A DNA stretch of 64,000 nucleotides. Origin: Streptosporangium brasiliense. GTDB taxonomy: Bacteria > Actinomycetota > Actinomycetes > Streptosporangiales > Streptosporangiaceae. Position numbers and translations under genes: made by a program. The stretch's first letter is position 1. Each line of letters starts with the position of its first letter. Below are positions 1-64,000 of the stretch, piece by piece. The notes under the pieces were generated by a model. It worked only from the letters and a program-made list of their open reading frames with translations, was not told the origin of the DNA and made no database searches. Where the stretch lies: positions 5,456,001 through 5,520,000 of the forward strand of contig NZ_JAUSRB010000002.1 of the NCBI RefSeq assembly GCF_030811595.1, in the 5' to 3' direction.

Positions 1-1
1 C

Positions 2-667
2 ATCCCCCTCGGCTACTTCGCCGCCCGCCGCCACGGCACCTGGCTCGACCACGTCTCGGTCGCCGGATCGCTGTTCGGCATCACGATCCCGGTCTTCTTC
101 CTCGGCTACATGCTCAAGTTCGTCTTCGCCGAGAAGCTCGGGATCCTGCCCACCGACGGCCGCCAGGACCCGCTGCTCGACACCGCGCACCCCTCCGGGT
201 TCTACGTGCTGGACGGGCTGGTCACCGGCAACCCGGAGGCGTTCTGGGACGCGCTGGCGCACCTGGTCCTGCCCGGTGTCGCGCTCGGGACCATCCCACT
301 GGCGATCGTGGTGCGCATCACCCGCGCCTCCGTGCTGGACGTGCTCCACGAGGACTACGTGCGCACCGCCGAGGCCAAGGGGCTCAGGCGGTCCACGATC
401 CGGGGGCGGCACGTGCTGCGCAACGCCATGCTCCCGGTCACCACGATCGTCGGCCTGCAGGTCGGGCTGCTGCTCGGCGGCGCCGTGCTGACCGAGACCG
501 TCTTCGCCTTCCCGGGTTTCGGCAAGTTCACGGCCGACTCGATCGCCGCCAGGGACTACGCCGTGCTGCAGGGCTTCATCCTGTTCACCGCCGTGGTCTT
601 CGTACTGGTCAACCTGCTGGTCGACATCGCCTACGGGCTCATCGACCCGAGAGTGAGGGTGGCGTGA
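2..667 (+). CDS. dppB: Peptide ABC transporter permease, DppB type (5' truncated)
   Basis: Inner-membrane permease of a di/oligopeptide importer, missing its N-terminus because the frame is open to the left edge of the window. The visible 221 codons contain hydrophobic membrane segments and the cytoplasmic EAA loop (EAKGLRRSTIRGRHVLRNA, about residues 125-143 of the visible part) that docks onto the ATPases. The C-terminus IDPRVRVA is typical of DppB/OppB. It heads an operon dppB-dppC-dppD-dppF. The substrate-binding protein is not in the window and probably lies upstream. Peptide versus nickel or other substrates cannot be settled without the binding protein. Confidence 0.93.
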   Translation: MPLGYFAARRHGTWLDHVSVAGSLFGITIPVFFLGYMLKFVFAEKLGILPTDGRQDPLLDTAHPSGFYVLDGLVTGNPEAFWDALAHLVLPGVALGTIPLAIVVRITRASVLDVLHEDYVRTAEAKGLRRSTIRGRHVLRNAMLPVTTIVGLQVGLLLGGAVLTETVFAFPGFGKFTADSIAARDYAVLQGFILFTAVVFVLVNLLVDIAYGLIDPRVRVA

Positions 668-698
668 ACGGTCGAGGCGTCCTGGCGAGGTGGGCGGC

Positions 699-1598
699 AT
701 GAGCCTGTCCCAGGCCGAGGCGGCCATCGCGCCGGAGGAGGCCGGCGGCGGCCTCGGCGGGCACGCCTGGCGCCGGCTGCGGCGCAACCCCGTCGCGATC
801 ACCGGCGCGCTCCTGGTGTTCCTGTTCGTCGCGGTCGCCCTGCTCGCCCCGTGGCTGGCGCCCTTCCCGCCGGACCGGCCGGTCGGCCAGGTCACCCCCA
901 CCTCCATCCCGGGCCCGTCGGCCGAGCACTGGTTCGGCCTGGACGACCTGGGCCGCGACGAGCTCACCCGCGTCCTGTGGGGGGCCCGCTGGTCCCTGGT
1001 CATCGGCGTGGTCTCGCTGCTGCTCGGCATGGCGGGCGGGCTGCTGCTCGGGCTGCTCGCCGGGACCTTCGGAGGCGTGGTCGACACCGTCGTGATGCGC
1101 CTGGTCGACATGGTGCTGTCGGTCCCCGGCCTGCTGTTCGCCATCGGCGTCGCGGCCATGCTGGGGGCGGGGCTGGACGCCGTGATGATCGCCATCGCGG
1201 TGGTGAACATGCCGATCTTCGCCCGCCTGCTGCGCGGCCAGATGCTGGCCCAGCGCCAGTCCGACTACGTGCTGGCGGCCAGGGCGGTCGGCGTGCGGCG
1301 GCGGCGGATCGTGCTCGGCCACATCCTGCCCAACTCGCTGACCCCGGTCATCGTGCAGGGCACGCTGACCCTGGCCACCGCGATCGTGGACGCGGCCGGC
1401 CTGGCCTTCCTGGGCCTGTCCAGCAACGACCCCGGCATCCCCGAATGGGGCCGGATGCTGGCCGACACCCAGCGCTACCTGTCCAGCGCGCCGCTGCTCG
1501 CGGTCTTCCCCGGGCTGGCGATCGTCTTCGCGGCGCTCGGCTTCACCCTGCTCGGGGAGTCGCTGCGCGAGGCCCTCGACCCCAAGTATCGGCGGTGA
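699..1598 (+). CDS. dppC: Peptide ABC transporter permease, DppC type
   Basis: Second permease of the dpp-type importer, about 299 residues. A cytoplasmic N-terminal tail leads into the first membrane helix (GALLVFLFVAVALLAPWLAP), followed by an extracytoplasmic loop with the OppC_N-like GLDDLGRDE motif. The EAA loop RAVGVRRRRIVLGHILPN and the C-terminal EALDPKYRR are family hallmarks. I chose ATG 699 because GGCGAGG (684-690) sits 8 nt before it; an in-frame GTG at 690 is the alternative. It starts 31 nt after dppB and ends 3 nt before dppD, so the genes are cotranscribed. Confidence 0.93.
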   Translation: MSLSQAEAAIAPEEAGGGLGGHAWRRLRRNPVAITGALLVFLFVAVALLAPWLAPFPPDRPVGQVTPTSIPGPSAEHWFGLDDLGRDELTRVLWGARWSLVIGVVSLLLGMAGGLLLGLLAGTFGGVVDTVVMRLVDMVLSVPGLLFAIGVAAMLGAGLDAVMIAIAVVNMPIFARLLRGQMLAQRQSDYVLAARAVGVRRRRIVLGHILPNSLTPVIVQGTLTLATAIVDAAGLAFLGLSSNDPGIPEWGRMLADTQRYLSSAPLLAVFPGLAIVFAALGFTLLGESLREALDPKYRR

Positions 1599-1601
1599 CG
1601 T

Positions 1602-2582
1602 GTGAGTCTGCTCAAGGTCGAGGACCTGAACGTGGTCTTCCGGCAGCGGGGCCGCGCCGACGTGCGCGCCGTGGACGGTGTCAGCTTCACGGTGGCCCCG
1701 GGTGAGACCGTCGGCCTGGTGGGGGAGTCGGGCTGCGGCAAGTCCGTCACCTCCCTGGCGGTCATGGGCCTGCTGCCGCGGCGCGGCGTCCTGGTGGAGG
1801 GCGGCGTCGCCTTCGACGGGACCCAGCTGCTCTCCCTGCCCGCCGACAAGCTGCGCACCCTGCGCGGGCGGGACCTGGCCGTGGTGTTCCAGGACCCGAT
1901 GACCTCGCTCAACCCGGTGGTGCCCATCGGGGTCCAGGTGGCCGAGGTGCTCGTCCGCCACCGCGCGATGAGCTCGGGCGAGGCACGGCAGGAGGCCGCC
2001 GGGCTGCTGCGCCGGGTGGGCATCCCCGACCCTTCGCGGCGGCTGCGGGAGTATCCCCACCAGCTCTCCGGAGGCATGCGCCAGCGCGCGCTGATCGCGA
2101 CCGCGCTGGCCTGCCGCCCCCGGCTCCTCATCGCCGACGAACCCACCACGGCGCTGGACGCCACCATCCAGGCGCAGATCCTCGAACTGCTCAAGGCCCT
2201 GGTCTCCGACACCGGCACCGCCCTCGTGCTGATCACTCACGATCTCGGGGTGGTCGCCGGGATGTGCGACACGGTGCACGTGATGTACTCCGGCCGGATC
2301 GTCGAGCGGGCCCCCCGCCACGAGCTCTTCCGCCGCCCCCGCCACCCCTACACCGGCGGCCTGCTCGCCTCCGTCCCCCGTCTCGACCGGCCGCGCGGCA
2401 CACGCCTCGAACCCATCCAGGGCTCGCCCCGCGACACCATCCCCTGGGCGCGGGGCTGCGCCTTCGCCCCCCGCTGCCGCAACCGGATCGCCGAGTGCGC
2501 CACCGCGGCCCCCCAGCTGCGCGGAGACCCTCACGGCCTGCGCTGTTTCAACCCGCTGGAGGCCGAGGTGGTCACCCCATGA
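1602..2582 (+). CDS. dppD: Peptide ABC transporter ATPase, DppD type
   Basis: First of two ATPases that drive the peptide importer from the cytoplasm; 326 residues from GTG 1602. Walker A GESGCGKS (about residues 41-48), Q-loop FQDP, ABC signature LSGGMRQR, Walker [13 protein letters not shown] and the H-loop ITHDLG are all intact. The oligo_HPY C-terminal extension is present with cysteines ([17 protein letters not shown] and a later Cys), as expected for subunits carrying an iron-sulfur-like Cys cluster. The stop codon overlaps the ATG of dppF (ATGA, 2579-2582), indicating translational coupling. Confidence 0.95.
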
Positions 2583-3646
2583 GCCCGGAGCCGCTGCTGT
2601 CCGTCCGGGGGCTGAAGGTCCACTTCCCGGTCAGGAAAGGCGTCCTGCTGCAACGGGTCGCGGGCCACGTCCGGGCTGTCGACGGCGTCGACCTCGACGT
2701 ACGGCGCGGCATGACCTACGGCCTGGTGGGGGAGTCGGGCTGCGGCAAGAGCACGCTCGGCAAGGCCGTGCTCAGGCTGGTGGAGCCCACGGCCGGGACC
2801 GTCCTGTTCGACGGCGCCGACGTCGGGACGCTGGGCCCGGAGCGGATGCGCCTGCTCCGGCGGCACATGCAGATGATCTTTCAGGACCCCCTGGCCAGCC
2901 TCGACCCCCGCCAGAGCGTGGAGTCGGTGCTCACCGAGCCGCTACGGGCCCACGGCTTCACCGGCAGCAGGCCACGGCGGGTGCGCGAGCTGCTCGACCT
3001 GGTGGGACTCCCGGCCGCGGCCGCCGGCCGCTACCCCCACGAGTTCTCCGGCGGCCAGCGCCAGCGCGTCGGCATCGCCAGGGCGATCGCCCTCAACCCC
3101 GCCCTGATCATCGCCGACGAGCCGGTCTCCGCCCTGGACGTCTCGATCCAGGCCCAGATCGTCAACCTGCTGGAGGACCTGCAGGAGCAGCTCGGCCTCA
3201 CCTACATCGTGGTCGCCCACGACCTGGCGGTGGTGCGCCACGTCAGCGACGTCATCGGCGTGATGTATCTCGGCGCGCTGGTGGAGGAGGCCTCCTCCGA
3301 CGAGCTGTACGCCGAGCCGCTGCACCCCTACACGATCGCGCTGATGTCGGCGATCCCGATCCCGGACCCCGAGGTCGAGGAGCGCAGGCGGCGGATCCTG
3401 CTCACCGGGGACCTGCCGTCCCCGGTGGACGTCCCGGCCGGCTGCCGCTTCCACACCCGCTGCCCGTTCCGCCGGCCGGAGCGGTGCGCCGACGAGCCAC
3501 CCGAGCTGCGGGAGATACGTCCCGGCCGGAAGGTCGCCTGCCACTGGGCCGAGGAGATCGCGGCGGGGAGCATCCAGGCCGCCGCGAGCGCCCACGACCC
3601 CACCGCGACGGAGGTGGGCACCCCCGTCACCTCGGCCTGGACCTGA
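2579..3646 (+). CDS. dppF: Peptide ABC transporter ATPase, DppF type
   Basis: Second ATPase of the peptide importer, 355 residues, pairing with DppD. Walker [10 protein letters not shown]-loop [13 protein letters not shown], signature [14 protein letters not shown], Walker [18 protein letters not shown] and H-loop [10 protein letters not shown] are complete. The C-terminal oligo_HPY region has the Cys pattern [16 protein letters not shown]. The start is the ATG overlapping the dppD stop. It is the last gene of the operon; the perfect 16-nt palindrome at 3672-3687 just downstream may act as terminator. Confidence 0.95.
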
Positions 3647-3698
3647 CCGGACGGGGTCGGCCCGGCATCCCGGCACGGGCCCGTGCCCGCCGTCCGAC

Positions 3699-3820
3699 GG
3701 GCGTGACCGGGTGGGGGGCGGCCGGGTGGCTAGTGGGGTGGGTCCGTCGGTTCAGTGTGGGCGTGACCGGGTGGGGGTCCGGCCGGGTGGCCTGTGAGGC
3801 GGGTCCGTCAGCCCAGCGCG
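3699..3820. repeat. Two imperfect tandem copies of a ~60 bp unit
   Basis: Copy 1 (3701-3760) and copy 2 (3761-3820) both begin GCGTGACCGGGTGGGG, carry GGCCGGGTGGC in the middle and end near GGGTCCGTC. Copy 2 contains the stop codon and last codons of the minus-strand acetyltransferase gene, so copy 1 looks like a decayed duplicate of that 3' end. The repeat fills most of the gap between dppF and the convergent acetyltransferase gene. Confidence 0.8.
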
Positions 3821-4629
3821 GACATGACCGGCGCGAAGAACCGGCTCCGGTCGCCGGGCAGGGACTCCCCGCCGGCGACCATGTCCGAGGTCCGCATCCC
3901 CGCGACCACCCCGTGCCCGGCCAGCCACCGCGCCAGCGGCGCGTTACGGTCCTCGATCTCCAGCCGGACCGGGCCGTCGACCTGGGAGGCGAGATCGGCG
4001 ATCAGGGACCGGGCGTCGGCGGGGCTCGCCGCGATCACCGGCCCGACGACCGTGCTGCCCACGTTGCGCCACATCCCGGCGTACCCCGAGATCCCCCGCC
4101 CGTTCTCGATCACCCGGAGCTGCTCGGCGAAGCCCGCGTACCTCGCCAGGAGGGCGGACCTGTCAGCGCCGACGACCTCGGCGTCGAGGTCGGCGATCGC
4201 CTTCAGATCCTCGGGGGAGGCGGCGCGGGACGCGCCGGACGCCTGCCCGGTGAAGGTCCCCAGATGCATGGCGACCCCACCCGTCACCCGGAAGCCGAGC
4301 CGCTCGTAGAGGGGGCGGCCCATCTCGGTCGCGTTCAGGAAGACGGTCGCGCCGCGCGCCTGCTCCAGCACATGGCCGATCAGGCGTCTGCCCAGCCCCC
4401 GCCCCCCGTGACGCGAGGCCACCAGCACCATGCTGACCGCCGCGGTGCGCGTGCCGTAGCGGGTCAGTACGGCGGAGGCCACCAGTTCCCCGTCCGGGTC
4501 GACGATCCCGTAGCCCTCCCCGCCCTGGAGCAGGAAGAGCCATTTGCGCTCCTCTCGCGACCACTGCCGGTCCTCCGCGAGCCGCAGGCAGGCGCCGAGG
4601 TCGTCAGGGTCCAGTTCACGTATGATCAT
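3808..4629 (-). CDS. GNAT N-acetyltransferase with C-terminal extension
   Basis: Cytoplasmic acetyl-CoA-dependent acyltransferase of about 273 residues. The N-terminal half is a GNAT fold with the acetyl-CoA pyrophosphate loop RHGGRGLGRRL (motif A) and the motif B signature FLNATEMGRPLYERLGF. The second half (from about residue 140) is a separate domain like the one in YitH-type two-domain acetyltransferases. The start is ATG 4629, overlapping the azlD stop as TGATG, with GGAGG a few bases upstream; a TTG directly before it is less likely. The substrate is unknown. Cotranscription with azlCD suggests a linked amino acid or metabolite role, which is inference only. Confidence 0.85.
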   Translation of the reverse strand: MIIRELDPDDLGACLRLAEDRQWSREERKWLFLLQGGEGYGIVDPDGELVASAVLTRYGTRTAAVSMVLVASRHGGRGLGRRLIGHVLEQARGATVFLNATEMGRPLYERLGFRVTGGVAMHLGTFTGQASGASRAASPEDLKAIADLDAEVVGADRSALLARYAGFAEQLRVIENGRGISGYAGMWRNVGSTVVGPVIAASPADARSLIADLASQVDGPVRLEIEDRNAPLARWLAGHGVVAGMRTSDMVAGGESLPGDRSRFFAPVMSALG

Positions 4630-4931
4630 CAAAAGCCTCCAAGGCTCACGAGTGCTCCGGCGGCGGTGCCGAGGAGCATGGCGGGCAGGAATCCGAGGCG
4701 CCGGGCGGCCACCCCCGCCACGACGGCGGCGACGGCCAGGTGGACCGCCGGACGGCCGGCGGGCGCCGCCTGGACGGTCACGACGGCGGCCAGCAGCGCC
4801 ACCGGCAGCAGGGCGGTGAACAGGCTCCAGCGCCCGTCCATCCCGGCCCGGGCGGCCGTGCTCACCCCGGCCAGCCGGAGCAGGTAGGTCACGGCGGCCA
4901 GCCCCGCGACGAACAGCAGAACGGCGCTCAC
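4629..4931 (-). CDS. azlD: AzlD-type branched-chain amino acid exporter subunit
   Basis: Small inner-membrane protein of 100 residues with three to four hydrophobic segments, matching the AzlD family in size. AzlD acts together with the larger AzlC to export branched-chain amino acids. The start is GTG 4931. The gene lies downstream of azlC on the same strand, but 174 bp of duplicated sequence separates them, longer than the usual overlap. Its stop overlaps the acetyltransferase start. Confidence 0.85.
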   Translation of the reverse strand: MSAVLLFVAGLAAVTYLLRLAGVSTAARAGMDGRWSLFTALLPVALLAAVVTVQAAPAGRPAVHLAVAAVVAGVAARRLGFLPAMLLGTAAGALVSLGGF

Positions 4932-4933
4932 AT

Positions 4934-5105
4934 GGTCTCCATGGGGGTCGGGGTGGCCGGTCGGGCCCTGCTGTGAGCAGGGGTGCGGGCAGGGCCGTGG
5001 ATGGGTGGGACGGCGTTCAGGTGGTCTCCATGGGGGGCGGGGTGGTGCTGTGAGCAGGGGCGCGGACGGGGCTGCGGACAGGGCTGTGGGCGGGCGGGGC
5101 GGTGT
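4934..5105. repeat. Imperfect ~90 bp tandem duplication between azlC and azlD
   Basis: The segment beginning ATGGTCTCCATGGGGG at 4933 recurs as GTGGTCTCCATGGGGG at 5021, and CTGTGAGCAGGGGTGCGG at 4971 recurs as CTGTGAGCAGGGGCGCGG at 5049. Read on the minus strand, copy 2 contains a degenerate version of the azlD ribosome-binding and start region (GGAGACCACCTGAACGCCGT against GGAGACCATGTGAGCGCCGT). It therefore looks like a local duplication of the azlD 5' end that has since diverged. Confidence 0.75.
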
Positions 5106-6125
5106 TCACGCGGACCTCACCACGGCCGGGACGGCGGCCAGCGCGGCGACGAGGATCGGCAGGCCCGGTGGCAGCCACCACGATGCCACCAGCGCCAGGG
5201 CCGCGGCCCCCGCGGCGACCGCCGTCTGGCGACGGGTGCGGAGCAGGGGGACGAGCAGCGCGGCGAAGGCCGCCGCGGCGGCCCCGTCCACCGCTCCCCG
5301 GGCTCCGGCCGGCAGCACCGAGCCGAGCACCGCCCCGGCGGCCGTGCCACCCACCCAGCCGGTGAACAGCACCGTCCCGACCAGCAGGAACGTCCGCCTG
5401 CGCGCGGCCGGGGCCCCGCGTGACACCGCGGCCGCCACTGACTCGTCGGAGACCAGATGTGCGGCCAGCCACCGGCCCCACCTGGTCCGGAAGACGTCGC
5501 CCAGCGCCAGCCCGAACGCGGTCAGCCGCAGGTTGACCAGCGACGCGGCGACCACCGCCGCGGCCACCGCGCCGCCGCCCGGCCCGGCGGCCCCCGCCGC
5601 GCCGCCCAGCGCCTCGGGGGCGCCGCCGCCCAGTGCGGTCAGCCCGACGATCTGGCTGCCCCCGGCGTGCACCACGGCGCTGGCCAGCACCGCCTCCCAC
5701 GAGGACCAGCCCTGCTCCACCGCCGCCGCGCCGAACACCGCCGAGTAGGTGGCCGCCCCCGCCGCCGCGCCCAGCGCGAGCCCGAGGTCCGACCGCGTGT
5801 CCCCCTGCGGGGTCTCCACGTCCGGCACGGATCCGAGGTCCCGTCGCGTGTCCCCTTGCGGGGTCTGCGTGCCCGGGAGGGGCCCGAGGTCCGGTCGCGT
5901 GTCCTCCTGTGGGGTCTCCACGTCCGGCACGGATCCGAGGTCCCGTCGCGTGTCCCCTTGCGGGGTCCGCGTGTCCGGTGCGGATCCGGGGGCCGGTCGC
6001 GTGTCACCCCGCCGGGACTCAGCGTCCGGCATGGGGGCGCCGGGCGGCGCCGGAGGGGCGGTGGCCGGATCGGCCTGACTCCGCCGCCCGGTCTCGGACG
6101 TCCGTGCGCCCGGCTGGTCTGTCAT
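5106..6125 (-). CDS. azlC: AzlC-type branched-chain amino acid exporter with repeat-bearing N-terminus
   Basis: Large subunit of an AzlCD exporter, 339 residues from ATG 6125. The AzlC core begins near residue 110 (LGLALGAAAGAATYSAVFG) and contains several membrane helices and the conserved HAGGSQ and FRTRWGRWLAAHLVSDE segments. The first ~110 residues are an unusual hydrophilic tail built from about four copies of a 17-residue unit (DTRRDLGSVPDVETPQG and variants), encoded by 51 bp DNA repeats. Ordinary AzlC proteins lack this tail. The gene diverges from a LysR regulator, the usual arrangement for regulated azlCD operons. Confidence 0.85.
   Translation of the reverse strand: MTDQPGARTSETGRRSQADPATAPPAPPGAPMPDAESRRGDTRPAPGSAPDTRTPQGDTRRDLGSVPDVETPQEDTRPDLGPLPGTQTPQGDTRRDLGSVPDVETPQGDTRSDLGLALGAAAGAATYSAVFGAAAVEQGWSSWEAVLASAVVHAGGSQIVGLTALGGGAPEALGGAAGAAGPGGGAVAAAVVAASLVNLRLTAFGLALGDVFRTRWGRWLAAHLVSDESVAAAVSRGAPAARRRTFLLVGTVLFTGWVGGTAAGAVLGSVLPAGARGAVDGAAAAAFAALLVPLLRTRRQTAVAAGAAALALVASWWLPPGLPILVAALAAVPAVVRSA
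5790..6012. repeat. 51 bp minisatellite inside azlC (about 4.3 copies)
   Basis: The marker GCGTGTCC/GTGTC recurs at 5797, 5848, 5899, 5950 and 6001, exactly 51 bp apart. Alternate copies (5848 and 5950 units) are more alike than neighbours, hinting at a 102 bp higher-order duplication. Being a multiple of three, the array keeps the azlC frame and encodes 17-residue Asp/Pro/Thr-rich repeats. Confidence 0.9.
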
Positions 6126-6170
6126 GGGTCAATCGTCGGCCGGGTAGCTCGACCCGGGTTAATAGTTTGC

Positions 6171-6198
6171 GGCTATGCCGATAGCCGATGGCTATCCT
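6171..6198 (+). promoter_or_regulatory. LysR operator/promoter in the azlC-lysR divergent region
   Basis: Three regularly spaced arms, GGCTAT (6171-6176), ATAGCC (6181-6186) and GGCTAT (6190-6195), form two overlapping inverted repeats; the second is the perfect ATAGCC-GAT-GGCTAT. This fits the T-N11-A style of LysR binding sites. TATCCT (6193-6198) overlaps the last arm and lies 6 nt before the lysR ATG, so it could be the -10 of a leaderless, autoregulated promoter. Confidence 0.6.
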
Positions 6199-6204
6199 TG
6201 CGGG

Positions 6205-7089
6205 ATGGACGTCACATTGCCGGCCGTGCGGGCGTTCGTCGCGGTGGCCCGCACCGGATCGTTCCGGGAGGCGGCCATCTCGCTCGGGGTCAGCCAGCCC
6301 ACCGTGAGCACCGCCGTGAAGCGGCTGGAGGCCACCGCCGGGCGGCGGTTGCTGGTCCGCGACCGCGACGGCGTGCGCCTGACCGAGCTGGGCGGCCGGG
6401 TGCTGGCCCACGCGGCGGCGGTGACGGCCGCCGCCGACGAGCTCACGGCTCTGCTGGCCGGGGGCGGCACCGAGCTGACCGTGGGCTTCATGGGCGAGGC
6501 GGCCGGCGCGAGCACCTCCCGGCTCCTCGACGGCGTGCGGCGCGCCTCCGGCGGGCAGGTCCGGCTGCGCCGTTTCGACTTCGACGACCCGGCCTGCGGC
6601 CTGCTGACCGGGGCCAGCGACCTGGCCGTGGTGTGGCCGCCGCTGACCACCGGCGACGCCCTGGACACACTGATCCTCGGCAGCGACCGGCGGGCCGTCG
6701 CGGTGCCGGTCGGCGACCCGCTCGCCCGGCTGCCCGTGGCCGGCCCCGCCGACCTGGCCGGCCGCGTCTGGGTGGTGCCCCGCAGCCCCGACCCGGTCTG
6801 GCGGGCCTTCCGCCACCCGGCCTTCATCGGGGTGACGGACATCGCGGGGGAGGTCGGCTCCTCGGCGATCGAGGAGACCCTGGAGCTGGTCGCGTCCGGC
6901 CAGGGCGTCGCCCTGCTCTCGGAGGGCACCGACGAGCACTACGCCCGCGCCGGAGTGGTGTTCGTCCTGCTGGCCGAGGATTGCCGCTGCACCACCGCCG
7001 TCGCCTGGCGGCGTGCCGACACCCGGCCGGTGCTCGCCCGGATCCTCGCCGGGCTCCGCTCCGAGGCCCTCCTCCCGCAGGGAGGCTAG
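6205..7089 (+). CDS. LysR-family transcriptional regulator (likely controls azlCD)
   Basis: DNA-binding regulator of 294 residues. The N-terminal winged helix-turn-helix spans about residues 1-60 (AVRAFVAVARTGSFREAA, then GVSQPTVSTAVKRLE), and the rest is a periplasmic-binding-protein-like effector domain. I chose ATG 6205 over 6175 because the HTH then begins at the standard position. Its divergent position from azlC suggests it regulates the exporter, perhaps in response to an amino acid; that ligand is inference. The stop TAG shares a CTAG with the stop of the convergent response regulator. Confidence 0.9.
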   Translation: MDVTLPAVRAFVAVARTGSFREAAISLGVSQPTVSTAVKRLEATAGRRLLVRDRDGVRLTELGGRVLAHAAAVTAAADELTALLAGGGTELTVGFMGEAAGASTSRLLDGVRRASGGQVRLRRFDFDDPACGLLTGASDLAVVWPPLTTGDALDTLILGSDRRAVAVPVGDPLARLPVAGPADLAGRVWVVPRSPDPVWRAFRHPAFIGVTDIAGEVGSSAIEETLELVASGQGVALLSEGTDEHYARAGVVFVLLAEDCRCTTAVAWRRADTRPVLARILAGLRSEALLPQGG

Positions 7090-7769
7090 GGGATGGCGCC
7101 CGGGGTGATCAGACCGGTCTCGTAGGCCAGGACCACCGCCTGGACGCGGTCGCGCAGGCCGAGCTTGGTGAGCACGTTGCCGACGTGGGTCTTGACCGTC
7201 GTCTCGCTCACCACGAGCTCGGCGGCGATCTCCGCGTTCGACATGCCCCGGGCGATCAGCCGCAGCACCTCCATCTCACGCTCGGTGAGCCGGTCCAGGC
7301 GGGCCGGGGTGGACTGCTGGTGCGCCGAGGGCAGGCGCGCCCCGAACCTGTCCAGCAGCCGCCGGGTCACGCTCGGCGCGACGATGGCGTCGCCCGCCGC
7401 GACCACCCGGATGGCCTGCACCAGCTCGTCGGGCGGGACGTCCTTGAGCAGGAAGCCGCTGGCCCCGGCGCGCAGCGCCTCCACGATGTATTCGTCCAGG
7501 TCGAAGGTCGTCAGCACCAGCACCCTCGGCACGTGGGCCCCGCCGGTGGCCTCCCGGACGATCCGGCGGGTCGCCTCTATGCCGTCCACGCCCGGCATCC
7601 GGATGTCCATCAGCACCACGTCGGGCATCAGCGCGCGCGACTGGTCCTGGGCGGCCTTGCCGTCCCCGGCCTCGCCCACCACGGTGACGTCCGGCTCGGC
7701 CTCCAGGATGAGCCGGAAGCCGGTACGCAGCAGTGGCTGGTCGTCCACCAGTAACACTCTGATCGTCAT
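7086..7769 (-). CDS. NarL/LuxR-family response regulator
   Basis: Cytoplasmic DNA-binding response regulator of 227 residues. The receiver domain (1-120) has the acidic pair DD at 9-10, phosphoacceptor Asp55 in LMDIRMPG, Thr in LTTF and Lys in LLKDVPP. The C-terminal LuxR HTH (about 165-225) carries LTEREMEVLRLIARGMSN and SETTVKTHVGNVLTKLGL. The start ATG 7769 overlaps the kinase stop (TGATG), so the pair is translationally coupled and should form one phosphorelay. Target genes cannot be named from the sequence. Confidence 0.95.
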   Translation of the reverse strand: MTIRVLLVDDQPLLRTGFRLILEAEPDVTVVGEAGDGKAAQDQSRALMPDVVLMDIRMPGVDGIEATRRIVREATGGAHVPRVLVLTTFDLDEYIVEALRAGASGFLLKDVPPDELVQAIRVVAAGDAIVAPSVTRRLLDRFGARLPSAHQQSTPARLDRLTEREMEVLRLIARGMSNAEIAAELVVSETTVKTHVGNVLTKLGLRDRVQAVVLAYETGLITPGAIP

Positions 7770-8968
7770 CACACGTCCTTGAGGGGGAACCGGGCATTGA
7801 CCTCGAATCCGCCCTCCGGACGCGGGCCGATCCTCAGGATTCCACCATAGAGGGCCACACGCTCGCGGATGCCGACCAGCCCGTGCCCGGTCCGGTCGGT
7901 GGCGGGGGCGGGCGGCTCGGCGCCGCGGCCGTCGTCCTCGACCTGTACGGCCAGCTCGCCCGGGCCCTGCCGGACCGTCACCCAGGCGCGGGCCCGGGGC
8001 CCCGCGTGCCGCAGGCTGTTGGTCAGCGCCTCCTGGACCAGCCGGTAGGCGGCCAGATCGACACCGGGCGGCAGCGGACCTCCCTCGGCCTCGATCCACA
8101 GCTGCGTCCGCAGGCCCGCCTCGCGCATCTGGTCGACCAGCGTGGGGATCTCCTGCACCCCCGGCTGGGGGCTGCGCTCGGCGGGCGCCGCGTCGGTCCT
8201 GAGCACGCCCACGATGTTGCGCATCTCGGCCATCGCGGTCCGGCCCATCTCCTCGATCGCCGACAGCGCCTCCCGGGCGCCGTCGGGGTTGGTGGCCAGC
8301 ACCCGGCGCGCCGCGGACGCCTGGACGGTCATCACGCTCACGTGGTGGGCGACCACGTCGTGCAGCTCGCGGGCGATGCGGGAGCGCTCCTCGGCCCTGG
8401 CCGCCCGCGTGTCGGACTCCCGGGCCCGTTCCGTCCGGGCGGCCCGCTCGCGCAGCTCGGCGAGGTAGGCCCGGCGCAGCCGGGCGCCCCGGCCGGCGAT
8501 CCACAGGGTCATGGTCAGCACGGCCACGAACAGGTGGGCCGTGCGGTCGGCGGGCCCGGTGACCGTCACCGCCAGGAGGGCGCGGCAGGTCAGGCTCAGC
8601 GCCAGCGCGCACAGGCTGAGCGCCAGGCCGCGGTGGGCGGCGACCGTGTAGACCAGCACCAGCGCGGCCACCCACAGCAGGGAGCCGCTCTGGTCCAGCG
8701 ACGCCAGCGTCACCTCGGCGAGGACGACCAGGAAGAGCATCGCGAACGGCCGGCTGCGGCGCAGCGCCGTGGACAGGCAGCCGGCCAGGGTCAGGGCGAG
8801 GCTCAGCGCGCCGGGCTCCCGGAGCCCGGCCGGGGCGTCGAAGCCGGCCAGGGAGGGGGCGTAGGCGCAGGGCACCGCGGCGGCCGCCAGCATCCCGGCC
8901 AGGACGGCGTCGGGGATCAGCGGGTGTCGGTGGAGCCAGGCCCGCAGGCCGTCCGGGGTGTTGCGCAC
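7769..8968 (-). CDS. Membrane sensor histidine kinase (HisKA_3/NarX-like)
   Basis: Sensor kinase of 399 residues from GTG 8968. Hydrophobic segments between residues 20 and 160 suggest four to six membrane helices with little extracytoplasmic domain. A coiled linker (160-195) leads to the HisKA_3 dimerisation box RIARELHDVVAHHVSVM with phosphoacceptor His203, then an HATPase_c domain with DDGRGAE and GHGLVGIRERVALYGG. It partners with the downstream response regulator. The signal is unknown; kinases of this layout often sense envelope stress. An imperfect inverted repeat ATCCCC...GGGGAT (9028-9052) lies upstream. Confidence 0.93.
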   Translation of the reverse strand: MRNTPDGLRAWLHRHPLIPDAVLAGMLAAAAVPCAYAPSLAGFDAPAGLREPGALSLALTLAGCLSTALRRSRPFAMLFLVVLAEVTLASLDQSGSLLWVAALVLVYTVAAHRGLALSLCALALSLTCRALLAVTVTGPADRTAHLFVAVLTMTLWIAGRGARLRRAYLAELRERAARTERARESDTRAARAEERSRIARELHDVVAHHVSVMTVQASAARRVLATNPDGAREALSAIEEMGRTAMAEMRNIVGVLRTDAAPAERSPQPGVQEIPTLVDQMREAGLRTQLWIEAEGGPLPPGVDLAAYRLVQEALTNSLRHAGPRARAWVTVRQGPGELAVQVEDDGRGAEPPAPATDRTGHGLVGIRERVALYGGILRIGPRPEGGFEVNARFPLKDV

Positions 8969-9127
8969 ACAATCAATTTAGGCGTCCCACTCTCACAGCC
9001 ACCCTGCTGCAGGGGGATATCGCCCTCATCCCCACGGATGACCCGCGGGGATCCGTACTGCGGACCGGTCCGGCGCCGGGCGCCGTCCCCGGGGCCTCTC
9101 ACGCCCTCGCGCGCCGGCCCGTGCCGC

Positions 9128-9997
9128 TCAGAGCTCGTCGGTGGCGGCCCTGGGCGCGCCGCGGGTGCTGCGCACGGTGTCGCCCGGCTGCCGCTCGGGC
9201 AGCGGCGGGGGAGTGCCGCCGAACTCCGGGCACAGCTCCTTGTAGCTGCACCAGTCGCACAGGCGGCCGGGCCTGGGGGGCCACTCGCCGGTCTCCATCG
9301 CCCGCTCGATGGCCGTCCACAGGGCCTGCACCTTGCGCTCGGTGGCGCGCAGGTCGGCCTCGTCGGGGGCGTAGCGCAGCACCTCGCCGCCGCCCCCCAG
9401 ATACATCAGCTGCAGCAGGCGGGGCACCGAGCCGTGCAACCGCCACAGCGTCAGCGCGTAGAACTTCATCTGGAACAGCGCCTTGGCCTCGAAGGCCGGT
9501 CCGGGAGCGCTGCCGGTCTTGTAGTCGACCACGCGCACCTCGCCGGTCGGCGCGACGTCCAGCCGGTCGATGTAGCCGCGCAGCATCAGGCCGCTGTCGA
9601 GCACCGCCTCCACGTACAGCTCGCGCTCGGCGGGCTCCAGGCAGGTGGGGTCCTCAAGGGTGAAGTAGCGCTCCAGCATGGAGCGGGCCTGGGACAGCCA
9701 CTGGGCCTGCTCCCGCTCGTCGGCGAACATGCCGCCGTAGGAGGGGTCCTCGGCCAGCAGCCTGCGCCACTGCGGCTCCAGCAGCTCCAGGGCCGCGGCG
9801 ACCGTGCGCCCGGGGGCGGGGAGGTCGTAGAGGCGCTCCAGCACCGAGTGGACCATCGTGCCGCGCACCGCGGCGGGCGACGGCGGCTCGGGCAGCCGGT
9901 CGATCACCCGGAAGCGGTAGAGCAACGGGCACGTCATGAAGTCACCGGCGCGGGAGGGCGACAGCGCTCCGATGATCGTGGGCTCGGTCAGTGACAT
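9128..9997 (-). CDS. RecB/Cas4-like PD-(D/E)XK nuclease with Fe-S cysteines
   Basis: Predicted single-strand exonuclease of about 289 residues. The nuclease core shows the His of TMVHSVLE, Asp of GYIDRLD and the DxK motif VVDYKTG. Cys in MTCPLLYRF near the N-terminus together with CDWCSYKELC near the C-terminus would bind an iron-sulfur cluster, as in Cas4 and AddB. I chose ATG 9997 because a TACAGT hexamer (10004-10009) lies 6 nt upstream, as expected for a leaderless message; GTG 10015 is the alternative. No cas genes or CRISPR repeats are nearby, so a DNA repair role is more likely than CRISPR adaptation. Confidence 0.88.
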   Translation of the reverse strand: MSLTEPTIIGALSPSRAGDFMTCPLLYRFRVIDRLPEPPSPAAVRGTMVHSVLERLYDLPAPGRTVAAALELLEPQWRRLLAEDPSYGGMFADEREQAQWLSQARSMLERYFTLEDPTCLEPAERELYVEAVLDSGLMLRGYIDRLDVAPTGEVRVVDYKTGSAPGPAFEAKALFQMKFYALTLWRLHGSVPRLLQLMYLGGGGEVLRYAPDEADLRATERKVQALWTAIERAMETGEWPPRPGRLCDWCSYKELCPEFGGTPPPLPERQPGDTVRSTRGAPRAATDEL

Positions 9998-10122
9998 GTC
10001 CGCACTGTAGGTCACACTGACGACAGTTTGTGCTCAAGGTGGCCTCGCGACGTCTGCGGACGGCCCGATGGCGCGTAGCATCAAGGCCGAAGGCGCAGCG
10101 AACGAGGAGTGGTGAGCCAGCG

Positions 10123-11253
10123 GTGAGCAGCGAGAGCCCGCGTCAGAACAGCCCAGGGCTGCGGATGGGCCGGCCGTTCGGCATCCCGGTCTACGTCTCG
10201 CCGACCTGGCTCATCGTGGCGGCGTTCATCACCTTCACCTACCAGCCCATCGTGATCGCCCAACTGCCCGAGCTGGCCGTCCCGACGACATATGCCGTGG
10301 CGCTGCTGTTCGCGGTGCTGCTGTACGTGTCGGTGCTGCTGCACGAGCTGGCGCACTGCGTGGTCGCCAGGATGTACGGCCTGCCGGTCCGCCGCATCAC
10401 GCTCTACCTGCTCGGCGGCGTCTCGGAGATCGAGCGCGAGCCGGAGACCCCGGGCCGGGAGTTCATGGTGGCCTTCGCCGGGCCGCTGCTCTCGCTCGGG
10501 CTGGCCGGGATCGGGTTCGCCGCCTACCAGGTCATCGACCCGGGCACCATCCTCGGGGTGCTGACCTTCCAGCTCTGGTTCGCCAACCTGATCGTCGGCA
10601 TCTTCAACCTCCTGCCGGGGCTGCCGCTCGACGGCGGGCGCATGCTCCGCGCCGGGGTCTGGAAGGCCACCCGCAACCCCGGCTCGGGCACGATCGCCGC
10701 CGCCTGGGTGGGCCGTGTGCTGGCCGTCGTCCTGGTCGCGGTGCCCGTCGGTCTGGCGCTGATGAGCGGGCAGACGCCGGGCTGGGAGCTCATCTGGTCG
10801 GTGCTGCTGGCCTCCTTCATCTGGCTCGGCGCCACCCAGGCGCTGCGCGGGGCCCGGGTCCGCGCCCGCATCCCGCAGGTCAACGCCCGCGCCCTGGCCC
10901 GGCGGGCCATCGCGGTGACCGGCGACGTGCCGCTGGCCGAGGCCCTGCGCCGGGCCGCGGAGGCCCAGGCGGGCGCGATGGTGGTGGTCGACCACGAGGG
11001 CCGTCCGACGGGGATCGTCAACGAGGTCGCGGTGGAGTCCACCCCGGAGAACCGCCGTCCCTGGGTGACGGCCGGCTCGCTGGCGCGCAGCCTCGAACCG
11101 TCGCTGGTGCTGGCCGCCGACCTGTCGGGGGAGTCCCTGATCGACGCCATGCGCGAGGCCCCGGCGGGGGAATACCTCCTCGTGGAACGCGGCGGCGAGA
11201 TCTTCGGAGTGCTGGCCACGTCGGATGTGAACCGGGTGTTCAGCGGGGTCTGA
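10123..11253 (+). CDS. M50 site-2 protease family metalloprotease with CBS-like tail
   Basis: Intramembrane zinc protease, about 376 residues from GTG 10123. The active-site helix has HELAH (in VLLHELAHCVVARMYG) and the second metal ligand motif is LLPGLPLDGGRM. Several membrane helices are visible between about residues 25 and 240. The C-terminal 120 residues resemble a pair of CBS modules that could sense adenine nucleotides. AGGAG lies 14 nt before the chosen GTG; an in-frame ATG-type start at 10030 would add a basic, non-conserved tail. Substrates may include anti-sigma factors, which is inference from the family. Confidence 0.9.
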   Translation: MSSESPRQNSPGLRMGRPFGIPVYVSPTWLIVAAFITFTYQPIVIAQLPELAVPTTYAVALLFAVLLYVSVLLHELAHCVVARMYGLPVRRITLYLLGGVSEIEREPETPGREFMVAFAGPLLSLGLAGIGFAAYQVIDPGTILGVLTFQLWFANLIVGIFNLLPGLPLDGGRMLRAGVWKATRNPGSGTIAAAWVGRVLAVVLVAVPVGLALMSGQTPGWELIWSVLLASFIWLGATQALRGARVRARIPQVNARALARRAIAVTGDVPLAEALRRAAEAQAGAMVVVDHEGRPTGIVNEVAVESTPENRRPWVTAGSLARSLEPSLVLAADLSGESLIDAMREAPAGEYLLVERGGEIFGVLATSDVNRVFSGV

Positions 11254-11415
11254 GCGAACCATCGGGGGACTTCGGGCGTCTCACTGGTTGCGTGCTGTGA
11301 CGAGGCGGCGGTGCGGGGGGAAGAACGCACCGTCCGTCCTCTCGTTTTCGGTGCGCACCACGACTAGTGTTCTGGACGACCTGACCGGTTGGCCATGTAG
11401 CTAAGGGACGCACAA

Positions 11416-12951
11416 TTGGCACCCCCCAACACGCCGGCGTCGGCCGGTGACCTCACTCCGGAGCTGATCAACACGCCCGAGTGGAGCGACCAGCTGGTCG
11501 CGGCAGCCGGGATCCCCATGTACGACATCCCCTTCCTGACGGTCGGCGGCGGCATGGGCTCCTTCGTGACGCTGGACTACCTGCGCGTCTACGGCGTGCC
11601 CACCTCCCAGATGCGGGTGGTCTCCAACATCGACCATCCGTGGCAGACCTACGAGTTCCTGACCAGGTGCTCGCAGATCCCCCGCTCCGAGCGGATCCGC
11701 TCCGACTCCTCCTCGCGCCCCGACAACCTCTGGGGCTTCCCCTCCTACGCCCTGCAGGAGACCTGGACCGACAAGACCCCGGCCTACCTGTGGCAGCTGC
11801 TGACCGAGCCGCTCCTGAACGACTACTGGACGCCGCGCGCCGGCACGGTCTTCGAGAGCCTCGAACGCGAGGCCAAGCGCATCAACTACTGGGACATGCT
11901 GGTCAAGGGCCAGGTCCGGATGGTCCGCCGCCGGGCTGGCGGCGGCTACTTCACCGTGGTCACCCCGCCGGAGGGCACGGCGCCGACCAAGCGGATCATC
12001 TTCCGCTCGCGCTTCGTGCACATCGCGATCGGTTACCCGGGTCTGAAGTTCCTGCCCGACCTGCAGGAGTTCCGTACCAAGCACGGTGACTACCAGCACG
12101 TGGTGAACGCCTACGAGCCGCACGAGCAGGTCTACGAGTTCCTCAAGACCCGGCCCGGCACGGTGGTCATCCGGGGCGGCGGCATCGTGGCCTCCCGCGT
12201 GCTGCAGCGCCTGTTCGACGACCGGGAGAAGTTCCGGCTGCAGACCCAGATCGTGCACATCTTCCGGACCTTCGTCAGCGGCTCCCACGGCCCGCACATC
12301 TGGGCGCGCCGCAAGGGCGGCGACGGCTGGGCCTACCAGGGCTTCAACTACCCCAAGTCGGTCTGGGGCGGCCAGCTCAAGGCGCAGATGCGCAAGCTGG
12401 AGGGGGCCGAGCGGGCCGCCAAGTACAAGGAGATGGGCGGCACCAACACCCCCTACCGCCGGCGCTGGCAGGAGCAGATGCGGGCGGGCCGCAGCGGCGG
12501 CTACTACCACCCGGTGCAGGGCACCGTGGACCGGGTGGAGCGCGCCCCCGACGGGCGGCTGGTCAGCTACGTGCGCAGCAGCGACGGCATCGTCCGCGAG
12601 CCGGTGGCCGACTACATCATCGACTGCACGGGTCTCGAGGCCGACATCGCCGAGCACCGGATCTACGAGGACCTGCTCCGGCACGGCGGGGCCTACCGCA
12701 ACCCGGTCGGACGGCTGGAGGTGGAGCGCCACTTCGAGGTGAAGGGTACGGCCAGCGGCGACGGCGCCCTGTACGCCTCCGGATCGGCGACGCTGGGCGG
12801 CTACTTCCCCGGTGTCGACACCTTCCTCGGGCTGCAGATCGCGGCCCAGGAGATCGCCGACGACCTGGCCAGACGGGGGTTCGTCCGCAAGATGGGACCG
12901 CTGCGGTCGACCTCGCAGTGGTTCAAATGGGCCTTCAACTCGCCGGTGTAA
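11416..12951 (+). CDS. Putative FAD/NAD(P)-binding oxidoreductase, first gene of an FHA-linked operon
   Basis: Cytoplasmic protein of 511 residues starting at TTG 11416. A dinucleotide-binding motif VGGGMGSFVTLDY lies near residue 44 and a second one, VIRGGGIVASRVLQRL, near residue 255. DCTGLEADI and GYFPGVDTFLGLQIAAQEI near the C-terminus resemble the closing FAD contacts of flavoprotein oxidoreductases. I do not recognise a characterised member. It is followed 13 nt later by a small membrane protein gene and then an FHA gene that overlaps it, so the three products probably act together. Substrate and reaction are unknown. Confidence 0.75.
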   Translation: MAPPNTPASAGDLTPELINTPEWSDQLVAAAGIPMYDIPFLTVGGGMGSFVTLDYLRVYGVPTSQMRVVSNIDHPWQTYEFLTRCSQIPRSERIRSDSSSRPDNLWGFPSYALQETWTDKTPAYLWQLLTEPLLNDYWTPRAGTVFESLEREAKRINYWDMLVKGQVRMVRRRAGGGYFTVVTPPEGTAPTKRIIFRSRFVHIAIGYPGLKFLPDLQEFRTKHGDYQHVVNAYEPHEQVYEFLKTRPGTVVIRGGGIVASRVLQRLFDDREKFRLQTQIVHIFRTFVSGSHGPHIWARRKGGDGWAYQGFNYPKSVWGGQLKAQMRKLEGAERAAKYKEMGGTNTPYRRRWQEQMRAGRSGGYYHPVQGTVDRVERAPDGRLVSYVRSSDGIVREPVADYIIDCTGLEADIAEHRIYEDLLRHGGAYRNPVGRLEVERHFEVKGTASGDGALYASGSATLGGYFPGVDTFLGLQIAAQEIADDLARRGFVRKMGPLRSTSQWFKWAFNSPV

Positions 12952-12964
12952 GGAGTAATCCCCC

Positions 12965-13402
12965 GTGGTTCCGACTCTGATGGGGCGCATCCAGACGCGC
13001 CTCTTCCTGCTCGCCACCGTGGGCGCGATCATCACGCTGCTGATCGTGCCGGTGCTGCCCAGCCTCTCCGGGCCGCTCGGCGACCGCTACGCCACCGGCT
13101 TCGTGGTCCTGGCCGCGGTCGCCGTGCTGGGGATCGGCTGGGAGCTGGTCTACCACTTCCTCATGCAGTTCCGATGGGAGAAGGACTGGCCGACGCTGTT
13201 CGGTTTGCTGACGCTCGTTCCCGAAGGTCTTCTGCTGTACTTTTTGCTACGGTCCGATGCAGCCGATTTCATCGACCCGGTCCCGCCGGCCGCGTTCTGG
13301 ACGCATTTCACGGTCGTCTGGGTATGCGTCTGGCTGGTGGCGAACGGTCCGATGCGCGTGCCGTTCATCCGATGGCGTTTTCGGGGAGGGAGAGTTCTGT
13401 GA
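12965..13402 (+). CDS. Small four-helix membrane protein, FHA-linked operon
   Basis: Protein of 145 residues with four predicted membrane helices (about 12-32, 43-63, 77-95, 112-130) and a basic C-terminus WRFRGGRVL. I do not recognise the family. AGGAG (12951-12955) is 9 nt before the GTG start. The gene sits between the flavoprotein and FHA genes; its last four bases GTGA hold the start of the FHA gene. It may anchor the complex at the membrane, which is inference from the operon. Confidence 0.8.
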   Translation: MVPTLMGRIQTRLFLLATVGAIITLLIVPVLPSLSGPLGDRYATGFVVLAAVAVLGIGWELVYHFLMQFRWEKDWPTLFGLLTLVPEGLLLYFLLRSDAADFIDPVPPAAFWTHFTVVWVCVWLVANGPMRVPFIRWRFRGGRVL

Positions 13403-14832
13403 CCGACGAGGGCTTCGGGGTGGTGCGTCCGCTTCCGGGCAACGGGCTGGTCGCCCACGTGGATGGCCTGCTGCTGGTGTGTGACGCGGCCGAGGCCGTC
13501 GTGGACGATCTGCTGGGGGCGCTGCGGGAGACCGCGGCCTCCGGCGGGGACGGCCGCGCGCTCGCCCGCCGGATCGCCCAGGTGCTGGCCGTCATGATGG
13601 GCGAGCCCGTGGCGTGCGCCGTCGCCGGTCCCGTCGCCGGGGGAGTGGCCGTGCTGGTCAGCGGCCCGGCGTACGCGTCGGTCACCGGTTCCGGTGGAGA
13701 GGTCCAGCTGGCCGGCCGTGACGCGCTCACCTGGTCCGATCGGCTGGTGCCCGGCCCGGTGACCCGGGTGGAGCTGCGCCTGCCCGACGCCGGCGCGGCG
13801 CACCCGCTCGCCCGGCTGGACAGCGGTGTGATCGTCGCCGGCGGGGTCTCGTGCGACCTGACCGAGGCCGGGGCGCCACCGGCCGCCCAGCGCTCCGCGT
13901 CCCGGGCGGAGGCCGCCGCGCCGGCCGCCCGGCCGCCGGCCGTACCGGTGGAGGTCGTCCCCGTGGAGGCCGTCCCTCAGACGGAGGCGCCGCAGGCCGC
14001 GGCGTATCCCGAGCGGCCGGCTCCGGCGGCCGACGGTCCGCCTCCGGCGCCCTATCCGATGAGCTCTCCCGAGCACTACCCTCCGGCCCCCGCCCCGCAG
14101 CCCGCGCCGGAGCCGCAGTTCTCCGCGCCCCCGGCGGCCTGGCAGCCCGACCCCGTCCCGGGTCCGCCGTCCGGGCCCCTGCCGGCCGCCGTCCCGCAGC
14201 AGGAGGAGGGGGAGGCCGCCAGGGTGAGCGGGATCGGCGGCGACCCCGTCGACGTCCGCGACCAGCCGTTCGAGTACGAACTGCTGACCCCGGGCGGTCC
14301 GCAGGCCGCGCCCGAGCCCCAGCCGTCCGGGCCGGAGCCGGCCGAGCCGGAGTCGCGGCCGCTGGTCTACGGGGTCGACTGCAAGAACGACCACTTCAAC
14401 GACCCCCGGGTGCCATACTGCGCGGTCTGCGGCATCGCGCTGGTGCAGCGCACGCTCGTCCCCTACAAGGGGCCGCGCCCGCCGCTGGGCGTGCTGCTCC
14501 TCGACGACGGCATGACGCTCCGCCTCGACACCGACTACCTGGTCGGCCGCGACCCCGAGCGGGCCCCCGAGGTCGCCGACGGCTCCGTCCGCCCCGCCAA
14601 GGTCACCAGTCCCGACGGCTCGGTGTCCCGCCGTCACCTGCGGGTGGCGCTGGACGGCTGGGACGTCAACCTGGTCGACCTGGGGTCGGTCAACGGCACC
14701 CAGATCCAGCCGCCGGGCGACCCCAACTTCTACGACATCCCGCCGAACGAGGCGGTGGCGATCCTGCCCGGCACGACCGTGCGGATCGGCGTCTCCCGCA
14801 CCATGCGCTACGAGTCGCACCGCAACCGCTAG
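13399..14832 (+). CDS. FHA-domain protein with proline-rich linker and zinc-finger-like motif
   Basis: Cytoplasmic protein of 477 residues. Residues 1-155 form an unrecognised globular domain (GLVAHVDGLLLVC..., later DRLVPGPVTRVELRL). A ~170-residue Pro/Ala-rich linker follows. Near residue 325 is CKNDHFNDPRVPYCAVCG, which could bind zinc. The C-terminal FHA domain (about 370-475) has GRDPER, SRRHLRV and SVNGT, the phosphothreonine-binding residues. It should recognise a phosphorylated partner, perhaps a product of one of the Ser/Thr kinases in the window (inference). The start GTG 13399 overlaps the upstream stop. Confidence 0.85.
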   Translation: MTDEGFGVVRPLPGNGLVAHVDGLLLVCDAAEAVVDDLLGALRETAASGGDGRALARRIAQVLAVMMGEPVACAVAGPVAGGVAVLVSGPAYASVTGSGGEVQLAGRDALTWSDRLVPGPVTRVELRLPDAGAAHPLARLDSGVIVAGGVSCDLTEAGAPPAAQRSASRAEAAAPAARPPAVPVEVVPVEAVPQTEAPQAAAYPERPAPAADGPPPAPYPMSSPEHYPPAPAPQPAPEPQFSAPPAAWQPDPVPGPPSGPLPAAVPQQEEGEAARVSGIGGDPVDVRDQPFEYELLTPGGPQAAPEPQPSGPEPAEPESRPLVYGVDCKNDHFNDPRVPYCAVCGIALVQRTLVPYKGPRPPLGVLLLDDGMTLRLDTDYLVGRDPERAPEVADGSVRPAKVTSPDGSVSRRHLRVALDGWDVNLVDLGSVNGTQIQPPGDPNFYDIPPNEAVAILPGTTVRIGVSRTMRYESHRNR

Positions 14833-14837
14833 CCGGT

Positions 14838-14877
14838 CCGGCCGGGCGGCACGGCCCACGCCGTGCCGCCCGGCCGG
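14838..14877 (+). terminator. Perfect 18 bp hairpin after the FHA operon
   Basis: Arms 14838-14855 and 14860-14877 are exact reverse complements with a CCAC loop. It starts 6 nt after the FHA stop codon. There is no T-tract, as is common for actinobacterial terminators. Confidence 0.85.
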
Positions 14878-14880
14878 CCG

Positions 14881-15090
14881 CCACGAGTCGCCGGCCGCCT
14901 CCATGTCGCGCAGTCCGGCCACGACCGCCGCCGTGTCCTCCAGCGCGTGGCCCCACGACCACGGGCCGCCCACGTCCCGCGGACTGCGATGGTGGAACAC
15001 CAGGGACGCGTAGCCCGCACGCACCCGCGCCACCGCCGTCGCCGCGCACCACGACAGCTCCGGCGCGGATGAGCACGCCGAGGTCCACAC
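14881..15090 (-). pseudogene. Possible gene remnant between the FHA operon and helR
   Basis: On the minus strand a frame from GTG 15090 reads like coding sequence (WCAATAVARVRAGYASLVFH, then WSWGHALEDTAAVVAGLRD) with strong GC preference at third codon positions. It has no stop codon and runs into the terminator hairpin and the antisense of the FHA gene. I do not recognise the family. It may be the 5' remnant of a truncated gene, or chance in GC-rich DNA. The 238 bp gap shows nothing else. Confidence 0.25.
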
Positions 15091-15116
15091 CGGGAGCGGG
15101 GGCCGTCCGGCCGACG

Positions 15117-17264
15117 TCAGGAGCTCGTGAGGATGACGAGCCGCTGGGTCGCCCGGGTCATCGCGACATAGCGGTCGACCGCTCCTTCGATGCCCTCGCC
15201 GAACGCCTCCGGGTCGATGAGGACGACCAGGTCGAACTCGAGCCCCTTCGACAGCTCCGGGCTCAGCGACCGGACGTGGGACGTCGCCCGGAACGTGGGA
15301 TCACCGATGACGCAGGCGATCCCGTCGGCATGCGCGGCGAGCCAGGCGTCGAGGACCGAGCCCAGGTCCGAAGTGGATCCGTGCACGACGGGGACACCGC
15401 TGCTGCGGATGGAGGTCGGCACGTTGGCGTCCGGGAGCGCGGCCCGGATGACCGGCTCGGCCTCCGCCATGACCTCTTCCGGCGTCCGGTAGTTGATGCT
15501 CAGGGAGGCCAGGTCGACCCGGTCGAGCCCGATCCGGTCGAGCCGTTCCTGCCACGACTCCGTGAACCCGTGCCTGGCCTGGGCGCGGTCCCCGACGATG
15601 GTGAAGCTCCGGGACGGGCACCGGAGCAGCAACATCTGCCACTCCGCGTCGGTCAGCTCCTGGGCCTCGTCCACGACGATGTGCGCGAACGGGCCGGCGA
15701 GCAGGTCCGGGTCGAGGGTGGGCAGCTCGGACTCGTCGACCAGATTCCGCTGGAGGTCCGCTCGGCGCAGCTGCGTCACGAGCCCTTCGCCGTCGTCGTC
15801 GGCCTCGATCAGGTTCTCGACGACCTGGGCCATGTGCTCGCGCTGGGCGGCGAGAGCGGCTTCCTGCCGGCGCTTGCGCCGTGACGCCTCCGGGTCGCCG
15901 AGCCGCTGCCGTGCCGCGTCCAGGAGCGGCAGGTCGGACACCGTCCAGGCCTGGGCGTCCCCGCGCTGCAGCTTCCGGACCTCGTCGGGGCTGAGCCAGG
16001 GAGCGCACTTCCGCAGGTAGGCGGGTACCGACCACAGGTCTCCGACGAGGTCAGCCGCTTCGATCAGCGGCCACGCCCTGTTGAAGGTCGTGAGCAGCTC
16101 CCTGTCCTGCAGCAGCGACTTCCGGAGCAGGTCGGCCGAGACGTCGTCGTCGTGCTTGTCCATCAGGATCGTGAGCAGTTCCTCCCAGATCCGGTCACGC
16201 GCCTCGTTGTGCGGAGTACCGGGTTCCGGTGCCTCGAACGCCTCGGCCCAATCGTCGGCGCTCAGCCAGATGTCGGACCAGGGGGTCGTGACCGTCATCC
16301 CCTTGGTGGGCGGGTTCTCGTAGAACCTGACGGCCGGCTCGATCGCCTTCAGCAGGTCCGCCGACGACTTCAGGAGAGCCACCTCCGGGTCGGTCTCGAT
16401 CGCCGCCGCGGCTCCCTCGGTGACGAGGTCCCGCAGGGTGCAGGTCTGCACGCCCTCCTCTCCGAGGCTGGGGAGGACGTCGGCGACGTAGGCCAGGTAG
16501 GGCTGGTGCGGACCGACGAACAGCACGCCGCCCCGGCGGTGACCGAGGCGGGGGTCGGAGTAGAGGAGGTAGGCGGAGCGGTGCAGCGCGACGACGGTCT
16601 TCCCCGTACCCGGACCGCCGTCGACGACGAGAGCGCCGCGGGATCCCGCGCGGATGATGGCGTCCTGGTCGGCCTGGATGGTGCCGAGCACGTCTCGCAT
16701 CCGGGCCGACCGGTTGCCGCCCAGGCTGGCGATGAAGGCGGACTGGTCGTCGAGCGCGGCGTGCCCCTCGAACCCGTCCGAGGTGAACACCTCGTCCCAG
16801 TAGTCGCTGATCCGGCCGCGGGTCCAGCGGTACCTGCGGCGGCTCGCCAGCCCCATCGGGTTGGCGTGGGTGGCGCCGAAGAACGGCTCAGCCGCGGGGG
16901 AGCGCCAGTCGAGCAGCAGCCGGCGGCCCGCGCTGTCGGTGAGGCCGAGCCGTCCGATGTACACGGGCTCGGGGTCGTCCGCGCCGACGATGCGCCCGAG
17001 GCACAGGTCCAGACCGAAGCGGCGCAGGGCTCGCAGGCGAGCGGTCAGCCGGTGGATCTCCAAGTCCCGGTCCATCGCCTGCCGGCCGATGCCGCCGGGC
17101 GCCCTGCGCTCGGTGTCGAGGCGGTCGGACAGGTCGGCTATCGACTGCTCAAGGCTCTCCGCGATGGCCGCGAAGTGCTGCTCGTCGCCGGCGATCAGCG
17201 CCGGGTCGGCCTTGGGGGAGAGATGGTCGGGAAGGTCAAACGCGCTGGTGGTCAGCGGGTTCAC
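15117..17264 (-). CDS. helR: RNA polymerase recycling motor ATPase HelR (UvrD/HelD superfamily)
   Basis: Cytoplasmic helicase-like ATPase of 715 residues from GTG 17264. The N-terminal helical arm (FDLPDHLSPKADPALIAGDE...) matches my recollection of HelR, the actinobacterial HelD relative that displaces rifamycin from RNA polymerase and confers tolerance. Walker A GGPGTGKT is at 216-223, followed by LHRSAYLLYSDP; Walker B is IVVDEAQELTD; later motifs include FTIVGDRAQARHG and SINYRTPEEV. It is monocistronic and follows a long upstream region with an RAE-like palindrome (17683-17701). General HelD-type polymerase recycling without rifamycin protection is the alternative. Confidence 0.88.
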   Translation of the reverse strand: MNPLTTSAFDLPDHLSPKADPALIAGDEQHFAAIAESLEQSIADLSDRLDTERRAPGGIGRQAMDRDLEIHRLTARLRALRRFGLDLCLGRIVGADDPEPVYIGRLGLTDSAGRRLLLDWRSPAAEPFFGATHANPMGLASRRRYRWTRGRISDYWDEVFTSDGFEGHAALDDQSAFIASLGGNRSARMRDVLGTIQADQDAIIRAGSRGALVVDGGPGTGKTVVALHRSAYLLYSDPRLGHRRGGVLFVGPHQPYLAYVADVLPSLGEEGVQTCTLRDLVTEGAAAAIETDPEVALLKSSADLLKAIEPAVRFYENPPTKGMTVTTPWSDIWLSADDWAEAFEAPEPGTPHNEARDRIWEELLTILMDKHDDDVSADLLRKSLLQDRELLTTFNRAWPLIEAADLVGDLWSVPAYLRKCAPWLSPDEVRKLQRGDAQAWTVSDLPLLDAARQRLGDPEASRRKRRQEAALAAQREHMAQVVENLIEADDDGEGLVTQLRRADLQRNLVDESELPTLDPDLLAGPFAHIVVDEAQELTDAEWQMLLLRCPSRSFTIVGDRAQARHGFTESWQERLDRIGLDRVDLASLSINYRTPEEVMAEAEPVIRAALPDANVPTSIRSSGVPVVHGSTSDLGSVLDAWLAAHADGIACVIGDPTFRATSHVRSLSPELSKGLEFDLVVLIDPEAFGEGIEGAVDRYVAMTRATQRLVILTSS

Positions 17265-17286
17265 GGTATCAGCTCCGATTAGAGGT

Positions 17287-17314
17287 GGCTTGCGGCCGTT
17301 ACGCGTGGCAAGGC
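17287..17314 (-). promoter_or_regulatory. Split RAE-like inverted repeat next to the helR start
   Basis: GGCTTGCGGC (17287-17296) and GGCAAGGC (17307-17314) match the left and right halves of the rifamycin-associated element as I recall it, but are separated by 10 bp. It lies 22-50 bp upstream of the helR GTG. It could be a decayed element or a second protein-binding site. Confidence 0.35.
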
Positions 17315-17682
17315 GTCCGGACCGGCGTGACGGACCTGGTGGCCATGACGGGCGGCGCTCCGCCTGAGGTGGCCCCGTGGCCGTTGCCGGTTCAGGCCGC
17401 CAGGGTCCTGCGGGTTCTGGTGTTCTGGGTCCTGGCTCGGCGGCCCCGCGTGGCTCACGCGGGCACCGGCGGCACGCCGGCACCGGCCGGCGGCACCGCG
17501 GACTCCCTGTCCGGCGGCGCGCACACCCGCACCTCCGCGCGGGGTTCCCGCAAACTCACCGCGAGTCCCGCCAGCGGTTCGACGTCCCCCGCGCGACCCA
17601 TACGTCGACGACAACACACGCACTCCGTGACTCCCGATTTCCGCAGGTTCCGGCCTCGGCCGATGATTCTGCGGCACGACCC

Positions 17683-17722
17683 GGGTCTTGTGGCAAGCCC
17701 CCCGGTGCGCTATACGTTAAGA
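17683..17722 (+). promoter_or_regulatory. RAE-like 19 bp palindrome overlapping a -35/-10 promoter
   Basis: GGGTCTTGTGGCAAGCCCC (17683-17701) matches the recalled rifamycin-associated element GGGGCTTGCGGCAAGGCCC at 16 of 19 positions, in either orientation. Reading plus, TTGTGG (17688-17693) and TATACG (17711-17716) are 17 bp apart, a good vegetative promoter with the element over the -35. Reading minus, toward helR, CAGAAT lies about 19 bp beyond TTGCCA. The element is 419 bp from the helR start. Confidence 0.6.
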
Positions 17723-17932
17723 GTGGAAAGGAGCGGGCACTCCCCTTTCCCTCACCGTCCGCCGCGGTCGGACGACCTCCTCCTCGCAGAGCGACGGCGC
17801 GCCGCGTACGGAGGTGCCGCCGGCCCAGGAGGATCTCCCACGGGCCTGCGGACGCGGCCGCCGGACGAGAGGTCCCTCACCCTCCTCGGAGCCCGTGACA
17901 AGACCTTGCGGGGGTGTCCCGGCGCGGCGTGA
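17723..17932 (+). CDS. Possible leaderless small ORF behind the RAE-like promoter
   Basis: A GTG lies 6 nt after the TATACG hexamer, the geometry of a leaderless transcript, and opens a 69-residue basic, low-complexity frame (begins MERSGHSPFPHRPPRS). It has no recognised domain and no upstream Shine-Dalgarno. It is as likely to be a non-coding RNA or chance. Antisense overlap with the antiporter gene begins about 80 bp further on. Confidence 0.2.
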   Translation: MERSGHSPFPHRPPRSDDLLLAERRRAAYGGAAGPGGSPTGLRTRPPDERSLTLLGARDKTLRGCPGAA

Positions 17933-17948
17933 CCCGGGTGATGCCCGT

Positions 17949-17990
17949 GCTCCCGCTCCCGCTCGCCGGAACGGGAGCAGCAGCGGGAGC
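17949..17990 (-). terminator. Hairpin after the antiporter gene
   Basis: GCTCCCGCT (17949-17957) pairs with AGCGGGAGC (17982-17990), with further CCCG/CGGG pairing inside. It lies 20 bp beyond the antiporter stop and would end its minus-strand transcript before helR. Confidence 0.55.
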
Positions 17991-18010
17991 AGGAGCGGCC
18001 GTCGCCCCGG

Positions 18011-20224
18011 TCAGGGCCGGTCCGCGGGGGCGCGCACGGCGGAGACGGCCGCGGCCCAGTCCACCGGGTCGGCGTCCTGCTCGGCGCGGACCAGCAGGTG
18101 GGCGCCGTCCACGGCTGTCCCGGTGTCGGGGGCCACGACGAGCGCGCCGGCCGGGACCGGGCCGGAGGTGGCCGCCACCCCGAGTCTGGCCAGCCGCTGG
18201 GCCAGGGCCGAGGCCCGGCCGCCGCCGGCGACGACCAGCGGGCGCCCCTGCAGGAGGGCGAGGGTGAGCGCCACGTGGGCCGCGGCGTCGCCGGCGCCGT
18301 GGTGCACCGCGATCGGCCCCGCCGCGGCCAGGACCTGGCCGGAGGGGTCCGGGGAGCCCGGGGCGCCGGGGCCGTCCGGGGAGGTCCGGAGACCGGCGGA
18401 GGCCGGCGGCCCCGCGGCTGTCTGGTGGCCGGGACCGTCCAGGGGCGCCTGGGGGCGGCCGGGGACGTCCGGGGAGGCCGCAGAGCCCAGGGGGCCATCC
18501 TGGGGGCCGGGAGCCTCCGGGAGCGCGGAGACCGTCACCACGCGGCAGACGGCGGCGGCGCGGATCCCGGCGTAGCCGGGGGCGCCGGCCGGCAGCACCA
18601 CCAGATCGGGCTGCGCGCCGCCGACCAGCTCGGGCAGCTCGGCCGCCACGTCGCCGCTGAACCGGCTCACGACCTTGGCCTCGGAGCCGTGGCGGCGGGC
18701 CGTGGCGGCGAGGCTCTCCAGTTCGTGGAGGGTCTCGGCCAGCTCGGCGAGCTCGAAGGACAGGCCGTTGCCGACCTCCAGGCGGCCCCGCGGGTAGGGG
18801 CGCAGGTGGGCGAGGACCACCTCCGACGGGGAGGCGGCCCGGGCCAGGGTGGCCGCCAGGTCCGCCAGCGGCCCCTGCTCGGCGGGGGAGCCCGGGACGA
18901 CGGCCAGCACCCGGTGGGCGGCGCTCTCGCCGAGGGCGGCCCGCTCGGCCTCGGCGATGTCGCGGGCCACCCGCCGCTCGGGATACACCCAGCGCAGCAG
19001 CGGGCCGGTCATCGCGGTGGTGACGAGGGCCATCACCACCATCAGCGAGTAGAGCTCGTTGTCGAGCACGCCCTTCTGCAGGCCGACGGTGAGAATGACG
19101 ATCTCGGTCAGGCCGCGGGTGTTGAGCAGGGTGGCCATCGCCCAGGACTGCCGGTTGGGCAGCCGCTGCGCCCGCGCCGCCGCGTAGGAGCCGAGCAGCT
19201 TGCCGCCGACCGCCACCGCCAGGATCGCGGCCAGCGTGCCGAGGCTGGACAGGTCCAGCGCGCGGAGGTCGACGTTGAGCCCCGCCACCACGAAGAACAT
19301 CGGCAGCAGCAACAGCACCGCGAGCTGCTCCAGCCGTTCCAGGATCTCGTGGTTGAGGCGCTCGGCGCCCTCGCGGGGCATCACCGCGCCGAACATGAAC
19401 GCCCCGAAGATGAAGTGCACGTGCATCCACTCGGTGGCCCAGGCCGAGCCGATGAGGCCGATGAGCACCAGCGACAGCAGGCTCGGCGTCAGCCGCCCCG
19501 CCTTCTCGTGGGCCGGCACCAGCCGGGCCAGCAGCGGCCGGACCACCAGGAACATCACCAGCGCGTACGGCACGGCGAGCAGGACCTTCCACTGCCCCTC
19601 GGCGTCGCCGGCCCCGGCGATGCCCACCACCACGGCGAGCACCGTCCAGGCGAGCACGTCGATCACCGCGGCGGCGGCCAGCGACAGGCCGCCGAGCGCG
19701 ATGCGCTGCATGCCGCGGTCGGTGAGGATGCGCGCCAGCACCGGGAAGGCGGTGGCGGCCATCGCCGCGCCCATGAACAGCACGAACGCGAGCGTCTTGG
19801 CGCCGCCCACGTGGTCGCCGGCGATGCCGAGCGCGAGCGCGCAGCCCAGGACGAACGGCAGCACGGTGGAACCGAGCGCCACGGTCACCGCGATCCGGCC
19901 CTTGCCCCTGACCAGTTTCTGGTCCAGCTCCAGGCCGACGACGAACATGAACAGCACCAGGCCGACGTTCGCCAGCGCCTGGAGCGGGGGGCGCATCTCC
20001 GCGCCGAACAGCTTCTCGCCGATGAGCGGGCCGAGGAGCGTGGGGCCGAGCAGGATGCCCGCCACGATCTCACCGACGACCGGAGGCTGGCCGAGCCGTC
20101 TGGCGAGCGCCCCCAGCAGTCGCGCGGCGGCCAGGACGATCACCAGGTCGAGCAGGAGCAGATCCACGTGGAGCACTTGCGAACACGCTTCCCGTACGTA
20201 ATGAAAAGCCCCGAGAATGACCAT
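18011..20224 (-). CDS. CPA2-family cation/proton antiporter with C-terminal Usp-like domain
   Basis: Inner-membrane Na+(K+)/H+ exchanger of 737 residues from ATG 20224. About twelve membrane helices fill residues 1-415, with KefB/NapA-type signatures GQPPVVGEIVAGILLGPTLL, FMFVVGLELD and MFFVVAGLNVD. The cytoplasmic C-terminal half (450-735) resembles two nucleotide-binding universal-stress-like modules joined by a Pro/Gly-rich linker of about 60 residues. It diverges from a Ser/Thr kinase gene with 64 bp between starts, so co-regulation or phosphorylation is plausible but unproven. The transported ion is not evident. Confidence 0.88.
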   Translation of the reverse strand: MVILGAFHYVREACSQVLHVDLLLLDLVIVLAAARLLGALARRLGQPPVVGEIVAGILLGPTLLGPLIGEKLFGAEMRPPLQALANVGLVLFMFVVGLELDQKLVRGKGRIAVTVALGSTVLPFVLGCALALGIAGDHVGGAKTLAFVLFMGAAMAATAFPVLARILTDRGMQRIALGGLSLAAAAVIDVLAWTVLAVVVGIAGAGDAEGQWKVLLAVPYALVMFLVVRPLLARLVPAHEKAGRLTPSLLSLVLIGLIGSAWATEWMHVHFIFGAFMFGAVMPREGAERLNHEILERLEQLAVLLLLPMFFVVAGLNVDLRALDLSSLGTLAAILAVAVGGKLLGSYAAARAQRLPNRQSWAMATLLNTRGLTEIVILTVGLQKGVLDNELYSLMVVMALVTTAMTGPLLRWVYPERRVARDIAEAERAALGESAAHRVLAVVPGSPAEQGPLADLAATLARAASPSEVVLAHLRPYPRGRLEVGNGLSFELAELAETLHELESLAATARRHGSEAKVVSRFSGDVAAELPELVGGAQPDLVVLPAGAPGYAGIRAAAVCRVVTVSALPEAPGPQDGPLGSAASPDVPGRPQAPLDGPGHQTAAGPPASAGLRTSPDGPGAPGSPDPSGQVLAAAGPIAVHHGAGDAAAHVALTLALLQGRPLVVAGGGRASALAQRLARLGVAATSGPVPAGALVVAPDTGTAVDGAHLLVRAEQDADPVDWAAAVSAVRAPADRP

Positions 20225-20288
20225 GGCGACGTTACCGTGTGCGGGACGTGGCCGCGAGGGGCGCGTGAGGCGCGGAGGGGAGATATCG

Positions 20289-21077
20289 GTGGACGGCATC
20301 GCCGACTACGAGTTCGTCCGCTCGCTGGGGGCGGGCAACCATGGCGAGTTCTATCTGGCGAGGAGGCCAGGCCGCCTGCCGGTCGAGGCCGAGTACGTCG
20401 CGGTGAAGGTGGTGGGGGGTACCGGCGGCGACGCCTTCCGGCGGGCCACGCGCGAGCTGAAGGCCTTCGCCGCGGTGCGCTCGCCGTACCTGGTGACGCT
20501 CTACGACGCGGGCCAGCAGGGCGGGGTCTTCTACTACTCGATGGAGTATCTGCCCGGCGGCTCGCTGGGCAGGCCCGCCGAGCCGCCGTCGCGGGAGCGG
20601 GCGCTGCGCTCGGTCGCCTGCGTGGCCCACGCCGCGCAGGCGCTGCACGAGGAGGGCATCGTGCACCGCGACATCCGCCCCGGCAACGTGCTGCTCACCG
20701 ACGAGGGGGGCAAGCTCTCGGACCTGGGGCTGTCGCAGGTGCTGATGCCGGGGGCGACGGTGACCGGGATGGGCGGCATCGGCTCGGTGGAGTTCACCGA
20801 CCCGGCGCTGCTGCAGGGCGACAGGCCCGCTCCCGCCGGGGACGTGTGGTCGCTCGGCGCGACGCTGCACTGGGCGGTGACCCGCACCGGCCTGTACGGC
20901 GAGCTGCCCGTCCACGACCCGCTGCTGACCCTGCGCAAGGTCTACAGCACGCCGCCGTCGCTCCACCCCGGCCTGGGGCCCGAGCTGGCCGAGCTGGTGC
21001 ACGCCTGTATCGGGGACGTGGCCGGGCGGCCCACCGCCGGGGGGCTGGCCGACCGGCTCTACGCGCTGGTGGCCTGA
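20289..21077 (+). CDS. Soluble Hanks-type Ser/Thr protein kinase
   Basis: Kinase of 262 residues that is essentially only a catalytic domain, with no membrane helix. Glycine loop LGAGNHGEF (13-21), ATP Lys40 in VAVKVV, catalytic loop IVHRDIRPGNVLL and metal motif DLG (in place of DFG) are present, then the APE-region equivalent FTDPALLQGD and DVWSLGATLHWAVT. GTG 20289 is preceded by AGGGGAG at proper spacing. Its 3' end overlaps the convergent tetR gene by 19 bp. The neighbouring antiporter, which has regulatory domains, is a possible substrate (inference). Confidence 0.9.
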   Translation: MDGIADYEFVRSLGAGNHGEFYLARRPGRLPVEAEYVAVKVVGGTGGDAFRRATRELKAFAAVRSPYLVTLYDAGQQGGVFYYSMEYLPGGSLGRPAEPPSRERALRSVACVAHAAQALHEEGIVHRDIRPGNVLLTDEGGKLSDLGLSQVLMPGATVTGMGGIGSVEFTDPALLQGDRPAPAGDVWSLGATLHWAVTRTGLYGELPVHDPLLTLRKVYSTPPSLHPGLGPELAELVHACIGDVAGRPTAGGLADRLYALVA

Positions 21078-21658
21078 AGCCGGTCCAGCTCGGCGCCGAG
21101 CAGCCTCTCCAGGCGTTGCGCGCCGAGCCGGTCGGGGTAGAGCAGGCTGCGCACGCTCAGCCCGTCCACCAGGGCCAGCAGCCGCTCGGTGACGTCGCCG
21201 AGATCCTCCCCGGTGGAGATCTCCCCGGCCTCGGCCGCCGCGCCGAGCAGGCTGCGCACCAGATAGCGCAGCTCCTCGGCCTCGGCGCGCTGCGCCTCCA
21301 GCATCGCCGGGCTGGTCAGGCTCCGGCTCCAGAAGCCGATCTCCAGCCCGCTCTCCCGGGCGCGCTCGTCGTCCAGCGGCAGGTTGTCGAGCAGGAGCTC
21401 GCGGAGCGCGGCCAGCCCGCCGCGGCCGGAGAGCTTGCCGTGCAGCCGTTCCACGATGCGCCGGTGCGAGGAGCGCAGCGCCGACAGCATGATGTCGTCC
21501 TTGTCGGCGAAGTAGTGGGTGAGCACGCCGTTGGAGTAACCGGCCTCCTTGGCGATGGCCCTGGTCGTGGCCGCCTCGATACCCTCGCGCAGGATGATGC
21601 GGCGGGCGGCCTCGACGACCTCCTCCCGGCGTTCCCCGTGGTCGACGATCTTCGGCAT
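21059..21658 (-). CDS. TetR-family repressor (BetI-like)
   Basis: DNA-binding regulator of 199 residues. The N-terminal HTH (about 9-55) shows ILREGIEAATTRAIAKEAGYS and NGVLTHYFADKDDI; the remainder is a helical ligand/dimer domain of the TetR_C_6 type. ATG 21658 has GGGAGGG upstream. It diverges from a sugar kinase-aminotransferase operon whose promoter contains the palindrome CGGGCGCCCG, a plausible operator. The ligand is unknown. Confidence 0.9.
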   Translation of the reverse strand: MPKIVDHGERREEVVEAARRIILREGIEAATTRAIAKEAGYSNGVLTHYFADKDDIMLSALRSSHRRIVERLHGKLSGRGGLAALRELLLDNLPLDDERARESGLEIGFWSRSLTSPAMLEAQRAEAEELRYLVRSLLGAAAEAGEISTGEDLGDVTERLLALVDGLSVRSLLYPDRLGAQRLERLLGAELDRLQATSA

Positions 21659-21681
21659 CCGGCCCTCCCTGGTTTCCCTCG

Positions 21682-21712
21682 TTGACACGGTATTCGGGCG
21701 CCCGTCTATTAT
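21682..21712 (+). promoter_or_regulatory. Promoter and probable TetR operator for the pfkB operon
   Basis: TTGACA (21682-21687) and TATTAT (21707-21712) are close to consensus with 18-19 bp between them. The perfect palindrome CGGGCGCCCG (21695-21704) lies between the boxes, where bound repressor would block polymerase. AGGAGGG precedes the kinase ATG at 21740. Confidence 0.65.
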
Positions 21713-21739
21713 CCGCTGAAGACATGAGGAGGGCTCACT

Positions 21740-22654
21740 ATGACTGTCGTCACCCTCGGGGTGCACATCGTGGACGTGCTCGCCCGGCCGGTGGAGTCGA
21801 TCCCGGCCGGGCAGGACACCCACCTGCTGGAGCAGATCCGCGTCACCGCGGCGGGCGCCGCCGCCGGGACCGCCGTCTGCCTGGCCGGGCTCGGCGTCCC
21901 GGTCGCCTCGATGGGGGCGGTCGGTGGCGACGAGCTCGGCGATCTCCTCCTCATGATCATGGAGCGGCGCGGGGTGGACGTCACCGGCGTCGTCCGCAAG
22001 GACGGCGAGCAGACCGCCGCCTCGATCCTGCCCATCAGGCCCGACGGGGGGCGCCCCTCCTTCCACGTGCCCGGCGCCAACCTCGGCCTGTCCCTCGCCG
22101 ACCTCGACCGCGGGCGCGTCAGCGGCGCGCGGGTCGTGCACCTGGGCGGCATGGACGCGACCTGGGGCCTGCACGACCCGGACTTCTTCGCCCTGCTGGC
22201 CGAGGCGCGGGGGGCGGGCACGGTCATCACGATGGACCTACTGTCCAATATGGCCGATCTGATGCCGGGCGCACGGAGCTTTCTGCCGTATGTGGACTAC
22301 CTGCTGCCCAACGAGGAGCAGGCGCTCATGATGAGCGGCGCGGCCGGCGTGGAGGAGGCCGCGCTCGCGCTGCTGGACGAGGGGCCCAGGGCGGTGCTGG
22401 TCACACTGGGCGGCGAGGGCAGCCTGATCGCCACCGCGTCGGGCCTCACCCGGCTGCCCGCCCTCGACGTCCCCGTGGTGGACACCACCGGCTGCGGCGA
22501 CGCCTACTGCGCCGGGTTCATCGCCGGCCTGGTCGACGGCCGCGACGTGACCGGCGCCGCGGAACTCGGCACCGCGGTGGCCGCCCGGGTCGCCGGAGGG
22601 CTCGGCTCGGACGCCGGCCTCGACGGGGCACAGGAACTACGGGAGAGCCGATGA
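21740..22654 (+). CDS. PfkB-family carbohydrate kinase
   Basis: Ribokinase-like sugar or nucleoside kinase of 304 residues. It has the N-terminal AAGTAVCLAGLGVPVASMGAVG region (PfkB signature 1 area), DELG, LLPNEEQALMMSG and the catalytic motif DTTGCGDAYCAGF with Asp as general base. It is followed 73 nt later by an aminotransferase gene in the same direction. Together they suggest catabolism of an amino- or deoxy-sugar-like compound; the substrate is inference and not evident. Confidence 0.9.
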   Translation: MTVVTLGVHIVDVLARPVESIPAGQDTHLLEQIRVTAAGAAAGTAVCLAGLGVPVASMGAVGGDELGDLLLMIMERRGVDVTGVVRKDGEQTAASILPIRPDGGRPSFHVPGANLGLSLADLDRGRVSGARVVHLGGMDATWGLHDPDFFALLAEARGAGTVITMDLLSNMADLMPGARSFLPYVDYLLPNEEQALMMSGAAGVEEAALALLDEGPRAVLVTLGGEGSLIATASGLTRLPALDVPVVDTTGCGDAYCAGFIAGLVDGRDVTGAAELGTAVAARVAGGLGSDAGLDGAQELRESR

Positions 22655-22727
22655 GCCGGCCGGTGCCGGCCGCCTGCGCGGCCCCGGCCGTCCGGCCGCG
22701 ACCGTCCCAACTGTGAAAGGACGACAC

Positions 22728-23951
22728 ATGTCCATCGACGCCAACCTCCGTGAGCGGGCCGCCAGGGTCGTCCCGGGCGGCATGTACGGCCACCTCAACG
22801 CGGCCCTGCACGGCCCCGGCTACCCGCAGTTCTTCGTCGGCGGCCAGGGATGCCGCCAGCTCGACGCGGACGGCCGCGAGTACATCGACCTCATGTGCTC
22901 CTGGGGCCCTGTCGTGCTCGGCCACCGCCACCCCGCCGTGGAGGCCGCCGTCGCCGCCCAGCTCGCCGCCGGCGACTGCCTCAACGGGCCCGGCCCGGTC
23001 TACGTGGAGCTCGCCGAGCTCATGGTGGAGACGATCCCGCAGGCCGACTGGGTGATGTTCTCCAAGAACGGCACCGACGCCACCACCCAGGCGCTGATGG
23101 TCGCCCGGGCCGCCACCGGCCGGACCAAGGTGCTCATGGCCCACGGCTCCTACCACGGGGCCGACCCCTGGTGCACGCCCAGCCCGTCGGGCACCACCCC
23201 CAACGAGCGCGCCGACCTGATCGAATACGCCTACAACGACCTGGCGAGCGCGGAGGAGGCCGCGGCCCGGGCGGAGGGCGACGTCGCGGCGATCATCGTG
23301 ACGCCCTTCAAGCACGACTCCTTCGAGGACCAGGAGCTCGCCGCCGCCGAGTTCGCCCGGGGCCTGCGGGCCCTGGCCGACCGGATCGGCGCGGCGCTGG
23401 TGATCGATGACGTGCGCGGCGGCTGGCGGCTCGACCTCGGCGGCTCGTGGGAGACCCTGGGGGTCCGCCCCGATCTGTACGCCTTCAGCAAGGCCATGGC
23501 CAACGGCCACCCGATCGCCGCCGTCACGGGCGTGGACTCCCTGCGGGGCCCGGCCCAGACCATCTACTCCACCGGCTCGTTCTGGTTCAACGCGGCGCCG
23601 ATGGCCGCGGCCAAGGCCACCATCGAGACCCTGCGCGACATCGGCGGAGTGGCCCTGATGGAGCGGGCGGGCACCCGCCTGCGCGAGGGACTGGCCGCGC
23701 AGGCCGCCGCCCACGGCTTCGTGGTCAACCAGACCGGCCCGGCGCAGATCCCGTGGCTCTCCTTCGAGGGCGACGCCACCTTGGAGAAGGGCATGTTCTG
23801 GTCGGCCGCCTGCCTGCGGGAGGGGGTCTACCTCCACCCCTGGCACAACTGGTTCCTGTCGGCCGCCCACACCGACGCCGACATCGACCGCGCCCTGCAG
23901 GGCACCGACGCGGCCTTCGCCAGGCTCAGGACGGAGTTCGGCGCCGACTGA
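22728..23951 (+). CDS. Class III aminotransferase (glutamate-1-semialdehyde aminomutase-like)
   Basis: PLP-dependent transaminase of 407 residues. Recognisable elements are LMCSWGPVVLGHRHPAV, SKNGTDATTQALMVAR, the cofactor-binding IDDVRGGWRLDLGG and the Schiff-base lysine in AFSKAMANGHP. ATG 22728 has AAAGGA 7 nt upstream; an earlier in-frame start at 22713 lacks support. It is probably not HemL, because it is paired with a sugar kinase under TetR control and lacks heme genes nearby. The substrate is unknown. Confidence 0.9.
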   Translation: MSIDANLRERAARVVPGGMYGHLNAALHGPGYPQFFVGGQGCRQLDADGREYIDLMCSWGPVVLGHRHPAVEAAVAAQLAAGDCLNGPGPVYVELAELMVETIPQADWVMFSKNGTDATTQALMVARAATGRTKVLMAHGSYHGADPWCTPSPSGTTPNERADLIEYAYNDLASAEEAAARAEGDVAAIIVTPFKHDSFEDQELAAAEFARGLRALADRIGAALVIDDVRGGWRLDLGGSWETLGVRPDLYAFSKAMANGHPIAAVTGVDSLRGPAQTIYSTGSFWFNAAPMAAAKATIETLRDIGGVALMERAGTRLREGLAAQAAAHGFVVNQTGPAQIPWLSFEGDATLEKGMFWSAACLREGVYLHPWHNWFLSAAHTDADIDRALQGTDAAFARLRTEFGAD

Positions 23952-23969
23952 GGGCCCCTCGCCGCGTGG

Positions 23970-25073
23970 CTACCCCGGGGGGCGCAGGCGGTACCACTGC
24001 AGGTCGTCCAGGCGCGTGCCGTCGGGACCCGGCAGCAGCCCGTGCAGGAGGGCCTCCCGGTGGAAGCCCGCGCCCTCCAGCACCCGGTGCGAGGCGACGT
24101 TGTCCGGGGAGGTGCCCGCGACGATCCGGGCCAGGGGCGTGTGCTCGAAGGCCCACTCCACCAGCAGGCTCACCGCCCGGGTGGTGAAACCCCGGCCGCG
24201 GAACTCCGGCAGCGTGCTGTAGCCCACCATGGCCTGGCCCAGCGGCGGGATGACCGAGGTGAGCTGGATGTGCCCGGTGAAGACGCCGGTCCCGGCGTCG
24301 CGGACGGCCACCTCGACCCGGTCGCCCGCCAGCCAGCGCATGCCCGCCTCCCGGCAGGCCGTCTCGCTCTCGACCGGATCGGGGGCCTGCGGGGGCACGC
24401 TGTAGGCCACGACCTCCGGCAGGTTCTGCAGCGCGTGGTAGTCGTCGGCGTCGGCCTCGGCCAGCGGCGTCAGCCGTACCACGCCGTCGGACAGCGAGCC
24501 GCCGGGGAAGGGGGGCAGATACGGCCGCGTGCGGTCACCGGAGTCGTCCGAGAGCCTGGCGAAGGAGACCAGGTCGCCGCGGGTGCCGTCGCGCCGGTCC
24601 TCGGCCGAGCGCTGCACGCCCTCGCGGTGGAAGCCGGCGGCCAGCGCGACCCGCTGGCTGGGCAGGTTCTCCACGTCGGCCAGCAGCTCCATGCGCCGCA
24701 CCCCGTGGGCGAAGGCCCACTCGGTCAGCGCCCTGGTGGCCGCCGTGGCGGTTCCGCGGCCCCGCGCCCACGGCGCGATCAGGTAGCCGATCTCGCCGTT
24801 GCCGCGCGAGTCGAGGGGCTTGAGCCCGATGTTGCCCAGCCACTCGCCCGTGCCGGCGTCCGCCACGGCGAAGGAGGCGCCGCCGCTCTCCCACAGCTGC
24901 TCGGCGACCTTCAGGTAGGAGACCGCGTCGTCGTGGGTGTAGGGCACCGGCACGGTCGGGATGAAGCGCCGGATCTGCGGGTCGGCGCAGGCGCGGGCGA
25001 TCAGCTCCACGTCGTCGGTGCTGAGTGCCCGCATGACGACCGGGCCGGCGGGGATCACGTCTCGAGGAAACAC
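23970..25073 (-). CDS. Tandem double-GNAT acetyltransferase (RimJ/RimL type)
   Basis: Protein of 367 residues made of two GNAT domains. The first (about 10-170) has GYLIAPWARGRGTATAA; the second (about 190-365) has GYSTLPEFRGRGFTTRA. Both keep the acetyl-CoA loop (R/Q-G-R-G) and the following NVASHRVLEGAGF / NLPSQRVALAAGF element. The start is either GTG 25073 or GTG 25058; neither has a clear ribosome-binding site. It converges with the aminotransferase gene, 18 bp apart. The substrate is unknown. Confidence 0.88.
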   Translation of the reverse strand: MFPRDVIPAGPVVMRALSTDDVELIARACADPQIRRFIPTVPVPYTHDDAVSYLKVAEQLWESGGASFAVADAGTGEWLGNIGLKPLDSRGNGEIGYLIAPWARGRGTATAATRALTEWAFAHGVRRMELLADVENLPSQRVALAAGFHREGVQRSAEDRRDGTRGDLVSFARLSDDSGDRTRPYLPPFPGGSLSDGVVRLTPLAEADADDYHALQNLPEVVAYSVPPQAPDPVESETACREAGMRWLAGDRVEVAVRDAGTGVFTGHIQLTSVIPPLGQAMVGYSTLPEFRGRGFTTRAVSLLVEWAFEHTPLARIVAGTSPDNVASHRVLEGAGFHREALLHGLLPGPDGTRLDDLQWYRLRPPG

Positions 25074-25192
25074 CCTTCAAGTGCTATCAGCTACCCCTAT
25101 CGTGGGCGAATCATTTCCGATCCCCCCTGAACAGGGGGCGCGCGGCTCCGGGCCGGACCGGGCGGCGGCCGTACGCCGATAACCTTGCGGGC

Positions 25193-26062
25193 ATGGGTTT
25201 TCGCAGGCATGGGCCGTTTCAGGCCGGGGATCAGGTTCAGCTCACCGACCCCAAGAACAAGCGTCACACGGTGACGCTGAAGGAAGACGGGGTCTTCCAC
25301 ACGCACAAGGGCGGGATCCCGCACAGCGAGCTGATCGGCCAGCCCGAGGGGTCGGTGGTGCGCTCCTCCGGCGGCACCCAGTATCTCGCGTTCAGGCACC
25401 TGCTCCAGGACTACACGCTGTCCATGCCCCGCGGCGCGGCGGTCATCTATCCGAAGGACTCGGCGCAGATCGTCGCCATGGCCGACATCTTCCCCGGCGC
25501 GCGCGTCGTCGAGGCGGGCGTCGGCTCCGGGGCGCTCACGTGCTTCCTGCTGCGCGCCGTCGGCGGCGAGGGCAGCGTCACCTCCTACGAGCGGCGTGCG
25601 GACTTCGCCGAGATCGCCACCAAGAACGTGGAGAAGTTCTACGGCGGTCCGATGGACCAGTGGCGCCTGGTGGTGGGCGACTTCGTGGAGGCGCTCGACG
25701 AGAGCGACGTCGACCGGATCATCCTGGACATGCTCGCTCCGTGGGAGTGCGTCGACGCCGCCGCCAAGGCGCTCACGCCGGGCGGTGTCATCTGCTGCTA
25801 CGTGGCGACCACCACCCAGCTGTCGCGCACGGTCGAAACTCTCCGCGAACACGGGAGTTTCACCGAGCCCCATGCGTGGGAGACCCTGGTTCGCGACTGG
25901 CATGTCGAGGGCCTGGCCGTACGGCCCGATCACCGGATGGTCGGGCACACCGGCTTCCTCGTCACCGCCCGCCGCATGGCGGACGGGGTGACGCCACCAC
26001 CCCGTCGTAGGCGTCCGGCAAAGGGGGCACATGGCGAAGAGCCCGGTTCTTCCACCAGATGA
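25193..26062 (+). CDS. trmI: tRNA (adenine-58-N1)-methyltransferase TrmI
   Basis: SAM-dependent methyltransferase of 289 residues that makes m1A58 in the T-loop of tRNA, homologous to mycobacterial Rv2118c. The N-terminal beta domain (1-80) is followed by a Rossmann core with SAM motif VVEAGVGSGALTCFLLRAVG, VTSYERR and ILDMLAPWECVDAA. The basic C-terminal tail is non-conserved. TAACCT (25180-25185) lies 7 nt before the ATG, suggesting a leaderless message. The trmI-arc order is conserved in proteasome-bearing actinobacteria. Confidence 0.95.
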   Translation: MGFRRHGPFQAGDQVQLTDPKNKRHTVTLKEDGVFHTHKGGIPHSELIGQPEGSVVRSSGGTQYLAFRHLLQDYTLSMPRGAAVIYPKDSAQIVAMADIFPGARVVEAGVGSGALTCFLLRAVGGEGSVTSYERRADFAEIATKNVEKFYGGPMDQWRLVVGDFVEALDESDVDRIILDMLAPWECVDAAAKALTPGGVICCYVATTTQLSRTVETLREHGSFTEPHAWETLVRDWHVEGLAVRPDHRMVGHTGFLVTARRMADGVTPPPRRRRPAKGAHGEEPGSSTR

Positions 26063-26084
26063 TGACGATTCGGCCACGACGGTA

Positions 26085-26267
26085 CGTTTACCCGTGACAA
26101 GGGAACAGATCGACGTGTTCTCATGCTCCCAGGGCTAAACGCACCATAAGGGATTAATCATTGCCCACTTAATGTAGCCATACGAACACTGCTCTACCAG
26201 GTAACGGACAGCCCCCAGATGGGTAGGGTTTTGAGTAGTCGGTCTCGACTGGGAAGGAGGTGACGCC
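26085..26267 (+). promoter_or_regulatory. arc upstream region with strong ribosome-binding site
   Basis: The 205 bp between trmI and arc include a relatively AT-rich stretch (26130-26200), the likely arc promoter, though I cannot assign a -35/-10 pair with confidence. AAGGAGGTGA (26253-26262), a full complement of the 16S tail, lies 5 nt before the arc GTG and predicts strong translation. Confidence 0.55.
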
Positions 26268-28031
26268 GTGGCAGCTCGCGACGACGCTGAGGCTCGAGCC
26301 GCGCAGCGCGAACGGGAGGTCGCTGACCTCACAACACAGGTCTCCTTCCTGCAGGAGGAGCTCACCGCGCTACGTCGGAAGCTGACGGAGTCTCCCCGGC
26401 AGGCCAGGGTCATCGAAGAGCGTCTCCATGAAGTGCAGGCGAATCTGGCGGCCGTCACCGGCCAGAACGAGCGTCTGGTGGCCACCCTCAAGGAGGCCAG
26501 AGACCAGATCGTCGCGCTGAAGGAGGAGGTCGACCGGTTGGCGCAGCCGCCATCCGGATTCGGCGTGTTCCTCGAAAGCAGGGAAGACGGCACGGTGGAG
26601 GTCTTCACCGGTGGCCGCAAACTTCGGGTGAACGTCAGTCCAGCGGTGGACGCCGACTCGCTGAAGCGTGGCCAGGAGGTCATGCTCAACGAGGCGCTCA
26701 ACGTGGTCGAGGCCCTCGGATACGAGGACATCGGCGAGATCGTGATGCTCAAGGAGCTCCTTGAGGACGGCCAGCGCGCGCTGGTGATCTCGCACGCCGA
26801 CGAGGAGCGGGTGGTGAAGCTCGCCGAGTCGCTGCTGGGCCAGCCGGTCCGGGCCGGCGACTCACTGCTGCTGGAGCCGCGCTCGGGCTACGTCTACGAG
26901 CGCATCCCCAAGTCCGAGGTCGAGGAGCTCGTCCTGGAGGAGGTGCCCGACATCTCCTACGAGGAGATCGGCGGGCTCATGCGGCAGATCGAGCAGATCC
27001 GGGACGCGATCGAGCTTCCCTACCTGCACGCCGACCTCTTCCGCGAGCACAAACTGCGTCCGCCCAAGGGTGTGCTGCTGTACGGCCCGCCCGGCTGCGG
27101 CAAGACGCTCATCGCCAAGGCCGTCGCCAACTCCCTGGCCAAGCAGGTCGCGGAGAAGACCGGCCAGTCCGGAAAGAGTTTCTTCCTCAACATCAAGGGT
27201 CCCGAGCTTCTCAACAAATACGTCGGTGAGACCGAGCGGCACATCCGCCTGGTCTTCCAGCGGGCCCGTGAGAAGGCCTCCGAGGGCACCCCGGTGATCG
27301 TGTTCTTCGACGAGATGGACTCGATCTTCCGGACCCGCGGCTCGGGCGTCTCCTCCGACGTCGAGAACACCATCGTTCCCCAGCTCCTGTCGGAGATCGA
27401 CGGCGTCGAGGGCCTGGAGAACGTGATCGTGATCGGCGCCTCCAACCGCGAGGACATGATCGACCCGGCGATCCTGCGGCCCGGCCGCCTGGACGTCAAG
27501 ATCAAGATCGAGCGGCCGGACGCCGAGGCGGCCAAGGACATCTTCTCGAAGTACCTCATCGAAGACCTCCCCCTCCACCCCGAGGACCTCGCCGAGCACG
27601 GCGGAAGTCGCGAGGGCACCATCTCGGGCATGATCCAGCGGGTGGTCGAGCGGATGTACACCGAGAGCGAGGAGAACCGCTTCCTCGAGGTGACCTACGC
27701 CAACGGCGACAAGGAGGTCCTGTACTTCAAGGACTTCAACTCCGGCGCCATGATCCAGAACATCGTCGACCGCAGCAAGAAGATGGCGATCAAGCAGTTC
27801 CTCGAGTCCGGGCAGAAGGGCCTGCGGATCCAGCATCTGCTGGCGGCCTGCGTGGACGAGTTCTCCGAGAACGAGGACCTGCCCAACACCACCAACCCCG
27901 ACGACTGGGCCCGCATCTCCGGCAAGAAGGGCGAGCGGATCGTCTACATCCGCACCCTCGTGACGGGCAAGCAGGGCACCGAGGCCGGCCGGTCCATCGA
28001 CACGGTGGCCAACACCGGCCAATACCTCTGA
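26268..28031 (+). CDS. arc: Proteasomal AAA+ ATPase ARC/Mpa
   Basis: Hexameric unfoldase of 587 residues that recognises Pup and threads pupylated proteins into the 20S proteasome. An N-terminal coiled coil (about 5-95) captures Pup; OB domains follow (about 96-235). The AAA module has Walker A GPPGCGKT (273-280), Walker [13 protein letters not shown] and the Arg finger region [12 protein letters not shown]. The C-terminus ends GQYL, with the penultimate Tyr needed to dock and open the proteasome gate. It lies directly after trmI; three tandem hairpins follow. Confidence 0.97.
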
Positions 28032-28042
28032 CCCACCCACGG

Positions 28043-28186
28043 CGGCGCGGCGTTCCCCGAGATGGCCGCGCCACCGGCGTTCCCGGCACCACCCACGGCG
28101 GCGCGGCGCTCCTTCCGGAGAGCCGCGCCGTCGGCGTTCCCGGCGGCGCCCGCGCCGGCGCGGCGCCCCTCCGGAGGGCCGCGCCG
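28043..28186 (+). repeat. Three tandem ~57 bp hairpin repeats after arc
   Basis: The arm CGGCGCGGC begins at 28043, 28099 and 28156, and its complement GCCGCGCC(G) closes each unit near 28065-28072, 28122-28130 and 28178-28186. Units 2 and 3 extend with inner pairs (CTCC/GGAG and CCTCC/GGAGG). The spacers GGCGTTCCCGGC also recur. It probably acts as a tandem terminator for arc. The rest of the gap to 28333 holds no gene that I can see. Confidence 0.85.
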
Positions 28187-28333
28187 TCCGGGGTCCGGAG
28201 CCCGCTGCCCGCACCCGGCCCGCCGCGGGGGCGCCGTCCCGTCCGTCCCGCAAGTCAAGCGGCGTCACATGGAACCCAAATGATCTAAACGCCGTCCAAG
28301 TGGCGTGCGTGAACATTTCGGCCCGGTCGTCAG

Positions 28334-29524
28334 GTGACCGGCGTGGGGTCCCGTGGAGCGGCTCGGGGGAGCGGCCGCCTCGCCGAACTCGACCTCCTGC
28401 GTTTCGTCGCCGCCATGGCGGTGCTCGCCTTCCACTACTTCATCGCCTTCGCCTCGGTGTGGGGGGAGCGCCCGTCGGAGCTGTTCCCGGCGATCTCCAC
28501 GCTGTCCGGCCTCGGCATCCTGGGCGTCGAGCTGTTCTTCATGATCAGCGGATTCGTCATCCTGATGAGCATCTGGGGCCGGGGGCTGGGCGCCTTCGCC
28601 CTGTCCCGGCTGGTGCGGCTGTTCCCCGCCTACTGGGTCAGCGTCGGCGCCACGGCCGCGGTCTACGGCCTGAGCGCCGCCACCGCGCTGGACCCCAAGC
28701 TCAGCGCCGGGGAGTACGGGGTCAACCTCACGATGCTCCAGCGCGCCTTCGGCGTCTACGACGCCAACGGCGTCTACTGGTCGCTCTGGGCCGAGCTCCG
28801 CTTCTACGTGCTGATCTCGGTCCTGGTGCTCGTCGGGGTGACGTTCAACCGCTGCCTCGTCTTCATGGGGGTCTGGCTGCTGGCGGCCGGGTTCTTCACC
28901 GGCAGCGAGGACAAGTGGGTCGACCTCGTGGTGATGCCCAAGTACGCGGCGTACTTCGTCGGCGGCATGGCCTTCTTCCTGATGACCAAGCACGGGCCCA
29001 AGCTGGTCCTGTGGTGCCTGGCCGGGATCAGCGCCGGCCTGGCGGTCAACTCGGCGCTCGACCGGGTCGCCGGGCGGATCGAGAAGGTCGGCTACGCCGC
29101 CATGCCCGTGCCGGAGTGGGCCGTCGCGGCCACCGTGATCGGTTTCTACGTGCTCATGGCGATGGTGGCGCTCGGCTGGCTGAGCCGGCTGCGCTGGCGC
29201 GGCCTGGTCGTCCTGGGCGCCCTGACCTACCCGCTCTACCTGTTCCACACCACGGCCGCCGTCCTGATCATCCCCGCCCTGCGGGACACGCTGCCGCCCT
29301 GGCTGACCGCCGTGGTCACCACGTTGGCCGCGATGGCCTTCTCCTATCTGGTGTACCGGCTGGTCGAACGGCCCGTTCAGGAGTTCGTCAAGGCCAGGCG
29401 CCGCCGCGGGGCCGCACCGCCGTCCGCACCGCCGTCCGCACCGCCGTCCGCACCGCCGTCCGCACCGCCCTCCCCGCCCTTCCGGACGCCCTTCGCGACG
29501 GGCGAAACGGCCTCGGTGCCATAA
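28334..29524 (+). CDS. Acyltransferase 3 family membrane protein (OafA/YrhL-like)
   Basis: Integral membrane O-acyltransferase of 396 residues with about ten helices. Family signatures are ELDLLRFVAAMAVLAFHYF (catalytic His region), FFMISGFVILMS, LSRLVRLFPAYW and the closing YLVYRLVERPVQEF. These enzymes move acetyl or acyl groups onto cell-surface glycans, lipids or antibiotics. The last 35 residues contain five Ala-Pro-Pro-Ser units encoded by a 12 bp DNA repeat (about 29414-29470). It interrupts the usual arc-dop neighbourhood; a role in pupylation is not expected. Confidence 0.9.
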   Translation: MTGVGSRGAARGSGRLAELDLLRFVAAMAVLAFHYFIAFASVWGERPSELFPAISTLSGLGILGVELFFMISGFVILMSIWGRGLGAFALSRLVRLFPAYWVSVGATAAVYGLSAATALDPKLSAGEYGVNLTMLQRAFGVYDANGVYWSLWAELRFYVLISVLVLVGVTFNRCLVFMGVWLLAAGFFTGSEDKWVDLVVMPKYAAYFVGGMAFFLMTKHGPKLVLWCLAGISAGLAVNSALDRVAGRIEKVGYAAMPVPEWAVAATVIGFYVLMAMVALGWLSRLRWRGLVVLGALTYPLYLFHTTAAVLIIPALRDTLPPWLTAVVTTLAAMAFSYLVYRLVERPVQEFVKARRRRGAAPPSAPPSAPPSAPPSAPPSPPFRTPFATGETASVP

Positions 29525-29611
29525 CTGTCTGGTCACCGGGCATAGTGAAGGGTCTAGGGTCGGGGATATATACGGCGGAGAAGTCAAGTCCCGGATGAAC
29601 AGAGGGTGCGC

Positions 29612-31126
29612 ATGACGGTACGGCGGGTGATGGGCATCGAGACGGAATACGGCATCTCCGTGCCCGGACAGCCGGGGGCCAACGCGATGGTGACCTCCTC
29701 CCAGGTCGTCAACGCCTATCTGGCCGCCTCGGCCGCCAGGGCGCGGCGGGCACGGTGGGACTTCGAGGAGGAGAACCCGCTGCGCGACGCCCGGGGCTTC
29801 GACCTGTCCAGGGAGGTGGCCGACCAGAGCCAGCTCACCGACGAGGACCTGGGCCTGGCCAACGTGATCCTCACCAACGGCGCTCGGCTCTACGTCGACC
29901 ACGCCCATCCCGAATACTCCACTCCCGAGTGCACCAACCCGCGGGCCGCGGTGATCTGGGACAAGGCGGGGGAGCGGGTCATGCACGACGCCGCGGTCCG
30001 CGCGTCGGCGATCCCGACCAACGCCCCGATCCAGCTCTACAAGAACAACACCGACAACAAGGGCGCCTCCTACGGCTGCCACGAGAACTACCTGATGCGG
30101 CGGGCCACGCCGTTCGCCGACATCGTCAGGCACCTGACGCCGTTCTTCGTCTCCCGGCAGGTCGTCACCGGCGCCGGCAAGGTCGGCATCGGCCAGGACT
30201 CGCGGGGCGAGGGCTTCCAGATCAGCCAGCGGGCCGACTTCTTCGAGGTCGAGGTGGGCCTGGAGACCACGCTCAAGCGGCCGATCATCAACACCCGGGA
30301 CGAGCCGCACGCCGACCCGGAGAAATACCGCCGCCTGCACGTCATCATCGGCGACGCCAACATGTCGGAGATCTCGACCTACCTGAAGCTCGGCTCCACC
30401 GCGCTGGTGCTGGCCATGATCGAGGACGGCTACTTCACCCGCGACCTCGCGGTGGAGAACCCCGTCCAGGCGCTGCGCGCGGTCTCCCACGACCCGACGC
30501 TCCGATACGAGATCGCGATGCGCGACGGCCGCAAGCTCACCGCCGTCCAGCTCCAGATGGAGTATCTGGAGCTGGCCCGCAAATACGCCGAGGAGCGCAG
30601 CGGCAACGGCGTGGACGAGCTCACCAAGGACGTCCTGGACCGCTGGGAGTCGGTCCTGACCCGCCTGGCCGAAGACCCGATGCAGCTGTCCAGGGAGCTG
30701 GACTGGGTGGCCAAGCTGGAGCTGCTGGAGGGCTACCGCACCCGCGACGGCCTGGCCTGGTCCCACCCGCGCCTGCAGCTCGTCGACCTGCAATACTCCG
30801 ACATCCGCCCCGACCGCGGTCTGTACAACCGGCTGGTCGCCCGGGGCCGGATGCAGCGCCTGGTCACCGAGGAGGAGGTCCAGCGGGCCATCGAGGCGCC
30901 GCCCGGCGACACGCGGGCCTACTTCCGGGGCCGCTGCCTGAGCCAGTTCAGCGAGTCGGTCGCGGCCGCCTCCTGGGACTCGGTCATCTTCGACATCCCC
31001 GGCCGCGAGTCCCTGCAGCGCGTCCCGACCTTGGAGCCGCTGCGCGGCACCAAGGCCCACGTGGGCGAGCTGTTCGACCGCTGCCGCACGGCCGCCGACC
31101 TGGTGAACGCGCTCACCGGCGAGTAG
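29612..31126 (+). CDS. dop: Deamidase/depupylase Dop
   Basis: Carboxylate-amine ligase-like enzyme of 504 residues that removes Pup from substrates and, where Pup ends in Gln, deamidates it. It has GIETEYGI at the N-terminus (Mg site), the Dop-specific insert at about 40-80, and [17 protein letters not shown] with the catalytic Asp96. [17 protein letters not shown] and [19 protein letters not shown] are family blocks. ATG 29612 with GAGGG 5 nt upstream is preferred over GTG 29606. Pup here already ends in Glu, so depupylation is the likely main job. It is a paralog of pafA in this window. Confidence 0.97.
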
Positions 31127-31267
31127 GGCCGATCCTGTCGCGGGGCGCCGGCCGGAGCGGGCCGCCGCCCCCCCCGGCCCGTGCCCGCCGAGGGCGCGGA
31201 CGGCGTGTCCCACCCGGGTCCCCGGCGCCGCCCGGATTGACGGGCGGTGGAGAACCGGGGTACGTTC

Positions 31268-31378
31268 CGGGTGTTTTGTGGCGGTGCGAGGGAAATCCGG
31301 TGAGATTCCGGTGCGGTCGCGCCACTGTAACCGGCCCAGGGGCCGGGAGCCAGGTCACTCGGCCGCCACCGACCTACG
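31268..31378 (+). ncRNA. Cobalamin (B12) riboswitch upstream of cbtB
   Basis: The block contains the hallmark core elements in order: GAGGGAAATCCGGTGAGATTC (31288-31308), GCGGTCGCGCCACTGTAA (31313-31330) and the B12 box AGCCAGGTCAC (31348-31358), closed by GGCGGTGC near 31280 pairing with GGCCGCCACC near 31370. The AAGGAGG ribosome-binding site of cbtB begins 22 nt after the element, so ligand binding could hide it or terminate transcription. High cobalamin should switch off the cobalt operon. The 140 bp upstream (31127-31267) shows no gene. Confidence 0.93.
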
Positions 31379-31411
31379 AAAAGGGACGCGTCAATCCCGA
31401 AGGAGGTGGCC

Positions 31412-31606
31412 GTGAGCCAGATCTCGGCTCCGCACGCCCAGCCCATCCCATGGATCTCCCTCACCCGCTGGCTGCTCGCCGTACCGGTGCTGCTGCTCAT
31501 CGCCTACCTGGTCGCCTTCGACCAGGGAGCGATCTCGCAGGCCGGGAACTACCTGCACGAACTCATGCACGACGGGCGCCATCTGCTCGGCGTCCCGTGC
31601 CACTGA
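31412..31606 (+). CDS. cbtB: CbtB, cobalt transporter small subunit
   Basis: Membrane protein of 64 residues with one helix (about 18-36) and a C-terminal His-rich tail (YLHELMHDGRHLLGVPCH), as in CbtB. GTG 31412 with AAGGAGG at 31400-31406 is preferred. With CbtA it forms a B12-regulated cobalt importer. It is the first gene under the cobalamin riboswitch. Confidence 0.92.
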   Translation: MSQISAPHAQPIPWISLTRWLLAVPVLLLIAYLVAFDQGAISQAGNYLHELMHDGRHLLGVPCH

Positions 31607-31613
31607 GCCGCAA

Positions 31614-32363
31614 GTGATCATCAAACTCATCGTCCGGGGCATGCTCGTCGGGCTGCTCGCCGGGTTGATCGCGGCCGCCTTCGCCTACACCGTGGGCGAG
31701 CCGCGCATCGACCGGGCCATCGCGCTGGAGGAGGCGGCCGCGGCCGCCGCCCCGGCCACCGGATCCCACTCCCACGGCGAGGCAGCGCCCGCGGGGCACT
31801 CCCACGGCGAGGACGAGGCGCTGGTCAGCAGGGACGGCCAGCGCTTCGGACTCTTCCTCGCCCTCGGCCTGTACGGGCTGGCCGTCGGCGGGCTGTTCGC
31901 CCTCGCCTACGCGGCCCTGCGCGGCCGGGCCGGGCCCAGGTCGGAACCGGCGCTCGCGGTCACCCTCGCGGCCGCCGCGTTCACCGCGATCGTCCTGGTG
32001 CCCTTCCTGAAGTATCCCGCCAACCCACCCGCCGTCGGCGACCCCGAGACCATCAACCAGCGCACCGTGCTCTACCTGGTCGCCGTGGCCATCGGGATCC
32101 TCTCCGTCGCCGCGGGCGCGGCCACCCACCGCTACGCCGACCGGAGCGAGCCGTGGCTGCGCTGGACGGCGGCCGGCGCCGCGGTCCTGATACCGGTCGC
32201 GGCGGCCTGGATCCTCCTGCCGGAGATCAGCGAGGTGCCCCAGGGCTTCCCCGCCGACCTGCTGTGGGACTTCCGGATCGCCTCCATCGGCACCCAGGCG
32301 GTCTTCTGGCTCGGCGTCGGCGCCCTGTTCGCCTTCGCCGCGCGCAGGCGCAGCCCGGTGTGA
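31614..32363 (+). CDS. cbtA: CbtA, cobalt transporter subunit
   Basis: Inner-membrane protein of 249 residues with about six helices. Conserved CbtA features are the N-terminal LVRGMLVGLLAGLIAAAFAY, EPRIDRAIALEE and VPFLKYPANPPAVGDPETI. The loop after helix 1 contains two HSHGE units (SHSHGEAAPAGHSHGEDE), a potential metal-binding site. It starts 7 nt after cbtB and its stop overlaps the next start as GTGA. Confidence 0.92.
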   Translation: MIIKLIVRGMLVGLLAGLIAAAFAYTVGEPRIDRAIALEEAAAAAAPATGSHSHGEAAPAGHSHGEDEALVSRDGQRFGLFLALGLYGLAVGGLFALAYAALRGRAGPRSEPALAVTLAAAAFTAIVLVPFLKYPANPPAVGDPETINQRTVLYLVAVAIGILSVAAGAATHRYADRSEPWLRWTAAGAAVLIPVAAAWILLPEISEVPQGFPADLLWDFRIASIGTQAVFWLGVGALFAFAARRRSPV

Positions 32364-32923
32364 CGGCCCCCTCGGGGGTCACGCGGCTGCTGCTGGTCTG
32401 CCACGCCTCGACCCAGGCGACGGTGCGGGCCGCGTTCCCGAGCGACGAACCACTCGACGGACGCGGCCTGCGCCAGGCCGCCGGCCTGGCCGGGCACTTC
32501 GGCCACGGCCCGGCGGCCTGCGCCGCGGAGCTGCGCTGCACACAGACGGCCACGGCGCTCGGCCTGCGGATCGACCCCGACCCGCTGCTGGCCGACTGCG
32601 ACCACGGACGCTGGAGCGGCCGGACGCTGGAGGAGGTCGAGGCCGCCGAACCCGAGGCCCTCGCCGCCTGGCTCACCGACCCCGGCGCCGCGCCCCATGG
32701 AGGGGAGTCGGTGGCCGGGCTCCTCGGCCGGGTGGCCGGCTGGCTCTCCAACCGGGCCCCCGGCCGGACCGTCGCGATCACCCACCCCTCGTTCATCCGC
32801 GCCGCGGTCGTCCACGCCCTCGGCGCCCCCGCCCCCGCCTTCTGGCGCGTCGACGTCGCGCCGCTGGCCCGCGTCGCGCTCACCGGGCGCGGCGGGCGCT
32901 GGCGGCTGAGCTACCCGGCGTGA
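32360..32923 (+). CDS. Histidine phosphatase superfamily protein with altered RHG motif (CobC-like position)
   Basis: Protein of 187 residues with a phosphoglycerate-mutase/phosphatase fold. The usual catalytic LxRHG reads LLVCHAS, so His15 is retained but the phosphate-binding Arg is Cys14 and Gly is Ala16. A later His is in AITHPSFIRAAV, and the middle acid region reads LADCDHGRWSG. In B12 clusters such proteins are often alpha-ribazole phosphatase (CobC), but loss of the Arg makes that activity uncertain. It overlaps both neighbours by GTGA. Confidence 0.82.
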   Translation: MTAPSGVTRLLLVCHASTQATVRAAFPSDEPLDGRGLRQAAGLAGHFGHGPAACAAELRCTQTATALGLRIDPDPLLADCDHGRWSGRTLEEVEAAEPEALAAWLTDPGAAPHGGESVAGLLGRVAGWLSNRAPGRTVAITHPSFIRAAVVHALGAPAPAFWRVDVAPLARVALTGRGGRWRLSYPA

Positions 32924-32946
32924 CGACATCCAAGGAGATCCCGAAA

Positions 32947-35025
32947 GTGCGTGACCCGCGCTATCCCTTCACCGCGATCGTGGGGTCGGAGGAGCTGAAA
33001 CTCGCGCTCATCCTCAACGCCGTCTCCCCCCGCGTCGGCGGGGTGCTGGTCCGGGGCGAGAAGGGGACCGCCAAGTCCACGATCGTGCGGGCGCTGGCGG
33101 CGCTCCTGCCCGCCGTCGAGGCGGTGGACGGCTGCCGCTTCTCCTGCGACCCCGCCGCGCCGGACCCCGAGTGCCCGGACGGGCCGCACCGGGACCGGAC
33201 GGCGGCCGCGCGGCCCGCGCGCCTGGTCGAGCTGCCGGTCGGCGCCTCCGAGGACCGCCTGGCCGGCTCCCTCGACCTCGAACGCGCGCTCACCGAGGGG
33301 GTGAAGGCGTTCGAACCGGGCCTGCTGGCCGCCGCCCACCGGGGCGTCCTCTACGTCGACGAGGTCAACCTGCTCCACGACCACCTGGTCGACCTGCTGC
33401 TCGACGCCGCCGCGCTCGGCACCTGCTACGTCGAGCGCGAAGGGGTGTCGGTACGGCACGCCGCCCGGTTCCTGCTGGTGGGCACCATGAACCCGGAGGA
33501 GGGAGAGCTGCGCCCGCAGCTCCTCGACCGTTTCGGGCTGACCGTGGAGGTCCGGGCGTCGCGGGAGCCGTCGCAGCGGGCGGAGGTGGTGCGGCGGCGT
33601 CTGGAGTTCGAGGCCGGACCGGCCGCGTTCGCCGCCCGCTGGTCCGGGCAGGAGCGGGCGCTGGCGGCACGCATCGCCGAGGCGCGGGCCCGGGTGGCGG
33701 AGGTGGTCCTGCCGGACTCCGCGCTCCGGCAGATCGCCACGGTCTGCGCGGCGTTCGAGGTGGACGGCCTCCGGGCCGACCTGGTCACCGCGAACGCGGC
33801 GATCGCCCACGCCGCCTGGCAGGGCCGTACCGCCGTCACCGCCGACGACGTGCGGGAGGCCGCCAGGCTCGCCCTCCCGCACCGCCGCCGCCGCGACCCC
33901 TTCGACGCCCCCGGCCTGGACGAGTCCAAACTGGAGGAGATCCTCGACCGGTTCCCAGACGGCCCCGACGACGATCCGGACGGCCCGGACCCCGGCGGCT
34001 CAGACGGCTCGGGCGGGGGCGGCTCGGGCGGGGACGGTCCGGGGGAGGGGGGTCCCGCGGGGGACGGCCCCGGCCGGGACGCCTCGGTGGACGACGGCCG
34101 CGGGGAGGACGGCCCGGCGGACCGCTCCGGCCGGGACGCCGCCGGTGCCGACCACGCCCAGCCCGGCACGCCGGCCGCCGGCCCCGCGCGGCCCGGCGAC
34201 GCCCGCCGCGACCAGACCTTCGACGCCTTCGACGCCGACCCGGCGCGGCCCGCCAGGCTGTTCACCGTCCCCGGCGTGGGAGCCGGCGCCCCCGGACGGC
34301 GGTCACGGGCCACGACCCCCCTCGGCCGGACCACCGGCGCCCGGGTCCCCCGGGGCCGCCCCGCCTCCCTGCACCTGAAGGCGACCGTCGGCGCGGCCGC
34401 GCCGTACCAGATCAGCCGGGGCCGGAGCGGGCCCGGCCTGCTGCTGCGGCGCGACGACCTCAGGGAGGCCGTCCGCGAGGGCCGCGAGGGCAACCTGGTG
34501 CTGTTCGTCGTGGACGCGAGCGGGTCCATGGCCGCCCGGCAGCGCATGCGCGCGGTCAAGACGGCCGTACTGGGCCTGCTGCTCGACGCCTACCAGCGGC
34601 GCGACAAGGTCGGGCTGGTCACCTTCCGCGGCAGCCGCGCCGACCTCGTGCTGCCGCCCACCTCCTCTGTCGAGGTGGGCGCCGCCCGGCTGCGCGAGCT
34701 GCCCACCGGCGGGCGCACGCCCCTCGCCGCGGGGCTGCTGCGGGCCGCCGAGGTGCTGCGGGTGGAGCGCCTGCGCGACCCGGCCAGACGCCCGCTGGTG
34801 GTCCTGGTCACCGACGGGCGGGCCACCTCCGGCACCGTCGAGGACTCCCACCGCGCCGCCGGGCTGCTGGCCGGGGTGACGGGCGTGGTGGTGGACTGCG
34901 AGGGCGGGCACGTCCGCCTCGGCCTGGCCCGTTCCCTGGCGGAGCGGATGGGCGCCGAGACCGTGCGCCTGGACGACCTCACCGACCTCGCCGGGATGAT
35001 CCGTGAGCGCCGGAGCGCCGCATGA
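32947..35025 (+). CDS. Cobaltochelatase/Mg-chelatase-type I-D fusion subunit
   Basis: Soluble AAA+ chelatase subunit of about 692 residues that would power insertion of cobalt by a large CobN/ChlH subunit. The ChlI part (1-320) has Walker A GEKGTAKS (37-44), Walker B GVLYVDEVNLL and sensor VGTMNPEEGELRPQLLDRFG. A ~100-residue Asp/Gly/Pro-rich linker follows. The ChlD part ends in a VWA domain with MIDAS motif DASGSM and LVTDGRATSG. I prefer GTG 32947 (AAGGAG 9 nt upstream); GTG 32920 overlapping the previous stop adds nine residues. No cobN is in the window. Confidence 0.9.
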   Translation: MRDPRYPFTAIVGSEELKLALILNAVSPRVGGVLVRGEKGTAKSTIVRALAALLPAVEAVDGCRFSCDPAAPDPECPDGPHRDRTAAARPARLVELPVGASEDRLAGSLDLERALTEGVKAFEPGLLAAAHRGVLYVDEVNLLHDHLVDLLLDAAALGTCYVEREGVSVRHAARFLLVGTMNPEEGELRPQLLDRFGLTVEVRASREPSQRAEVVRRRLEFEAGPAAFAARWSGQERALAARIAEARARVAEVVLPDSALRQIATVCAAFEVDGLRADLVTANAAIAHAAWQGRTAVTADDVREAARLALPHRRRRDPFDAPGLDESKLEEILDRFPDGPDDDPDGPDPGGSDGSGGGGSGGDGPGEGGPAGDGPGRDASVDDGRGEDGPADRSGRDAAGADHAQPGTPAAGPARPGDARRDQTFDAFDADPARPARLFTVPGVGAGAPGRRSRATTPLGRTTGARVPRGRPASLHLKATVGAAAPYQISRGRSGPGLLLRRDDLREAVREGREGNLVLFVVDASGSMAARQRMRAVKTAVLGLLLDAYQRRDKVGLVTFRGSRADLVLPPTSSVEVGAARLRELPTGGRTPLAAGLLRAAEVLRVERLRDPARRPLVVLVTDGRATSGTVEDSHRAAGLLAGVTGVVVDCEGGHVRLGLARSLAERMGAETVRLDDLTDLAGMIRERRSAA

Positions 35026-35058
35026 CGGCGCCCGCACGACGATGAAAGGTGATCAACG

Positions 35059-35661
35059 ATGCCTCAGGGCAGACCGGTCAGCGTGCCCGACGACGGCCTG
35101 ACCACCAGGCAGCGCCGCACCCGGCCGCTGCTGATCGTGCACACCGGCCCCGGCAAGGGCAAGTCCACCGCCGCCTTCGGCCTGGCCCTGCGCGCCTGGA
35201 ACCAGGGCTGGCCGATCGGGGTGTTCCAGTTCGTCAAGTCCGCCAAATGGCGCATCGGCGAGGAACGCGCCCTGCGGGTGCTCGGCGACTCGGGGGAGGG
35301 CGGGCCGGTCTCCTGGCACAAGATGGGGGAGGGCTGGTCCTGGATCCAGCGGCCCGGCACCGAGGAGGACCACGCCGCCGACGCCCGCGAGGGCTGGGAA
35401 CAGATCAAACGCGACCTCGCCGCCGAGACGTTCCGCCTGTACGTGCTCGACGAGTTCACCTATCCGATGAAGTGGGGCTGGATCGACGCCGGCGAGGTGG
35501 TCGACACCCTGGCCCGGCGGCCCGGCGGCCAGCACGTCGTCGTCACCGGACGCGACGCCGACCCGCGCCTGGTCGCCGCCGCCGACCTGGTGACGGAGAT
35601 GGGCAAGGTCAAGCACCCCATGGACGCCGGACAGAAAGGCCAGAAGGGCATCGAATGGTAG
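35059..35661 (+). CDS. cobO: Cob(I)yrinic acid a,c-diamide adenosyltransferase CobO
   Basis: Corrinoid adenosyltransferase of 200 residues that adds the 5'-deoxyadenosyl group to cobalt using ATP. The P-loop HTGPGKGKSTAAFGLALRA is near residues 28-46, and GVFQFVKS, YVLDEFTYPMKWGWID and GRDADPRLVAAADLVTEM complete the BtuR/CobO signature. AAAGGTGATC precedes ATG 35059. Its last 7 nt overlap the start of cobB. Confidence 0.95.
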   Translation: MPQGRPVSVPDDGLTTRQRRTRPLLIVHTGPGKGKSTAAFGLALRAWNQGWPIGVFQFVKSAKWRIGEERALRVLGDSGEGGPVSWHKMGEGWSWIQRPGTEEDHAADAREGWEQIKRDLAAETFRLYVLDEFTYPMKWGWIDAGEVVDTLARRPGGQHVVVTGRDADPRLVAAADLVTEMGKVKHPMDAGQKGQKGIEW

Positions 35662-37007
35662 CCCGCCTGGTCATCGCCGCCCCGGCCTCGGGGGCCGGGA
35701 AGACCACCGTGGCCACCGGCCTGATGGCCGCGCTGGCCCGCCGGGGGATGGCGGTCTCCCCGCACAAGGTGGGGCCCGACTACATCGATCCCGGATACCA
35801 CGCCGTGGCCACCGGCCGTCCCGGGCGCAACCTCGACCCGTGGCTGGTGGGGGAGGAGCTCGTCGCCCCGCTGTTCCTGCACGGCGCGGCCGGGGCCGAC
35901 CTCGCGGTGGTCGAGGGGGTGATGGGCCTGTACGACGGGGCGGGCGCGAGCGAATACGCCTCCACCGCGCACGTCGCCAGGCTGCTCGACGCCCCCGTGG
36001 TCCTGGTCGTGGACGCGGCGAAACAGAGCCGGTCCGTGGCCGCGCTCGTGCACGGGTTCGCCTCCTACGACACCCGGCTCAGGTTCGGCGGGGTGATCCT
36101 CAACCGGATCGGCTCGGCCCGGCACGAGGACCTCTGCCGCGAGGCCCTCGCCGAGAGCGGCGTCCCGGTGCTGGGCGCGATCCGCCGCAGCGACGCCGTC
36201 TCCGTCCCCTCCCGGCATCTCGGCCTCGTCCCCGCCGCCGAACGCCGGACGCAGGCCACCCAGGCCGTCGACGCCGTCGCCGCCCTCGTCGCCGGCTCCT
36301 GCGACCTGGAGGAGCTGGTACGGCTGGCGCGCACCGCGCCGCCGCTGCGCGCCCGCCCGTGGAGCCCCGGCCCGGCCGGGCCCGTCGTGGCGGACGCACC
36401 GGGGACGGCGGCCACGGGGACCGCGCCGGCCACGACGAGGATCGCGGTCGCCGGCGGCCAGGCGTTCACCTTCGGCTACACCGAACAGGCCGAACTCCTG
36501 ACGGCCGCCGGAGCGGAGGTCGTCACCTTCGACCCCCTCACCGACGAGGCCCTGCCCGAGGGGAGCCGGGGGATCGTCATCGGCGGCGGCTTCCCCGAGG
36601 TCTACGCGGCCGAGCTGTCGGCCAACGAGCCGCTGCGCAAGGAGGTCGCCGCCTTCGACGGGCCGATCTCAGCCGAGTGCGCGGGCCTGCTGTATCTCGC
36701 CCGGGAGCTGGACGGCAGGCCGATGTGCGGGGTCCTGGACGTCGAGGCCGGGATGACCGGCGCGCTCACCCTCGGATACCGGGACGCGGTGGCCGTCCGG
36801 GACTCGGTGCTGACCAGGGAGGGCGAGCGGTACCGCGGTCACGAGTTCCACCGCACCACCGTCCGGCCCGTGCCGGAGCGGCCCCTGTTCCGCTGGCGGG
36901 GCGGCGGCGACGGGTTCGCCGACGGCCGGGTGGTCGCCTCCTACCTGCACCTGCACTGGGCCGGCGGTCCCCACCTGGCCACCCGGTTCGTGGCGGCGTG
37001 CCGCTAG
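35655..37007 (+). CDS. cobB: Cobyrinic acid a,c-diamide synthase CobB (CbiA)
   Basis: ATP- and glutamine-dependent amidase of 450 residues that amidates the a and c side chains of the corrin ring. The N-terminal synthetase domain opens with LVIAAPASGAGKTTVATGL and HKVGPDYIDPGYH; the C-terminal class I glutamine amidotransferase domain has nucleophile Cys342 in AECAGLLYLA and His in YLHLHWAGG. ATG 35655 overlaps cobO by 7 nt. It is the last gene of the riboswitch operon; other cob genes must lie elsewhere. Confidence 0.95.
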   Translation: MVARLVIAAPASGAGKTTVATGLMAALARRGMAVSPHKVGPDYIDPGYHAVATGRPGRNLDPWLVGEELVAPLFLHGAAGADLAVVEGVMGLYDGAGASEYASTAHVARLLDAPVVLVVDAAKQSRSVAALVHGFASYDTRLRFGGVILNRIGSARHEDLCREALAESGVPVLGAIRRSDAVSVPSRHLGLVPAAERRTQATQAVDAVAALVAGSCDLEELVRLARTAPPLRARPWSPGPAGPVVADAPGTAATGTAPATTRIAVAGGQAFTFGYTEQAELLTAAGAEVVTFDPLTDEALPEGSRGIVIGGGFPEVYAAELSANEPLRKEVAAFDGPISAECAGLLYLARELDGRPMCGVLDVEAGMTGALTLGYRDAVAVRDSVLTREGERYRGHEFHRTTVRPVPERPLFRWRGGGDGFADGRVVASYLHLHWAGGPHLATRFVAACR

Positions 37008-37079
37008 CGCCCGGTCCCTCCTCGGGCGGGCCGGCCCCGGCCGGTACCGGTCGCGCGTCTCTCGCGAGGGCAGGCTGAT

Positions 37080-37964
37080 CTACGATGTGAAGTGCTGGGG
37101 CCGGGCCGTGGGCAACCTCGGAGACGCGACCGCCACCCCCTCCAGCCGGAGGACCTCCGACAGCAGGCGCGCGGCCTGCCCGGCGCTCATGCGGGCCGCC
37201 GGATCGCGCCGGAGCAGCCCCTCCAGGACCGCCCGGAGCGGTCCGGCCTTCGCCGGCGGGTCCGGATTCCTGGTCATCGCCGTGCCCAGCACCGCCGGGG
37301 AGTCGGAGCCCGGATACGGTGCGCGCCCCTCCACCGCGAAATACAGGCTCGCCCCGAACGACCACAGATCGGCCGCCGGGGTCGCCGGCCTTCCCCACAG
37401 CCGCTCCGGCGCCAGGTAGCCGGGCGCGCAGCCGATCGGCACGGTCGTCGACGCGCTCGCCTCCCCGCTCAGCGCCGCGATCCCGAAGTCCGACAGCACC
37501 ACCCGGTCGCCGGTCAGCAGGACGTTGCCCGGGTTGATGTCGCGGTGCAGCACACCCGCCCCGTGGGCGTGCCGTAGTCCCGACAGCAGCTGGAAGCCGA
37601 TCCAGGCCGCCCAGTGGACCGGCAGGTGGCCCAGGTGCCGCACGGTCTCCTTCAGCGTGAGGGCCTCCAGCAGCTCCATCACGATCCAGAGCCGCCCGCC
37701 CTCCTCCAGCAGATCGTGCACCGAGACCACCGCCGGGTGGTTCAGCCGCCCGGCCGAGCGCGCCTCGCGCAGCGCCCTGTGTCGCGCCTCCTGCAGGTCC
37801 GCCCCGTGTTCCCGGAACAGCGGCTGAATTTCCTTGATGGCCACATTCCGGCGGAGCCGTGAATCGTGGGCACGCCACATGATGCCCACGCCGTCCCGCC
37901 CGATCGGTGAAATCAGCTGATAACGGCCACCCAGTAGCCGTGTCTTTCCCGTTCCCGTTCCCAT
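37080..37964 (-). CDS. Soluble Ser/Thr protein kinase (paralog 1 of a pair)
   Basis: Catalytic-domain-only kinase of 294 residues from ATG 37964. It has G-loop IGRDGVGIMW, Lys in VAIKEI, catalytic VLHRDINPGNVLL, DFG in VLSDFGIAAL, and APGYLAPERLWG. No membrane helix or sensor domain follows; the C-terminal ~30 residues are unstructured. It shares the block RLWIVMELLEALTL with the upstream kinase (RLWIIMEFLEALTL), so the two arose by duplication. It converges with cobB. An AT-richer 216 bp gap (37965-38180) upstream is the likely promoter. Confidence 0.9.
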   Translation of the reverse strand: MGTGTGKTRLLGGRYQLISPIGRDGVGIMWRAHDSRLRRNVAIKEIQPLFREHGADLQEARHRALREARSAGRLNHPAVVSVHDLLEEGGRLWIVMELLEALTLKETVRHLGHLPVHWAAWIGFQLLSGLRHAHGAGVLHRDINPGNVLLTGDRVVLSDFGIAALSGEASASTTVPIGCAPGYLAPERLWGRPATPAADLWSFGASLYFAVEGRAPYPGSDSPAVLGTAMTRNPDPPAKAGPLRAVLEGLLRRDPAARMSAGQAARLLSEVLRLEGVAVASPRLPTARPQHFTS

Positions 37965-38180
37965 GAACCATCCGTTGCAGTAGAAGCCGGGCCCCTCAGC
38001 TGATTCATGTTTACATCTGGAACGGTGCACCCCGCCGCCGCCATAGGCGATCGCGCATAACGATTGAGTAGCACGGATAGCCGAGTATTGAAGGGATGCG
38101 GCGGAGTTTTGATTGCCTTCTTAATTCCGGCGGCAATCGGTGATCGGTGCGGTCCGGCGGTGCGGCCGGGCCGCACCGGG

Positions 38181-39002
38181 TCAGGCCGCGCTGTCCGGCC
38201 GCACCAGACCAGGCCGCGCCGGGACGGCCACGTTGGCCAGCATGGCCGAGGTCTGCTCGGCGCTCAGCCGCGCCCTGGGGTCCTTGCGCAGCAGCCCGCG
38301 CAGGACCGGCTCCAGGGGGCCCGCCCGGCGCGGCGCGCGCGCCGGCTCCCGCAGCGCCTCCACCAGAGCGGCCATCGAGTTGACCGTGCGGAACGGGGTC
38401 CGGCCCTCCACCGCCATGTAGAGGGTCGCCCCGAACGACCACATGTCCGCCTCACGGGTGCCGCCCCGGCCGTGCAGCGCCTCCGGCGCGATGAACGCCG
38501 GCGTGCCCCGCATCGAGGTGTTGGTCGCCCCCTCGGGCGCGGCGAAGCCGAAGTCGGCCAGCACCACCCGGTCGCCGGTCAGCATGATGTTGGCCGGTTT
38601 GATGTCGCGGTGGATCACCCCGCCGTCGTGCGCGTGCCGCAGCGCCTCCAGCAGGCGGCGGCCCATCGCGGCCACCAGGTCCGCCGGGAGCGGTCCGGCC
38701 TGGACCAGCGTGTCGTGCAGGGTCAGCGCCTCCAGGAACTCCATGATGATCCAGAGCCGCTCGGCCTCCTCGGCCAGGTTGTGCACCGTGACGATGCCCC
38801 GGTGGCTCAGCCGCGCCGCCATCCGCGCCTCGCGCACCACCAGGCGCCGCCGCTCGGCCGCCTCGGGGCCGGGTGGGAGGACGATCTCCTTGAGCGCCAC
38901 CTCTCGTTCCAGCAGCAGGTCGTAGGCGCGCCAGACGACGCCGGTCGCTCCACGGCCGACGGGGGAGACGAGTTTGTACCGGCTGGCGACGATGGTGCTC
39001 AC
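38181..39002 (-). CDS. Soluble Ser/Thr protein kinase (paralog 2 of a pair)
   Basis: Kinase of 273 residues from GTG 39002 with G-loop VGRGATGVVW, Lys in VALKEI, HRD in VIHRDIKPANIML, DFG in VLADFGFAAP and GTPAFIAPEAL. There is no transmembrane segment. It is read in the same direction as paralog 1 but 216 bp apart, so separate promoters are likely. Substrates are unknown; the FHA protein elsewhere in the window is one candidate reader of its products (inference). Confidence 0.9.
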   Translation of the reverse strand: MSTIVASRYKLVSPVGRGATGVVWRAYDLLLEREVALKEIVLPPGPEAAERRRLVVREARMAARLSHRGIVTVHNLAEEAERLWIIMEFLEALTLHDTLVQAGPLPADLVAAMGRRLLEALRHAHDGGVIHRDIKPANIMLTGDRVVLADFGFAAPEGATNTSMRGTPAFIAPEALHGRGGTREADMWSFGATLYMAVEGRTPFRTVNSMAALVEALREPARAPRRAGPLEPVLRGLLRKDPRARLSAEQTSAMLANVAVPARPGLVRPDSAA

Positions 39003-39102
39003 CTGCCAATGATCGCAGTTTCGCCCCCCTCGGGCCTAACCGGAGCGGTCCGGGCGTGTCAGTAAGAACACGGAAATATATGAATCTACATAGTAAAGGC
39101 GG

Positions 39103-39507
39103 TCAGACGAGGCCGATGCCCAGTAGCAACGTCCCGGTGCCCAGGGATACCCCGCCCAGGACCGTCAGCCAGATCAGCCTGTTCGGCTTGGTGTCGGAGG
39201 GGCGGACGACTGACAGGAAGAAGCCGATCGGCATCAGGATCGGTGCCGCGACGATCAGGACGCGGGTGAGGGTCTTCAGGCCGTCGGACAGGTCGGCCTG
39301 GTCGACGTAGACCATCGCGACGAGCGCGAAGAGCACCAGGATGCCCGCGTGCGCGTGCCCAGCCCGCCACAGGCCCCGCCGTACCGGGTTGTCCAGGTAG
39401 CCGGGGATGCCGCGCATGATGTGCGCGAGCAGGGAGACGCCGCCGAAGGCGATGGTGGGAACGGTGATCAGGAGCACTCCGGCGGTGCTCAGCGATGCGG
39501 GTGACAT
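39103..39507 (-). CDS. Small four-helix membrane protein of unknown function
   Basis: Protein of 134 residues with four hydrophobic segments (about 7-29, 50-68, 80-98, 110-130). A conserved-looking GHAHAG lies at the start of helix 2 and could bind a metal or heme. I do not recognise the family. ATG 39507 has GGAAGGA upstream. Two tandem palindromes lie directly upstream (39521-39564), so the gene is probably tightly regulated. It diverges from pup. Confidence 0.8.
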   Translation of the reverse strand: MSPASLSTAGVLLITVPTIAFGGVSLLAHIMRGIPGYLDNPVRRGLWRAGHAHAGILVLFALVAMVYVDQADLSDGLKTLTRVLIVAAPILMPIGFFLSVVRPSDTKPNRLIWLTVLGGVSLGTGTLLLGIGLV

Positions 39508-39520
39508 GGGGGTCCTTCCA

Positions 39521-39565
39521 TTGGATAGCTGCGCTAGCCAATTATTGGATAGGACCGCTATCCAG
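39521..39565 (-). promoter_or_regulatory. Tandem palindromic operators upstream of the membrane protein gene
   Basis: First site: TTGGATAGC (39521-39529), 3 bp, GCTAGCCAA (39533-39541), with one mismatch. Second site: TGGATAG (39546-39552), 5 bp, CTATCCA (39558-39564), perfect. The half-site TTGGATAG is thus present four times in 45 bp, as expected for a TetR- or MarR-type repressor dimer pair. It sits 14 nt before the minus-strand start codon. The regulator gene is not adjacent. Confidence 0.7.
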
Positions 39566-39736
39566 TCAAGTGGGGAAGGATTTGCCTCGGAGGGGCGGGA
39601 GCGGGTTCTCTGACAGGCAGGACCTCGGAGCGGCCGCGACGTGTTCTCGCGAAGATCGCGGGACGATCCGCGCGAAATGTCTCCCGGTTCGGGGAAGATA
39701 TGAAGCACAAGCGTCCCCCAAGCGGAGGTGCCACAG

Positions 39737-39946
39737 ATGGCGAGCAAGGAGACCGGCGGGCAGAAGCACGGCAGCCGGAGCGACAAGGACGTGGAGGAGA
39801 CCACCACGGTGGACACCTCCGACGTCCAGGAGCGCAACGAGAAGCTCTCGGACGACGTCGACTCGATCCTCGACGAGATCGACGAGGTCCTTGAGGAGAA
39901 CGCCGAGGAGTTCGTGAGGAGTTACGTCCAAAAGGGCGGCGAGTAG
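39737..39946 (+). CDS. pup: Prokaryotic ubiquitin-like protein Pup (ends Gly-Gly-Glu)
   Basis: Small acidic disordered protein of 69 residues that PafA ligates to substrate lysines. It matches Pup throughout: DVQERNEKLSDDVDSILDEI in the ARC-binding middle, then the conserved VLEENAEEFVRSYVQKGGE tail. The C-terminal residue is Glu69, so it is ready for ligation without deamidation by Dop. GCGGAGGTG lies 8 nt before ATG 39737. Unlike the usual dop-pup-prcB order, pup is 8.6 kb from dop and 9.8 kb from prcB. Confidence 0.97.
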   Translation: MASKETGGQKHGSRSDKDVEETTTVDTSDVQERNEKLSDDVDSILDEIDEVLEENAEEFVRSYVQKGGE

Positions 39947-39949
39947 AAA

Positions 39950-40008
39950 ACGGGTCCGGACAAACGGTCAGGGGTGAGGTGGATTCAACGGTCAGTCCGG
40001 AAACCCGT
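39950..40008 (+). terminator. Long stem-loop after pup
   Basis: ACGGGTCCGGAC (39950-39961) pairs with GTCCGG-AA-ACCCGT (39995-40008), leaving a 2-nt bulge. The 33-nt loop contains the direct repeat ACGGTCAG (39964 and 39988). It is a likely terminator for pup, though the size and internal repeat would also suit a regulatory RNA. Confidence 0.6.
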
Positions 40009-40335
40009 CCCGGCCGCGGGCCGGTCGCCGGGTCCGGGCCGGCACGCGGATGGCGGACGGCCGCGCCCGCCATTGCGAGGAGCACTTCCCGAAGGGGCTC
40101 CACCTCGGACCGCCGTAAACGGAGGGCTGAGCGGGGGAAGACTCTCCGGGTGCGGCCCGGGGTTTCCGAAGGGACGAATACTGTCCGAAACACAGAAGCG
40201 CCGGTTCGCACACCGAATTTCAGCCGTAATCAATCACAGTCTGACGGGCATGCCACTTGTCGGGGGCCCGGCCGCACCCACCTGACACGCTCCGGTGGGA
40301 TCACCGGCCATGCCGCAGGGTGAGAAGGGACGCGC
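40009..40335. other. Intergenic region between pup and the mannosidase gene
   Basis: The genes on both sides converge here. The first half is GC-rich; 40195-40255 is AT-richer. I see no convincing gene, RNA or mobile-element signature; short open frames here have no recognisable protein features. Confidence 0.5.
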
Positions 40336-43116
40336 TCAGCCCGATCTCGTCAGGTGAACGGTCGCGATCTCGAAGGGGCGCAGCGGCAGCCGCACCACGC
40401 CGCCGGCGACCTCCAACCGCCCGCCCGCCACGCCGAGCACGTCGGCGTGGCGGGCGGTGGCGAACGGGCCGCGGATGACGGCCTCGGTGGCCGAGGGGTG
40501 CTCGGCCACGAGACGGATCTCCAGCACGTCGCCGCGCTCGCGCAGCGCCGTGAGCACCACTCCCGCGCCCTCGACGGCGATGGGCGCGCCGGCGCTCCCG
40601 GCGGACGCGCCCGGGGAGGCGGCGGGGAGGCGGCCCGACCCCGGCACGGCCAGCAGCGCGTGCCGATACTCCTCCGCCAGGCGCGGCAGTCCCGCCTCGT
40701 GCCAGGCGCCCGCGTGGGGCAGTACGGCCAAGCGCGTCGTGACCGGCCCGGGGCACTGGGCGGCGGGGGTGGGGAGCTGGGGGCCGGCGGGCTCGTCGCG
40801 GTAGGCGTTGCGGTCCCTCGACAGCAGCCCCACCGAGCGGATCAGGGTGAGCGCCAGCTCGCCGCCGGTCAGCTCGTACTCGGTCACCTGGTCCAGCAGG
40901 ACCGCCAGGCCGCCGGCGGTGACGAAGCCCTCGGCGGGGAAGGTGGGCAGGGGGGTCTCGCCGCAGCCGCCCTCACCCGTCAGGCCGCGCCGCACCACCG
41001 CGAGCTGCCCCTCGGAGAAGGACTCCGCCGCCGGCCGGGGGAGCGGCGCGTGCCAGCGGACCCGGTGGTCGCGGCAGCGGTTGTCGAAGGAGATCTCCAG
41101 GCGCAGGTAGGGTTCGCCCGCCCGGAGCTCGGCCCGGGTGGTGACGGTGACGTTCTCGGTGGTCTCCGAGCGGGCCTGCAGCGTGCTGCCGGCCGGCCAG
41201 GCGTACTCGCGGCGGATCTCCAGCACCGACACCAGCGGTCCGGCGCAGACGCTCTCCACCTCGACCCTGACGGGGGTGTCGACGAGGGCGTCGGCGCGGG
41301 GCGGGGCGTGGTTGTAGGTGTCGCCGGCGTCGCCGCCGTCGACGACGCGGCCCACGCCGTGGGCCTCGGCGCCGGCCGACGACAGCGACAGGGTCCCGTC
41401 GGCGGCGACGGTGACGCGGAGCAGGCCGTTGTCGAGCGTGCCGTCGGCCGGGCGCTCCCAGCCGGGCGGGTCCGGCGCGGCGGCCCGCGCGGGTGCGGAG
41501 GTCAGCACGGTACGGCCCAGCGGCGCGACGGTGACGTGGGCGGCGACGGTGACGACGGGCTCGGCGAGGGTGCGCACCCGCCAGGGGCCCGGCCGGGCCG
41601 CGGCGCCGCGCAGCACCGCGGCCCGGAGGTCGGCGTAGTCGTAGCCGGGGGTGGCGTGGCGGCCGACGACGATGGTGAAGACGTTCCCGGAGGCGTCCGT
41701 GGAGCGGCCTGCCGGCCCGTCCGCGCCGGGGCCCACGGGTCCGTCCACGGAGCCGGCCGTGGGGCCCTCCGGGAGTCCTTCCGCGGAGGCGGACCAGGAG
41801 ACGATCTGCAGGCCGAACAGCTCGCGCTCGTGAACCCGGCCGAGGAGCCGGGTGAGGTCGTCCATGACGGTCTCGTCGAGGAGGGTGGGGGCCAGCTCCA
41901 GCCGCTGCGACGGCACCCGGCCGCCGTCCGGGGCCGACAGGGCGGCCCGGCTGTCGGGCAGGTCGGCCAGGACCAGGGCGGTGCGCGGGAAGGGCGAGGG
42001 GTTGACGACCACGAGGTCGTCGCGGCCGGCCCGGTCGGCGAGGGAGGCGCTGACCATGTCGACGACGGCCTGGCCGATCTGCTCGGCCTCGGCGATGCGG
42101 GCGGCGACCTGCTGGGCGGTCTCGTCGGCGCCGCAGCCGGTGATGGAGTCGTGGCCGCTGCAGGCGATGAGGCGGCGCCAGGCCATGTCGAGCAGTTTCG
42201 AGGCGGCCGTGCTGCCGGGCAGCCAGAGCGCCGCCAGGGGTTCGGCGTAGCGGGTGACGACGCGCTCGGCGCGGGCCATGGCCTGTTTGGCGGGCATTCG
42301 GGCCGAGAGGACGCCGGGCAGGATGTTGGCCCGGGCGTGGGAGCGCAGCTCGCCGTGGACGGCCGGCAGGCCCGTGACGGCGGGGTCCTGGGCGGTGACG
42401 TAGTCGTGGAGGGTGGCGACGCGCAGCCCGGCGGCGGTGATGTCGGCGGCCGGGGCGCTGTGGTCGGCGCCGTACATGGCCAGCAGGGGGCCGGTGGGGC
42501 GCCAGGGGCGCATGGTCTCGGTGAAGGCGGCGAGGCGGTCGGCGAGCGCCTCCGGAGGGCCGCTGAACAGGGCGACGGCGTTGCCGTACCCGCCGGGGAG
42601 ATACTGGGTGCGGATCGCGGTGCCGTCGGCGCCGACCCAGGCGAAGGCGTCGCGGTCGACGGAGGCGGGCACGCCGCGCCACAGGCAGGCGTGCCCGAGG
42701 CCGGCCTGGCGCAGGATCTGCGGCATCTGGGCGCAGTGCCCGAACTGGTCGGGCAGATACCCGACCCGCATGACGCCGCCGAGCTCGGCGGCGCCGCGCA
42801 TGCCGTACTCGAGGTTGCGGATCAGCGTCTCCCCGGCGCAGAGGAACTCGTCGGCGAGGATGAGCCACGGTCCGGCGGCGAAGCGGCCCTGCGCGATGAG
42901 CCCCCTCACCTCGGGGAGCCGTTCGGGGCGGATCTCCAGATAGTCCTCCAGGGCGGCGAGCTGGCCGTCCATGGTGAACCGGTAGTCGGGGTCGGCGGCC
43001 ATGGTGTCGAGGACCTCGTCGAGCATGCGGACCAGGCCGAGCCGGAACCGCTGGAACGGCAGGTACCACTCGCGGTCCCAGTGGGTGTGCGGGACGACCA
43101 CGATGTCAGGCGTCAT
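40336..43116 (-). CDS. Glycoside hydrolase family 38 alpha-mannosidase
   Basis: Retaining alpha-mannosidase of 926 residues, zinc-dependent. HTHWDREW (10-17) supplies zinc ligands, and the nucleophile is Asp123 in GYLPDQFGHCAQMPQIL. ACSGHDSITGCGADET around the middle is another family block. The C-terminal beta domains are full length and there is no signal peptide, so the enzyme acts in the cytoplasm on imported sugars. It is the last gene of a seven-gene operon; its start overlaps the oxidoreductase gene by 11 nt. Confidence 0.95.
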   Translation of the reverse strand: MTPDIVVVPHTHWDREWYLPFQRFRLGLVRMLDEVLDTMAADPDYRFTMDGQLAALEDYLEIRPERLPEVRGLIAQGRFAAGPWLILADEFLCAGETLIRNLEYGMRGAAELGGVMRVGYLPDQFGHCAQMPQILRQAGLGHACLWRGVPASVDRDAFAWVGADGTAIRTQYLPGGYGNAVALFSGPPEALADRLAAFTETMRPWRPTGPLLAMYGADHSAPAADITAAGLRVATLHDYVTAQDPAVTGLPAVHGELRSHARANILPGVLSARMPAKQAMARAERVVTRYAEPLAALWLPGSTAASKLLDMAWRRLIACSGHDSITGCGADETAQQVAARIAEAEQIGQAVVDMVSASLADRAGRDDLVVVNPSPFPRTALVLADLPDSRAALSAPDGGRVPSQRLELAPTLLDETVMDDLTRLLGRVHERELFGLQIVSWSASAEGLPEGPTAGSVDGPVGPGADGPAGRSTDASGNVFTIVVGRHATPGYDYADLRAAVLRGAAARPGPWRVRTLAEPVVTVAAHVTVAPLGRTVLTSAPARAAAPDPPGWERPADGTLDNGLLRVTVAADGTLSLSSAGAEAHGVGRVVDGGDAGDTYNHAPPRADALVDTPVRVEVESVCAGPLVSVLEIRREYAWPAGSTLQARSETTENVTVTTRAELRAGEPYLRLEISFDNRCRDHRVRWHAPLPRPAAESFSEGQLAVVRRGLTGEGGCGETPLPTFPAEGFVTAGGLAVLLDQVTEYELTGGELALTLIRSVGLLSRDRNAYRDEPAGPQLPTPAAQCPGPVTTRLAVLPHAGAWHEAGLPRLAEEYRHALLAVPGSGRLPAASPGASAGSAGAPIAVEGAGVVLTALRERGDVLEIRLVAEHPSATEAVIRGPFATARHADVLGVAGGRLEVAGGVVRLPLRPFEIATVHLTRSG

Positions 43117-44167
43117 GCGCCTCGCCTCCGATCGCCGGTCCGGCGACCGACCTGATGATTCTCTGGGCTGTCACGATGTCGGCCAGGCCGCCGGCGAGCC
43201 CGGTGAGTGGGGCGGTGCCCTCGGTGGCGAGGGCGTGGAAGGCCTCGAGCTGGCGTTCGAACGCCTCGGACACGTCGCGGTGGACGGTCCTGACCTCCGT
43301 CGTCCCGTCCAGGGAGCTGGCGGTCAGGACCGTGGGGGCGTTCATCAGATAGGGGGAGGGGAAGACCAGCTCCAGCGTGCCCTCCTCGTGGTGGACGCTG
43401 ACGGTCTCCCGGTAGGCGGGGTGGCCGGGCAGGTAGTGCCAGCGCAGGCTGTAGCGGCCCTGCCGCAGGGCTCCGCCGACCTCGATGGAGGGCCCCTCCC
43501 ACACGGCGGTGTGCTCGACGGTGGCGGGCGGGCCGCTGAAGGTGCGCATGAGCGCGAGGTCGTGGCAGAGGCTGCCGAGCACGACCCCCGAATACAGCGA
43601 CCTGATCGGTGCGGGCGCGGCCCCGAGGGCGGTGTCCAGGGCCTCCTCGTCGGCCCTGATCCACGGTCCGAGGGCCGTCGGGGACGGCCGCGAGGGCCGG
43701 ACGCGGGCGAAGGCGAGCTGGGCCTCGCCGGTGGGGTGCAGCACGGTGACGTCCAGGTGCCGGACGGTGCGCCCCTCCAGGAGCGCCACCGCCCGCCGCA
43801 CGGCCGGGTCGTACTGTTTCATGTAGCCCACCATCAGCCGCGTCTCGTTCTTCAGCGCGCGCGCCTCGGCCTGGCTGTAGGCCAGGGGCTTCTCGCACAG
43901 TACGGCGAGGCCGCGCTCCAGGGCGGCGGCGACGAGGGCCCCGTGGGTCCCGGCGGTGAGCACGACGAGCGCGTCGAAGCCGCCCCGGTCGAGCATCGCC
44001 ATGGGGTCGGCGCACCAGCGCGCCCCGAGCCGCCGCCCGACGGACTCCGCCTGCGCGGGGTCGAGGTCGCACACGTCGGTCACCTCGAACAACTCCCGGC
44101 GCCTGGCCAGCAGCGGCAGGTATATGACCTGCGCGGCGACGCCGAGCCCGGCGACCGCGATCCTCAC
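43106..44167 (-). CDS. Gfo/Idh/MocA-family sugar oxidoreductase
   Basis: NAD(P)-dependent oxidoreductase of 353 residues. The N-terminal Rossmann fold has IAVAGLGVAAQVIYLPLLA, then VLTAGTHGALVAAALERG and the catalytic-region VLCEKPLAYSQAEA (EKP motif). The C-terminal half forms the substrate domain. GTG 44167 overlaps the upstream stop (GTGA). In this operon it may oxidise a mannose-derived or similar sugar released by the GH38 enzyme (inference). Confidence 0.92.
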   Translation of the reverse strand: MRIAVAGLGVAAQVIYLPLLARRRELFEVTDVCDLDPAQAESVGRRLGARWCADPMAMLDRGGFDALVVLTAGTHGALVAAALERGLAVLCEKPLAYSQAEARALKNETRLMVGYMKQYDPAVRRAVALLEGRTVRHLDVTVLHPTGEAQLAFARVRPSRPSPTALGPWIRADEEALDTALGAAPAPIRSLYSGVVLGSLCHDLALMRTFSGPPATVEHTAVWEGPSIEVGGALRQGRYSLRWHYLPGHPAYRETVSVHHEEGTLELVFPSPYLMNAPTVLTASSLDGTTEVRTVHRDVSEAFERQLEAFHALATEGTAPLTGLAGGLADIVTAQRIIRSVAGPAIGGEAHDA

Positions 44168-45369
44168 GTGCACAGTGCCATCACCTCGTTGCGGAAGGTC
44201 TCCAGCCGGTGGGGGCCGGGCCGGGCCGGGACGGTGACCCGGTCGCCGACGACGGCCCGCCGCATGTCCGGCCCCCACAGCACCAGCCCGTCGCCGCCGA
44301 CGACCAGGAAGTCGTCGCCGTGGCGGAGCAGCAGCGGCCCGTCGGGGGTGGCGGACACGGCGGTGGCGCCGGCGCGCAGCCCCTCCAGGGGGTCGCCGCC
44401 GAGCACCCAGGTGGTGGGGTCGCCGGGCGGATGGCCCTCCTCGGGCCGGTGGTAGTCGCTGCCGCCGACCATCGCCGCCCCCGCCGACCAGATCTGGGTC
44501 CAGGCCAGCGGCGCGCCCCAGGTCCGGTCCCACCAGCTCCAGTGCCACACCTCGACGGCGGGCGGCCGCGCGGTCATGGGGTGGCGCCAGGCGCAGTCGC
44601 CGGCGACGGGGTGGTTGATCGACAGCACCCCGCCCCTGTCGCGCACCTCCCGGGCCCACCGGTCCGGGCTCTGGCGGAAGTCGATCCAGCCGATGTCGCC
44701 GAAGGCGTTGGCGTGGCCGAGATCGGTGGTGACCTCCTGGCCGGGGACGAGGGTGATGGAGGCGAAGGTGGCGGCGGCGGGCAGCTCGGCGTGGTGGCTG
44801 ACGGTGTTGTGGTCGGTGACCGCGAGGAAGTCCAGGCCCCGGTCGGCGGCCAGGCAGGCCAGCTCGGAGACGCTGAGCGAGCCGTCGGAGTGGACGGTGT
44901 GGGCGTGCAGGTCCCCGGCCAGCCAGCGCAGCCCGCCGAGCGAGGGCAGGCCGCGCCGGGTCGCGGCCGGCTCGCGGGGCGGGGGAGGGGGCCGCAGGCC
45001 GGGCCGGGCGGGCGGGGTGAGGGGCGGGGACAGATGCGGGATGACCCTCAGCTCGTACGGCAGGCCGCCCGGCGGGACGCGGTGGAGGCCGAGGAGGACC
45101 CGCCAGAGGCCGGGCTCGGGCTCGCCGGACAGGTAGCCGGGAGTGGCCCAGGCGGGGGTGATCGTGTATTCGGAGCGGGCGCCGCCGGACCAGCCGCGGA
45201 AGCCCAGCGGCCCGTGGCAGCCGAGGTCCAGCACACCCGCCGAGCGGTCGTAGGACAGCCGGACGGTGAAGCCCCGGGCGTCGGCGGGCAGCTCGAACGG
45301 GACGTCGTGGACGGGGGCGGCCAGCCGGTCCTCCAACGTCCACCGGCCGGTTACGCGCAGCGCCCTCAT
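44164..45369 (-). CDS. CehA/McbA-family PHP-domain metallohydrolase
   Basis: Protein of 401 residues. Residues 1-150 form an N-terminal beta-rich domain; the PHP core begins with GDLHAHTVHSDGSLS (metal ligands), then FLAVTDHNTVSHH, VPGQEVTTD, INHPVAGD and VGGSDYHRPEEG. Such enzymes hydrolyse phosphoesters or related bonds with several metal ions. There is no signal peptide. It is unusual in a mannosidase operon and suggests the imported compound carries a phosphoester (inference). Overlaps the ATPase gene by ATGA. Confidence 0.88.
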   Translation of the reverse strand: MRALRVTGRWTLEDRLAAPVHDVPFELPADARGFTVRLSYDRSAGVLDLGCHGPLGFRGWSGGARSEYTITPAWATPGYLSGEPEPGLWRVLLGLHRVPPGGLPYELRVIPHLSPPLTPPARPGLRPPPPPREPAATRRGLPSLGGLRWLAGDLHAHTVHSDGSLSVSELACLAADRGLDFLAVTDHNTVSHHAELPAAATFASITLVPGQEVTTDLGHANAFGDIGWIDFRQSPDRWAREVRDRGGVLSINHPVAGDCAWRHPMTARPPAVEVWHWSWWDRTWGAPLAWTQIWSAGAAMVGGSDYHRPEEGHPPGDPTTWVLGGDPLEGLRAGATAVSATPDGPLLLRHGDDFLVVGGDGLVLWGPDMRRAVVGDRVTVPARPGPHRLETFRNEVMALCT

Positions 45370-46421
45370 GCCTGTCCGGCCAGTCGGTCGTCGCGGTAGA
45401 CCAGGGCGCGCCCGCGCCGGGGGACCGCCCAGGCGGCCGCGCCGACGGCGGGCTCGTGACCTTCGGGGACGACGGCCTGGACGAGGTGGCCGGCGCCCTC
45501 CAGGGTGACGAGGGTCGCGGTGCCGAGGTTCTCCAGCACGGCGACCTCCCCGGCGAACCCGTCGTCCCTCCTGGTGGCCGACAGGTCGGTGTACTCCGGG
45601 CGCACGCCGTACACGACCCGCTCGCCGTCGGGCAGCCCCTCGGGCGCGGGCAGCACCGCCCCCGCCACGTGGAGCGCGCCGCCGCCGGCCTCGCCGGGCA
45701 GCAGGTTCATCGGGGTGGCGCCGATGAAGGAGGCGACGAAGGTGGTGGCGGGCCGGTGGAAGATCTCGGCCGGGGTGCCGACCTGGGCGATCCGCCCGGC
45801 GTCCATCACCGCGATCCGGTGGGCCAGGGCGAGGGCCTCGCTCTGGTCGTGGGTGACGAACACGGTGGTGACGCCGAGCTCGTCCTGCAGGCGCTTGAGG
45901 AAGGTGCGGGCCTCCAGGCGGAGCCGGGCGTCGAGGTTGGACAGGGGCTCGTCGAACAGGAAGGCCCGGGGACGGCAGGCGATGGCCCGGGCGAGCGCGA
46001 CCCGCTGCTGCTGTCCGCCCGACAGCTGCCCGGGACGCCTGCCGAGCAGCTCGGTCAGGCTGAGCCTGGCGGCGACCTCGGCGGCCCTGGCCTCCCGCCG
46101 GGCGCGGGGCGTCTTCTTGATCCGCAGAGGGTAGGCGATGTTGGCGGTGACGTCCATGTGGGGGAAGAGGGCGTAGTCCTGGAAGACCATGGCGACGTCG
46201 CGGCGGCCGGGCGGCAGCGCCGTCACGTCGCTCCCGCCGATGGCGATCCTTCCGGAGGTGGGGGTCTCCAGGCCGGCGATGCTCCGCAGCAGCGTGGTCT
46301 TGCCGCAGCCCGACGGGCCCAGCAGCGCGAAGAACTCCCCCTCCCCGACGTCGAGGTCGAGGGAGTCGAGCGCCCGCGCTCCCCCGGGGAACACCTTGGT
46401 CAGACCCTGCACGGAGATCAC
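45366..46421 (-). CDS. Sugar ABC transporter ATPase (MalK/UgpC type)
   Basis: ATPase of 351 residues from GTG 46421. Walker A GPSGCGKT, Q-loop FQDYALFPHMDV, signature LSGGQQQRVALARAIA, Walker B AFLFDEPLSNLDARLR and H-loop VTHDQSEALA are complete. A C-terminal TOBE regulatory domain follows (about 240-350). It energises the two permeases encoded directly upstream; start and stop overlap neighbours by GTGA and ATGA. Confidence 0.95.
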   Translation of the reverse strand: MISVQGLTKVFPGGARALDSLDLDVGEGEFFALLGPSGCGKTTLLRSIAGLETPTSGRIAIGGSDVTALPPGRRDVAMVFQDYALFPHMDVTANIAYPLRIKKTPRARREARAAEVAARLSLTELLGRRPGQLSGGQQQRVALARAIACRPRAFLFDEPLSNLDARLRLEARTFLKRLQDELGVTTVFVTHDQSEALALAHRIAVMDAGRIAQVGTPAEIFHRPATTFVASFIGATPMNLLPGEAGGGALHVAGAVLPAPEGLPDGERVVYGVRPEYTDLSATRRDDGFAGEVAVLENLGTATLVTLEGAGHLVQAVVPEGHEPAVGAAAWAVPRRGRALVYRDDRLAGQA

Positions 46422-47242
46422 CGCTTGATCCCTCCATGGAAGCGGAAGCCGTACCTGCTGCTGACGAACAGATACATCAGTACCACCGGCAGCGAGTAGA
46501 GCAGCGAGAACGTCGAGATGAGGGCGAGGTCGGGCTGGCCGCCCTCGGTGTAGAGGGTGTAGAGGACGACCGCGCTGGGGGACTTGCCGGGGTCGCGCAG
46601 CAGGATGTACTGCATCAGGAAGCCGCCCCACACGCTGGCCACCGCCCACACCGCGACCGTGGCCAGGCCGGGCCGCACGAGGGGGACCACGATGTGCCGC
46701 AGGATCTGCAGCGGGGAGGCGCCGAAGACCCGCGCGGACTCCTCGTAGGAGGTGGGGGTGGCGTCCATGAAGTCCTTGAGGATGAAGATCGCCGCCGGGA
46801 GCAGACCGCCGGAGACGACGAGGACGACCCCGAGGTGGGTGTCGACGAGGCCGAGCCGGGTGGCCAGCTCGAAGATCGGCACCATCGCGGCGGTGCCCGT
46901 GACGACCGACGAGAGCAGCAACAGTACGTACAGCAGGGCGTCGCGGCCGGGCACCCGGACCCGGGACAGGGCGTAGGCGGCCAGCGCGGCCAGGACGACC
47001 ACGGTGACCGCCGCGCCGCCCGCCTGGATCACGGAGTTGCCGATGGAGCCGAGCGCGTAGGGGTTGTCGAGGATGGCGCGGAAGTTGTCCAGCGTGAACT
47101 CCGGCGGCGACACCGTGACGGAGGGGTGCGCGTCGAAGGGCGCCGAGGCCAGCCAGAGCATCGGCAGCGCGAAGAAGGCGGCGACGACCGCGAGGAAGGC
47201 GGCCGAGGCGAGCCGGCCCAGCACGTGCCCGACGAGGTTCAC
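46418..47242 (-). CDS. Sugar ABC transporter permease (MalG type)
   Basis: Inner-membrane permease of 274 residues with six helices. The EAA loop is YEESARVFGASPLQILRHIV. The C-terminus YGFRFHGGIKR is typical of CUT1 MalG-like subunits (FVSGLTAGAVKG type). GTG 47242 overlaps the MalF-type stop (GTGA). It pairs with the upstream permease. Confidence 0.94.
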   Translation of the reverse strand: MNLVGHVLGRLASAAFLAVVAAFFALPMLWLASAPFDAHPSVTVSPPEFTLDNFRAILDNPYALGSIGNSVIQAGGAAVTVVVLAALAAYALSRVRVPGRDALLYVLLLLSSVVTGTAAMVPIFELATRLGLVDTHLGVVLVVSGGLLPAAIFILKDFMDATPTSYEESARVFGASPLQILRHIVVPLVRPGLATVAVWAVASVWGGFLMQYILLRDPGKSPSAVVLYTLYTEGGQPDLALISTFSLLYSLPVVLMYLFVSSRYGFRFHGGIKR

Positions 47243-48123
47243 CCGGAGACCTCCCGCCGGTCGCGCAGCAGGCGCAGGTAGGCCAGGGCGAAGACGAGGT
47301 TGATCAGGAGGATGAGGAAGGAGACGGCGGCGCCGAAGCCGAGTTGCCCGCCGCGCAGGGCGGTGCTGTAGACGTAGAACGGCAGGATCTCCGACCGGCC
47401 CTCGGGCCCGCCCGCGGTGATGAGGAACGGGGTGAAGTCGTTGAAGGTCCACAGGCTGGTCAGCAGCACGTTGGTGAGCACGTGTCCCTTGATCCGGGGC
47501 AGGACCACGTCGCGCAGCTGCTGGAAGGTCGACGCCCCGGCCAGGCGGGCGGTCTCCAGGTGGGACGGGGGCACGTTCTCCAGCGCCGCCGCGTAGAGCA
47601 TCATCGAGAAGGCGGTGCCCCGCCAGGTGTTGAACACGATGATCGACAGCATCGGGTGGTCGAGCAGCCAGGCCGCGCCGGGGGTGCCGAGCAGGGCGTT
47701 GAGCGTGCCGCCGTCCCGGTCCAGCAGGGCGATCCACAGGAACGCCACCACCGATCCCGGCAGGATCCACGACAGCAGCACCAGCCCCTCGACGAGCCGC
47801 CGCACGGGCCCGCGCCGGTCGCGCATGATCCACGCGAGGGCGAACCCCAGCCCCGCCTGCCCGATGATCGCCGACCCCAGCACGTACTGCACGGTCAGCT
47901 GGAGCGAGTTCCGGAACCGCCCGTCGCCGAGGGCCGTGACGTAGTTGTCGGCCCCCACCAGCCGGGGCTCCGCCGCCGCCAGGCCGGTCAGCCGGTAGTC
48001 CGTGAGCCCGAGATAGATCGTCCAGACAGCCGGGAACATCAGGAAAACCCCGATGAGCACGAGCGCGGGCAGCACGAACCCGACCGCCCGCGCCCGGCCC
48101 AGCCCCGCCGCGTCGGTGCTCAC
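47239..48123 (-). CDS. Sugar ABC transporter permease (MalF type)
   Basis: Inner-membrane permease of 294 residues from GTG 48123 with six helices. The EAA loop reads LETARLAGASTFQQLRDVVLP and the N-terminus has LPALVLIGVFLMFPAVWTIY, as in CUT1 permeases. It lies 69 nt downstream of the binding-protein gene and overlaps the next permease gene by GTGA. Confidence 0.94.
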   Translation of the reverse strand: MSTDAAGLGRARAVGFVLPALVLIGVFLMFPAVWTIYLGLTDYRLTGLAAAEPRLVGADNYVTALGDGRFRNSLQLTVQYVLGSAIIGQAGLGFALAWIMRDRRGPVRRLVEGLVLLSWILPGSVVAFLWIALLDRDGGTLNALLGTPGAAWLLDHPMLSIIVFNTWRGTAFSMMLYAAALENVPPSHLETARLAGASTFQQLRDVVLPRIKGHVLTNVLLTSLWTFNDFTPFLITAGGPEGRSEILPFYVYSTALRGGQLGFGAAVSFLILLINLVFALAYLRLLRDRREVSG

Positions 48124-48192
48124 GGCGTGCTCACGGAGTGCCCACGCGGGCTCCCTCGCTCCTCGGTCCGGTCGGCCGGTACGGCCTTGGGG

Positions 48193-49575
48193 TCAGTCGG
48201 CGAGGTTGCCGGAGCCACCGACCAGTCCTTCCACTTTGGCCCGGTAGGCGGTGGCGGCCTGCTCGGCGGTCCGGCCGGCGACGACGTCCGCCGTCGCCTC
48301 CTGCAGGGCGGCCGACACCTGGGGGTAGACGGCCAGGCCGGGGCGGTAGGCGGTGATCGGCAGGACCTCCTCGGAGATGAACTTCAGCATCGGGTCGGCG
48401 GCGAGGACGTCGGCGTTGACGTCGGAGCGGGAGGTGACGCGGGCGGCCCCGGCGAGCTCGGCCTTGACCGCCTCGGCCGAGTGCATGAACGACAGCAGCT
48501 CCCACGCCTGCCGGGGGTTCCTGGAGAAGGGGTTCAGCACCCGTACGGCTCCGCCGGACATGCTGACGAAGTCCTGGCCGCGGATCCCGGCGCCGGGCCG
48601 TATGGCGGGGATCTTGGCGTAGCCCACCACCCGGTCGCGGTCGGCCATCGGGGCCACGCCCACCTTGGGGTCGATCACCGCCCGCCAGAAGTAGTCACCC
48701 TCGGCGAGGATGCCGATCCTGCCGTCGGCGAACTCGGCGAAGGACTTGTCGCGGCCCTTGGCCTCCTGCTGGAGCTTCGGGTCGCCCAGCCCGCCCGCGT
48801 AGATCTGCCGGTAGAACCCCAGCACGTCCTTGACCGCCTGGGAGGAGCCGGCCCACTTGCCGCCGGCGTAGATCTCCGCGCCGGCGCCGGCCAGCAGGGG
48901 CAGCGCGCCCTGCATCGCGGTCGCCTCGCCCATCGCGGTGCCCGCGTTGAGCTGGATCGGCGTCACGCCGGGGATCTTCTTCAGCGCGGCCCCCGCGTCG
49001 AGGATCTCCTGCCAGCTGCCCGGCTGCCACCGCTCCGGCAGGCCGGCCTTCCGGAACAGCTCCCTGTTGTAGTAGAGGACCCGCCCGTCGGTCCCCTGCG
49101 GCAGCCCGTACTTCTTGCCGTCGAAGATGCCCAGCCCCTGCACGGCCTGGGGGATCTGCCTCCACCCCTCCCACGTCTCCACGGCCGCCCCGCCCACCTC
49201 GGCGAGCGGCTTGACGTATCCGGCCTGGGCGAACTCGCCCACCCAGATCCCGTCGAGGTCGATCACGTCGGCGCCGGTCCTCGACTTCAGATCCAGCGCG
49301 ACCTTCGTCTTGTACTGCTCGTCGTCCACGCCGTTCGGCTGGAACAGGACGCGGACCTCGTGTCCGGCGGCCTTCTGCGCGGCCTCGAACCGGGGGATGA
49401 CCCACTGCTTGATCCAGTCGGCGCCGGCCGCGTTCTTGCCGCCGGAGATGGAGTTGGCGGTGATGGTCAGGGTGGTGCCGCCTTCCCCGGCGGGGGCGCC
49501 GGAGCCGCAGGCGGGCAGCGTGAGGACGGCGGCGGTAAGTGTCGCAATCAGGACCGGTCGGCGGAAGAGTCTCAC
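48193..49575 (-). CDS. Sugar-binding lipoprotein of an ABC importer (CUT1)
   Basis: Extracellular solute-binding protein of 460 residues. The N-terminus has a lipoprotein signal (RRPVLIATLTAAVLTLPAC) with the lipobox LPAC, then a family 1 binding fold (FDGKKYGLPQGTDGRVLYYN). GTG 49575 with GAAGAGG upstream gives the best signal peptide; ATG 49602 would add nine residues. It is the first gene of the mannoside operon and diverges from prcB with 185 bp between starts. The true ligand is unknown; GH38 suggests a mannose-containing glycoside. Confidence 0.93.
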   Translation of the reverse strand: MRLFRRPVLIATLTAAVLTLPACGSGAPAGEGGTTLTITANSISGGKNAAGADWIKQWVIPRFEAAQKAAGHEVRVLFQPNGVDDEQYKTKVALDLKSRTGADVIDLDGIWVGEFAQAGYVKPLAEVGGAAVETWEGWRQIPQAVQGLGIFDGKKYGLPQGTDGRVLYYNRELFRKAGLPERWQPGSWQEILDAGAALKKIPGVTPIQLNAGTAMGEATAMQGALPLLAGAGAEIYAGGKWAGSSQAVKDVLGFYRQIYAGGLGDPKLQQEAKGRDKSFAEFADGRIGILAEGDYFWRAVIDPKVGVAPMADRDRVVGYAKIPAIRPGAGIRGQDFVSMSGGAVRVLNPFSRNPRQAWELLSFMHSAEAVKAELAGAARVTSRSDVNADVLAADPMLKFISEEVLPITAYRPGLAVYPQVSAALQEATADVVAGRTAEQAATAYRAKVEGLVGGSGNLAD

Positions 49576-49760
49576 GGTGACCTCTTCTTGAGGGTTAGGC
49601 ATGTCACGACAACTCGACAATTACACGGGCTTACCCGGGCGTAAAGATTCAAAGATCCGATCGGAGGTGGTTCGCGCTGAGCTGATCCAGGGAAGTGCAA
49701 GCAGCACGGCAAGATGAGTAAGGTCGGGCCTTAAAGGACCGCACCTTTGGAGGGAGTCGC

Positions 49761-50609
49761 GTGGGATCGCACAGGGACCTGCCCGCCGGCATGGTGAATC
49801 ACATCTTCACGAACAGCGGCATTTCCTCGTTCACCGAGTTCGTCGGCTCCTACGCGCCGGACTTGTTGCCCGGCCGGAACGAGGCCCTGGCGGCGCCGGT
49901 CGGCGACCGGATTCCCCATGCCACCACGATCGTCGCGGCGACCTGCGCGGGCGGTGTGGTGATGGCCGGTGACCGCCGGGCGACCTCGGGCAACATCATC
50001 TCCCAGCGGGACATGGAGAAGGTGTTCCGGACCGACGACTACTCGTGCATGGGCATCGCCGGGGCGGCGAGCACCGGCATCGAGATGGCCCGGCTCTACC
50101 GGGTCGAGCTTGAGCACTACGAGAAGATGGAGGGCCGCACGCTCTCGGTGGCGGGCAAGGCCAACCGGCTCGCCACCATGATCCGCGGCAACCTCGGCAT
50201 GGCGATGCAGGGACTGGTCGTGGTGCCGCTGTTCGCCGCCTACGACCCCGAGATCGACGGCGGCCGGATCTTCGGCTACGACGTCGGAGGCGGCCCCTAC
50301 GAACAGCAGCAATACCATTCGATCGGCTCCGGCTCGATCTTCGCGCGCGGCGCCCTGAAGAAGCTCTACCGGGAGAACGCCTCGCCGGAGGACACCGTGC
50401 TGGCGCTCATCCACTCGCTCTACGACGCCGCCGACGACGACTCGGCGACCGGCGGCCCCGACGTCACCCGCAAGATCTGGCCCGTCGTCGCGCTGATCAC
50501 CGCCGACGGCTTCCGCCGCCTGTCCGACGACGAGGTGGCCGGATACGTCCAGACCGTCATCGACGAGCGGATGAGCTCCCCCGACGGCCCCGCCGCCCCG
50601 CTGCGCTAA
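49761..50609 (+). CDS. prcB: 20S proteasome beta subunit PrcB
   Basis: Catalytic proteasome subunit of 282 residues. A 54-residue propeptide ([18 protein letters not shown] is its conserved part) is cut before Thr55 ([19 protein letters not shown]), which becomes the N-terminal nucleophile; Lys and Asp partners are in the GDRRATSG and later segments. The residue before the cut is Ala54 rather than the usual Gly. GTG 49761 has GGAGGGAG upstream. prcA follows 19 nt later. Confidence 0.97.
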
Positions 50610-50628
50610 CACGAGAGGAACACCCCAG

Positions 50629-51408
50629 GTGTCCATGCCTTTTGGATATGTCTCGCCCGAGCAGCAGATGCGGGACAAGGCGGACTACGCGCGCAAGGGG
50701 ATCGCGCGGGGCCGTAGCGTCGTCGTTCTGCAGTACGAGCACGGCATCCTGTTCGTCGCCCCCAACCCCTCGCGTGCCCTGCACAAGATCAGTGAGATCT
50801 ACGACAGGATCGGGTTCGCCGCGGTCGGCCGCTACAACGAGTTCGAGGCGCTGCGGCTCGGCGGCATCCGCTACGCCGACATCAACGGCTACAACTACGC
50901 CCGCGACGACGTCACCGCGCGGGGCCTGGCCAACCTCTACGCGCAGAACCTCGGCCAGATCTTCACCGAGTCGATGAAGCCCTTCGAGGTCGAGATCGTG
51001 GTCGCCGAGGTCGGCGACTCCTCCGACGAGGACCACATCTACCGCCTCACCTTCGACGGCTCGGTCTTCGACGAGACCGGCCTGGTGGCGATGGGCGGCC
51101 AGGCCGAGGCGGTCGCGGGCCGGCTCAAGGAGCGCTACCGCGACGGCCTGCCGCTGGCCGAGGCGCTGGAGGCGGCGCTGTTCGCGCTGACCGAACCGGG
51201 CGGCGAACGCTCCCCGGCGAGCCAGCTCGAGGTCGCGGTGCTCGACCGCAACCGGCCGCACCGCAAGTTCCTGCGGCTCACCGGCCCGAGGCTGGAGCGG
51301 CTGCTGGCCGAGGGGGCCGGGGCGGCCGCGCCGGCCCCCGAGCCCGGGGCGGCCGACGCTCCGCCCACCGCCCCCGAGGGGGAGATCGACACCGGCTCGG
51401 GCGGCTGA
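50629..51408 (+). CDS. prcA: 20S proteasome alpha subunit PrcA
   Basis: Structural outer-ring subunit of 259 residues. The N-terminal gate segment reads MPFGYVSPEQQMRDKADYAR, followed by the alpha fold (GRSVVVLQYEHGILFVAPN, GFAAVGRYNEFEALRLGG). The C-terminal 35 residues are Pro/Ala-rich and variable. GTG 50629 is the longest start; ATG 50635 is possible. Forms the 7-7-7-7 core particle with PrcB. A perfect 19 bp hairpin follows. Confidence 0.97.
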   Translation: MSMPFGYVSPEQQMRDKADYARKGIARGRSVVVLQYEHGILFVAPNPSRALHKISEIYDRIGFAAVGRYNEFEALRLGGIRYADINGYNYARDDVTARGLANLYAQNLGQIFTESMKPFEVEIVVAEVGDSSDEDHIYRLTFDGSVFDETGLVAMGGQAEAVAGRLKERYRDGLPLAEALEAALFALTEPGGERSPASQLEVAVLDRNRPHRKFLRLTGPRLERLLAEGAGAAAPAPEPGAADAPPTAPEGEIDTGSGG

Positions 51409-51415
51409 CCACGCG

Positions 51416-51461
51416 ACGGCGAGCGCCGCGCCCCTCGCGTGGGGGGCGCGGCGCTCGCCGT
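51416..51461 (+). terminator. Perfect 19 bp hairpin after prcA
   Basis: Arms 51416-51434 and 51443-51461 are exact reverse complements around an 8-nt loop. It begins 7 nt after the prcA stop and separates prcBA from the next gene. Confidence 0.9.
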
Positions 51462-51521
51462 GTGATGTGGATCACCTGATCACCGGGCAACCGGACCCCC
51501 GCAGCCGTCGTCGTATCGGGC

Positions 51522-52031
51522 ATGAAGCGCTCCCTGCCGACTGTCGCCGCCGTGTTCGCCCTCGCCCTGGCCGGGGCGGTCCCCGCCGAGGCCGCGACGG
51601 TCCCCGACTTCCCCGTGCCGAAGATCTTCGGCACGACATTCCAGGCCGACCCCGGCCACGACTTCACCAAGCGCATCAGCCCCCGCAAGGACGGCATCCT
51701 GCGAGGCTGGATCACCCACGTGAGCACCGGCCAGGTGGAGTACACGCCGATCAAGTGGGTGAAGGACAAATACACCGAGGGCCACTTCGTGGGCCCGTCG
51801 GAGGGCCACGTCGCCGCCTACGCCTCGCCTGTGGCCAAGAAAGTCGTCTTCCTCAGCGCCTTCGGCTGCTCGGCCGATCTGGCGGGCTTCACCGTGAACA
51901 GGCAGGGTCTGGGCGCCAAGCGCTGCTCCCGCGCGACGCTGCTGGCCCGGGTCAAGGAGTACCGGCGCCCGTCGCTGATCACCGTCTACCGGGGGGAGAT
52001 CGTCAAGCTCCAGGAGATCTACACCCCCTGA
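51522..52031 (+). CDS. Secreted protein of unknown function
   Basis: Protein of 169 residues with a Sec signal peptide (MKRSLPTVAAVFALALAGAV, cleavage after AEA near residue 24). The mature part is small, basic and has two cysteines (FGCSADLAG and AKRCSR), which could form a disulfide. I do not recognise the family. ATG 51522 has weak upstream signals. It sits between prcA and pafA behind a strong terminator, so it is probably its own unit and unrelated to pupylation. Confidence 0.8.
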   Translation: MKRSLPTVAAVFALALAGAVPAEAATVPDFPVPKIFGTTFQADPGHDFTKRISPRKDGILRGWITHVSTGQVEYTPIKWVKDKYTEGHFVGPSEGHVAAYASPVAKKVVFLSAFGCSADLAGFTVNRQGLGAKRCSRATLLARVKEYRRPSLITVYRGEIVKLQEIYTP

Positions 52032-52160
52032 GCCCGTCCGCACGGCCGCCGCGCGCGGCCGTGCCCGTGCTTAGCACTACATCGCCCGGGGCATAAGCCG
52101 TACGACCGAAAACCTCATTGATCCCTCCCGCAAGAGGGGTTCGGCGAATAGTGTGAGGCA

Positions 52161-53519
52161 ATGGATCGTCGCATCTTCGGGCTTGAGAACGAGTACGGCG
52201 TCACCTGCACGTTCAGGGGGCAGCGGCGGCTGTCACCCGACGAGGTCGCGCGTTATCTATTCCGCCGGGTCGTCTCATGGGGCCGATCGAGCAACGTCTT
52301 CCTGCGCAACGGCGCCCGTCTCTATCTGGACGTGGGCAGCCATCCCGAATACGCCACCCCCGAGTGCGACAACGTCGTGGAGCTCGTCACCCACGACAAG
52401 GCGGGGGAGCGGATCCTGGAGGGTCTCCTCGTCGACGCCGAGAAGCGGCTCCGCGAGGAGGGCATCGCCGGCGACATCTACCTGTTCAAGAACAACACCG
52501 ACTCGGCCGGAAACTCCTACGGCTGCCACGAGAACTACCTGGTGGGACGGCACGGCGAGTTCGGCCGCCTGGCCGATGTGCTGATCCCCTTCCTGGTGAC
52601 CCGGCAGATCGTCTGCGGTGCCGGGAAGGTGCTGCAGACCCCCCGTGGGGCGGTCTACTGCGTCTCCCAGCGGGCCGAGCACATCTGGGAGGGCGTCTCC
52701 AGCGCGACCACCCGGTCGCGCCCGATCATCAACACCCGCGACGAGCCGCACGCCGACGCCGAGCGCTTCCGCCGCCTGCACGTCATCGTCGGCGACTCCA
52801 ACATGAGCGAGACGACCATGCTGCTCAAGGTCGGCGCGACCGACCTGGTGCTGCGCATGATCGAGGCGGGCACGGTGATGCGCGACCTGTCGCTGGAGAA
52901 CCCGATCCGGGCGATCCGGGAGGTCTCCCACGACATGACCGGGCGGCGGCGCGTGCGGCTGGCCAACGGCCGCGAGGCGTCCTCGCTGGAGATCCAGCAG
53001 GAATACCTCTCCAAGGCCCGTGACTTCGTCGACCGCCGCGGCGGCGACGAGACCAGCCACCGGGTGCTGGAGCTGTGGGAGCGCACGCTCAACGCCGTCG
53101 AGACCGGCAACCTGGACCTGGTGGCCCGCGAGATCGACTGGGTGACGAAATACCAGCTGATCGAGCGCTACCGCAAGAAGTACGACCTGCCCCTGTCGAG
53201 CCCCCGGGTCGCCCAGCTCGACCTGGCATACCACGACGTGCACCGCCGCCGCGGCCTGTTCTACCTGCTGCAGAAGCGCGGCGCGGTGGAGCGGGTGGCC
53301 TCCGACCTGAAGATCTTCGAGGCCAAGTCGGTGCCGCCGCAGACCACCCGGGCGCGCCTGCGCGGGGAGTTCATCCGCAAGGCGCAGGAGAAGCGCCGCG
53401 ACTTCACCGTCGACTGGGTGCACCTGAAGCTCAACGACCAGGCGCAGCGCACCGTGCTGTGCAAGGACCCCTTCCGCAGCGTGGACGAAAGGGTGGACAA
53501 ACTGATCGCGGGAATGTGA
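52161..53519 (+). CDS. pafA: Pup ligase PafA
   Basis: ATP-dependent ligase of 452 residues that phosphorylates the C-terminal Glu of Pup and joins it to substrate lysines. Mg/ATP-site residues are in [10 protein letters not shown] (Glu9); the catalytic Asp57 is in [34 protein letters not shown] and [19 protein letters not shown] are shared with Dop. It lacks the Dop loop, as expected. TAGTGT (52149-52154) lies 6 nt before the ATG, suggesting a leaderless message; the hairpin CCCTC-CCGCAA-GAGGG lies upstream at 52123-52138. Confidence 0.97.
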
Positions 53520-53615
53520 TGGTCACGCTTCGGCAAGATCGGTCCCTGGCTTAACTCTTCCGTATGCCCGGACGGGTAATGTGGCGCGAACCTGACGTCT
53601 GCTTGAGGGATACCT

Positions 53616-54569
53616 ATGCGCCGCCGCAGCCTGGCCGTCCTGGCCTCAGTGCCTCTGTTGTTCGCCGCAGCCTGCGGCTCCGGAGGCGGTGCCGCCACCG
53701 GCACCGCCTCCGGCAGCCCCGCCGGCGCGGTCTCAGAGCTGAAGGTGACGGGTGCGGCGAACGCCAAGCCGACGGTGGCCTTCCCCGCGAAAGTCGTCGA
53801 GACCTCCTCCTACCAGGTGATCACGCCCGGCACCGTCGGCGCCGCCGCCAAGGAGGGCGGCAGCGTGGTGGCCAACTTCACCGTCTACACCTGGGACGGC
53901 AAGGAGAACAAGCTGGCCGGCTCGACCTACGACGAGGGCGGCCCCCAGCTCATCACGATGAACGAGCAGGTCCCGCAGATCCTGCGCAAGGGTTTCGCCG
54001 AGACCAAGGGGGGCGGCCGCTTCCTGTCGGTCGTCGCCAAGGACGCGCTGCCCGCCGCGCAGCAGGCGCAGGCGCCCGCGGGCCAGTCGCAGGTCTTCGT
54101 GGTCGACGTGGTGGGCGTCCCCGAGAGCAAGGCGGCCAAGGGTGAGGCGACCGACCCGGGCCTCAAGGGCGTGAAGGTGGACAACCCGGGCGGCGACGCC
54201 GCGCCCAAGCTGACCACCAAGACCAAGGAGAAGGCGCCCAAGGAGCTCGTCGCCAAGACGGTGATCAAGGGCAGCGGGCCGGAGGTCAAGTCCGGCCAGT
54301 CGATCCTGGTCCAGTACGCCGGGAAGATCTGGGGCTCGGACCTGGAGTTCGACAGCAGCTGGTCGCGCGGCGGTGAGCCGATCATGTTCCAGATCGGCAC
54401 CGGCAAGGTCATCAAGGGCTGGGACCAGGGGCTGGTCGGCGTCCCGGTCGGCAGCCGGGTGCTGCTGAGCATCCCGCCGGACCTCGGCTACGGCAAGCAG
54501 GGCTCCGGCGAGAAGATCAAGGGCACCGACACCCTGGTCTTCCTCGTGGACGTCGTCGCCGCCTACTGA
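53616..54569 (+). CDS. FKBP-type peptidyl-prolyl isomerase lipoprotein, two FKBP domains
   Basis: Exported lipoprotein of 317 residues (signal with lipobox FAAAC near residue 20). Two FKBP repeats follow. The first (about 50-170) lacks the active-site Trp and Tyr and looks inactive. The second (about 215-317) has QYAGKIWGSDLEFDSSW, KVIKGWDQGLVGVPVGSR and PPDLGYG, so it is likely a working prolyl isomerase. It follows pafA by 96 bp, a conserved neighbourhood in actinobacteria; a link to pupylation is not known. Confidence 0.93.
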   Translation: MRRRSLAVLASVPLLFAAACGSGGGAATGTASGSPAGAVSELKVTGAANAKPTVAFPAKVVETSSYQVITPGTVGAAAKEGGSVVANFTVYTWDGKENKLAGSTYDEGGPQLITMNEQVPQILRKGFAETKGGGRFLSVVAKDALPAAQQAQAPAGQSQVFVVDVVGVPESKAAKGEATDPGLKGVKVDNPGGDAAPKLTTKTKEKAPKELVAKTVIKGSGPEVKSGQSILVQYAGKIWGSDLEFDSSWSRGGEPIMFQIGTGKVIKGWDQGLVGVPVGSRVLLSIPPDLGYGKQGSGEKIKGTDTLVFLVDVVAAY

Positions 54570-54598
54570 CGGCTCCGCGGACAGCCGCGGATCTCGCC

Positions 54599-54632
54599 GG
54601 AGCCCGGCCGTGCGCCCGCACGGCCGGGCTCC
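54599..54632 (+). terminator. Perfect 16 bp hairpin between the FKBP genes
   Basis: GGAGCCCGGCCGTGCG (54599-54614) and its exact reverse complement (54617-54632) surround CC. It lies 30 nt after the first FKBP stop codon, so the second FKBP gene has its own promoter. Confidence 0.88.
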
Positions 54633-54698
54633 GCGCTCTACTGACAATTCTCCCAATAGGGCGTTAGGGTTGGCTCATCCCCCGGCCCTGGGAGTCGC

Positions 54699-55601
54699 AT
54701 GCGTACCCCGCCACTGCTCGCCGCGCTCTCGCTCGTGCTGGCCGCCGCCTGCACCTCCGCCGGCGGGCGGCCGGGCCCGGACATCGAGGTGCTCGGAGAC
54801 TTCGGCGTCAGGCCCAAGGTCGTCTTCCCCGAGGGCGAGCCCGCCGGCGACCTGCGGATCCGCGAGCAGATGGCCGGCACCGGGAACGTGATCAAGGGGG
54901 GTGACCTGGTCGTCGCCCACTACACCGCGCACGTGTGGGACGGTGCCGACAACCGGTTGCTGGCCTCCAGCTTCAACCAGGGCGCGCCCGCCTCCTTCCC
55001 GCTGGGCCGGTCCATCTCCGGGGTGGGCAAGGCCCTGCAGGGGCGCCGGGTCGGCAGCCGCGTCGTGGCCGCCATCCCGCCCGGGGAGGGCTACGGCCCC
55101 AACCCGCCCGGCGGGATGACCGCCGACGACGAGCTGTTCTACGTGGTCGACGTCCTGGGCGCGTTCTCGCCGGATGCCGCGGCCCGGGGCAGGGGCGGCC
55201 CCGGCGCCCTCGCCGGGGTCGAGATCGGCGGGGGGTCCGGCGAGCGCCCGGCCGTCAGCCTGCCGGACGCCAGGCCGCCCGCGGAGCTGCGGAGCAAGGT
55301 CCTCATCCGGGGCGACGGGCCCAGGATCCAGGCCGGGCAGCTCCTGGTCACCCAGTACGAGTGCAGGGTCTGGGGCACGGGCGCGGCCGAGTCCACGTGG
55401 GGCGACGGGCAGCCCAAGGCCGTGCGGATCGGTGACGGCAGCGTCATCCCCGGCTGGGACAAGGCCCTGGTCGGCGTCCCGGTCGGCAGCCGCGTCGCCA
55501 TGGTCGTCCCCCCGGCGCTCGGCTACCGCGACGGCCTGCCGCCGCTGGTCAAGCCGTCCGACACCCTCGTCTTCGTCGTCGACGTCCTCGCCGCCTACTG
55601 A
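54699..55601 (+). CDS. FKBP-type peptidyl-prolyl isomerase lipoprotein (second copy)
   Basis: Exported lipoprotein of 300 residues with lipobox LAAAC at about 15-19 and two FKBP repeats. The first repeat has YTAHVWDGADNRLL and PPGEGYGPNPPGG but Ser-Gly-Val-Gly where the active-site Trp should be. The second has SVIPGWDKALVGVPVGSR and PPALGYRDG. Both ends match the upstream FKBP gene (ending DVLAAY versus DVVAAY), so the two are tandem paralogs. Confidence 0.92.
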   Translation: MRTPPLLAALSLVLAAACTSAGGRPGPDIEVLGDFGVRPKVVFPEGEPAGDLRIREQMAGTGNVIKGGDLVVAHYTAHVWDGADNRLLASSFNQGAPASFPLGRSISGVGKALQGRRVGSRVVAAIPPGEGYGPNPPGGMTADDELFYVVDVLGAFSPDAAARGRGGPGALAGVEIGGGSGERPAVSLPDARPPAELRSKVLIRGDGPRIQAGQLLVTQYECRVWGTGAAESTWGDGQPKAVRIGDGSVIPGWDKALVGVPVGSRVAMVVPPALGYRDGLPPLVKPSDTLVFVVDVLAAY

Positions 55602-55658
55602 CCGGGCTGCCTTCCCCGTACGGCGCGGCGGCCCCGGCCCCGCCCTAGAATCCGGGCT

Positions 55659-56297
55659 GTGAGCAGCGATGACCTCGACACGGTGGCGGCCCTGCACGAT
55701 CCGGTACGGCGGGCCGTCTACGACTACGTCGCCTCCCGGGGGTGCGAGGTGGGGCGCAACGAGGCCGCCGAGGCGGTGGGGGTGCAGCGGACCCTGGCCG
55801 CCTTCCACCTGGACAAGCTGGTCGAGGCCGGGCTGCTGGAGGCGGGGTTCAAGCGGCTGACGGACAGGACCGGCCCGGGCAGCGGCCGTCCGTCGAAGGT
55901 CTACCGCCGGGCGCCGGGGGAGTGGCAGGTCAGCGTCCCGGCCAGGGACTACCGGACGCTGGCGCGGACGCTGGCCGAGGTGGTGGACCTGCTGGGCGGG
56001 GACGAGCAGGCCGAGCGGGTGGCCCGCCGGGCCGGGGCCGGGCTCGCCGGGCCGGGGGAGGACCTCGGCGAGGTGCTGCGCCGGCGCGGCTACGAGCCGT
56101 ACGAGGAGGAGGGGCGGCTACGGCTGCGCAACTGCCCCTTCCACCTGCTCGCCGAGGAGCATCCGCTGCTGGTCTGCTCGGTGAACCTGGCGCTGTGCCA
56201 GGGGCTGCTGGCGGGGCTCGGCGAGGAAGCCGTGGCGGCCCGGCTGGACCCGCGCCCGGGGGAGTGCTGTGTCGCCTTCTCCAAGGAGGATCTCTAA
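55659..56297 (+). CDS. ArsR/SufR-like (COG2345-type) transcriptional regulator with Cys cluster
   Basis: DNA-binding protein of 212 residues. The winged helix (about 8-80) has ALHDPVRRAVYDYVASRG and VGVQRTLAAFHLDKLVEAGLL. The C-terminal region has cysteines in the order C-x13-C-x6-C-x22-CC, starting at NCPFHLLAEEHPLLVC, which resembles the iron-sulfur-binding domain of SufR-like regulators. TAGAAT (55646-55651) lies 7 nt before the GTG, suggesting leaderless transcription. It is directly upstream of a DUF3291 gene, a possible target. Confidence 0.85.
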   Translation: MSSDDLDTVAALHDPVRRAVYDYVASRGCEVGRNEAAEAVGVQRTLAAFHLDKLVEAGLLEAGFKRLTDRTGPGSGRPSKVYRRAPGEWQVSVPARDYRTLARTLAEVVDLLGGDEQAERVARRAGAGLAGPGEDLGEVLRRRGYEPYEEEGRLRLRNCPFHLLAEEHPLLVCSVNLALCQGLLAGLGEEAVAARLDPRPGECCVAFSKEDL

Positions 56298-56320
56298 AAA
56301 TAATAAAAATTGACATAGAA
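56294..56320 (+). promoter_or_regulatory. AT-rich block with TTGACA before the DUF3291 gene
   Basis: The 49 bp between the regulator and DUF3291 genes include a run of about 20 almost pure A/T bases (CTAAAAATAATAAAAATTG) ending in TTGACA (56310-56315). The A/T run resembles an UP element. I find no good -10; TCTGCT (56334-56339) is a weak candidate at 18 bp spacing. Confidence 0.4.
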
Positions 56321-56346
56321 GGGGGCGGGGTGGTCTGCTGACCGTC

Positions 56347-56823
56347 ATGCACCTGGCCCAGCTGAACATCGCCCACATGCGCGCGCCCAAGGACTCGCCC
56401 GAGCTCGCCGACTTCGTCGCGGCCCTCGACCCCATCAACCGGCTCTCCGACGAGGCGCCCGGTTTCGTGTGGCGGCTCAAGGGCGGCGACGCCCCCCAGG
56501 ACACCGTCGAGCACGACTACGGCGACCATCTGCTGATCAACTTCTCGGTGTGGGAGTCGCGCGACACGCTGTGGGACTTCACCTACCGCAGCGCGCACCT
56601 GGGCGTCCTGCAGCGGCGCAGGGAGTGGTTCCTGCGCATGGCGGAGCCCTACAGCGTGATGTGGTGGATCCCCCGGGACCACGTCCCGACCCTGGCCGAG
56701 GGGATGGAGCGCCTGGAGCTGCTGAAGGCCGAAGGCCCGACCCCGCGGGCCTTCACCTTCAAGGACTTCTACGACAGCAGCGAGGCGGCGTGGCGTCCGG
56801 CGGCGGCCGAGGTCAGGAAATAG
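56347..56823 (+). CDS. DUF3291 domain protein
   Basis: Cytoplasmic protein of 158 residues, one DUF3291 domain (a ferredoxin-like, ABM-type fold). Typical elements are HLAQLNIAHMRAPKDSPELADF, SDEAPGFVWRLKG, LLINFSVWESRDTLWDFTYRSAH and FLRMAEPYSVMWWIPRDHVPT. No catalytic function is established for the family. It follows the Cys-cluster regulator by 49 bp. Its last 55 nt overlap the end of the convergent DUF3866 gene. Confidence 0.9.
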   Translation: MHLAQLNIAHMRAPKDSPELADFVAALDPINRLSDEAPGFVWRLKGGDAPQDTVEHDYGDHLLINFSVWESRDTLWDFTYRSAHLGVLQRRREWFLRMAEPYSVMWWIPRDHVPTLAEGMERLELLKAEGPTPRAFTFKDFYDSSEAAWRPAAAEVRK

Positions 56824-57890
56824 GCCAGGTCCTCCTCCAGCCCCCGGCCCATCGTCGACAGCCGCACCGGAGAGCCCCGCAGCGCCTCGTGGAGCCCGTC
56901 CACGGCCACCCCGACCAGCTCGTGCCGCTCGGCCAGCGGCTGCGACTGCTCGGCCACCCGCCTGCCGAAGTCGCCCGGCAGCTCCGGCACGACGACCTGG
57001 GCCGGGGCCAGGGCGACCCGGCCATAGGCGGTCAGCGAGTGGTGGGACACGCCGATGTGGCGCTCGCGCAGGTCGCCCTCGCTGACCCGCAGCGCCGCCA
57101 CCGGGCGCCCCCGCAGGACTGCGGCGGCGTTGACCGCCTCCCCGGCCGACACGCCCGAGAAGCCCCAGCGGGTGCCGGTGCCCAGGTTGCCCGGCCCCTG
57201 GGTGACGACCGCCACGTCGGCGCCCAGGACGTGCCGGGCCGCGAGCAGGCCCGTGTGCACCGTCACGGCCTCCACGTCGCCGCCGAAGGCCTGGCCCACC
57301 GTGACCACCCCGTCCAGCCAGCCCGCCTCCCTGAGCTGGGCGCACGACATGGAGAACCAGGCGGGCAGCGCGCCGCCGTCGAGCATCACGTAGGCGACCC
57401 GGGGAGGTCTCGGCTCCCCCGTCCCGGGCCCGGCCTCTCCCGCCCCGGCCGGCCCGCCCGGGGGGTGCGCGCCGTACAGGCCGCAGAGGATCGCCGGGAG
57501 CGCCGAGTGCAGGTCGGCGACGATCACCGGCATGCCGTCCAGGGAGTCGGCCTCGCGCAGCGCCTCGTGGAAGGGGGAGTCCTGCTCGTCCGCGCCGAGC
57601 ACGGTGGTCTGCAACGGGGTGTAGCGTGCCTTCACCAGGTGTCCGGGGCCTTGCGGATCTTCCGGTAAACGGTCAGGGAGTGCCACCACCATGGCGTAAC
57701 CTCCCGTACCAAGACCCATCGCGAGCGCGGTCGTGTTGAGCAGCACCACGTCGCCGGGCTCCGGGCGTCCCACCAGGGCGGGATAGGCCAGCGCACGCGC
57801 GCTGCCATCCTCGGTGGTGACGTCGAGTTCCACCGCCCCCGGCCACTCGCGCCGGATCCGTACTACCTCGCCCCTGCGCCATCTGATCAC
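56769..57890 (-). CDS. DUF3866 family protein
   Basis: Protein of 373 residues from GTG 57890 (GEVVRIRREWPGAVELDV near the start). Conserved parts are GDVVLLNTTALAMGLGTGGYAMVV, LVKARYTPLQTTVLGADEQDS, YVMLDGGALPAWFS and TQGPGNLGTGTRWGFSG. No function is established. The family commonly neighbours pafBC in actinobacteria, and here it diverges from pafB with 57 bp between starts, so a shared regulatory region is likely. Confidence 0.9.
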   Translation of the reverse strand: MIRWRRGEVVRIRREWPGAVELDVTTEDGSARALAYPALVGRPEPGDVVLLNTTALAMGLGTGGYAMVVALPDRLPEDPQGPGHLVKARYTPLQTTVLGADEQDSPFHEALREADSLDGMPVIVADLHSALPAILCGLYGAHPPGGPAGAGEAGPGTGEPRPPRVAYVMLDGGALPAWFSMSCAQLREAGWLDGVVTVGQAFGGDVEAVTVHTGLLAARHVLGADVAVVTQGPGNLGTGTRWGFSGVSAGEAVNAAAVLRGRPVAALRVSEGDLRERHIGVSHHSLTAYGRVALAPAQVVVPELPGDFGRRVAEQSQPLAERHELVGVAVDGLHEALRGSPVRLSTMGRGLEEDLAYFLTSAAAGRHAASLLS

Positions 57891-57947
57891 GCGGGGAAGA
57901 GTAGCGTCACCTGAACACAGCGTCATTCGAACAGGGAGGGAGGCCGG

Positions 57948-58907
57948 ATGTCGCGCCGGAAGACAGAGCGGTTGCTGAACCTTGTGATCTGCCTGCTGGC
58001 CACGCGGCGGCCGCTCAGCGCCGAGCACATCCGCCAGGCGGTGCCCGGCTACGACGCCGCCAACGACGAGGCCTTCCAGCGGATGTTCGAACGCGACAAG
58101 AACGAGCTGCGCGAGATCGGCATACCGATCGAGGTCCACAAGGACCCCTGGGAGGAGGATCCGGGCTACCGGATCGTCCCGCAGGCCTACGAGCTGCCCG
58201 AGATCACCCTGGAGCCCGACGAGGCGGCCGTGGTGGGCCTGGCGGCCCAGGTGTGGCAGCGGGCCAGTCTGGCCGAGGCGGCCAGCGGGGCGCTGCTGAA
58301 GCTGCGCGCCGGGGGAGTGGAGACCGACGAGGCGGGCGGGATGCTCGGCGGCGCGCTGGAACTGCGGGTGGACACCCAGGACCCGGCCTTCCCCGCGCTC
58401 TGGGAGGCCGTGCGCGACCGGCGCGCGGTCCGCTTCGCCTACCGGGCGGCGGCCAGCGAGAGCGTGCTGACCCGCACGGTGGAGCCGTGGGGCGTGGTCA
58501 GCCGGCGCGGCCGATGGTACGTGGTGGGCCACGACCGTGACCGCGACGCCCCCCGGGTGTTCCGGCTCAGCCGGATCAGTGGCCCGGTCGCCCCGGTGGG
58601 CCGCCCCGGCGCGGTGGTGGTGCCCGAGGGCGTCGACATCAAGGCGATGGTCGGCTACGGCGACGACCTGACGGTCCGGGAGCGTACCGCCCTCATCCGG
58701 GTCCGCGAGGGCACCTGCCAGGGGCTGCGCCAGGTGGCCAAGGCCGTCCGGCCGGGCTCCGGCGGATGGGACGAGCTGGAGGTCGACTTCACCGACCCCG
58801 AGCGGCTGGCCGGGTGGGTCGTCGGCTTCGCCGCCGACGCCGAGGTGACCGGGCCGCCGGAGGCCCGCGACGCCGTGATCTGCCGCCTGAAGGGTGCGCT
58901 GGCGTGA
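57948..58907 (+). CDS. pafB: PafB, WYL-domain DNA-damage response regulator
   Basis: Transcription factor subunit of 319 residues. A winged helix-turn-helix (1-75: TERLLNLVICLLATRRPLSAEHI, then FERDKNELREIGIPI) precedes a WYL sensor domain (about 145-240) with VVSRRGRWYVVGHDRDRDAPRVFRLSRIS and a WCX C-terminal domain. With PafC it activates the LexA-independent DNA-damage regulon in mycobacteria. AGGGAGG is just before ATG 57948. Confidence 0.95.
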   Translation: MSRRKTERLLNLVICLLATRRPLSAEHIRQAVPGYDAANDEAFQRMFERDKNELREIGIPIEVHKDPWEEDPGYRIVPQAYELPEITLEPDEAAVVGLAAQVWQRASLAEAASGALLKLRAGGVETDEAGGMLGGALELRVDTQDPAFPALWEAVRDRRAVRFAYRAAASESVLTRTVEPWGVVSRRGRWYVVGHDRDRDAPRVFRLSRISGPVAPVGRPGAVVVPEGVDIKAMVGYGDDLTVRERTALIRVREGTCQGLRQVAKAVRPGSGGWDELEVDFTDPERLAGWVVGFAADAEVTGPPEARDAVICRLKGALA

Positions 58908-58986
58908 GGCGGGACGGGGCCGTGCCGGGCACGGGGGAGTGGCGAGTGAGCGAGCGGGGCGTCGCGGACGCGGAGTGGAGCGGAGC

Positions 58987-59943
58987 ATGAGCACGGCCGA
59001 CCGGTTGCCCAGACTGCTGGCACTGGTGCCCTACCTGATGTCGCACCCCGGGGCCCAGGTGCCCGAGGTGGCGAAGATCTTCGGGCTCAGCGAGAAGCAG
59101 CTCATCGACGACCTGCAACTGGTGTGGATGTGCGGGCTGCCCGGCCACACCCCCGGCGACCTGATCGACGTGTCGTGGGACGGCGGCGAGATCGTCATCG
59201 ACAACGCCGACACCATCGCCCGCCCGCTGCGGCTGGGCGTGGACGAGGCCAGCGCGCTGCTGGTGGCCCTGCGGATGCTCGCCGAGATGCCCGAGTTCGG
59301 CGAGCGCGACGCGCTGACGCGGGTCATCGCCAAGTTCGAGCAGGCCTCCGTGGCGGGCGCGGCCGCGGTCAGCAGCCAGGTCGCGGTCGAGGTCGACGCC
59401 ACACCGGACGCGCTGCCCACCGTGAACGAGGCGCTGCGCCGCGGCAGGCGGCTGTCGCTGCGCTACTACGTGCCGGGCCGCGACGAGATCACCCCGCGCG
59501 AGGTCGACCCGATGCGCCTGGTCGTGGTGGACGGCCGCTCCTACCTGTCGGGCTGGTGCTACCGCGCCGAGGCGGTGCGGCTGTTCCGGCTGGACCGGAT
59601 GCTCACCGTCGACATCCTCGACGTGGCCGCCGACCCGCCGGCCGGCGCGGTGCCCGACGAGGTCACCCCCGGGGTCTTCCGGCCCTCCCCGACCGACGAG
59701 CTGGTGGAGCTGGAGCTGACCCCGGCCGGCCGCTGGGTCGCCGAATACTACCCGTGCGAGCGGGTGGAGGAGCTCGGCGGGGGCCGGCTGCGGGTGGCGC
59801 TGCGGGCGCGCGACCAGGGCTGGCTGGTACGGCTGGCGCTGCGCCTGGGCGACAGCGGGCGGGTGCTGTCACCGGACTCGCTGGCCGAGAGCGTGCGGCG
59901 GGCCGCGACGTCCGCGCTCAACCGTTACGAGTCGGTCTCCTGA
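58987..59943 (+). CDS. pafC: PafC, WYL-domain partner of PafB
   Basis: WYL regulator of 318 residues. The HTH part (LPRLLALVPYLMSHPGAQVPEVAKIFGLS) is followed by VVDGRSYLSGWCYRAEAVRLFRLDRM (WYL core) and a WCX domain ending FLL-like RAATSALNRYES. It forms a heterodimer with PafB, encoded 79 bp upstream. WYL domains are thought to bind single-stranded nucleic acid as the damage signal. Confidence 0.95.
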   Translation: MSTADRLPRLLALVPYLMSHPGAQVPEVAKIFGLSEKQLIDDLQLVWMCGLPGHTPGDLIDVSWDGGEIVIDNADTIARPLRLGVDEASALLVALRMLAEMPEFGERDALTRVIAKFEQASVAGAAAVSSQVAVEVDATPDALPTVNEALRRGRRLSLRYYVPGRDEITPREVDPMRLVVVDGRSYLSGWCYRAEAVRLFRLDRMLTVDILDVAADPPAGAVPDEVTPGVFRPSPTDELVELELTPAGRWVAEYYPCERVEELGGGRLRVALRARDQGWLVRLALRLGDSGRVLSPDSLAESVRRAATSALNRYESVS

Positions 59944-59965
59944 CGTCCAGGTTAAGATCTCACGA

Positions 59966-60154
59966 ATGAGCTGGATCTTCGCCGCGGTCGCGCTGGCCTT
60001 CGCGGGACTGGTCGTCCTCGCCTTCCTGGGCGTCCGCGTGCTGCTGGCGGTGCGGGAACTGGGCCGGGAGGTGGCCAGGACGCGCCGCAGACTGGAGCCC
60101 GCACAGGTCCTGTTCAGCGAGAAGACCGGGACAATCCGGGCCCCGAAGGGATGA
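59966..60154 (+). CDS. Small single-helix membrane protein
   Basis: Protein of 62 residues with one N-terminal membrane helix (5-28) and a basic cytoplasmic tail (RELGREVARTRRRLEPA). Similar small genes commonly sit between pafC and tatA in actinobacteria. TAAGAT (59953-59958) lies 7 nt before the ATG, indicating a leaderless transcript. Function unknown; it is too distinct from TatA (no FGxxKLP) to be a Tat subunit. Confidence 0.75.
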   Translation: MSWIFAAVALAFAGLVVLAFLGVRVLLAVRELGREVARTRRRLEPAQVLFSEKTGTIRAPKG

Positions 60155-60219
60155 GTCTGTGTCCCGGGCAGCGTACGATCGGGGCAGAGATTGCATGTCG
60201 CTCGGCTTAAGGATGTGTC

Positions 60220-60546
60220 ATGCCCAACCTGGGACCCACTGAGCTGATCATCATCGGGTTGATCCTGGTGCTGCTGTTCGGTGCCAAGAAGCTGCCGGAC
60301 GCCGCTCGAGGACTGGGCCGGTCGCTGCGCATTTTCAAGGCGGAGACCTCCAAGCTCCGCGACGACGACGACGCCGACGCCCCGACGGCCACGGTCGTCC
60401 AGGCACAGCCCCAGCCCGCCGCCCCGGCCCCGCAGCCGCTCGCCACGGCCCCGGCTCCGGCGCCGTCGGCCGAGGAGCAGGCCCGCGCCCTGGAGGAGCA
60501 GGCCGCCAGGCTGCGCGCTCAGGCCGGTGCCCCGAAGCCCCAGTAG
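60220..60546 (+). CDS. tatA: Sec-independent protein translocase TatA
   Basis: Pore-forming subunit of the twin-arginine translocase, 108 residues. One membrane helix (8-20) is followed by the hinge [23 protein letters not shown] (amphipathic helix). The C-terminal half is Pro/Ala/Gln-rich and unstructured. It forms an operon with tatC 48 nt downstream. Confidence 0.96.
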
Positions 60547-60594
60547 GCTTCCGGCCCGCCCCTGATCACTCACTCCTCGGACCGGGATTCGTCA

Positions 60595-61494
60595 ATGGCG
60601 CTGCTGAAATGGCCCAAGCCGGGCTCGAACGGGCCGGTGTCGTCCACGGACTCGGCTGAGGGGCGCATGCCGCTCATGGAGCATCTCCGTGAGCTGCGCA
60701 ACCGGCTGGTCATCGCGCTGCTCGCGTTGGTCGCGGGCATCGTCGTCGGGTTCATCTTCTTCGACCCGATCTGGACCTTCATCACCGAGCCCTACTGCGA
60801 CCTGCCCGCCTCGCACCTGCTGCGGGAGGGCGAGTGCACCTTCGCCATCCGCGGGGTCTTCGAGGCGTTCTTCGTCAACCTGAAGGTCGCGGCGATGTTC
60901 GCGCTGGTGGTCTCCTCGCCCGTCTGGCTGTATCAGATCTGGGCCTTCGTGACCCCCGGCCTCTACCGCAACGAGAAGCGCTACTCGATCTCGTTCCTCG
61001 CCCTGGCGATCCCGCTGTTCCTGGCCGGCGCCGCGCTGGCCTACTTCATCATGGACACCGGCCTGGCGATCCTGCTCGGCTTCGCGCCCACCAACGCGAT
61101 CCCGCTGCTGGAGATGGACGAATACCTCAGCTACGCGCTGGTGATGCTCATCATCTTCGGCGTCTCCTTCGAGCTGCCGCTGCTGATGGTGTTCCTGAAC
61201 GTGATCGGCGTCCTGCCCCGTGCCACGGTGGCCAAGCACCGCCGCATGGTCATCTTCATCATGTTCCTGTTCGCCGCGATCGCCACCCCCAGCACCGACC
61301 CGTTCTCGATGATCGCGCTGGCCATCCCCATGGTCGTGCTGTTCGCCCTCGCCGAGGGGTTCATGTACGTACGGGAGCGGAGAGCGCCGAAGGGCGACGA
61401 CTTCTCCCACCTGTCCGACGACGAGGCCTCCCGTCTCGACGACGACGACTCTCCTCTCGATTTGGGCACGACGGATACCGACCCGGCCAAGTAG
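60595..61494 (+). CDS. tatC: Sec-independent protein translocase TatC
   Basis: Six-helix membrane receptor for twin-arginine signal peptides, 299 residues. Conserved elements are MPLMEHLRELRNRL (N-terminal signal-peptide contact), IWAFVTPGLYRNEKR and IFGVSFELPLLMVFLN, with the SP(T/S)TDPFS loop. The C-terminal tail is acidic. The tatAC pair downstream of pafBC is conserved in actinobacteria. Confidence 0.97.
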   Translation: MALLKWPKPGSNGPVSSTDSAEGRMPLMEHLRELRNRLVIALLALVAGIVVGFIFFDPIWTFITEPYCDLPASHLLREGECTFAIRGVFEAFFVNLKVAAMFALVVSSPVWLYQIWAFVTPGLYRNEKRYSISFLALAIPLFLAGAALAYFIMDTGLAILLGFAPTNAIPLLEMDEYLSYALVMLIIFGVSFELPLLMVFLNVIGVLPRATVAKHRRMVIFIMFLFAAIATPSTDPFSMIALAIPMVVLFALAEGFMYVRERRAPKGDDFSHLSDDEASRLDDDDSPLDLGTTDTDPAK

Positions 61495-61511
61495 GCGATA
61501 AGTTCCGGTCT

Positions 61512-62387
61512 GTGCCCGGAGAGATCGCTGTCCTCGCCAACCCCGCCGCCCGTGGCGGCCGCTCGCGCGGCCTGCTCGAACCCGTGCTCAACAGGCTCCG
61601 GCGGGACGGCGCCGAGGTCTCGGTGATCGTCGGGGAGTCGGCCGACGACGCGCTGGAGCGCGCCTGCACGGCCGTCGCCGAGGGGCCCGACGCGCTGGTC
61701 GCCTTCGGCGGCGACGGCCTGGTCCACCTGGCGGTCCAGGCGGTCGCCGGGACCGACGTGCCGCTGGGCGTCATCCCCGCCGGGACCGGCAACGACATCG
61801 CGGGCGCGCTCGGCCTGCCGAAGAAGGACACCCTCGCCGCCGCCGACATCGTGCTCAAGGGCGCGCCCCGGGTGATCGACGCCGCGAGGATCGGTCCGGA
61901 CGAGTGGTTCGCCGGGGTGGTCTGCTGCGGGTTCGACTCCCGCGTCAACGAGCGGGCCAACCGGATGACCTGGCCGCCCGGCATGGCCAAATATCTGGTG
62001 GCGCTGGCCGAGGAGCTGCGCTCCTTCCGGCCGATCCCGTTCCGGCTCGATCTCGACGGAGAGGTGATCGAGCGCGAGGCCATGCTGGTCGCGGTCGGCA
62101 ACACCAGCTCCTACGGCGCCGGCATGCGGGTCTGCCCGGACGCCGTCCCCGACGACGGGCTGCTGGACGTGACGATCCTCGGGGCGGTGCCCAAGGGCGA
62201 GTTCCTGCGTACCTTCCCCCGCGTCTACAAGGGCTCCCACGCGGGCCACCCCGCCGTCACGATGCGTCGCGCCCGCCGGATCACCCTGGAGGCCCCCGGC
62301 GTGGTCGCCTACGCCGACGGCGAGCGGGTCGGGCCGGTCCCGCTCACCTGCGAGGTCGTCCCGGGCTCGCTGCGGGTGCTCACCTAG
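61512..62387 (+). CDS. Diacylglycerol/lipid kinase family protein
   Basis: Lipid kinase of 291 residues from GTG 61512. The catalytic domain has VLANPAARGGRSRG, the nucleotide-binding FGGDGLVHLAVQ and PAGTGNDIAGALGLPK; the C-terminal domain has VAVGNTSSYGAGMRVCPDA and DGLLDVTI. It probably phosphorylates diacylglycerol or a related lipid at the membrane. TAAGTT (61499-61504) 7 nt before GTG suggests a leaderless start. It lies 17 nt after tatC. Confidence 0.92.
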   Translation: MPGEIAVLANPAARGGRSRGLLEPVLNRLRRDGAEVSVIVGESADDALERACTAVAEGPDALVAFGGDGLVHLAVQAVAGTDVPLGVIPAGTGNDIAGALGLPKKDTLAAADIVLKGAPRVIDAARIGPDEWFAGVVCCGFDSRVNERANRMTWPPGMAKYLVALAEELRSFRPIPFRLDLDGEVIEREAMLVAVGNTSSYGAGMRVCPDAVPDDGLLDVTILGAVPKGEFLRTFPRVYKGSHAGHPAVTMRRARRITLEAPGVVAYADGERVGPVPLTCEVVPGSLRVLT

Positions 62388-62562
62388 TCCGACGGCGCCC
62401 CAGGGTGGCCCTGCGGTGGCCCCGCGGCGGCTCCGTAGCGGCCGGAGGCGCCGCCCGCGGCCGGGCCGCTCCCGGAGTGCGCCCCCCGCGTCCCGGGGCG
62501 GGACTTGACCGTCACTTGACGCGGCGGGCGGACCGGAATCCCGATATCGGTAGGGTGGAGCT

Positions 62563-64000
62563 ATGACGACCCCAGCGGAACGCTACGCTGCTTTCCGTCA
62601 GAGCCAGGCCGAGAGCGGGCCGGCGCTGACCTCGTTCCGCGGTCTGTACGACTTCGGGCTGGACGACTTCCAACTGGACGCCTGCCGGGCCCTGGAAGCC
62701 GGCGACGGGGTCCTCGTGGCCGCTCCGACCGGCTCGGGCAAGACCGTCGTGGGCGAATTCGCGGTGCACCTGGCCCTGGAGCAGGGCCGCAAGTGCTTCT
62801 ACACCACCCCCATCAAGGCGCTGTCCAACCAGAAGTACAACGACCTGGTCAGGCGCTACGGCGCGGCCAAGGTCGGCCTGCTCACCGGCGACAACAGCGT
62901 CAACGGCGACGCCCCGATCGTCGTCATGACGACCGAGGTCCTGCGCAACATGCTCTACGCCGGGTCCGGCACCCTGGCGGGGCTCGGATTCGTCGTGATG
63001 GACGAGGTGCACTACCTGGCCGACCGGTTCCGCGGTGCGGTCTGGGAAGAGGTGATCATCCACCTGCCCGAGTCCGTCCGGCTGGTCGCCCTGTCGGCCA
63101 CGGTCAGCAACGCCGAGGAGTTCGGCGAGTGGATGGGCGAGGTCCGCGGCGACACCAGCGTCATCGTCGACGAGCACCGCCCGGTCCCGCTCTGGCAGCA
63201 CATGCTCGTCGGCCACCGCCTCTACGACCTGTTCCTGACGGACGAGGACGGCCGCCGGCCGCAGGTCAACCCCAACCTGATGCGGATCGCCAGGGACGAG
63301 GAGCGCCAGTCCTACGGCAGGGGCCGCCGGGGCTACTCCCGCCCGCGCCGGGCCGCACCGCCCGACCGGGCCGCGGCCATCGAGCGCCTCGACGCCAGCG
63401 GCCTGCTGCCGGCGATCACCTTCATCTTCTCCCGCGCCGGGTGCGACGCCGCCGTCATGCAGTGCCTGTACGCCGGGATCCGGCTCACCACCGACGCCGA
63501 ACGCCACCAGATCCGGCAGATCGTCGACGAGCGCACCGCGCACCTGCCGGACGAGGACCTGGCCGTGCTCGGTTACCTCGAATGGCGTGACGGCCTGGAG
63601 CGCGGCCTGGCCGCCCACCACGCGGGCATGCTCCCGGCCTTCAAGGAGGTCGTCGAGGAGCTGTTCACCCGCAACCTGGTCAAGGCCGTGTTCGCCACCG
63701 AGACCCTCGCGCTGGGCATCAACATGCCCGCCCGCTCCGTGGTCATCGAGAAGCTCGACAAGTGGAACGGCGAGACCCACGCCGACCTCACGCCCGGCGA
63801 ATACACCCAGCTCACCGGCCGGGCCGGGCGGCGCGGCATCGACGTCGAGGGCCACGCGGTGGTCCACTGGCAGCCGGGCATGGACCCGCTGCAGGTCGCG
63901 GGCCTGGCCAGCACCCGCACCTACCCGCTGCGCTCCAGCTTCCGCCCCTCCTACAACATGGCGGTCAACCTGGTCGGCCAGGTGGGCAGGGAACGTGCCC
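62563..64000 (+). CDS. helY: HelY-type DEAD/DEAH RNA helicase (3' truncated)
   Basis: Ski2/Mtr4-like helicase, first 479 codons; the gene runs off the right edge. Motif I is APTGSGKT (about residues 51-58), then FYTTPIKALSNQKY, DEVHYLADRFRG (motif II, DEVH), ALSATVSN (motif III), and the second RecA domain with HHAGMLP, FATETLALGINMPAR and QLTGRAGRRGID (motif VI). TAGGGT (62551-62556) lies 6 nt before the ATG. The order pafBC-tatAC-helY matches other actinobacteria. Confidence 0.95.
   Translation, partial: MTTPAERYAAFRQSQAESGPALTSFRGLYDFGLDDFQLDACRALEAGDGVLVAAPTGSGKTVVGEFAVHLALEQGRKCFYTTPIKALSNQKYNDLVRRYGAAKVGLLTGDNSVNGDAPIVVMTTEVLRNMLYAGSGTLAGLGFVVMDEVHYLADRFRGAVWEEVIIHLPESVRLVALSATVSNAEEFGEWMGEVRGDTSVIVDEHRPVPLWQHMLVGHRLYDLFLTDEDGRRPQVNPNLMRIARDEERQSYGRGRRGYSRPRRAAPPDRAAAIERLDASGLLPAITFIFSRAGCDAAVMQCLYAGIRLTTDAERHQIRQIVDERTAHLPDEDLAVLGYLEWRDGLERGLAAHHAGMLPAFKEVVEELFTRNLVKAVFATETLALGINMPARSVVIEKLDKWNGETHADLTPGEYTQLTGRAGRRGIDVEGHAVVHWQPGMDPLQVAGLASTRTYPLRSSFRPSYNMAVNLVGQVGRERA

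Follow-up and report, generated by a model that had tools for sequence, protein, structure and literature searches.

The window, a stretch of 64,000 nucleotides of the Streptosporangium brasiliense genome, contains a minus-strand gene whose product matches the curated NCBIfam model NF041254 (motor_HelR) over its full length with 1314.3 bits, against a cut-off of 750. This score places the protein in HelR, or class II HelD, and confirms the gene as helR, the name given to it in the initial annotation; a role in rifamycin protection is predicted. Orthologues with 68-93% identity occur in 19 of the 40 relatives searched, its own genome apart. Upstream of helR lies a palindrome that resembles the rifamycin-associated element (RAE), and promoter-like elements surround it on both strands. 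The features of this region are as follows:

15117-17264, minus strand: helR, predicted RNA polymerase recycling/rifamycin-protection ATPase, GTG start at 17264, 715 aa (NF041254)
17268-17473, minus strand: former rgt-helR intergenic DNA (identity to DNA of loci L013 and L012)
17462-17623, minus strand: 5' part of an rgt relic, GTG at 17623 plus 54 codons, frameshifted (tblastn and DNA identity)
17666-17671, minus strand: putative helR-directed -10 element CAGAAT, 19-bp spacer, start predicted at about 17659-17661
17683-17701: RAE palindrome, reading GGGTCTTGTGGCAAGCCCC, and GGGGCTTGCCACAAGACCC on the helR (minus) strand (consensus match, conserved orientation)
17691-17696, minus strand: putative helR-directed -35 element TTGCCA, inside the RAE
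17688-17693, plus strand: putative divergent -35 element TTGTGG, inside the RAE and overlapping the helR -35 element
17713-17718, plus strand: putative divergent -10 element TACGTT, 19-bp spacer
17725-17750, plus strand: predicted start of a divergent RNA (GG, 17725-17726) with a 5'-terminal hairpin

The genome also carries two rpoB genes (G000:C2:680701-684006 and G000:C2:4031149-4034466, with open frames of 1166 and 1183 aa). Within the rifampicin-pocket segment, the second gene has N at the position where the first has S, a position that we take to be E. coli 531. The second rpoB may encode a less sensitive polymerase beta subunit.

The palindrome is located 419 bp from the helR GTG. Scored against the 19-bp RAE consensus, it has 17 matching positions when read on the plus strand and 16 when read on the helR strand, bearing out the RAE-like element of the initial annotation. 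It also stands upstream of a rifamycin-resistance gene and overlaps the sense -35 element. The initial annotation had further proposed a genome-wide search for the consensus. Allowing three mismatches, we found five forward and six reverse matches, compared to 10 and 8 for a reversed-pattern control; at this stringency, the 19-mer alone is at chance level and has no significance in its own genome. The full dyad module, in which the RAE core is flanked by a -10 element on either side, occurs exactly twice in the 10.5-Mb genome and never in the control, which removes the doubt raised by the loose matches. The second module (G000:C1:1916113-1916165, locus L176) heads an intact rgt gene, coding for a rifamycin glycosyltransferase of 414 aa. 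We conclude that the palindrome upstream of helR is a genuine RAE.

The element is conserved in place and direction. All 20 orthologues (the window's own and those of 19 relatives) are preceded by an RAE that faces helR as it does in the window, at a distance of about 1.5 kb or less in 18 of them and just past 1.5 kb in the other two. The same arrangement holds for 78 of 80 named helR loci, whose titles yield 21 genus labels. The exceptions are L064 (Streptomyces sp. A3M-1-3), the sole long named locus that lacks an RAE, in 3997 bp of upstream sequence, and L081, which was counted as lacking one with only 281 bp of upstream sequence present. The consensus re-derived from the 78 loci inherits their selection, as they were picked by likeness to the starting consensus, and the RAE of L027 departs from it at four positions. 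Conservation in the 78 loci reaches past the 19-mer, extending at least from about -49 to +49. A search of ten more distant HelD loci (L028-L037) did not find the RAE core. A published account reports that some HelR-group genes have no clear RAE that could be identified (PMC8655204). One locus, L087 (Streptomyces sp. PKU-EA00015), has an extra RAE module in reverse orientation 722 bp upstream of helR, and two RAE genes may stand back to back there.

At the level of the class, 113 of 296 genomes contain an exact RAE, compared to three for the reversed control. On recount, these 296 genomes hold 154 exact sites, of which those in G225 and G234 match in both directions. Among the sites listed, 50 loci were fetched, and a resistance gene lies behind the RAE in 49 of them (HelR 26, Arr 8, Rox 7, Rph 6, and Rgt 2). 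The remaining module, at L152, is followed by no known rifamycin gene; the first open reading frame behind it has 224 aa and no NCBIfam match and, by eye, appears amidase-like.

The 419 bp between the RAE and helR are unusually long for a simple promoter region, and comparison with related loci suggests why. From 17785 down to 17462, the window shares 85.5% identity with the RAE-rgt region found elsewhere in its genome, and tblastn finds rgt residues 8-54 in a frame other than that of the relic's start codon. From 17473 to 17268, it is 84-85% identical to the intergenic DNA between rgt and helR in L013 and L012. The deletion junction (17462-17473) is a 12-bp overlap between these blocks, and by the alignment coordinates, about 1.07 kb present in L012 is missing from the window. 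We therefore read the long upstream region as the wreck of an rgt gene, in which the 5' leader and first 54 codons have been joined to the old intergenic DNA across a deletion of about 1.07 kb.

Such decay accounts for the wide variation in the distance between the RAE and helR, which ranges from 52 to about 1580 bp among the orthologues. In L020 and L021, the gap is 1405 bp and holds an intact Rgt of 411 aa. The L020 protein scores 598 bits on NF000354 and the genome's own separate Rgt copy 521 bits; both are related to the model but fall below its equivalog cut-off of 800. Across 98 loci (the 20 orthologues and the 78 named loci, with three genomes counted twice: L009/L039, L011/L040, and L016/L054), rgt encodes at least 400 residues in 19, is partial in 30, the class to which the window belongs, and is undetectable by tblastn in 49. 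This last number includes L014, yet its DNA matches the relic. Separately, three of 16 genomes of the genus (G015, G013, and G006) have two full-length rgt-like copies each; the copies are found at L185, L186, L187, L189, L190, and L191, and all of these loci except L190 carry an RAE module. The relic in the window shows the loss of a drug-modifying enzyme and the retention of its promoter for a target-protection gene.

The initial annotation had raised the idea of a long helR leader with attenuation, and one could also imagine a leader peptide. The old rgt start opens a frame of 114 codons that ends 14 nt before the helR start, and many relics retain the rgt start codon, both of which would suit a regulatory leader. 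However, of 33 relics, 24 keep this frame open as far as the helR start and 19 and 18 do so in the other two frames, so its openness mostly reflects base composition. The gap length is not conserved, the leader sequence is that of an rgt relic, and a scan of 17200-18100 found no terminator. We therefore reject attenuation or a leader peptide as the function of the 419-bp region, an account to which we now give almost no weight.

We then consider the sequences that flank the RAE. On the helR side, all 78 named helR loci and all 50 class loci have a NANNNT hexamer 19 bp from the RAE -35 element. On the opposite strand, a TANNNT hexamer is found 19 bp from the divergent -35 element in 77 of 78 and 50 of 50, respectively, set against a background of 598 TANNNT hexamers in 942,900 positions. 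The one exception, L092, seems by eye to have TANNNT at 18 bp. The score that first oriented the 50 class loci included some of the positions under test, so we counted again, letting only the resistance gene decide the orientation; the divergent element was present in 49 of 49 loci (L152 falls outside this set). In the larger survey, an RAE with a divergent element occurs in 112 of 296 genomes (control, 0) and at 152 of 154 exact sites, with one exception each in G036 and G271.

An outward promoter had been proposed in the initial annotation as TTGTGG-17-TATACG. Conserved promoter-like sequence that shares the RAE is indeed present, but its register is TTGTGG-19-TACGTT. At a spacer of 17, none of the 78 helR loci and just one of 50 class loci has TANNNT, which excludes TATACG as the -10 element. 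Additionally, 12 of the 49 gene-assigned class loci have lost the TATA tetramer and kept TANNNT at 19 bp. A simple sigma-70 scan detected no promoter on either strand of this region because it allowed only spacers of 16-18 bp and the hexamers fall under its match threshold. The initial annotation had also suggested bidirectional control, but the neighborhood does not support control of a second gene: the next gene on the plus side is a convergent Na+/H+ exchanger (18011-20299, minus strand; PF00999, 200 bits), and the plus-strand open reading frame that begins past the divergent promoter and overlaps the exchanger gene (17814-18575) has no Pfam match.

Across 128 loci, T occupies position -12 of the divergent -10 element in 127 and of the helR -10 element in none. 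Compared with TATAAT, the hexamer on the helR side is the nearer match in 89 loci, the two are equal in 34, and the divergent hexamer is nearer in five, which does not bear out the divergent -10 element as the better of the two. Relative to TTGACA, the divergent -35 element matches at four of six positions in 103 of 128 loci and the helR-side -35 element at three of six in 103 of 128. As far as its sequence goes, the divergent promoter is not made the stronger one. In S. coelicolor, HrdB promoters are described as conserving A at -11 and T at -7, with a -35 element that is absent or poorly conserved in most of them (PMC6344877); for this reason, the RAE need not act as a -35 element. By eye, no -10 element that could serve another helR-directed promoter beyond the RAE is apparent in the block conserved in the named loci. 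Such an upstream promoter has been reported for helD of M. smegmatis (PMC10719064); its start, about 20 bp upstream of the RAE, falls close to where the divergent start is predicted.

To see which columns resist change, we can turn to 13 drifted loci, picked by eye (eight arr sites, three helR, one rgt, and one unassigned). Between -34 and -1 of the divergent side, the only columns invariant in all 13 are T-12, A-13, T-17, the G that follows, and the first G of the start. The second G of the start is present in 12 of 13, and the three inner positions of the hexamer vary. This conservation suggests a promoter-like pattern. It bears on another account, in which a transcription factor responsive to rifamycin binds the RAE as its operator, switches on the helR promoter, and explains control by itself, with the conserved TATA-containing block and the hairpin described below being either protein-binding DNA or no part of the system. 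A 19-bp palindrome whose conserved GGG/CCC flanks lie past the -35 hexamers is what such a factor might bind, and published authors likewise suspect one (PMC10719064, PMC12802891). However, what persists in the drifted loci is the pattern of a -10 element and start site, not a whole operator, and a symmetric factor would act on both sides equally.

The two predicted start positions of the divergent transcript are G in 78 of 78 and 77 of 78 named helR loci, and a hairpin follows in 119 of 126 loci examined, with its best version beginning at nucleotide 1 in 88 of the 119. This lax criterion is also satisfied by 90-97 of 126 shuffled sequences. Loops vary in length, which makes fixed-column covariation uninformative; we instead exchanged hairpin arms between the 126 loci. 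Native arms pair with a mean of -12.8 kcal/mol, compared to -10.0 kcal/mol for swapped arms (z = -13.4, a value that relatedness among the loci may inflate), and native pairing is stronger than the mean of dissimilar swaps in 105 of 126. Control regions gave z values of +1.0 and -0.9. On the sense side, a hairpin at +36 to +44 has a weak arm-swap signal (z from -3.3 to +1.8). A further palindrome, GGCCGAGGCC, at the predicted helR start (17652-17661, minus strand), is conserved over the helR loci and also shows a weak pairing signal.

Behind the divergent hairpin, 37 of 126 loci have a U-rich tail (at least five T in eight), so that hairpin and T-run together form a candidate intrinsic terminator on the plus strand. 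Tails were found in only 2-3 of 126 shuffles, two in a segment 100 nt farther on, and three in the reverse reading. By gene, they occur in 29 of 78 named helR loci, 4 of 24 class HelR, 3 of 6 Rph, 1 of 7 Rox, 0 of 8 Arr, 0 of 2 Rgt, and 0 of 1 unassigned. The predicted RNA ends in the 37 loci fall at 28-39 nt (median 33), implying that the divergent promoter would make an RNA of about 33 nt in these relatives. The window is not among them: its hairpin does not differ from its own shuffles (z = 0.06) and has no U-tail. That the hairpin changes in sequence and keeps its pairing, with a tail that is directional where present, argues further against a factor acting alone. We regard that account as possible but hold it with some doubt, and its odds overlap those of our preferred reading, which also allows a factor.

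The divergent promoter might also be a by-product of a palindromic -35 element, with the hairpin stopping a useless transcript and rifamycin control confined to the helR side. Bidirectional promoters that arise from sequence symmetry are described as common in bacteria (PMC12825309), a terminator at the very first nucleotide fits damage limitation, and it is the helR-side hexamer that usually comes closer to TATAAT. Nevertheless, a by-product should often be lost, and the divergent -10 element persists at nearly every exact RAE site in the 296 genomes. It is retained alike with HelR, Arr, Rox, Rph, and Rgt genes. We consider this explanation improbable, at perhaps the odds of drawing a given suit from a pack of cards.

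Taken together, in the relatives sampled, the RAE looks like two back-to-back promoters with mirror-image 19-bp geometry, and it is possible that the divergent promoter takes part in helR control. Our preferred reading, to which we assign a probability of about 0.48, is that the two promoters are mutually exclusive, that competition between them contributes to low helR expression, and that rifamycin shifts the outcome in favor of helR. Transcription of helR would run on the minus strand from TTGCCA-19-CAGAAT, starting near 17660 and crossing about 400 nt of rgt debris. The RAE would double as the -35 element of the plus-strand promoter TTGTGG-19-TACGTT, whose transcript would start at 17725 with the hairpin and stop after about 33 nt in those relatives that have a U-rich tail. 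Because the two -35 elements overlap, RNA polymerase could presumably occupy only one promoter at a time, and this competition would help to keep helR low when rifamycin is absent. Rifamycin could then shift the balance toward helR, either through an RAE-binding factor or by altering the behavior of polymerase at the divergent promoter. The exact 19-bp placement of the -10 element, on the divergent side in 127 of 128 loci and on the helR side in 128 of 128, supports a two-promoter arrangement.

Several observations count against this model. An arrested polymerase at the divergent promoter would also shut off helR, an effect opposite in sign to induction. For B. subtilis, moving the helD promoters 17 bp closer is reported to cause steric interference and to abolish induction (PMC12802891). 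Since simple occlusion has the wrong sign and closer promoters lose induction, the shift toward helR would have to come from an RAE-binding factor or from an effect mediated by polymerase or RNA, and we place the factor somewhat ahead. The GGG/CCC flanks of the RAE are not accounted for by the -35 elements, and the weak, tailless hairpin of the window itself fits the model poorly. Basal activity also matters: five bidirectional promoters of E. coli are described as too weakly active for competition, which arises once one side is strongly activated (PMC12825309).

A bolder version of the preferred reading is that the RAE is not an operator at all but a mutually exclusive promoter pair, with RNA polymerase itself as the rifamycin sensor. 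The divergent promoter would make nothing but a self-terminating hairpin RNA of about 33 nt and so report on polymerase activity; rifamycin would stop it, and either the shared -35 element or the missing small RNA would free the resistance gene. We judge this unlikely, although if true, Actinomycetes would widely use this sensor design to control helR, arr, rph, rox, and rgt. Whichever reading holds, every model has to account for a predicted second promoter kept in nearly every RAE examined. This is a concrete part that can be tested, and its mirror symmetry predicts small RNAs that can be searched for in existing start-site maps. Neither a divergent promoter nor a small terminated RNA is mentioned for an RAE in the small part of the literature that we searched, the primary RAE and HelR papers (reportedly Spanogiannopoulos 2014, Surette 2022, and Hurst-Hess 2022) aside.

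How does this arrangement compare with known systems? The RAE is described as a palindrome that overlaps the sense promoter and whose regulator is not known (PMC10719064, PMC12802891), and rifamycin sensing through it by Actinomycetes is said to await elucidation (PMC12802891). Like the RAEs reported for helR, rgt, rph, rox, and arr, the element in the window is a 19-bp palindrome with the same orientation and the same overlap with the sense -35 element (PMC10719064). It differs in that here, and in the relatives sampled, the RAE also appears to serve as the -35 element of a mirror-image divergent promoter followed immediately by a hairpin and, in some relatives, by a terminator-like tail. Operons with the order RAE-rgt-helR occur in Streptomyces, Nonomuraea, Kribbella, Actinomadura, and the window's own genus, and they share its module and gene order; in the window, however, rgt is a relic, and the intact RAE-rgt lies elsewhere in the genome.

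The helD/pps system of B. subtilis likewise places two opposed promoters before a rifampicin-protection gene, with polymerase as a possible sensor (PMC12802891). As described there, those promoters converge from separate starts and the antisense one was measured as the stronger, whereas the predicted RAE promoters diverge and overlap at the -35 element. They are therefore not of the convergent, non-overlapping type. Another parallel is offered by the bidirectional promoters of E. coli, in which pseudo-symmetric DNA lets polymerase bind in two mutually blocking orientations (PMC12825309). Those promoters, of the type described by Warman, share a -10 element; the RAE pair would instead share its -35 element, with two separate -10 elements placed 19 bp out on each side.
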